Shown: in pieces, positions 1 through 21,298 of the stretch
Layout of the letters: each line of letters opens with the position of its first letter
Position numbering within the stretch: the first letter of the stretch is position 1
NCBI GenBank assembly: GCA_001275005.1
Contig: JWZX01002702.1
Location: 1-21,298, forward strand
Length of the DNA stretch: 21,298 bases
DNA from: Chrysochromulina tobinii
Taxonomy: Eukaryota; Haptophyta; Prymnesiales; Chrysochromulinaceae
Direction: 5' to 3'
Position numbers and translations under genes: made by a program
Notes under the pieces: model-generated
What the model was told of the DNA's origin: nothing
What the model saw: only the letters and a program-made list of their open reading frames with translations
Databases searched by the model: none

Positions 1-123
1 CTCCTCCTCCTCCTCCTCCTTCTCCTCCATGGAGCCGTCGGCTGCTGCACCGGCCGCGGCCGCGGCCGCTGCCGAGGGCCCACGTTGAACGTGTCGGGCA
101 TGGGTGCGGCGGGGGACACTCAC
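1..123 (-). other. putative start of RecQ intron 1, with CTC/GAG simple repeat
   Basis: On the minus strand a consensus-like donor (GTGAGTGTCC, 123 down to 114) follows codon 224 exactly in phase 0, just where RecQ conservation stops. Beyond it the open frame would encode an Ala run and a Glu run, ending in a (CTC)n tract at 1-30 (GAG on the coding strand). No acceptor is visible, because the sequence runs off the window. The stretch could instead be a low-complexity coding insertion. Confidence 0.5.
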
Positions 124-795
124 CGCCACCTCCCAGAAGAGGTTGGGCCGGTCGGCCGAGGCGCTCAGCACCTTGGGAGAGCGCATCCCAAGCTGCCGAA
201 TGAGATCGTCGCGTACCCTTGGAGTTGCCGTGGCCGTCAGGGCCACGAGCGGCGGTACAGGCGGCGGCAGCGCCTTGCGCAGCTCGCCGACGCGCAGGTA
301 TTCTGGGCGGAACGAGTGACCCCACTGGCTTACACAGTGCGCCTCGTCCACCACTATGGCGGCGAGCCGCCCGCGTACGTGCAGTCTGCGCAGCACTGCC
401 GCGGTCGCCGGCGCCTGCAAACCCTCAGGCGTCAGGTACAGGAGCCTCGTCTCCGGCTCTCCATCCTCGGCCTTCAGATCGTCTAGGAGTTGCTGCTTGC
501 GCTCGGCACGCATGCTCGAGGTGAGCAGCGCCGCGGCGATGCCGCGATCATCAAGGCTGCGTACCTGGTCCTCTGCGAGCGCGAGCAGCGGCGTCACGAC
601 GACCGTGACTCCGCGCGAGCAGACGGCCGCCGATTGGTAGATGAAGCTCTTGCCGAAGCCCGTTGGCAGCACCGCGAGGCAGTCCTCGCCGCGGAGGAGC
701 GCAGCGCAGCCTTCAAGCTGAAGTGGCTTGGGCGTGAGATCGGGCCAGTGCAGACCGAGGACAGCCCAGAACTCTTTAGGCAGATCGTCGGTCAT
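1..795 (-). CDS. RecQ-family ATP-dependent DNA helicase, N-terminal part (3' end outside window)
   Basis: This is the N-terminal RecA-like helicase lobe of a RecQ enzyme, which unwinds DNA 3'-5' in recombination and replication-fork repair. It starts at the ATG at 795 (MTDDLPKEFW). Visible motifs: Q motif near residue 26; Walker A LPTGFGKS (43-50, Lys49); motif Ia around TPLLALAEDQV (68-78); DEAH box (150-153); the RecQ-specific aromatic-rich loop AHCVSQWGHSFRPEYLR (152-168); motif III TATAT (187-191); and RPNLFWEV (216-223), the usual end of the first lobe. The frame stays open to position 1, but family similarity stops at residue 224. A GTGAGT donor-like site sits there in phase 0, so the exon probably ends at 124. 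The alternative is an Ala/Glu-rich insertion. The second helicase lobe, RQC and HRDC regions are outside the window, so the RecQ subtype cannot be named. Confidence 0.93.
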   Translation of the reverse strand, partial: MTDDLPKEFWAVLGLHWPDLTPKPLQLEGCAALLRGEDCLAVLPTGFGKSFIYQSAAVCSRGVTVVVTPLLALAEDQVRSLDDRGIAAALLTSSMRAERKQQLLDDLKAEDGEPETRLLYLTPEGLQAPATAAVLRRLHVRGRLAAIVVDEAHCVSQWGHSFRPEYLRVGELRKALPPPVPPLVALTATATPRVRDDLIRQLGMRSPKVLSASADRPNLFWEVAVSVPRRTHARHVQRGPSAAAAAAAGAAADGSMEEKEEEEEE

Positions 796-1135
796 TCGGC
801 TTGCTTGTTCCCCGTGACCCCGCAACGAGCGCAACGAGCGCTGCATGCATTCACTCATCAGTCAGTAGGCGAGTACTGTGGTGAAGTTGGGGGACTTGGC
901 GTTGCTGGGGCGAGCTTGATTCCTTGGAGGGATGACGACCCCGGTTGATGAGCTTCGCGGTCCCGAAGTCGCGCGGGACCACTGCGGGACCTCGCGGTTA
1001 CCCCACACAAGCTGAACTGAAAAACGGGACGGCTAAGGGCGCCCAGGGGAGGCGCCCAGCAATGAGGGGGTATGAGCCCTTACGCCGCAAATTTTGTGCA
1101 CTCAACCCCCAAAAGGACTTTTCATCGCGATTCCC
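796..1135. promoter_or_regulatory. divergent intergenic region between RecQ and the orphan coiled-coil gene
   Basis: These 340 bases separate two divergent start codons and should hold both promoters. No clear TATA box is seen. A perfect inverted repeat with 7-bp arms (GGGCGCC / GGCGCCC) and a 7-nt loop lies at 1037-1057, about 80 bases before the plus-strand start. Several short open frames cross the region without convincing content. Confidence 0.4.
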
Positions 1136-1831
1136 ATGGACGTCCATCCATCTACATGTATCGCCGCCGTCGCGATGGATCCGACCTCGCCGGAATGTCC
1201 GACGGCCTCGCCGGAATGTCCGCGATATGCCGCCGAGACGCGTCGACAACGCTCCGCTGCTCACCAGGAGAGACGCATGCATGGAGAGGCCATTCGCCAG
1301 ATGACGGACCAGCAGAAATTAGATGCCAGGCGTAAGGTGCGGGACATGCTTCGCGGCAAGAGTCGGAAGGCCTGCTCACAGCGCTACAAGCACGAGCAGA
1401 TGATGTCGGCCATCGACCGAGCTAACGCTGCTTACACGAAGCACGCTCGGCAGTGCGCTTCCGAGCTGAGAGCGCTACCAGAAGACTGCCGCAGTGCCAA
1501 GGAGCAGCTGGCAAAGGCTCGGCACCAGCAGGCGCAGGCGGTGCGCTCCCACAAGGAAGTCGAAGTGGAGATTCGGAGCGAGGCGACGGCTGCGAAGGCG
1601 TCTCTGGCCAAGCGCGTGCACGATCAAATCTGGCGTGGCACACACCGAAGCAGCATACCTCCGGAGATGCTCGCCCAGATGCAACGGCTGGGCGTCGGAC
1701 CGTTCGCCTCGCCGGGCCTCAGTCGCAATCCCGCGGCCCTCTGCCCTTACCAGAACGCCCAGATCGCCGCGCTCGCAGCTATGGACGGGGATCTCAGTGA
1801 CGATTGGGAGGACGGGGATCTGAATACATGA
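1136..1831 (+). CDS. hypothetical basic coiled-coil protein, 231 aa
   Basis: I do not recognise this protein. The start at 1136 is the first ATG of the frame and has a good context (CCCATGG); the frame is open upstream without ATG. A short internal repeat, SPECP (18-22 and 25-29), comes from a 21-base near-tandem duplication at about 1182-1221. Residues 35-165 are rich in Arg, Lys, Gln, Glu and Ala with a helical, probably coiled-coil pattern, with clusters such as RRKVRDMLRGKSRK. A short segment around PPEMLAQMQRLGVGPF (175-190) follows, and the tail is acidic (DGDLSDDWEDGD, 217-228). There is no signal peptide or membrane segment. The basic body and acidic tail would fit a nucleic-acid or chromatin-associated protein, but that is inference. 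It is divergent from RecQ. Confidence 0.6.
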   Translation: MDVHPSTCIAAVAMDPTSPECPTASPECPRYAAETRRQRSAAHQERRMHGEAIRQMTDQQKLDARRKVRDMLRGKSRKACSQRYKHEQMMSAIDRANAAYTKHARQCASELRALPEDCRSAKEQLAKARHQQAQAVRSHKEVEVEIRSEATAAKASLAKRVHDQIWRGTHRSSIPPEMLAQMQRLGVGPFASPGLSRNPAALCPYQNAQIAALAAMDGDLSDDWEDGDLNT

Positions 1832-2180
1832 ATCACCACATACGTGTAGCGTCAGAGCAGGGACGCTGTGGCCTTAGTGCACCATACTATGCTGTCAGGT
1901 CCTCGGGCTTGGCGCGTTCGGTGAGGAGTATAGCTCATGATAAGTGAAGATCGGCGGAGGTTCCGCGTGCTTAGTGAACGGGACGAGCTGCAGCAAGCAC
2001 GACCCCACATCCAAGAGAGAGTGGAAGAAGAGACTGTATTCCCAGGATGCCGCACGCCGATCCCTGTCTGGGTGTTTCCGCTCGTCACGGCGCGATGTCA
2101 CAAAAACGGAAATCCAAGCGCCCGATTGGCCGCGTGGAGATCCTCGTTCTTTTTGCGCCCACTCACAAATTTTGCGTGAG
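1832..2180. other. intergenic region upstream of the HeH/MAN1-like gene
   Basis: About 350 bases. The downstream gene's frame is open through much of it but has no ATG before 2181, so part may be 5' UTR. I see no TATA box and no convincing extra gene. Confidence 0.4.
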
Positions 2181-4169
2181 ATGCAAGCGCAACCCAAGAC
2201 GATCGCGGACTACAAGAAGGCGCTAGCACGCCTCGGTGTTCCGCTTCCGGCCGGCACCACGAAAAAGGCCGACTACGAGGCGCTTTGGCTGTCAGCGGCG
2301 ACCAAGAAGGCTGCTTCGCCCCCTCTCAAGCCTCGCTTCGTCAATCCCAACGTGCCGCTCAGTATGCAAGAGGCCAATCTGAGAGCGACAACCTGCCCAA
2401 GCACATTCACGCAGCCTCCGTCAACACCAGCCACGCCAGCTTTCGAGCTGCCGGAGTACTCCTTTGCCAGTGCACCAGTGGAGGACGCGTCGCCGTCGCC
2501 TCCTCAGGTGATGGACAACCATTGGCTGCCCGCCGCGCCGTCGGCTGAGGTGCCCTGCGCCGATGAGGCTCGCACCCTCCAGAGAGAATCACCGAAGCAA
2601 CGCTCGCGCGTCCATTCCTCGAGCAAGGGAGCCACGGTGGCATCGTCACCTTGGCTGGTGCTGGTGGCTGCGATGCTAGTTGCTCTCGGTGGGGGAGGCT
2701 ACTGGATGTTGCCACAGTGCAACCTCGAGACTGGCGTAAGCGAGCCCGTGGGTATGGTCATGGCGCAGATCACTGAAGAAGCGGCAGATTTCATTGCGCC
2801 GGTGGCGGCCGTCGAGATTGAGAGCATCGCGGAGGCAGCACCCGCGGCTGCTGCGCAAGACAAGGCCGAAGAGGCGGCGGAAGACAAGGCCGCCGAAGAC
2901 AACGCTGAAGACAACGCCGAAGACAACGCCGAAGACAACGCTGAAGACAACGCTGAAGACAACGCCGAAGACACCGCCGAAGACAACGCCGAAGACAAGG
3001 CCGAAGACAGCGCCGAAGACAACGCCGAAGACAACGCCGAAAACAACGCCGAAGACAGCGCCGAAGACAACGCCGAAGACAACGCCGAAAACAACGCCGA
3101 AAACAACGCCGAAAAGGCGGCCAAGGAGGCCAAGGAGGTGTCTGCACTGGCGGTGACAGCGGTGGGACCGAGTGCTATCGATCATGCTGTGGACGAGGAG
3201 CCGGCGATCGCAACCGTCCCCGATGACGACCCTGAAGAGACACAGACGACGACGAGCGACGAGGCCATCGAGCTGCGCAGTCCCGAGGGCCGCGATGACG
3301 CCTTTTCGGCTGGTAAGTCCGCGTCCATCGCAATGGCAGTGGCCATTGTGCGTGCCGTGTCTGCTGCGGCGCATGCGGGTTTCGTCATGTGCTCCGAAGC
3401 AGCAGGCTGGGCGCTTCAGGCGGTAGCTCGCTCAGAGGGCGTGCAATGGCTGGCGGCTGCAGCGACCGAGTGCGCGTGGGCCCTTCTTCGCGCCTTCGTG
3501 AGCGCTGGCCTCGTCTTCGGAGCTTACGTGCTGCGCTGGGTCGCCCAGCTGCTCCAGCACGGACTACCGTGGATCGCACAGACCGCGCCCGTCGCGGCGC
3601 GCGGGCTGATTAGCATCGTCATCTTGCGGCCCGAGCTGCTCGGCGCGGCGATTGCGATGCTCGGCTCTCTTAGCTGCTTCCATCGCGCGTACCTATGGCA
3701 CAGGCGCTGGCGCGAGGCGCGCCGAGCTCAGCGCGCGGCGCAGGTCGATGCCGCGGCGCGCTGGGTGATAGGCGAGCTCAAGGCGCACTCGGAGCGTTGG
3801 ACGCCGATTTCGGGTGGCTGCACGCCGATCGCGCCCTCGGACCTGCGTGCACGCGTGCCGCACGCTGTGCTCGCGGACGGCTCGCTCTGGGGGCGCGTGA
3901 CCGCACGCGTGCGCTCGGACATGAGTGTGCGCGTCGTCCCGGGCGGCCACGACGGCATCTCGGCTGAGGAGGGATGGCTGTACGTCATGGGGGCGGCGGC
4001 GGTACAGGCACTCATCTCGCCCAGCGCGGGGCTGCGCTCGCCAACGTATGCCTTTTCGCCTCTGTTGGGGGGTACGCCGAAGACATCCGCATTTGCTGCC
4101 ACCTCGGCCTTCTCGCCGATGCTCCCCTCGCGCGTGGCAACGCCCCGCCCCATCGCCCCGGCCGCCTGA
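2181..4169 (+). CDS. HeH/LEM-like, MAN1/Src1-type inner nuclear membrane protein, 662 aa
   Basis: It starts at the first ATG of the frame, 2181. Residues 5-42 (TIADYKKALARLGV and following) resemble the SAP-like HeH fold of fungal Heh1/Heh2 (Src1), a relative of the LEM domain that faces chromatin. A Pro/Ser-rich linker follows, then a transmembrane segment at about 157-177. An acidic region contains 18 AEDN-type tetrapeptides (238-309). Several amphipathic or hydrophobic stretches (380-465) precede a second membrane segment at about 476-500. After a basic stretch (HRRWREARRAQR), residues 524-605 resemble the MAN1-Src1p C-terminal winged helix, including LWGRVTARVRSD and a trailing GWLYVM. 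The order HeH, TM, luminal region, TM, MSC is diagnostic of this family, which tethers chromatin at the nuclear envelope and, in yeast, takes part in pore-complex quality control. By family topology the repeat would face the perinuclear space. The C-terminus has paired AFSPLL/AFSPML motifs of unknown meaning. Confidence 0.72.
   Translation: MQAQPKTIADYKKALARLGVPLPAGTTKKADYEALWLSAATKKAASPPLKPRFVNPNVPLSMQEANLRATTCPSTFTQPPSTPATPAFELPEYSFASAPVEDASPSPPQVMDNHWLPAAPSAEVPCADEARTLQRESPKQRSRVHSSSKGATVASSPWLVLVAAMLVALGGGGYWMLPQCNLETGVSEPVGMVMAQITEEAADFIAPVAAVEIESIAEAAPAAAAQDKAEEAAEDKAAEDNAEDNAEDNAEDNAEDNAEDNAEDTAEDNAEDKAEDSAEDNAEDNAENNAEDSAEDNAEDNAENNAENNAEKAAKEAKEVSALAVTAVGPSAIDHAVDEEPAIATVPDDDPEETQTTTSDEAIELRSPEGRDDAFSAGKSASIAMAVAIVRAVSAAAHAGFVMCSEAAGWALQAVARSEGVQWLAAAATECAWALLRAFVSAGLVFGAYVLRWVAQLLQHGLPWIAQTAPVAARGLISIVILRPELLGAAIAMLGSLSCFHRAYLWHRRWREARRAQRAAQVDAAARWVIGELKAHSERWTPISGGCTPIAPSDLRARVPHAVLADGSLWGRVTARVRSDMSVRVVPGGHDGISAEEGWLYVMGAAAVQALISPSAGLRSPTYAFSPLLGGTPKTSAFAATSAFSPMLPSRVATPRPIAPAA
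2892..3107 (+). repeat. 12-bp minisatellite, 18 in-frame copies encoding AEDN-type units
   Basis: Eighteen head-to-tail copies of a 12-base unit, consensus GCCGAAGACAAC, encode Ala-Glu-Asp-Asn with variants AEDK, AEDT, AEDS and AENN. It is wholly in frame within the HeH/MAN1-like gene. Substitutions between copies show it is not brand new, and copy number may vary between strains. The repeat keeps several other frames open and so creates long spurious ORFs. Confidence 0.97.
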
Positions 4170-4953
4170 GGGGAGCGTTGCTGCTGCTGCTTCATGGTCG
4201 CTGCTGCGTGGCCTCGCAAGACGCGAGGGCAGCGCGCATGTCACGCGCAGGTGGGGATGTACTACGGACCCGACTACAAGTTCGGCCTGTCGAAGCGCCG
4301 CCAGGGATGTGGGATCTAGGGTTGCTTGATGCATGGGGGTCGGAAAGGAAAGTGGTGAAGACGGCGGGTGAAGCTGACGACGGTCGGAACGAGAGCCCTA
4401 CGGCTACGCGGCACAAGCGTGTGCGACGGATGCACGGGGCCGTGGTGCGAGCCGCGGGGCTGGAAGGGGGGGGCTCATGATAAGATTCGAATCATGTTGG
4501 GCACTGAGGCGGACCAAGACCCACTTCATACTAAGTACCTACAGAGACGTCAGAGAGAGCGAGTCAGCGAAGAGTTGGCAACGTAGCTCAAGTAGGAGCA
4601 GATATATCTGCTGGAAGTGGTTCAACTGCTTGGAGTTTGGAAGACAGGTTGCCATTTCAGGTAATGGAGAATTTTCCTAGAAAATCGGATCCGTCATCGA
4701 GGCGGCCGGGGTCAATAGCATGTCGCTAGAAAGTACACTGGAGAAAATCCGTGGGTCACGAGAAATTTATTTCGTCATGATTTAACCGTCAAAGGCGGCA
4801 ACGGCCGCGCTCGTTGAGCGCTCAAGCCTCAACGATCAACGACCAATCGAGCGCTCGGGTCCCCGTCCGATATCGATTGGCGTTTTGTGGACTGCCCAGG
4901 CGCGCCGTCCCCAAAGCGGACTTACGACGTGTTAGCCAGGTGCTGTCAGCACG
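4170..4953. other. 784-bp intergenic region before the NEK kinase
   Basis: No convincing gene. Short open frames here (for example 4368-4586) look random. A local dyad lies at 4476-4496 (CATGAT arms around the palindrome GATTCGAATC). The last 140 bases hold palindromes and a CCAAT motif, listed separately. Confidence 0.5.
4814..4857. promoter_or_regulatory. candidate promoter elements: two GAGCGCTC palindromes around CCAAT
   Basis: TTGAGCGCTCAA (4814-4825) is a perfect 12-bp palindrome and CGAGCGCTCG (4848-4857) a perfect 10-bp one. They share the core GAGCGCTC 33 bases apart, with CCAAT at 4843-4847 between them. The block lies about 100-140 bases upstream of the kinase ATG. No protein that binds this core is known to me in this group. 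Confidence 0.35.
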
Positions 4954-6771
4954 ATGGCCAGCTCATACCAAGAGCTAAACTGCATCGGTCGAGGCACGCA
5001 GGGCTCTGTCTACACGGTGCGGCACCTCGAGGAGAGCGTCACGTACGTGCTCAAGCGCATGCATATTGCTGAGAGCGAGCAAAGGCGCGCGGCGCTGCTC
5101 GAGGCGGAGACCCTGCAGCGGCTTCAGCACCCCGGTGTCGTCGGCTACCGCGACACCTTTGTGGACGGCGAGTACCTCTCGCTCGTCATGGAGTACTGCG
5201 AGGGCGGTGACCTCGCGTCGCGGATTGCGGCGAACCGTGATCGGCCGTTCGCAGAGGAGCAGATCCTACAATGGGTTGCGCAGCTTGCCCTCGCGCTGCA
5301 TCACGTGCACGAGCGCGGCGTGCTCCACCGCGACCTGAAGACGCAGAACGTCTTCCTCACGGCAGCAGGCCAGATCAAGCTCGGTGACTTTGGCATCGCG
5401 AAGCAGATCGCACCGCAGTCGGCGCCGACGCTCTCCGGGGCTCTGACTGCCACGTGTGTGGGCACGCCCTACTACATGTCACCCGAGCTCTTCCGCGGCG
5501 AGGCGTACGGCGGCAAGTCGGACGCATGGGCGCTCGGCTGCGTGCTCTTCGAACTCGTCGCACGCCGGCGAGCCTTTCAGTCGCCCAACCTCAACTCGCT
5601 CTCTGTCAAGGTGATGCGCGGCGAGCACGGGCCGCTGCCGCCGTGCTACTCGAGCAGCCTGCACGACCTCGTGCGCTCGCTCCTCGCCGTACAGCCCTCG
5701 AACCGCCCCTCGATCAGCAGCCTGCTCAGCCATCCGATGCTGCGCCGCCACGTGGTCGCATTCGGCGACGCGACGCTCGGTCCGCACGGAGAGGCGGCGC
5801 AGCTCGCACACGCGGCGCTCGCGGCGCTTCGTAGCCAGCTGCTCGCGCTCGGCCTCTATGTGGGCACTTCGGGCTCGTCGACATCGCGATCGTCGATCGC
5901 GGCCGCGGCTGCGGAGGAGGTTCGTATAGAGGAGGCTATGTGGAAGCTCGACGAGGAGCGGCGGTGGCGGCAGCGCGAGAGGCGCGCGTGTCGCGCCCTT
6001 GGGCCCTCGAGCAGCCAGGCCCAGTATGCCGTCTCCGAGGGCGGCGGCGCAGCTGGCGTTAGCGTGCACTCGAAACCCATGCTCTCGCCAAAGCCGTCCC
6101 CTTCTCTACTCTCGCCGCCGCCGCCCCTCCCTTACGAATCAAACGCGGACGCCGCCCTCGATTGGGTGGGCGGCGACAGCACCTTCCGCGAACAATTCAG
6201 CCTGTCGCGCAAGATGCATGCCGGCGTCGGCGGCTCCGGGGCGGCCGGCGCCATGCCTTCGATCCCCGAGCAGCCGACACAGTACGGTCGGCGCGCGGGG
6301 GAGCCCCGCTCCGCGCGCGCCCCCTCGTTCGAACGCGTGTCCTCGTTCGAAGTCTCTCGTGAAGGGGGGATCCGGGACGAGCTCGAGGCGGCGAGCTTGA
6401 GGCTGCGCGACGGGCTCACGGCCGGCCGTTTCGACTTCCCCACAGAGCCCTTCCCCACAACCGGCCGGTTCGACTTCCCCCGACTCGAGGAAGGGCTCAC
6501 CGCTGCCCGATTCGAGTGGCCCATGGTCGAGGATGAGGCGGCGGTGGAGCGCGCAGCGCACGCGGCCTCGGAGTATGGGCCTATCTACGCCTCACCTGTG
6601 CTACTGCCGCCCGCGTTCAGTGCATTCGGCGTCTTGCAGCCGCCCGAGCTGACGCTATCTGCCCTTGATGCTCTGGACCTACCGGCAAGTGCCTACGACA
6701 GCGCCTTTGCGATGGTCGATCGGTTGCAAGCTGAGAGTGCGGCCGATGCGGCGCCCACAGCCATCCACGAC

Positions 6772-6803
<32 letters not shown>

Positions 6804-7125
6804 CCTGAGCCTCGCCTCGCCCATGGGCATGGGCGCCTCGCCCATGCCAATCAACTCGTCGCCAATGCCCCTGAGCGCCGACAACAACTACTACAACCAG
6901 TCGGCGAAGGACCGTGTGCTTGCGCGACGAGAGAGTCGCAAACTCGCCGAGGCGGCCGCACGTGAGGACGAGCTGCTACATGCACGCCAGCGGTACTTTC
7001 AGGAGCGCGTGCTCGCTGACTATGCGCAACGCACCCAGTACCAGGGCCACCTGGGTCCGAGCCTCGTGCTTCCGGATCGGCCGCTGCCCATATTGCCGCC
7101 GCGCTCGCCAATGCTGCGAGCCTGA
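4954..7125 (+). CDS. NIMA-related (NEK) serine/threonine protein kinase, 723 aa
   Basis: The N-terminal kinase domain (about 5-265) is complete: glycine loop IGRGTQGSVY (11-20), ATP-binding Lys34, catalytic loop HRDLKTQN (125-132, Asp127), GDFGIAK (144-150), activation-segment end CVGTPYYMSPE (168-178), and an RPS motif near 251. LHRDLKTQNVFL and LGDFGIAK are typical of NEK kinases, which act in mitosis, centrosomes and cilia. The start at 4954 is fixed by an in-frame TAG at 4933-4935. The tail (270-723) is low complexity: a short charged helix (about 322-347), a Ser/Pro region, three RF[DE][FW]P motifs (491-523), a polyproline run near 608, SPM repeats, and a final charged helix (about 651-695) that may be a coiled coil. 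NEKs often carry C-terminal coiled coils for dimerisation. The NEK subfamily cannot be set by eye. Confidence 0.95.
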
Positions 7126-7416
7126 GGCATTGGTGGTGCCTCGGCAGTGAACCGAGCACCGTACAATTGTATACCCAGAGATGTCCAGCGAGATGGCTCG
7201 CAACCTGAAACGAGAGAGAGAGAGCATGAAATCAGACAGAGGCGAGAGGGGATTCTAAGCGTCAAAGGTGATGGCCGTTCACGTGCCGAATCGCGTCGTC
7301 TCGGTCACTTTTTGCGGGACTGCGAGGGCTTCACAGAGGACTCCCTCCTTCTTCCTCTCGGCTCCTCGCGAACCTATTCCTCGTGCCGCGAGCGAAAATT
7401 GGCATTCAGCTCGCAA

Positions 7417-8007
7417 ATGCCGCTCATCTGCATTGGCCCCGTGTGCATCCCGGTGACGGCATTCATGCCGATCATCCTCTTCCTTTGCAAGCCAATCTGG
7501 GTGCGACTGCCGCCGCACGTGCAGTCGGCCCTCAGGACGCGGTACGAGGGCCTGCAGTCGTATCTGCAGCGCACGGTGTGGGATCGGATCGGCTGGACAG
7601 CCAAACACCTAGCAAAGGAGAAGAAGGACGACGTCAAGCCTGCCGTGACCGCTGGATACGAGCTGAAGGCCGGCATGGGCGGTGTGGTTAGTCTGCACTC
7701 GGACGCCGACTGGAGTGCAGCGCTGCAGCTTACCAAGGACTCGAACGTGGCCATGGTCGTCGACTTCACCGCCGTGTGGTGCGGCCCGTGCCAGCGCATC
7801 GCGCCACTCTTTGCGGAGCTCGCGCAGCAGCACGGGAACGCGCTATTCGTCAAGGTGGACGTGGACGAGCTCGAGGACGTGATGCACTCGTGCGAGGTGC
7901 TGGCCATGCCCACCTTTCAGATCTACAAGGGGGGTGAGAAGGTCGACACGCTCACCGGCGCGAACGAGAAGAAGCTCGTGGATATGGTGACCGAGCATTT
8001 GTCTTGA
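7417..8007 (+). CDS. membrane-anchored thioredoxin-domain protein, 196 aa
   Basis: The start at 7417 is the first ATG of a frame that is open further upstream without ATG; the 291 bases between it and the kinase stop hold no other convincing gene. Residues 1-29 are Cys-rich and hydrophobic (MPLICIGPVCIPV onward) and look like a membrane anchor. They loosely recall the N-terminus of the small UPF0729 (C18orf32) family, but this is tentative. A charged linker (30-88) leads to a full thioredoxin domain (about 90-196): VVDFTAVWCGPCQRIAP with the redox-active CGPC at 122-125, VKVDVDE (145-151), and MPTF with cis-Pro165. Thioredoxins reduce protein disulfides. CGPC is the classical reducing motif, unlike CGHC of PDI, which favours the domain facing the cytosol or an organelle matrix. 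No plastid transit peptide is evident from this start. Confidence 0.9.
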   Translation: MPLICIGPVCIPVTAFMPIILFLCKPIWVRLPPHVQSALRTRYEGLQSYLQRTVWDRIGWTAKHLAKEKKDDVKPAVTAGYELKAGMGGVVSLHSDADWSAALQLTKDSNVAMVVDFTAVWCGPCQRIAPLFAELAQQHGNALFVKVDVDELEDVMHSCEVLAMPTFQIYKGGEKVDTLTGANEKKLVDMVTEHLS

Positions 8008-8457
8008 GAGCGTAAAGCGCACCGTGGACTGTGCCGGCTGCCGCGCGCGGGCGCGCGGGGCAGTGCATTGCCTCGGGCTGTCCTCCGCTCCGGGCGTAGA
8101 TCAACAGATCCAACTTACTAACACCGTCCCATTCTTTTCAACAAAATCGGAAGAATGAACACGACAATGCCATTTGGGGCTTTTTCATTCGCGCTCTATG
8201 GGACCACATGCTAAACTATGCTAAAACGGTCCATGCGCGCACCGCGCCAATTTGTGTGGCCGTTGCTCTCCATGGGCTCGGGTCCGACGACTACAGAGTA
8301 CAGCTAATCTCTCGTCGCCCGCAGTAAGCTAAGGCGGCCTAAAGGCGATTATCTCGCCGTGCGAGTCAACGGTAACTCGGTAAGGGGCGGACGGTGATGT
8401 TACATCAGGTGGTGTTCTGTACATCTCCGCCTGTACCGCTACGTCGCCTCGGACGTC
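8008..8457. other. intergenic region between the convergent thioredoxin and hydroxylase genes
   Basis: 450 bases between two convergent genes, so mainly 3' flanks. It holds a GC-only hairpin at 8041-8058 and an interrupted palindrome TGATGT-T-ACATCA at 8395-8407. A TACTAAC heptamer near 8119 with a pyrimidine tract is present, but no exon continues from it. No other gene is visible. Confidence 0.5.
8041..8058. repeat. GC-only hairpin 34 nt after the thioredoxin stop
   Basis: CCGCGCGC and GCGCGCGG form a perfect dyad around GG (7-bp arms with a 4-nt loop if folded as RNA). It lies in the predicted 3' UTR. Confidence 0.5.
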
Positions 8458-9371
8458 TTATTTGGGGTGCTCTTTGCCCGTTGAGACGTTGCAAAACTCG
8501 GGGAGGACTTGGGTGTGATGGGTGCCGAAGAGGTAGTCGATCCACTCCATCTCGGCGTAATTGACGGTTGAGGTCGCGTGGTGGTAGTAGTGGTACTCTG
8601 AGTCGAAGAAGTTGCGGAAGAACCAGCCCGCACCGTTCTCCTTGGTGAAGGTGAAGCCCGAGTGGTCGGTCGCGGCGGAGAAAGCGTGGAAGAAGAAGAA
8701 CATGTAATGGAAGGCCAGGCGCGTGGGGAAGAGCACGAGCGGACAGAGGAGCCCCGGGAGCTCCATCACAGCGTACTCGACAGGGTGGTCGAGCCACGCG
8801 CCGGTCGCCACCAGCTGATCAACGCGCATATGGTGGCGCTTGTGGAAGTGCTTGTACATCAGGGCCGTGTGAAGGATGCGATGAGCAAAGGCGGCCCAGA
8901 TCCGACCGATCGTGTAGCCCGCGCAGATCTTGAGGACCCCGATGAGCACGTTGTCATCTTGTGCAGAGACGATGTCATCGCCTCGAACCTGGCAAATCCT
9001 GCCGGCGCAGAGGCAATTGGCAATGCATAGAATGAGCACAGTCGTGGAGAAACAAGAGAGTAAGCCGGGAGACGGCTCAGCATACAGTGCAGCGTGTGCA
9101 CTGCTTACCAGGTGAGCCCCGGAAGCATGATCAGTGTGACGTCTTTGAGAAAGTTGAGGGCGCCGTCCACGTAGAGCTTTGGGTGACGTTTCCGGTCAGA
9201 CTTCTTACAGAGTGTATATTGTGACCAGCGGCCCGAGAGATCGTTCCACGCAATGTACCCAGCCGTGGCAAGATGGGTGACGACCATCACGATGCAGAAC
9301 GAGCCGGCGAGCGCAAGCGGAGAGGGAAGCTCCGTGCCGCCCTCAACATTTGCAAGCTTGCGATCGATCAT
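8458..9371 (-). CDS. fatty-acid hydroxylase superfamily (sterol desaturase-like) di-iron membrane enzyme, 267 aa, two exons
   Basis: Exon 1 is 9371-9109 (ATG at 9371) and exon 2 is 8998-8458. Removing the 110-base GT-AG intron joins a split Trp codon (residue 88) and yields 267 residues. Three histidine clusters bind the di-iron centre: HRILH (127-131), HKRHH (140-144) and HYYHH (224-228), the HX3H, HX2HH, HX2HH pattern of ERG3/ERG25/cholesterol 25-hydroxylase-type enzymes. The closing NYAEMEWIDYLFGT matches the usual family ending. Hydrophobic segments include about 20-42 and 165-195. These ER enzymes use O2 and electrons from cytochrome b5 to hydroxylate or desaturate sterols, fatty acids or sphingoid bases; the substrate here cannot be told. 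It is shorter than many sterol desaturases, and the N-terminal half carries fewer clear membrane spans than usual. Confidence 0.88.
8999..9108 (-). other. spliceosomal intron of the hydroxylase gene, 110 bp
   Basis: Donor ACCTG|GTAAGC and acceptor CCGGCAG|GATTTG on the minus strand. Splicing joins TG to G, restoring Trp and the frame into ICQVRGDD. Without splicing, exon 1 meets TAA at the donor. Confidence 0.85.
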
Positions 9372-9595
9372 GTTTTCATGTGGCGTCTACTCGTTGTCGT
9401 CGCTTGCGTTCCCGTGGCGTCGGCGGCGTTGGTGGGTTTCGACGGACGGATGCACGCACGCGGAGTGAAAACATGGACGGAAGGACAGCAGACAATCGCC
9501 GCAGAGAGTGCGTTGACTCATGAAAATAATGGCACGAAATCTTTAGGTTTCGTTAAACGGCACCGCTGGTGGCGACGGAGCGTGTGCTGTGTACT

Positions 9596-11923
9596 TTACC
9601 CAAGCTCGCCCAAGCACAGCGCACGATCGAGCTGCGCCCAGCGCAGCCGGCATTGATCAGCAGTGAGGAGCTTGGCCTGCCTGGAGGTCAGTTCCCAACC
9701 CAGCGCGTCCGCACAGCCCGCGCCGCGTCGGTTCTGGGCATCTCGCAGCTTCGCGCGCAGATCGCGGCTCACGTCCTCGAAGCGGAATCGATTGAGGCGC
9801 GCGGTCTCGGCGAGGAGTGCATCCGCTGCCGATGTCCAGCTCAGCTGCCAGTGCGTGCTCATATCGCGATCGCCCTCCGGAAGCAGCCTTGCGCAGTAGA
9901 TACCCACAGAGCCGGTAGGGCCCGGCGGTGGCGCCGCGCCCGAGTTGAGCGTCGTCGCGGGCGTGGGTGCGGCGGCTGCCTCCTCGTCCTTCGTCGTGGC
10001 CATGCGTGCCTCATCCCCGTCATCAGTGTCATCAGTGGACCCTTCAGATGCGCCAGCATGCTCGGCGTCCAAGCGCGCGACCTCGCTTGCCAACGGCCCC
10101 TTCCACAACTCCCCTTCCACATTCAGAGGCGTCTCTTCCGTGGCGCCCATGCTCGCGCACCGATGGGAGTCCAACCTGTCCTCGTCGAATGAATGGGGGT
10201 CCAAGACTGGCTTCGCCTGATCGCTGTTTTGCGCCGGGTTCGCCAAGGCCCTCGGCGGTGGAGGCGCCCATGTTCGCTTGCTCTTGTACACCGCACTTCT
10301 CTCCCCGCTACAACTTTCCCCGCTGCCGAAGGCCTCTTTTGGTGTGTCGCACATATTCGCTTTTGGAGTGGGCATGTTCGCTTTTGGTACGTCGCCCATG
10401 TTCGCTTTTGGTACGTCGCCCATGTTCGCTTTTGGAGTGGCCATGTTCGCTTTTGGTGCGTCGGCCATGTTCGCTGGCGCGGCGGGTGCACTTGCGATGG
10501 GCACGTAGCAACCACTGTGTGCGTTCGCGGAGGCGCCATCCTTGCAGCCCGCCACATTTTGCGCTGGCGGCGACGGCGTATGGCCAGCTGCGGTTGCCTC
10601 CCGTGCCGCTGCCATCGCCTTTGGGTTTGTGGGAGCCACCTTCGCTTTCGAAGTCGCAGCCAACACGAATCCTAACCCCGCAGCCACTGCACCCTCGGCC
10701 TCGGCCGCAGCCGCCTCGGCCTCAGCCTCGGCCGCAGCCGCCTCGGCCGCAGCCGCCTCGGCCTCGGACGTCTCTGCCGAGTGGCGTTCACTCTCCTCAC
10801 GCTGCCTGCGCTCCATCGCGATTCGCTTGCGCTCCATCATCGCCTTGTGCGAGGTGCTGAGGCTCCTCTGACGGGCTGCAAGGGTGGCGAGGCGTTCGGT
10901 GCGCTGCAGCTCGGCGTTCGGCGCGCCGTCGAGCAGTCGCACCTGCGGCACTACGCTGAGTACCTCAGTACGGCTGCGGGAGGCGCTGTGTCCCGCAGAG
11001 GCGATCGGATTCCCTGCCAGCTTGAGACTGCGCAGCCCCGCCAATGCAGACAGAGGCGCCAGGTGCGACAGCTCGTCGAGCCCGTTACTGCCCACCTCGA
11101 GCGTCGAGAGCGCCCCGCACGAGGCGAGTGCCGCGAGCGCCGAGGCGCCTTCAAGCCGATTGTGCCGCGCCAGGAGGGTCGTCAGCTGCTCGCAGTGCTC
11201 GACGCCGTCGAGTTTCGTCAGCTGGTTGGCGGAGACGTCGAGAGAGATCACCTGCGGCAAGTCGCGCATGGCGTCGCCGAGCTCGCGCAGCTGGTTGTGG
11301 TGCACCGACAGGATGCGCAGCGCGGGCAGCCGCAGGTTCTCGAGCGAGCGGAGCGCGTTATGCTCGAGACGCAGCGACGTGAGGAATGAGTACTCATGAA
11401 TGGCAGGTGATATGTCCCGCAGCCCACACAGTGCGAGTTCGAGCTTCGAGATCAGTGTGATCGTTCGATAGGTGGACTGCTCGCGTGCGTGACGGCGCAG
11501 CAGGCCGGCCGTCATGCGGATCGTCCGATGTCCGTCTGCGCTGCGCTGCTCATCCGCCTCAAGGACCTCAGCTGCAGCCTCGGCCACCTCCCGCTCTGCA
11601 CCGAGGAGAAACCGCTGCGTCATACGTACCTCCGCGAGATTGAGGTCGTGCCGTAGCTGCCACTCTTCCGGGTGATGCGAGCGCAGCGCGTCGGAACGGG
11701 TTGCATCCTGCTTTGGCTTGTCTGGGCACTCAGTCCGACATGAAGGGCATCGGGGGACGCTCATCTCGGACGTGGCGGTGCGCGCAAGATGCTCCCAGCA
11801 GCGCGCGCAAAAGTGGTGGCCGCAGTTTGTCACGATCGGATCGTAGAGCAGTTGCAGACAGATGCTGCACTCATCGTCGTCGGCGATCGCCCCCGACGCT
11901 GACTCGGAGGTCGCCGACAACAT
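9596..11923 (-). CDS. RING finger, leucine-rich-repeat, Myb/SANT-like protein, 775 aa
   Basis: It starts at ATG 11923, the first ATG of the frame, with A at -3. A C3HC4 RING finger has all eight ligands: C19, C22, C34, H36, C39, C42, C59, C62. That suggests E3 ubiquitin ligase activity. Residues about 160-335 hold SDS22-like leucine-rich repeats (LTSLRLEHNALRSLENL, VISLDVSANQL, LRSLKLAGNPI) ending in a cap with VVPQVRLLDG. A basic helix (about 360-385) and an Ala/Glu-rich stretch follow, then five PKANM motifs (490-524). The C-terminus (about 692-760) has Trp spacing and an LTADQCRLRW signature like a Myb/SANT domain. LRRs would choose a partner, RING would recruit an E2, and the SANT-like part may bind DNA or histone tails; these roles are inferred. 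No standard protein with this exact order is known to me. Confidence 0.85.
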   Translation of the reverse strand: MLSATSESASGAIADDDECSICLQLLYDPIVTNCGHHFCARCWEHLARTATSEMSVPRCPSCRTECPDKPKQDATRSDALRSHHPEEWQLRHDLNLAEVRMTQRFLLGAEREVAEAAAEVLEADEQRSADGHRTIRMTAGLLRRHAREQSTYRTITLISKLELALCGLRDISPAIHEYSFLTSLRLEHNALRSLENLRLPALRILSVHHNQLRELGDAMRDLPQVISLDVSANQLTKLDGVEHCEQLTTLLARHNRLEGASALAALASCGALSTLEVGSNGLDELSHLAPLSALAGLRSLKLAGNPIASAGHSASRSRTEVLSVVPQVRLLDGAPNAELQRTERLATLAARQRSLSTSHKAMMERKRIAMERRQREESERHSAETSEAEAAAAEAAAAEAEAEAAAAEAEGAVAAGLGFVLAATSKAKVAPTNPKAMAAAREATAAGHTPSPPAQNVAGCKDGASANAHSGCYVPIASAPAAPANMADAPKANMATPKANMGDVPKANMGDVPKANMPTPKANMCDTPKEAFGSGESCSGERSAVYKSKRTWAPPPPRALANPAQNSDQAKPVLDPHSFDEDRLDSHRCASMGATEETPLNVEGELWKGPLASEVARLDAEHAGASEGSTDDTDDGDEARMATTKDEEAAAAPTPATTLNSGAAPPPGPTGSVGIYCARLLPEGDRDMSTHWQLSWTSAADALLAETARLNRFRFEDVSRDLRAKLRDAQNRRGAGCADALGWELTSRQAKLLTADQCRLRWAQLDRALCLGELG
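10352..10456 (-). repeat. five PKANM coding repeats (about 24-bp unit)
   Basis: PKANM recurs five times in 35 residues, separated by AT, GDV, GDV and PT. At DNA level the central copies share a 24-base unit containing TTCGCTTTTGG on the plus strand. It lies inside the disordered linker of the RING-LRR protein. Function unknown. Confidence 0.9.
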
Positions 11924-11926
11924 GGT

Positions 11927-11948
11927 GTCCGCCCTTGGCGGGACGGAC
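11927..11948 (-). promoter_or_regulatory. hairpin just before the RING-LRR start codon
   Basis: On the coding strand, GTCCG-T-CCC pairs with GGG-CGGAC around a GCCAA loop: eight pairs with one bulged T, ending 3 nt before the ATG. If in the 5' UTR it could slow initiation or help define the start. Confidence 0.4.
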
Positions 11949-12072
11949 AAGTTTGCGGCAAGTTTTAGACGCAGGAAAACATCTCGCGGAGAGTTCAAGG
12001 TGCAAAAAGATCTTGACTAACTCGGGAACTCGTGAGGGGTTTCAACTCGAGGGGGTCCATCGCGGGCACGTG

Positions 12073-12435
12073 ATGCCCGGGCCTTCCAAATGGAACGGGG
12101 CCAAGAGGCGCCTCAGACGACCGCAAACGGAGGAACTCAAGAAGTCATTGCAGCAAAACAAGGGCAAACTGCCGCGCCAACGTGTCTCGCGGCCCGAAGA
12201 TGAGAACGGCCGAATGGAGCGGCCGAAGCCGACGATCAAAAAGGCTCGCCCGCTGCAAGATTCAGAGAAGCGCCTTCGCAGTCTCAACAAGCTGCTCCGA
12301 CAAATCGAGCAATTACAGGAGCGCGAGATGAGTGGCGAAACCCTGGACGCGCAGCAGCGAGAAAAGGTCTCGCGCTTGGACGAAACTTTGGAAGAGATGG
12401 AAGAATTGATGGGCGGCGGCTGCGGCGGCGGATAG
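12073..12435 (+). CDS. small basic helical protein, 120 aa, eIF2A/PYM C-terminus-like
   Basis: ATG at 12073 (G at -3); the frame is open upstream, but only as antisense to the RING gene, so the later start is preferred. The N-terminal half is very basic (KWNGAKRRLRRP, TIKKARPL). The C-terminal half (65-112) is a helix-turn-helix pattern, SEKRLRSLNKLLRQIEQLQ then GETLDAQQREKVSRL, resembling the ribosome-associated C-terminal helices of eIF2A and of PYM (partner of Y14-Mago), where a Lys/Arg-rich helix, a Gly turn and a QxxKv helix recur. It lacks the recognisable N-terminal Mago-Y14-binding motif of PYM. A Gly/Cys tail GGGCGGG ends it. A ribosome or RNA association is plausible but inferred. 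It is divergent from the RING gene with 149 bases between the start codons. Confidence 0.65.
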   Translation: MPGPSKWNGAKRRLRRPQTEELKKSLQQNKGKLPRQRVSRPEDENGRMERPKPTIKKARPLQDSEKRLRSLNKLLRQIEQLQEREMSGETLDAQQREKVSRLDETLEEMEELMGGGCGGG

Positions 12436-12548
12436 GTTGCACCCGCTGTGTCCTCGGTGCTGCTTACTTGGTCTCGGAATATGTACGATACACTCTGTAA
12501 AGACGTACGTTCACTAATATGTCGACTTCCGCGACTTCCCTCGATGCA

Positions 12549-13472
12549 CTACACCTCATCGGAGGACAGTGCCAGCTGCGACGACGTCAGGTTGGCGAGC
12601 TTAATGGCGAACTCGCCGCACATGTCGAGCGAGGCGCGCACTGAGACGTAGTAGCGGCCTGCCTCGAGCCGTGTGTCGCCCCGCGGGAGCACGTAGCTGC
12701 TGGTCGTCAGCCCGTGGCCGAACAGGTTGCCCTTGAACAGGTTGCCTGTGGGCCCGGCGCACCGCTCGTAGCGCAAGTACCACTCATCGAGGGCGCCACT
12801 CCGCTTCTCGACCGCGAACGAAATGCCGCCGTGCGAAGGACGGTTGGGAAGGTCGAAGAACATGTGCGCATATTTGCCGTCACACACGCGGCCGCTCTTG
12901 CTGCCAAAGGTGCTGGTTGAAGAGCTCCCTTGAGGAGCGATGATCAGCCGTGCCGAAGTGTGGGTGGCCCGCACCTGGAAGGCGACGTTCGACCAGGTCG
13001 ATCCGTACACGGAGAGGAAGTAGTACTTACCCTTCATCGCATAGCACGGGCTCACGGACGCGTAGAAGTGGCGGTGCGTCTCGTTGCCGATGGGGCTAAC
13101 CCAGCTCGCATCGAGCGACGACGCTGCACTTACCCCTAGCCGGCGTTGCGCCTCCGCTGCGTGCAGATCAACCGATACCGTCGTGACTTCGCCAGAGTCG
13201 CCCAGCTGGGCTGGGCCTATGTCGCCATCGTTGACGTAGATGCTCAGTGCCGCCACCGATCCTGATTGCGCCACCACCTCGAACTCAATCGACTCGTCGT
13301 CGCTAACCGCAACTGCATAGTAGTCGACCCAACTGCCGCTCTCGACGATGCCAGGCGTCCATGCGCCGAAGGTGAGCTTCTGGTATGAAGGCGCCCCCGG
13401 TGTGCTTGTGTTTAGCGCGTCTGCATAAGCGAAGATTTGTATGGGCTGAACAAGCAGGAAGGCAATCCACAT
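12549..13472 (-). CDS. secreted protein with PPC-like beta-sandwich repeats, 307 aa
   Basis: It starts at ATG 13472, fixed by an in-frame TAG 24 bases upstream. Residues 1-18 form a signal peptide (MWIAFLLVQPIQIFAYADA, cleavage near Ala17-Ala19). The mature part looks beta-rich with two or three repeats like bacterial pre-peptidase C-terminal (PPC) domains: a Gly-x-Trp-hydrophobic-Tyr start (SGSWVDYYAVAV, 45-56) with LSIYVNDGD (76-84), then KGKYYFLSVYG (147-157), then EAGRYYVSVRASL (270-282). Three N-glycosylation sequons (Asn21, Asn130, Asn294) and four mature-region Cys (143, 197, 238, 285) fit passage through the ER. There is no protease domain, so it may be a stand-alone binding or surface protein. 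It converges on the small basic gene; 113 bases separate the two stop codons. Confidence 0.75.
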   Translation of the reverse strand: MWIAFLLVQPIQIFAYADALNTSTPGAPSYQKLTFGAWTPGIVESGSWVDYYAVAVSDDESIEFEVVAQSGSVAALSIYVNDGDIGPAQLGDSGEVTTVSVDLHAAEAQRRLGVSAASSLDASWVSPIGNETHRHFYASVSPCYAMKGKYYFLSVYGSTWSNVAFQVRATHTSARLIIAPQGSSSTSTFGSKSGRVCDGKYAHMFFDLPNRPSHGGISFAVEKRSGALDEWYLRYERCAGPTGNLFKGNLFGHGLTTSSYVLPRGDTRLEAGRYYVSVRASLDMCGEFAIKLANLTSSQLALSSDEV

Positions 13473-14127
13473 CGCCAGGAGCCGTCCTACTTTCTATTTT
13501 TGGATGCACATTGCTGCTGTGAAACACACGACGCGCACACACCGGACCCCCAAGCACGAGGGCCTTTTAAGCAAGCAAGCAGGGCATCTATCGCTATTAC
13601 GGATGCCAAAACGGCGCGTTTTCTCGGACGGGCCCAAGGGGGACGGGCGACCCTAGGTCTGCAAGCTCTGCACGCCCATGAAAGGTGACGTCCTATACGG
13701 CAGCGGTAACAGCGGCGGGAGAAGTATGCGGCACAAATCATATGGGGACGCTGGAGAGTTATGGTCGCGCTGCTTTCGAGCTGCTTCCACAATGTTACCA
13801 GATACCACAATGCGGCGCTGCTGCAAAGAGCGTCGAGGACTGCGCGAGGATGCATTATGTGAGGCGCCGTATGGGGTCGTAACGTAACTATGTCGCGCCG
13901 CTCGCGGAGGCGCTTGAGGTAGAGGTGTCAGTGCGGACTGTGTCGTCTTGTGGGGTTGAGCGTCCGTATTGCGTATATAAGACGCTCATGCTATTCACGG
14001 TTTTCACGATCTTCTTGGGATCGATTTTCATCCGCGAGACCCCCGCGGATAAAATGTGAGCGTACGATTCGTCTCGATGGGATTCGGGGAGCTTTCTAAC
14101 CAGCCGAGCATTGTCCAGTCGTCAACG
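13473..14127. other. 655-bp intergenic region with a cluster of short hairpins
   Basis: It lies 5' of the secreted-protein gene and 3' of the GNAT gene (both minus). An open frame at 13487-13855 (minus) has no recognisable content. A TATATAAG sequence is at 13974-13981 on the plus strand, but no convincing plus-strand ORF follows. Three inverted repeats lie at 13958-14050. Confidence 0.45.
13958..14050. repeat. three consecutive short hairpins around a TATATAAG motif
   Basis: Hairpin 1: GAGCGTC (13958-13964) with GACGCTC (13981-13987); its loop contains TATATAA. Hairpin 2: CGATC (14007-14011) with GATCG (14019-14023), 7-nt loop. Hairpin 3: ATCCGCG (14030-14036) with CGCGGAT (14044-14050), 7-nt loop. 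On the minus strand they lie 78-170 nt after the GNAT stop codon. They could be 3'-end elements of that mRNA, a small plus-strand RNA, or chance. Confidence 0.4.
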
Positions 14128-14802
14128 CTACCGCGATCGCATGTGACTACTACTCCAGTCGCCGTCGTTCGGGTTGCCTGAATAACCGAGGAACTTTTTC
14201 ATGCTCGTGCAGCGCATGCGCGTCGCCGCGAATTCCTCCCTCGTCAGGCCGCCGCGCGCGTCGATCTCCCTTTGGAAGGGCGCAGGTACTGGCAGCTCGA
14301 GCGGCCTGGCGGGCTCCCATGGAGCTGTGCTCATCCACGGCAGTCGCTCGGTGGGAATCCATGCATGCCGTTTGTAGAAATTGATCGCGCGCTGGTTTCG
14401 AAAGGCGACGACGAGGTGCGCGTGCGTGCAGTGCCGCTCCTCGATCATGATTTTCTCAGCCGCGGCCAACAGCGTGGACCCAATACCATGTCCTTGAGCG
14501 TCGGGCTGCACATAGAGGTGCTCAACCTCTGCGCCCCCGCGGATGACCGCGAAGCCCCTGACGCTCGTACCGTCGACAGCCGCTGTGGAGCCGTCTTCGG
14601 CAATCAGCGCCGTTGGTCTTCGTTGATGCAGCGCCGGGTCGTGCTCAAGCAAGGAGACACCCACGCGCCTCTCGAAACTTTGTAGCGTGCAGAGCGAGAG
14701 CGTTTGCCGTGGCACCAGGTGGCCGTGAGCGGCATGCCATGCACTGTGCCAAATACTCGCAATCTGCCGCGCATCTGCAGTCGTTGCCCAGCGTACGCGC
14801 AT
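14128..14802 (-). CDS. GNAT-family N-acetyltransferase, 224 aa
   Basis: It starts at ATG 14802 (MRVRWATTADARQIASIW), the first ATG; the opening is the typical first strand and helix of GNAT enzymes. The acetyl-CoA-binding motif A is VEHLYVQPDAQGHGIGSTLL (93-112) with the Q-x-x-G-x-G pyrophosphate loop at 103-108. Motif B, RNQRAINFYKRHAW (135-148), has the usual Asn and Tyr. GNATs transfer acetyl from acetyl-CoA to an amine; the acceptor (small molecule, antibiotic-like amine or protein) cannot be told. The C-terminal 70 residues, with EIDARGGLTREEFAATRMRC, extend beyond the minimal fold of about 150 residues and are not familiar to me. The fold resembles bacterial RimI-like single-domain acetyltransferases, but codon use and base content match its neighbours, so recent transfer is not indicated. 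Confidence 0.9.
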   Translation of the reverse strand: MRVRWATTADARQIASIWHSAWHAAHGHLVPRQTLSLCTLQSFERRVGVSLLEHDPALHQRRPTALIAEDGSTAAVDGTSVRGFAVIRGGAEVEHLYVQPDAQGHGIGSTLLAAAEKIMIEERHCTHAHLVVAFRNQRAINFYKRHAWIPTERLPWMSTAPWEPARPLELPVPAPFQREIDARGGLTREEFAATRMRCTSMKKFLGYSGNPNDGDWSSSHMRSR

Positions 14803-15214
14803 CGCCGAATCCCTTGGCGCGGAACCACAGTCGACGAACACTCGAAAGACTCTGAAGCTGAGGCAGGCGCGAAGACACAGAAAGGGACTGGGTGTGCGAT
14901 GAAGTGTGAATCAGAGTGTGAAGAGTCCGTACGAACCACCGTGAGCACGAACCACACGGTGTTTATTTTATGAGCTCATATTCGTGCACATATGCATTCC
15001 GCTCTCCCGCGCGGACGTACGGGGATGAGGTGCGCGGCACTACCGACTTCGCAACTACGGTAGTGTGTGACTTGAGGAGTCCATGTTGCATGCCGTCCGC
15101 CCAATACATGTACGTGCCTGCCCCTCCCTCGCTGACAGTTCACGCGCACGGCACTCACGCCAATGCGCCGCCCCCTTTCCTCCGATCCGAGCCCCTATGG
15201 CATTCTCCCCCCGC
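14803..15214. other. 412-bp intergenic region between the multi-pass membrane and GNAT genes
   Basis: It is 5' of the GNAT gene and 3' of the membrane-protein gene. It holds an AT-rich patch near 14960-14975 and a perfect 8-bp-arm hairpin at 15038-15065. No gene is visible. Confidence 0.5.
15038..15065. repeat. 8-bp-arm hairpin downstream of the membrane-protein gene
   Basis: CACTACCG (15038-15045) and CGGTAGTG (15058-15065) are perfect inverted copies around a 12-nt loop. On the minus strand this is about 150-177 nt after the stop of the membrane-protein gene. Confidence 0.5.
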
Positions 15215-17515
15215 CTAGGACGCGCCGGCAGCCGGCGCGGGTGTGGCAGCCGGCGCGGGTGTGGCAGCCGGCGCGGGTGTGGCAGCCGGCGCGGGTGTGG
15301 CAGCCGGCGGGGGCGCCGTGACGGGCGCCGTGACCATGTTGATGGAGGCCCGCTCCGCGCGCTCAAAGGCCCAGCGAAAGATATTGCTGAGCATCCTGTC
15401 AGGAACCGAGTCGACAGGCTTGCCGTCTTGAGTCTTTCCTCCGAGGAGGAAGGTTTTGAAGCGCGAGAAGGCGTTGTCAACGGCATAGATCAGGATGTAC
15501 AGCGCGAGCAGCATAACATTGAAAGAGAAGGGACCGGTGACGCTGGTCATGGTGAAGGCGAGGGCGACAGAAGCGGCGGTGATGGCGACGCCGGCGAGGG
15601 CGACGGTGGCGTCAAGGACGGCGGTGGAGATGGTGAAGGCGAAGGCGGCGCTTAGCTCATCGAGCACCCACGGCCCGGCCAACCAGACCAGGGGCATCAC
15701 GATCACGTAGTGCACCGCCAGCTCCACCAGGAGGGCGACGGTGGCGATGGTGAAGGCGGTGGCGGCGAGGGCGGCGGCACCGATGGTGGAGACGGTGGCG
15801 AAGGCGACGGTGACGATGGTGATGGCAGAGTAGCAGGCGACGGAAGCGAGGCAGACGGCGCAGGATTCGGCGAAGCCGGAGGAGGCACTCGGGCAGAGGT
15901 CGCCAACCGTCGACCAGTTCTGAGGGAGCAGCCACTCTGGGAGCGACAGGTTGAGCGGCTGGCGGTACATCTGCACCATGCAGAGGACATACAGACAGTA
16001 GAGGAGCGCTTCGTCGAATTTTAGCTTTTGACCGAGTGCTCGTTGAGCGCGGGAGGGCACCTTGATCTCGAGCGCCGCGCTGCCCTTCTTCATGTTCTTG
16101 CCTTCGTCTACCTTGAGCTCCGCGACCGTGCCGAGGCCGTACTTGAACTCCGTCTCTTTGACGCCCAAGAGCTGGCCCACTTTCTCGGTAGCGAGCTTGG
16201 CGAACCACGCGCAGAAGACGAGGAGCAGGCCGTCGAGGGGCTCGATCCCACTCAGATAGAGGGCAAACCGGACGAGCGCCACGCCGAGCACGCCCAGGTA
16301 AGCCGGCATCGTGGGAGTGTTCATCAGGATGTCGCCGATGATGAGCAGCACCGCTGGCAGCCCCTCGAAGCGCCAGGCTGCTCGCAGCCACCAAGAATCG
16401 TTGGCAGGGTCGGTCCAGTTCGAAAGCAGCACGATCTCCTGGCGCGACATGAGCCAAGAGGAAGGTACAGAGGCGAGCGTACCGCCGAGGTCGATGCCGC
16501 TGAGGCGCTCGAAGACATGCAGGTAGCCGAAGGTGCACACGACCCTCCAGGACGCTCCCACGAGCATCGCCTTCACCACGCCGCTCGACGCCTTGTACAC
16601 CGTCTTGGCTCCCTTCCAGCTACCCGGCAGTTCGAAGTGGGAGGGTACTGTCTTCGCGCCAGCACGCCCTGCGATCGCGCCGAGGGCGGCGGCAACGAGC
16701 ACCACGGCGAAGAGCGCGTAGGCGAGGATGTAGCACGCGACCCGGAGTGCCGATCCATCGCTCTCATCGCCATCAGTCGCCAGCGGCGAGAAGGCCGCGG
16801 CGGCGGCGGCTGCCGCCGCCGCGGCCAGGTATGCGGCGTGCAGACGCGCATCGTCGATCTTGTTGAACGCATAGTAGAGGAAGAGAGCGGAGAGGCCCGG
16901 TGGAAGAGCCTCCGTAGCTGCGCTGCAGTTCCACAGGGTGCGCCCGAGGCGCAGCGTGAGCACCTTGCTCGCATCGCCGCCGGTGAAAGCGCCACCGGAG
17001 ATCGTCGTGAAGAGCGGCTGCGGCAGAAGTGCCATCATGTTGACAGCAACCGACGAGCAGAGACGGCACGCGTTCACCGCGGCGGCCTTGAGGCTAGAAC
17101 GCGATGCGGGATCTACGACGATGCTCAGGAACAGGCACAGTATGCGAAGCCCTGCGCAGATGAGGCCGACGGCAAAGAGCTTGTCGTCTGCGGGTAAAAA
17201 GTTCAACAGCATTGCAACGAAGTTTGACTGCAGGATCGCTGCTGAAATGCCGAACGCTGTGGAGGCGTAAGAAAGCGACGCGTCGATCTTCGTGAGTGGT
17301 ATCATGACTTTGGACCAGGGATTTTTCTTCCTCGTCGAAGAGGCAGCATCCTCGTCGACTACGTTACTGCGGGCGACGGGCTTTGGGTCGATGGTCACCG
17401 CGGGCTCGCCGAGGCTACCAGACTCTGTCGGCCCCGTAGTCTCCACGGGGCTCCCCCGCGTCGCTCTGGTCTGGACGACCCGAGATGGCGACGAAGACCG
17501 CCGAGTCGTCGTCAT
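15215..17515 (-). CDS. large multi-pass membrane protein of unknown function, 766 aa
   Basis: I do not recognise the family. It starts at ATG 17515 (MTTTRRSSSPSR). Residues 1-70 are a Ser/Thr/Arg-rich soluble tail. From about 80 on there are many hydrophobic segments, roughly 10-14 by eye, for example SYASTAFGISAAIL, LFAVGLICAGLRILCLFL, VACYILAYALFAVVLVAAA, LPAVLLIIGDIL, and a long nearly continuous hydrophobic stretch in the last third (SAITIVTVAFATVSTIGAAA onward). A charged soluble loop (VKETEFKYGLGTVAELKVDE to about SRAQRALGQKLKFDE) lies between two membrane groups. A 12-residue Ala run sits in one segment. The C-terminus ends in TPAPAA hexapeptide repeats. Transporter, scaffold or organelle-envelope roles are all possible. 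No transporter signature motif is visible. Confidence 0.8.
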   Translation of the reverse strand: MTTTRRSSSPSRVVQTRATRGSPVETTGPTESGSLGEPAVTIDPKPVARSNVVDEDAASSTRKKNPWSKVMIPLTKIDASLSYASTAFGISAAILQSNFVAMLLNFLPADDKLFAVGLICAGLRILCLFLSIVVDPASRSSLKAAAVNACRLCSSVAVNMMALLPQPLFTTISGGAFTGGDASKVLTLRLGRTLWNCSAATEALPPGLSALFLYYAFNKIDDARLHAAYLAAAAAAAAAAAFSPLATDGDESDGSALRVACYILAYALFAVVLVAAALGAIAGRAGAKTVPSHFELPGSWKGAKTVYKASSGVVKAMLVGASWRVVCTFGYLHVFERLSGIDLGGTLASVPSSWLMSRQEIVLLSNWTDPANDSWWLRAAWRFEGLPAVLLIIGDILMNTPTMPAYLGVLGVALVRFALYLSGIEPLDGLLLVFCAWFAKLATEKVGQLLGVKETEFKYGLGTVAELKVDEGKNMKKGSAALEIKVPSRAQRALGQKLKFDEALLYCLYVLCMVQMYRQPLNLSLPEWLLPQNWSTVGDLCPSASSGFAESCAVCLASVACYSAITIVTVAFATVSTIGAAALAATAFTIATVALLVELAVHYVIVMPLVWLAGPWVLDELSAAFAFTISTAVLDATVALAGVAITAASVALAFTMTSVTGPFSFNVMLLALYILIYAVDNAFSRFKTFLLGGKTQDGKPVDSVPDRMLSNIFRWAFERAERASINMVTAPVTAPPPAATPAPAATPAPAATPAPAATPAPAAGAS
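15231..15302 (-). repeat. 18-bp tandem repeat, four perfect copies (PAATPA/TPAPAA)
   Basis: Four identical copies of an 18-base unit (plus strand GCCGGCGCGGGTGTGGCA), then a partial fifth, at the C-terminal end of the membrane-protein gene. It encodes an Ala/Pro/Thr tail. Perfect identity suggests recent or ongoing expansion. Confidence 0.97.
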
Positions 17516-17971
17516 TGGTCTGACCTCGCGACGACGCACAGTCCACCTTGCGAGCGCGATGCCTAACTTCGCAGATGCAAGTTTGCACAGCGAGACGTTT
17601 CAAAAACGCTTTCGTGACCAATCAACAAGTTTACATGTACAGCTTGTCAGTTCCACAACTTCCACGTTGCTTCACCACCGTTCTCGCCGCGACGCGGGGC
17701 GCGCCGGGCGGGCCATTTCCGGCCGGATTCATTGGCCGGACGGATTAGTACTCTGTTTACCTCTTAGACTTAGTCTTTTTGCATTGGCTGTGTCAGTTGG
17801 GCTGTGTTTGGTGTGACTGCGGAGTCTATGAGACTGTTGCTGCACTGAAAAGCCTGCCACCTCCTCCCAGCACATGCATTCACACTTCCGCAGCCGCACT
17901 GCTGGGGCCTGGGCTCCCAGAGGCGAGAGGGTGTGAAATCAAGTCTTTCGTTCGACGGGCTGCGTGCGTGA
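17516..17971. promoter_or_regulatory. intergenic region upstream of the membrane-protein gene, with CCAAT motifs
   Basis: 456 bases between the end of FPG and the start of the membrane-protein gene (both minus). CCAAT occurs on the minus strand at 17731-17735 and 17783-17787, about 215-270 bases upstream of the ATG, and on the plus strand at 17618-17622. A T-rich patch is near 17756-17780. No gene is visible. Confidence 0.4.
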
Positions 17972-19268
17972 TCACTGCGCCTTCTTACTCGCCTTCTTGC
18001 GACGTCCGGATGCGCCCGTGACGGCGCCCGCCGCGTCCTCCTCCGCCCGCACGTCGACCGCCCTCGACTTCCTCTTGCTGCTGCTGCCGCCGCCGCCGCC
18101 GGGACCCTGCCAGTGAGCGACGAGCTCATCCTCAAGGGCACGCGCGGCCCCCGACCCTTCTCCTGTCGCCGGCTCCTCCACCGCTGGCGCCGCCTCTTTC
18201 TTCGCGCCCCTTTGCTTCTTTGGCTTCACTGCGGCATACTCACCAGCCTCCGCTGCGTCTGCCTTCAACGGCGCGTCGCCCTTGCGCTGACGGCTCAGAA
18301 CCACCGCGGAAGTACGCCCTCCCACTGTGAGGAAGGTGATGGCGCCGCCGCGCTCGCCGGGCACCGTCCCAGGCACCTTGCCCCAGCGGTAATGAAAGAG
18401 CCAATCGCGTGGGAACTCTTCATCCTTGGCTCCACAGCTCACTGCGACGTTGAGGACGTGGGTGAGCGCCGCGCGGAGTCGGTCGACTTGGGCGTCGGAG
18501 AGGGAGCGGCAGATCGCTTCCGGGTGGACACCGGCATGAAAGAGGACTTCGTCCGCCACCCAGTTCCCCACGCCCGAGACGAGAGCGGCCTGGTCGAGAA
18601 GGAGCGCCTTGATGTTGCACCCTTTGGCCGCGAGCACCTCGAGCCAGCGGCCCTTCTCAATGGGGTCGATGAGAGGGTCGGGCGCCAGCGAGCGCCACGG
18701 CTCCTCGTTCTGCGGGTCGGCGCGCAGGCGCAGCCGGCCGAGGCGCCGCGGGTCGCAAAAGGCCAGCGCGTTGCCCGCCTCGAACTGAAGCTCGAGCTTG
18801 GTGAAGCGCGGCGGCCATGCCTCGTCGTGCACCCGAAACTCCTTGTACGACTGCGCCGCTACCTGGCAAGGCGGGAATCGAGCTCGACACTCTTGAACGC
18901 AGACAGAAGAGGTCTGCGCGGAGAAGGGGCAGCAGATTGGGTTGGGATGGAGGGCTCGTTCGCCGGCAACGTACGCCGCGAACTACAAAGGCCCCTGTCA
19001 TACCAAAGTGCGCGAGCAAGTGAGGTGGCGACGAGAGAACGAGCCACAGCTGCTTTCCGCGCCGCCGCACCTCCACGAGCTGCTTGCCTTCGAGCAGCGA
19101 GCTCACGATTGCCGCGTCTGCCTCCTTGTCATCGAAGACGATCTCGTCGAAGAGGCCGTCACGAGGCCCGCCGCCGCCCTCGACTGTGACGGCCATCGTG
19201 ATGCGCTGCGAAACGCAGTGGGTTGCGAGCAAGTTGCGTGCAGTCTCGACCTCGGGAAGCTCGGGCAT
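17972..19268 (-). CDS. FPG: formamidopyrimidine-DNA glycosylase, plant/fungal zincless type, 394 aa, two exons
   Basis: Base-excision repair enzyme that removes oxidised purines and cuts the abasic site. Exon 1 is 19268-18975 and exon 2 is 18862-17972; removing the 112-base GT-AG intron (phase 0) gives 394 residues. The start MPELPEVETARNLL supplies catalytic Pro2 and Glu3 after Met removal. Lys72 (RRRGKQLWLVL) is the conserved hairpin lysine, and HFGMTGAF (87-94) precedes the splice. In exon 2, FCDPRRLGRL is the strand-loop region and GVGNWVADEVLFHAGVHPE (from 195) the helix-two-turn-helix with invariant Asn198. There is no Cys4 zinc finger. Instead FPRDWLFHYRWGK and ITFLTVGGRTSAV form the zincless finger of plant and fungal FPGs, with the key Arg in GGRTS. 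The last ~100 residues are Lys-rich (PKKQRGAKK, SSSKRKSR, GRRKKASKK), likely nuclear targeting and DNA binding. Confidence 0.94.
18863..18974 (-). other. spliceosomal intron of the FPG gene, 112 bp
   Basis: Donor CGCGGC|GTACGT and acceptor CCTTGCCAG|GTAGCG with a pyrimidine-rich lead-in on the minus strand. Phase 0 on both sides, joining FVVRG to VAAQSYKEFRV, as expected for FPG. Confidence 0.82.
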
Positions 19269-19432
19269 GTCGACTGCGGCCCCCTTGCGCTTCAAGCTGC
19301 TCGCCGACGCTCCTTGGGAGAGGGAAAGAAGCGGTGGTGTGAACGTTAACACGACACACGTTTGGTGCTACGGCATCGTGGGTGGAGCAGAAAGTTTTCG
19401 CGTGCACCACGGCGTCGTCTTACTGAAAAGAG
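19269..19432. promoter_or_regulatory. 164-bp divergent promoter region between FPG and NAA80-ACTMAP
   Basis: The two start codons face away from each other with only 164 bases between. Near the centre, 19337-19352 is a near-perfect 16-bp palindrome, GTGTGAACGTTAACAC (14 of 16 positions symmetric), a candidate element serving both genes. No TATA box is seen. Confidence 0.45.
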
Positions 19433-21298
19433 ATGAAAATGCCGCCGTCCCCACCGCCCAAGCCATTGTCAGAGCCCGCCCTCGACACCACCACTGCCAC
19501 CGCCACCCTCGCCGCACGCCGACGGCGCGCAGCGGCCACACCACCTGTGACCGAACCGCCGCCACCGGTACAGGCGGCTGGCTCGGTCTTACGCGTGCAT
19601 CTCAAAGACGCTGACGACACCCTTATCGGCCAGCTCGCGCGGCTGATCGCGCAGCAGTGGCCCTCGACCTCAGCGCCGCGGCGGCGCACGGCCATGTGCA
19701 TGGCGAGCTTACTCAATCGCACCAACAACCGCAAGCTGCCTTGTCATCTGGCGCTCACGGATGCGCAGGGTACCGCGCTATGCCATGCCAAGCTCAGCCC
19801 CACACGCGATGACGAGGATGGATTTGGCGTGCTGCTCACCTCACTCGTCGTGGCGCCGAGCCACCGCCGGCGTGGCCTCGGCCGCCAGATGCTGGAGTTC
19901 GCTGAGGAGGTTGCCGTTGGCCTCGGAAGCAGCTACATGGCACTCTCGACGCCGGACATGCAAGCCTTCTATCTCGCGTGCGGCTATCATGTGCGCGACC
20001 ATCCGACGCTCAAGCCCGTTCCACACGTCAGTCGGAGCGACGCGGCGGCCGTTCGTGCGGTCATGGGAGGCGCGTCGGAGGTCTCGGAGATCGCAACCTC
20101 GCAAGCCGGCGCATCTGGCGCCGACCTCGTGCCGAGTGACGATCCCGCTGCGCCCTCGGTACTCCATAAGCGTCGCAACTGGGCCAAGGGTGAGATGGCT
20201 GAGCATGTGCTCAGTTGCTTCCATATTAGGCTACGCCCCACTGGCGATGCCGAGGACGGCGATGACGTGGCAGTCGAGGCCCATACGTGGCTTCGCAAGG
20301 CGCTGGTTGCCGGGGACGGTACGGATGCGCTCGCACAGCGTCGGCACTTGTGGACGCGCGCGGCTCTCGTCGCCTACGTGCGCCAGGCGCTCCTCGTGGA
20401 CCTGCGCGACGGTGGTGCGGCGGCGGTGCACGTGACACCGTCGGCACTACACTGGGAGCATCAAGTCGGCGACACATGCGGCCTGCAGGCATTGCGCGCT
20501 GCACGCTCGTGGTTCCATGGGTGGGGCATCGGCGGGCGCGGGGCGGCGCCGGAGGGTCCAGGGACCGAGCAGGCGGGCGAGCAGGTGGGCGAGCAAGTGG
20601 GCGGTCCGAAGCTCTCTCAACTCGTCGAGTCTATCGGCGTGTCCACACTCACGCCGACGGGCCAGGCTATGCCAGCTGTGGAAGGCGCTGATGATGAGAC
20701 CTGCCCACGTGGCCACGTCACCTCTCCACGTGGCCACGTCACCTCTGTGGAAGGCGCTGATGATGAGACCTGCCCACGTGGCCACGTCACCTCTCGCCAC
20801 GTCACCTCGTCTCTCGCCATCGAACCTCACTGGGGTATGCCCTTGAGCGCCGAGTTGAGCGCCATCACGGCCGCGAGTGTGCTGCAAACGGCTCTCACGG
20901 CCGGCTACACCAATTACGGTGAGCTCTTTGACGCGTCCGATCTGGCGGAGCTGGCCGCCACGTGCTGCGGTTTGGATGCGGCCGTGCTCTCATACGCCGA
21001 AGACGATCTCGCTGCTGCCGGCGAGGTCTGGGATAGGCTACTGCCCTCTTGGCTCGAGAGCGACGGGCTGGCGATCGTTGCGTATGCCAAGGCGGCGCTC
21101 CCCACGGCGAACGTGCTCTCAGCGGGTGGACCGCCCGAGACGGCCCACTATATGCTGCTCATCGGCACCGCCCGGAATGCGACGAAGACGGTACCGGTAG
21201 CTTTGCCGGCGGCGGCAGCGGCGGCGGAAGCGGCGGCGGCAGCGGCGGCGGCAGCGGCGGCGGCAGCGGCGGCGGCAGCGGCGGCGGCAGCGGCGGCG
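19433..21298 (+). CDS. fusion of NAA80-like actin N-acetyltransferase and ACTMAP-like actin maturation protease (3' end outside window)
   Basis: An unbroken 622-codon frame runs to the window end. The start (19433, or 19439 two codons on) is fixed by an in-frame TGA at 19424-19426. After a Pro/Thr leader, residues about 52-195 match NAA80: QQWPSTSAPRRRTAMCMASL, then ALCHAKLSP, then LLTSLVVAPSHRRRGLGRQM with the acetyl-CoA loop R-R-R-G-L-G (145-150), and LSTPDMQAFYLACGYHV (171-187). Residues about 338-580 match ACTMAP (C19orf54), a C39-like cysteine protease: HQVGDTCGLQALRAA with nucleophile Cys349, GYTNYGELFDASDLAELA (491-508) like the human GYTAQGEMF region, and TAHYMLLIG with candidate catalytic His572. 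In animals ACTMAP removes the acetylated first residue(s) of actin and NAA80 then acetylates the exposed acidic N-terminus, both in the cytosol. Between Cys349 and 491 lies a species-specific repeat insertion. The C-terminal part of the protease is cut off inside a poly-Ala/Gly-Ser-like simple repeat. Confidence 0.8.
   Translation, partial: MKMPPSPPPKPLSEPALDTTTATATLAARRRRAAATPPVTEPPPPVQAAGSVLRVHLKDADDTLIGQLARLIAQQWPSTSAPRRRTAMCMASLLNRTNNRKLPCHLALTDAQGTALCHAKLSPTRDDEDGFGVLLTSLVVAPSHRRRGLGRQMLEFAEEVAVGLGSSYMALSTPDMQAFYLACGYHVRDHPTLKPVPHVSRSDAAAVRAVMGGASEVSEIATSQAGASGADLVPSDDPAAPSVLHKRRNWAKGEMAEHVLSCFHIRLRPTGDAEDGDDVAVEAHTWLRKALVAGDGTDALAQRRHLWTRAALVAYVRQALLVDLRDGGAAAVHVTPSALHWEHQVGDTCGLQALRAARSWFHGWGIGGRGAAPEGPGTEQAGEQVGEQVGGPKLSQLVESIGVSTLTPTGQAMPAVEGADDETCPRGHVTSPRGHVTSVEGADDETCPRGHVTSRHVTSSLAIEPHWGMPLSAELSAITAASVLQTALTAGYTNYGELFDASDLAELAATCCGLDAAVLSYAEDDLAAAGEVWDRLLPSWLESDGLAIVAYAKAALPTANVLSAGGPPETAHYMLLIGTARNATKTVPVALPAAAAAAEAAAAAAAAAAAAAAAAAAAAAAA
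20567..20602 (+). repeat. 12-bp repeat, three copies (EQxG)
   Basis: Three copies of GAGCAGGYGGGC-like units encode EQAG, EQVG, EQVG within the protease-domain insertion. Confidence 0.85.
20678..20794 (+). repeat. nested in-frame duplication inside the protease domain (48-bp unit, 21-bp sub-unit)
   Basis: Two identical 48-base copies (20678-20725 and 20747-20794) are separated by a 21-base segment (20726-20746) that repeats the last 21 bases of the unit. Each PRGHVTS sub-unit carries CCACGTGGCCACGT. The encoded unit is VEGADDETCPRGHVTS. All lengths are multiples of three, so the frame is kept. Confidence 0.97.
21206..21298 (+). repeat. GGC/AGC simple repeat at the window end
   Basis: A 12-base unit GGCGGCGGCAGC repeats to the last base, with one AGC variant as AAG. 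In the NAA80-ACTMAP frame it reads as poly-Ala; in another frame it would read GGGS. It may mark an assembly break. Confidence 0.95.

Follow-up and report, generated by a model that had tools for sequence, protein, structure and literature searches.

In animals, the N-terminus of actin is described as being matured by two enzymes acting in succession: ACTMAP cleaves off actin's acetylated first residue, and NAA80 (NatH) then acetylates the acidic residue that is exposed (PMC10318143, PMC13367750, PMC8358657). Human ACTMAP (C19orf54) is described as a protein of ~45 kDa on its own (PMC13367750), and a GNAT review states that NatH has so far been identified in animals only (PMC7790372). Both enzymes have been described as animal-specific. 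A papain-like domain and a GNAT domain in a single chain have been reported in another form, the DUF3335-GNAT fusions (PMC10318531).

Here, we analysed a window of 21,298 nucleotides from Chrysochromulina tobinii, an entire contig (C1545) of an assembly of 53.15 Mb in 2253 contigs, in which one open reading frame (ORF) encodes an NAA80-like acetyltransferase followed by an ACTMAP-like protease. Both enzymes and their order of action are already known from animals; what differs here is their presence in one chain, in likely haptophytes. The acetyltransferase half is similar to human and fly NAA80 in its GNAT fold, matched best by NAA80 in sequence as well as in predicted fold, and in the conserved Trp and nearby Arg of its substrate loop. 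In contrast to NAA80, it is joined to a protease, lacks the Arg two residues after this Trp (W+2), has no run of four or more prolines in its β6-β7 loop and occurs outside animals. The protease half shares with human ACTMAP an ACTMAP-like_C match above cut-off and the conserved Cys and His, but it is located C-terminal to a GNAT domain. Unlike in the DUF3335-GNAT fusions, the protease half here belongs to another Pfam family, with no DUF3335 match. Fused forms in some eukaryotes may have been noted when ACTMAP was identified. In the portions of the literature searched, no mention of an NAA80-ACTMAP fusion was met, and an earlier mention in the report of the ACTMAP discovery (Haahr 2022) is possible.

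The fusion ORF and its contig

The ORF is open from 19433 to 21298 on the plus strand with an in-frame TGA just upstream at 19424-19426, in line with the original prediction of a single stop-free frame behind a tight upstream stop. Translation may start at ATG 19433 or ATG 19439, and P0001, a complete relative 98-99% identical to the window ORF, begins at the second. Because the GC content is 58-69% and other frames of the window reach 700-800 codons, the length of the open frame is little evidence, and the case for the fusion is therefore built on homology. The ORF has the following features.

19433..21298, plus strand: fusion ORF, 622 codons in the ORF list, with its 3' end lost at the contig end
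19439..19577, plus strand: proline-rich N-terminal tail modelled with low confidence, residues 3-48
19580..20305, plus strand: NAA80-like GNAT domain, ~residues 50-291 (Pfam, PDB sequence search, Foldseek and VIA)
19658..19684, plus strand: α1-α2 substrate loop with Trp76 and Arg83/Arg84, the equivalents of fly W36 and R43
19865..19882, plus strand: RRRGLG, residues 145-150, which we take to be the GNAT acetyl-CoA loop
20003..20266, plus strand: loop modelled with low confidence that joins the final two GNAT strands, residues 191-278 (189-276 in P0001)
20435..21298, plus strand: ACTMAP-like cysteine protease domain (Pfam PF21646), residue ~335 onward, with its C-terminal end missing
20462..20464, plus strand: Gln344, likely oxyanion-hole residue, kept in 20/20 aligned relatives
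20477..20479, plus strand: Cys349, predicted nucleophile, kept in 20/20 aligned relatives
~20678..20818, plus strand: in-frame insertion of VEGADDETCPRGHVTS repeat units, apparently lineage-specific
20903..20932, plus strand: GYTNYGELFD, where the protease profile match is most conserved
21146..21148, plus strand: His572, predicted catalytic histidine, kept in 19/20 aligned relatives
21207..21298, plus strand: (CGGCGGCGGCAG)n alanine-coding repeat, in which the contig stops

The segments on which the original prediction was based are all present, namely RRRGLG and STPDMQAFYLACGY (from residue 172) in the GNAT half, and QVGDTCGL (from residue 344), GYTNYGELF (from residue 491) and TAHYMLLIG (from residue 570) in the protease half. 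Since the window is an entire contig, the C-terminal end of the protein is missing; P0001 continues for 78 residues past its alanine tract. The repeat in which the contig stops is rich in GGC and has dozens of matches elsewhere, in at least 53 other places of the assembly, several of them also at contig ends, and probably explains the break at 21298. The in-frame insertion within the protease half consists of two repeat units in P0001 and a single unit in each of P0002 and P0003, is missing from P0004, P0005 and P0016, and has low confidence in the P0001 model (residues 402-455). While these repeats had been taken as the mark of a possibly new version of the enzyme, they look instead, from the sequences and the model, like a lineage-specific, disordered insertion.

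Other genes were also observed on the contig. A formamidopyrimidine-DNA glycosylase-like gene is located at 17972-19352 on the minus strand, with an H2TH domain (1.3e-20) in the scanned part and an N-terminal part, in another frame, judged by eye only. Because it is divergent from the fusion ORF at a distance of ~80-165 bases, the two may have a common promoter region. Another GNAT gene lies at 14128-14841 on the minus strand (Acetyltransf_1, 2.1e-13), and a plus-strand ORF at 1944-4169 contains a long acidic AEDNAEDN-type repeat at 2800-3160 and has no Pfam match.

Domain assignment and catalytic elements

Pfam, the PDB sequence search and the relatives agree on a NAA80-like GNAT domain followed by an ACTMAP-like cysteine protease in one polypeptide, as first proposed. 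Acetyltransf_1 matched the window ORF at 9e-9 (36.1 bits against a cut-off of 20.7), and the top PDB sequence matches were fly NAA80 (4.8e-8) and human NAA80 (1.7e-4). Among solved structures, NAA80 occupied ranks 1-2 by sequence and, in fold searches with two predicted models, ranks 1-5, so that the fold search also agrees with a NAA80-like GNAT half. Foldseek and VIA were run on the P0016 model over model residues 3-200, residue 200 of which corresponds to window residue 291; the domain as delimited here takes in the low-confidence β6-β7 loop and the last strand (TWLRKAL). Among the solved structures compared, by sequence and by model, NAA80 is the nearest to the GNAT half.

Fly NAA80 is reported to read the actin peptide mainly via W36, R38 and R43 (PMC10318143). 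The substrate-loop Trp is kept in all 16 relatives having this region, which the other four of the 20 aligned rows lack. An Arg at W+8 is likewise found in 16/16, with Arg at W+7 in three of them and W+8 without W+7 in 13. At W+2, the position of fly R38 and human R107, the window has Ser and none of the 16 relatives has Arg. Since the Trp and the W+8 Arg are kept and the W+2 Arg is missing, reading of an acidic end by the GNAT half appears plausible, though altered.

In the N-terminal tail, runs of three and four prolines (PPP and PPPP) stand at residues 7 and 42, respectively. P0001 and P0002 likewise have a proline-rich tail ahead of the GNAT domain, and a proline run precedes this domain in P0011. 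Runs of at least four prolines occur in 4/25 proteins, none of them in the β6-β7 loop. Because such runs are rare and lie outside this loop, profilin docking through a proline loop is no general feature of these proteins. Profilin genes were found in the organism's own assembly.

The protease half of the window ORF matched ACTMAP-like_C (PF21646) at 1.1e-7 (32.7 bits against a cut-off of 27). This family was matched by 10/10 protease halves scanned with Pfam, in none of which did another C39-type family match better. Weak Pfam matches, each in one of the 10 members, were BtrH_N (0.0063), TiaS_FLD (0.051) and HEPN_SAV_6107 (0.06), and an NCBIfam scan gave only weak GNAT matches, none approaching cut-off. 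When the protease half was searched against PDB sequences, no solved relative emerged (best E 0.085, unrelated). This half was modelled with fair confidence, and the fold-search lists for the models were occupied by the GNAT half. By comparison with papain-like enzymes, we take Gln344 to be the likely oxyanion-hole residue. The predicted catalytic His is absent in one aligned relative, P0013. The residue after it is Gln in P0001, P0002 and P0004, which form the window's clade, and His in 15/20 rows. The nucleophile of human ACTMAP is reported to be cysteine C132 (PMC13367750), to which Cys349 would be equivalent. As judged from the alignment, the Gln, Cys and His of the protease and the acetyl-CoA loop of the acetyltransferase are retained.

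Recurrence of the fusion in relatives

Protein searches yielded 25 distinct relatives, and both domains were present in 19 of them according to precomputed Pfam matches. The remaining six, whose models are incomplete or divergent, show pieces of both domains: P0003 is truncated, with ACTMAP-like_C at 21.3 bits, under the cut-off; P0013 begins within the GNAT domain; and the gene models of P0020, P0023, P0024 and P0025 depart from homologous sequence past the catalytic Cys region. The alignment (A4) contains 20 of the 25 rows, with P0003, P0020, P0023, P0024 and P0025 omitted as truncated or running into non-homologous sequence; by eye, these five show a GNAT domain and then a WE(R/H)Q...C segment. 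Among the aligned relatives, ACTMAP-like_C was matched by 20/20 (E ≤0.01) and a GNAT family by 19/20, and P0018 is without the FYxxCGY segment. The searches scored ~8,000 candidates sharing most words, with fused proteins as queries and with length limits; they may miss fusions in other lineages as well as haptophyte copies of the unfused kind outside these limits.

Two relatives bear the names of haptophytes, Chrysotila carterae (P0010) and Prymnesium parvum (P0016); these species belong to different orders of the Prymnesiophyceae. P0014 and P0018 carry both domains under EukProt names of transcript-assembly style, suggesting that one transcript spans both domains in these species; transcripts stopping between the domains were not seen among the relatives. 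These data indicate that both domains are in one frame and that the fusion recurs in diverged relatives. Two further arrangements were observed: P0007 and P0012 have a common C-terminal extension (~250 residues) beyond the protease domain, possibly a third module, and P0011 has an endonuclease/exonuclease/phosphatase domain (N-terminal ~250 residues) ahead of the fusion, which may be a gene-model join.

Peptide-pattern scans, whose reach is what the patterns catch, gave 22 matches in viral contigs and 148 in a prokaryote genome collection, and none of either set was confirmed as a relative. A giant-virus or bacterial origin was rejected on these scans.

Trees of the two halves, built from 15 of the 20 aligned rows, were poorly resolved and had 3/12 splits in common; in 1,000 label shuffles, the mean number of shared splits was 0.21 and the maximum 3. 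The distance correlation between the trees was 0.84, driven partly by one long branch. P0001, P0002 and P0004 form a long branch in both trees (1.28 and 0.90), and the trees conflict on P0005, which groups with P0010 (0.919) in one and with P0015 (0.931) in the other. Owing to the poor resolution, the few common splits and this conflict, joint inheritance of the halves is not demonstrated by the trees.

A candidate bifunctional actin-maturation enzyme

Because one chain contains both domains with their catalytic elements kept, the simplest reading is that it would perform both steps. We consider it probable, from the sequence comparisons above, that the NAA80-like acetyltransferase and the ACTMAP-like protease work together as a bifunctional actin-maturation enzyme, with actin presumed to be the substrate and both sites presumed active. 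By analogy with animals, the order would be cutting and then capping: the protease half would cut the acetylated first residue from folded actin, and the acetyltransferase half would re-acetylate the acidic residue thereby exposed. One enzyme molecule may keep hold of the actin monomer for both steps, leaving the bare acidic end little exposed between them, and the long low-confidence GNAT loop, together with a short segment ahead of the protease, may provide room for both sites at one actin N-terminus. The points counted against this bifunctional actin reading are the missing W+2 Arg and the position of the other Arg at W+8 in 13/16, the Gln in place of His after the catalytic His in the window's clade, the failure of the protease half to match a solved structure by sequence, the few splits shared by the half trees and their conflict, the rarity of proline runs and the absence of the actin N-terminus from the assembly.

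In a profile search of the organism's own assembly, ACTMAP-like_C matches occurred at this gene only. With P0005 as the query, three matches fell in the fusion gene and two weak ones elsewhere, in the GNAT part (C1766, E 0.02; C1726, E 0.56). No further actin-maturation candidates appeared in these searches, which were exon-wise on an incomplete assembly and thus do not prove that separate copies are absent. The conventional actin gene is broken at the edge of a contig (C737, 24625-24708, minus strand), which retains its 28 C-terminal residues; the remainder of the gene was not found in this assembly, and an N-terminal pattern gave 0 matches.

It could well be that both domains act on actin independently and that the fusion serves only to keep the two enzymes equal in amount, without hand-over of the actin end. 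Low-confidence sequence separates the domains and the inter-domain length varies among relatives, which suits simple tethering. No result here speaks against such independent action, and the conservation of the fusion fits hand-over and tethering alike. A substrate other than actin, either another N-terminus or a new substrate in the fast-evolving clade of the window, seems rather improbable to us. The Arg missing at W+2 in all 16 relatives, the long branch of P0001, P0002 and P0004 and the absence of the organism's actin N-terminus from the assembly would fit it, but the halves independently point to two actin-specific families and the organism's own assembly showed no other candidate for actin maturation.

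Since GNAT fusions with a papain-like domain have been reported (PMC10318531), the protein might also be a GNAT joined to a DUF3335 domain of the bacterial kind with no link to actin. We regard this as very improbable: none of the 10 protease halves matched DUF3335 (PF11814) with E allowed up to 10, in a scan where HMMER filters drop most matches above ~0.1, against 10/10 for ACTMAP-like_C, and none of the 148 pattern matches in prokaryote genomes proved to be a relative. The DUF3335 kind was accordingly disfavoured. That the ORF is an artefact of assembly or gene modelling, with two genes joined or a frame open by chance, is scarcely credible. The contig does end within the ORF and the ORF contains repeats, but the fusion recurs in diverged proteins of varied provenance, among them one encoded on a contig of 3.77 Mb and two whose names are of transcript-assembly style; with these relatives, joining during assembly or an accidental frame is refuted as the origin of the fusion itself.

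The bifunctional actin-maturation enzyme can be taken further, to a haptophyte-wide single-chain maturase that would grip one actin monomer, remove its acetylated first residue at the cysteine site and pass the bare acidic end directly to its own acetyl-CoA site. The unprotected intermediate would then never be released, and one protein would replace the two animal enzymes and need no poly-proline profilin loop. We hold this extended form to be possible but doubtful.

A fusion conserved in likely haptophytes would mean that the pathway is older or wider than animals, and would provide evidence from nature for the two actin steps belonging together. Moreover, it may offer a one-protein system for asking about the hand-over of the actin end from protease to acetyltransferase, which is hard to address with the separate enzymes of animals.
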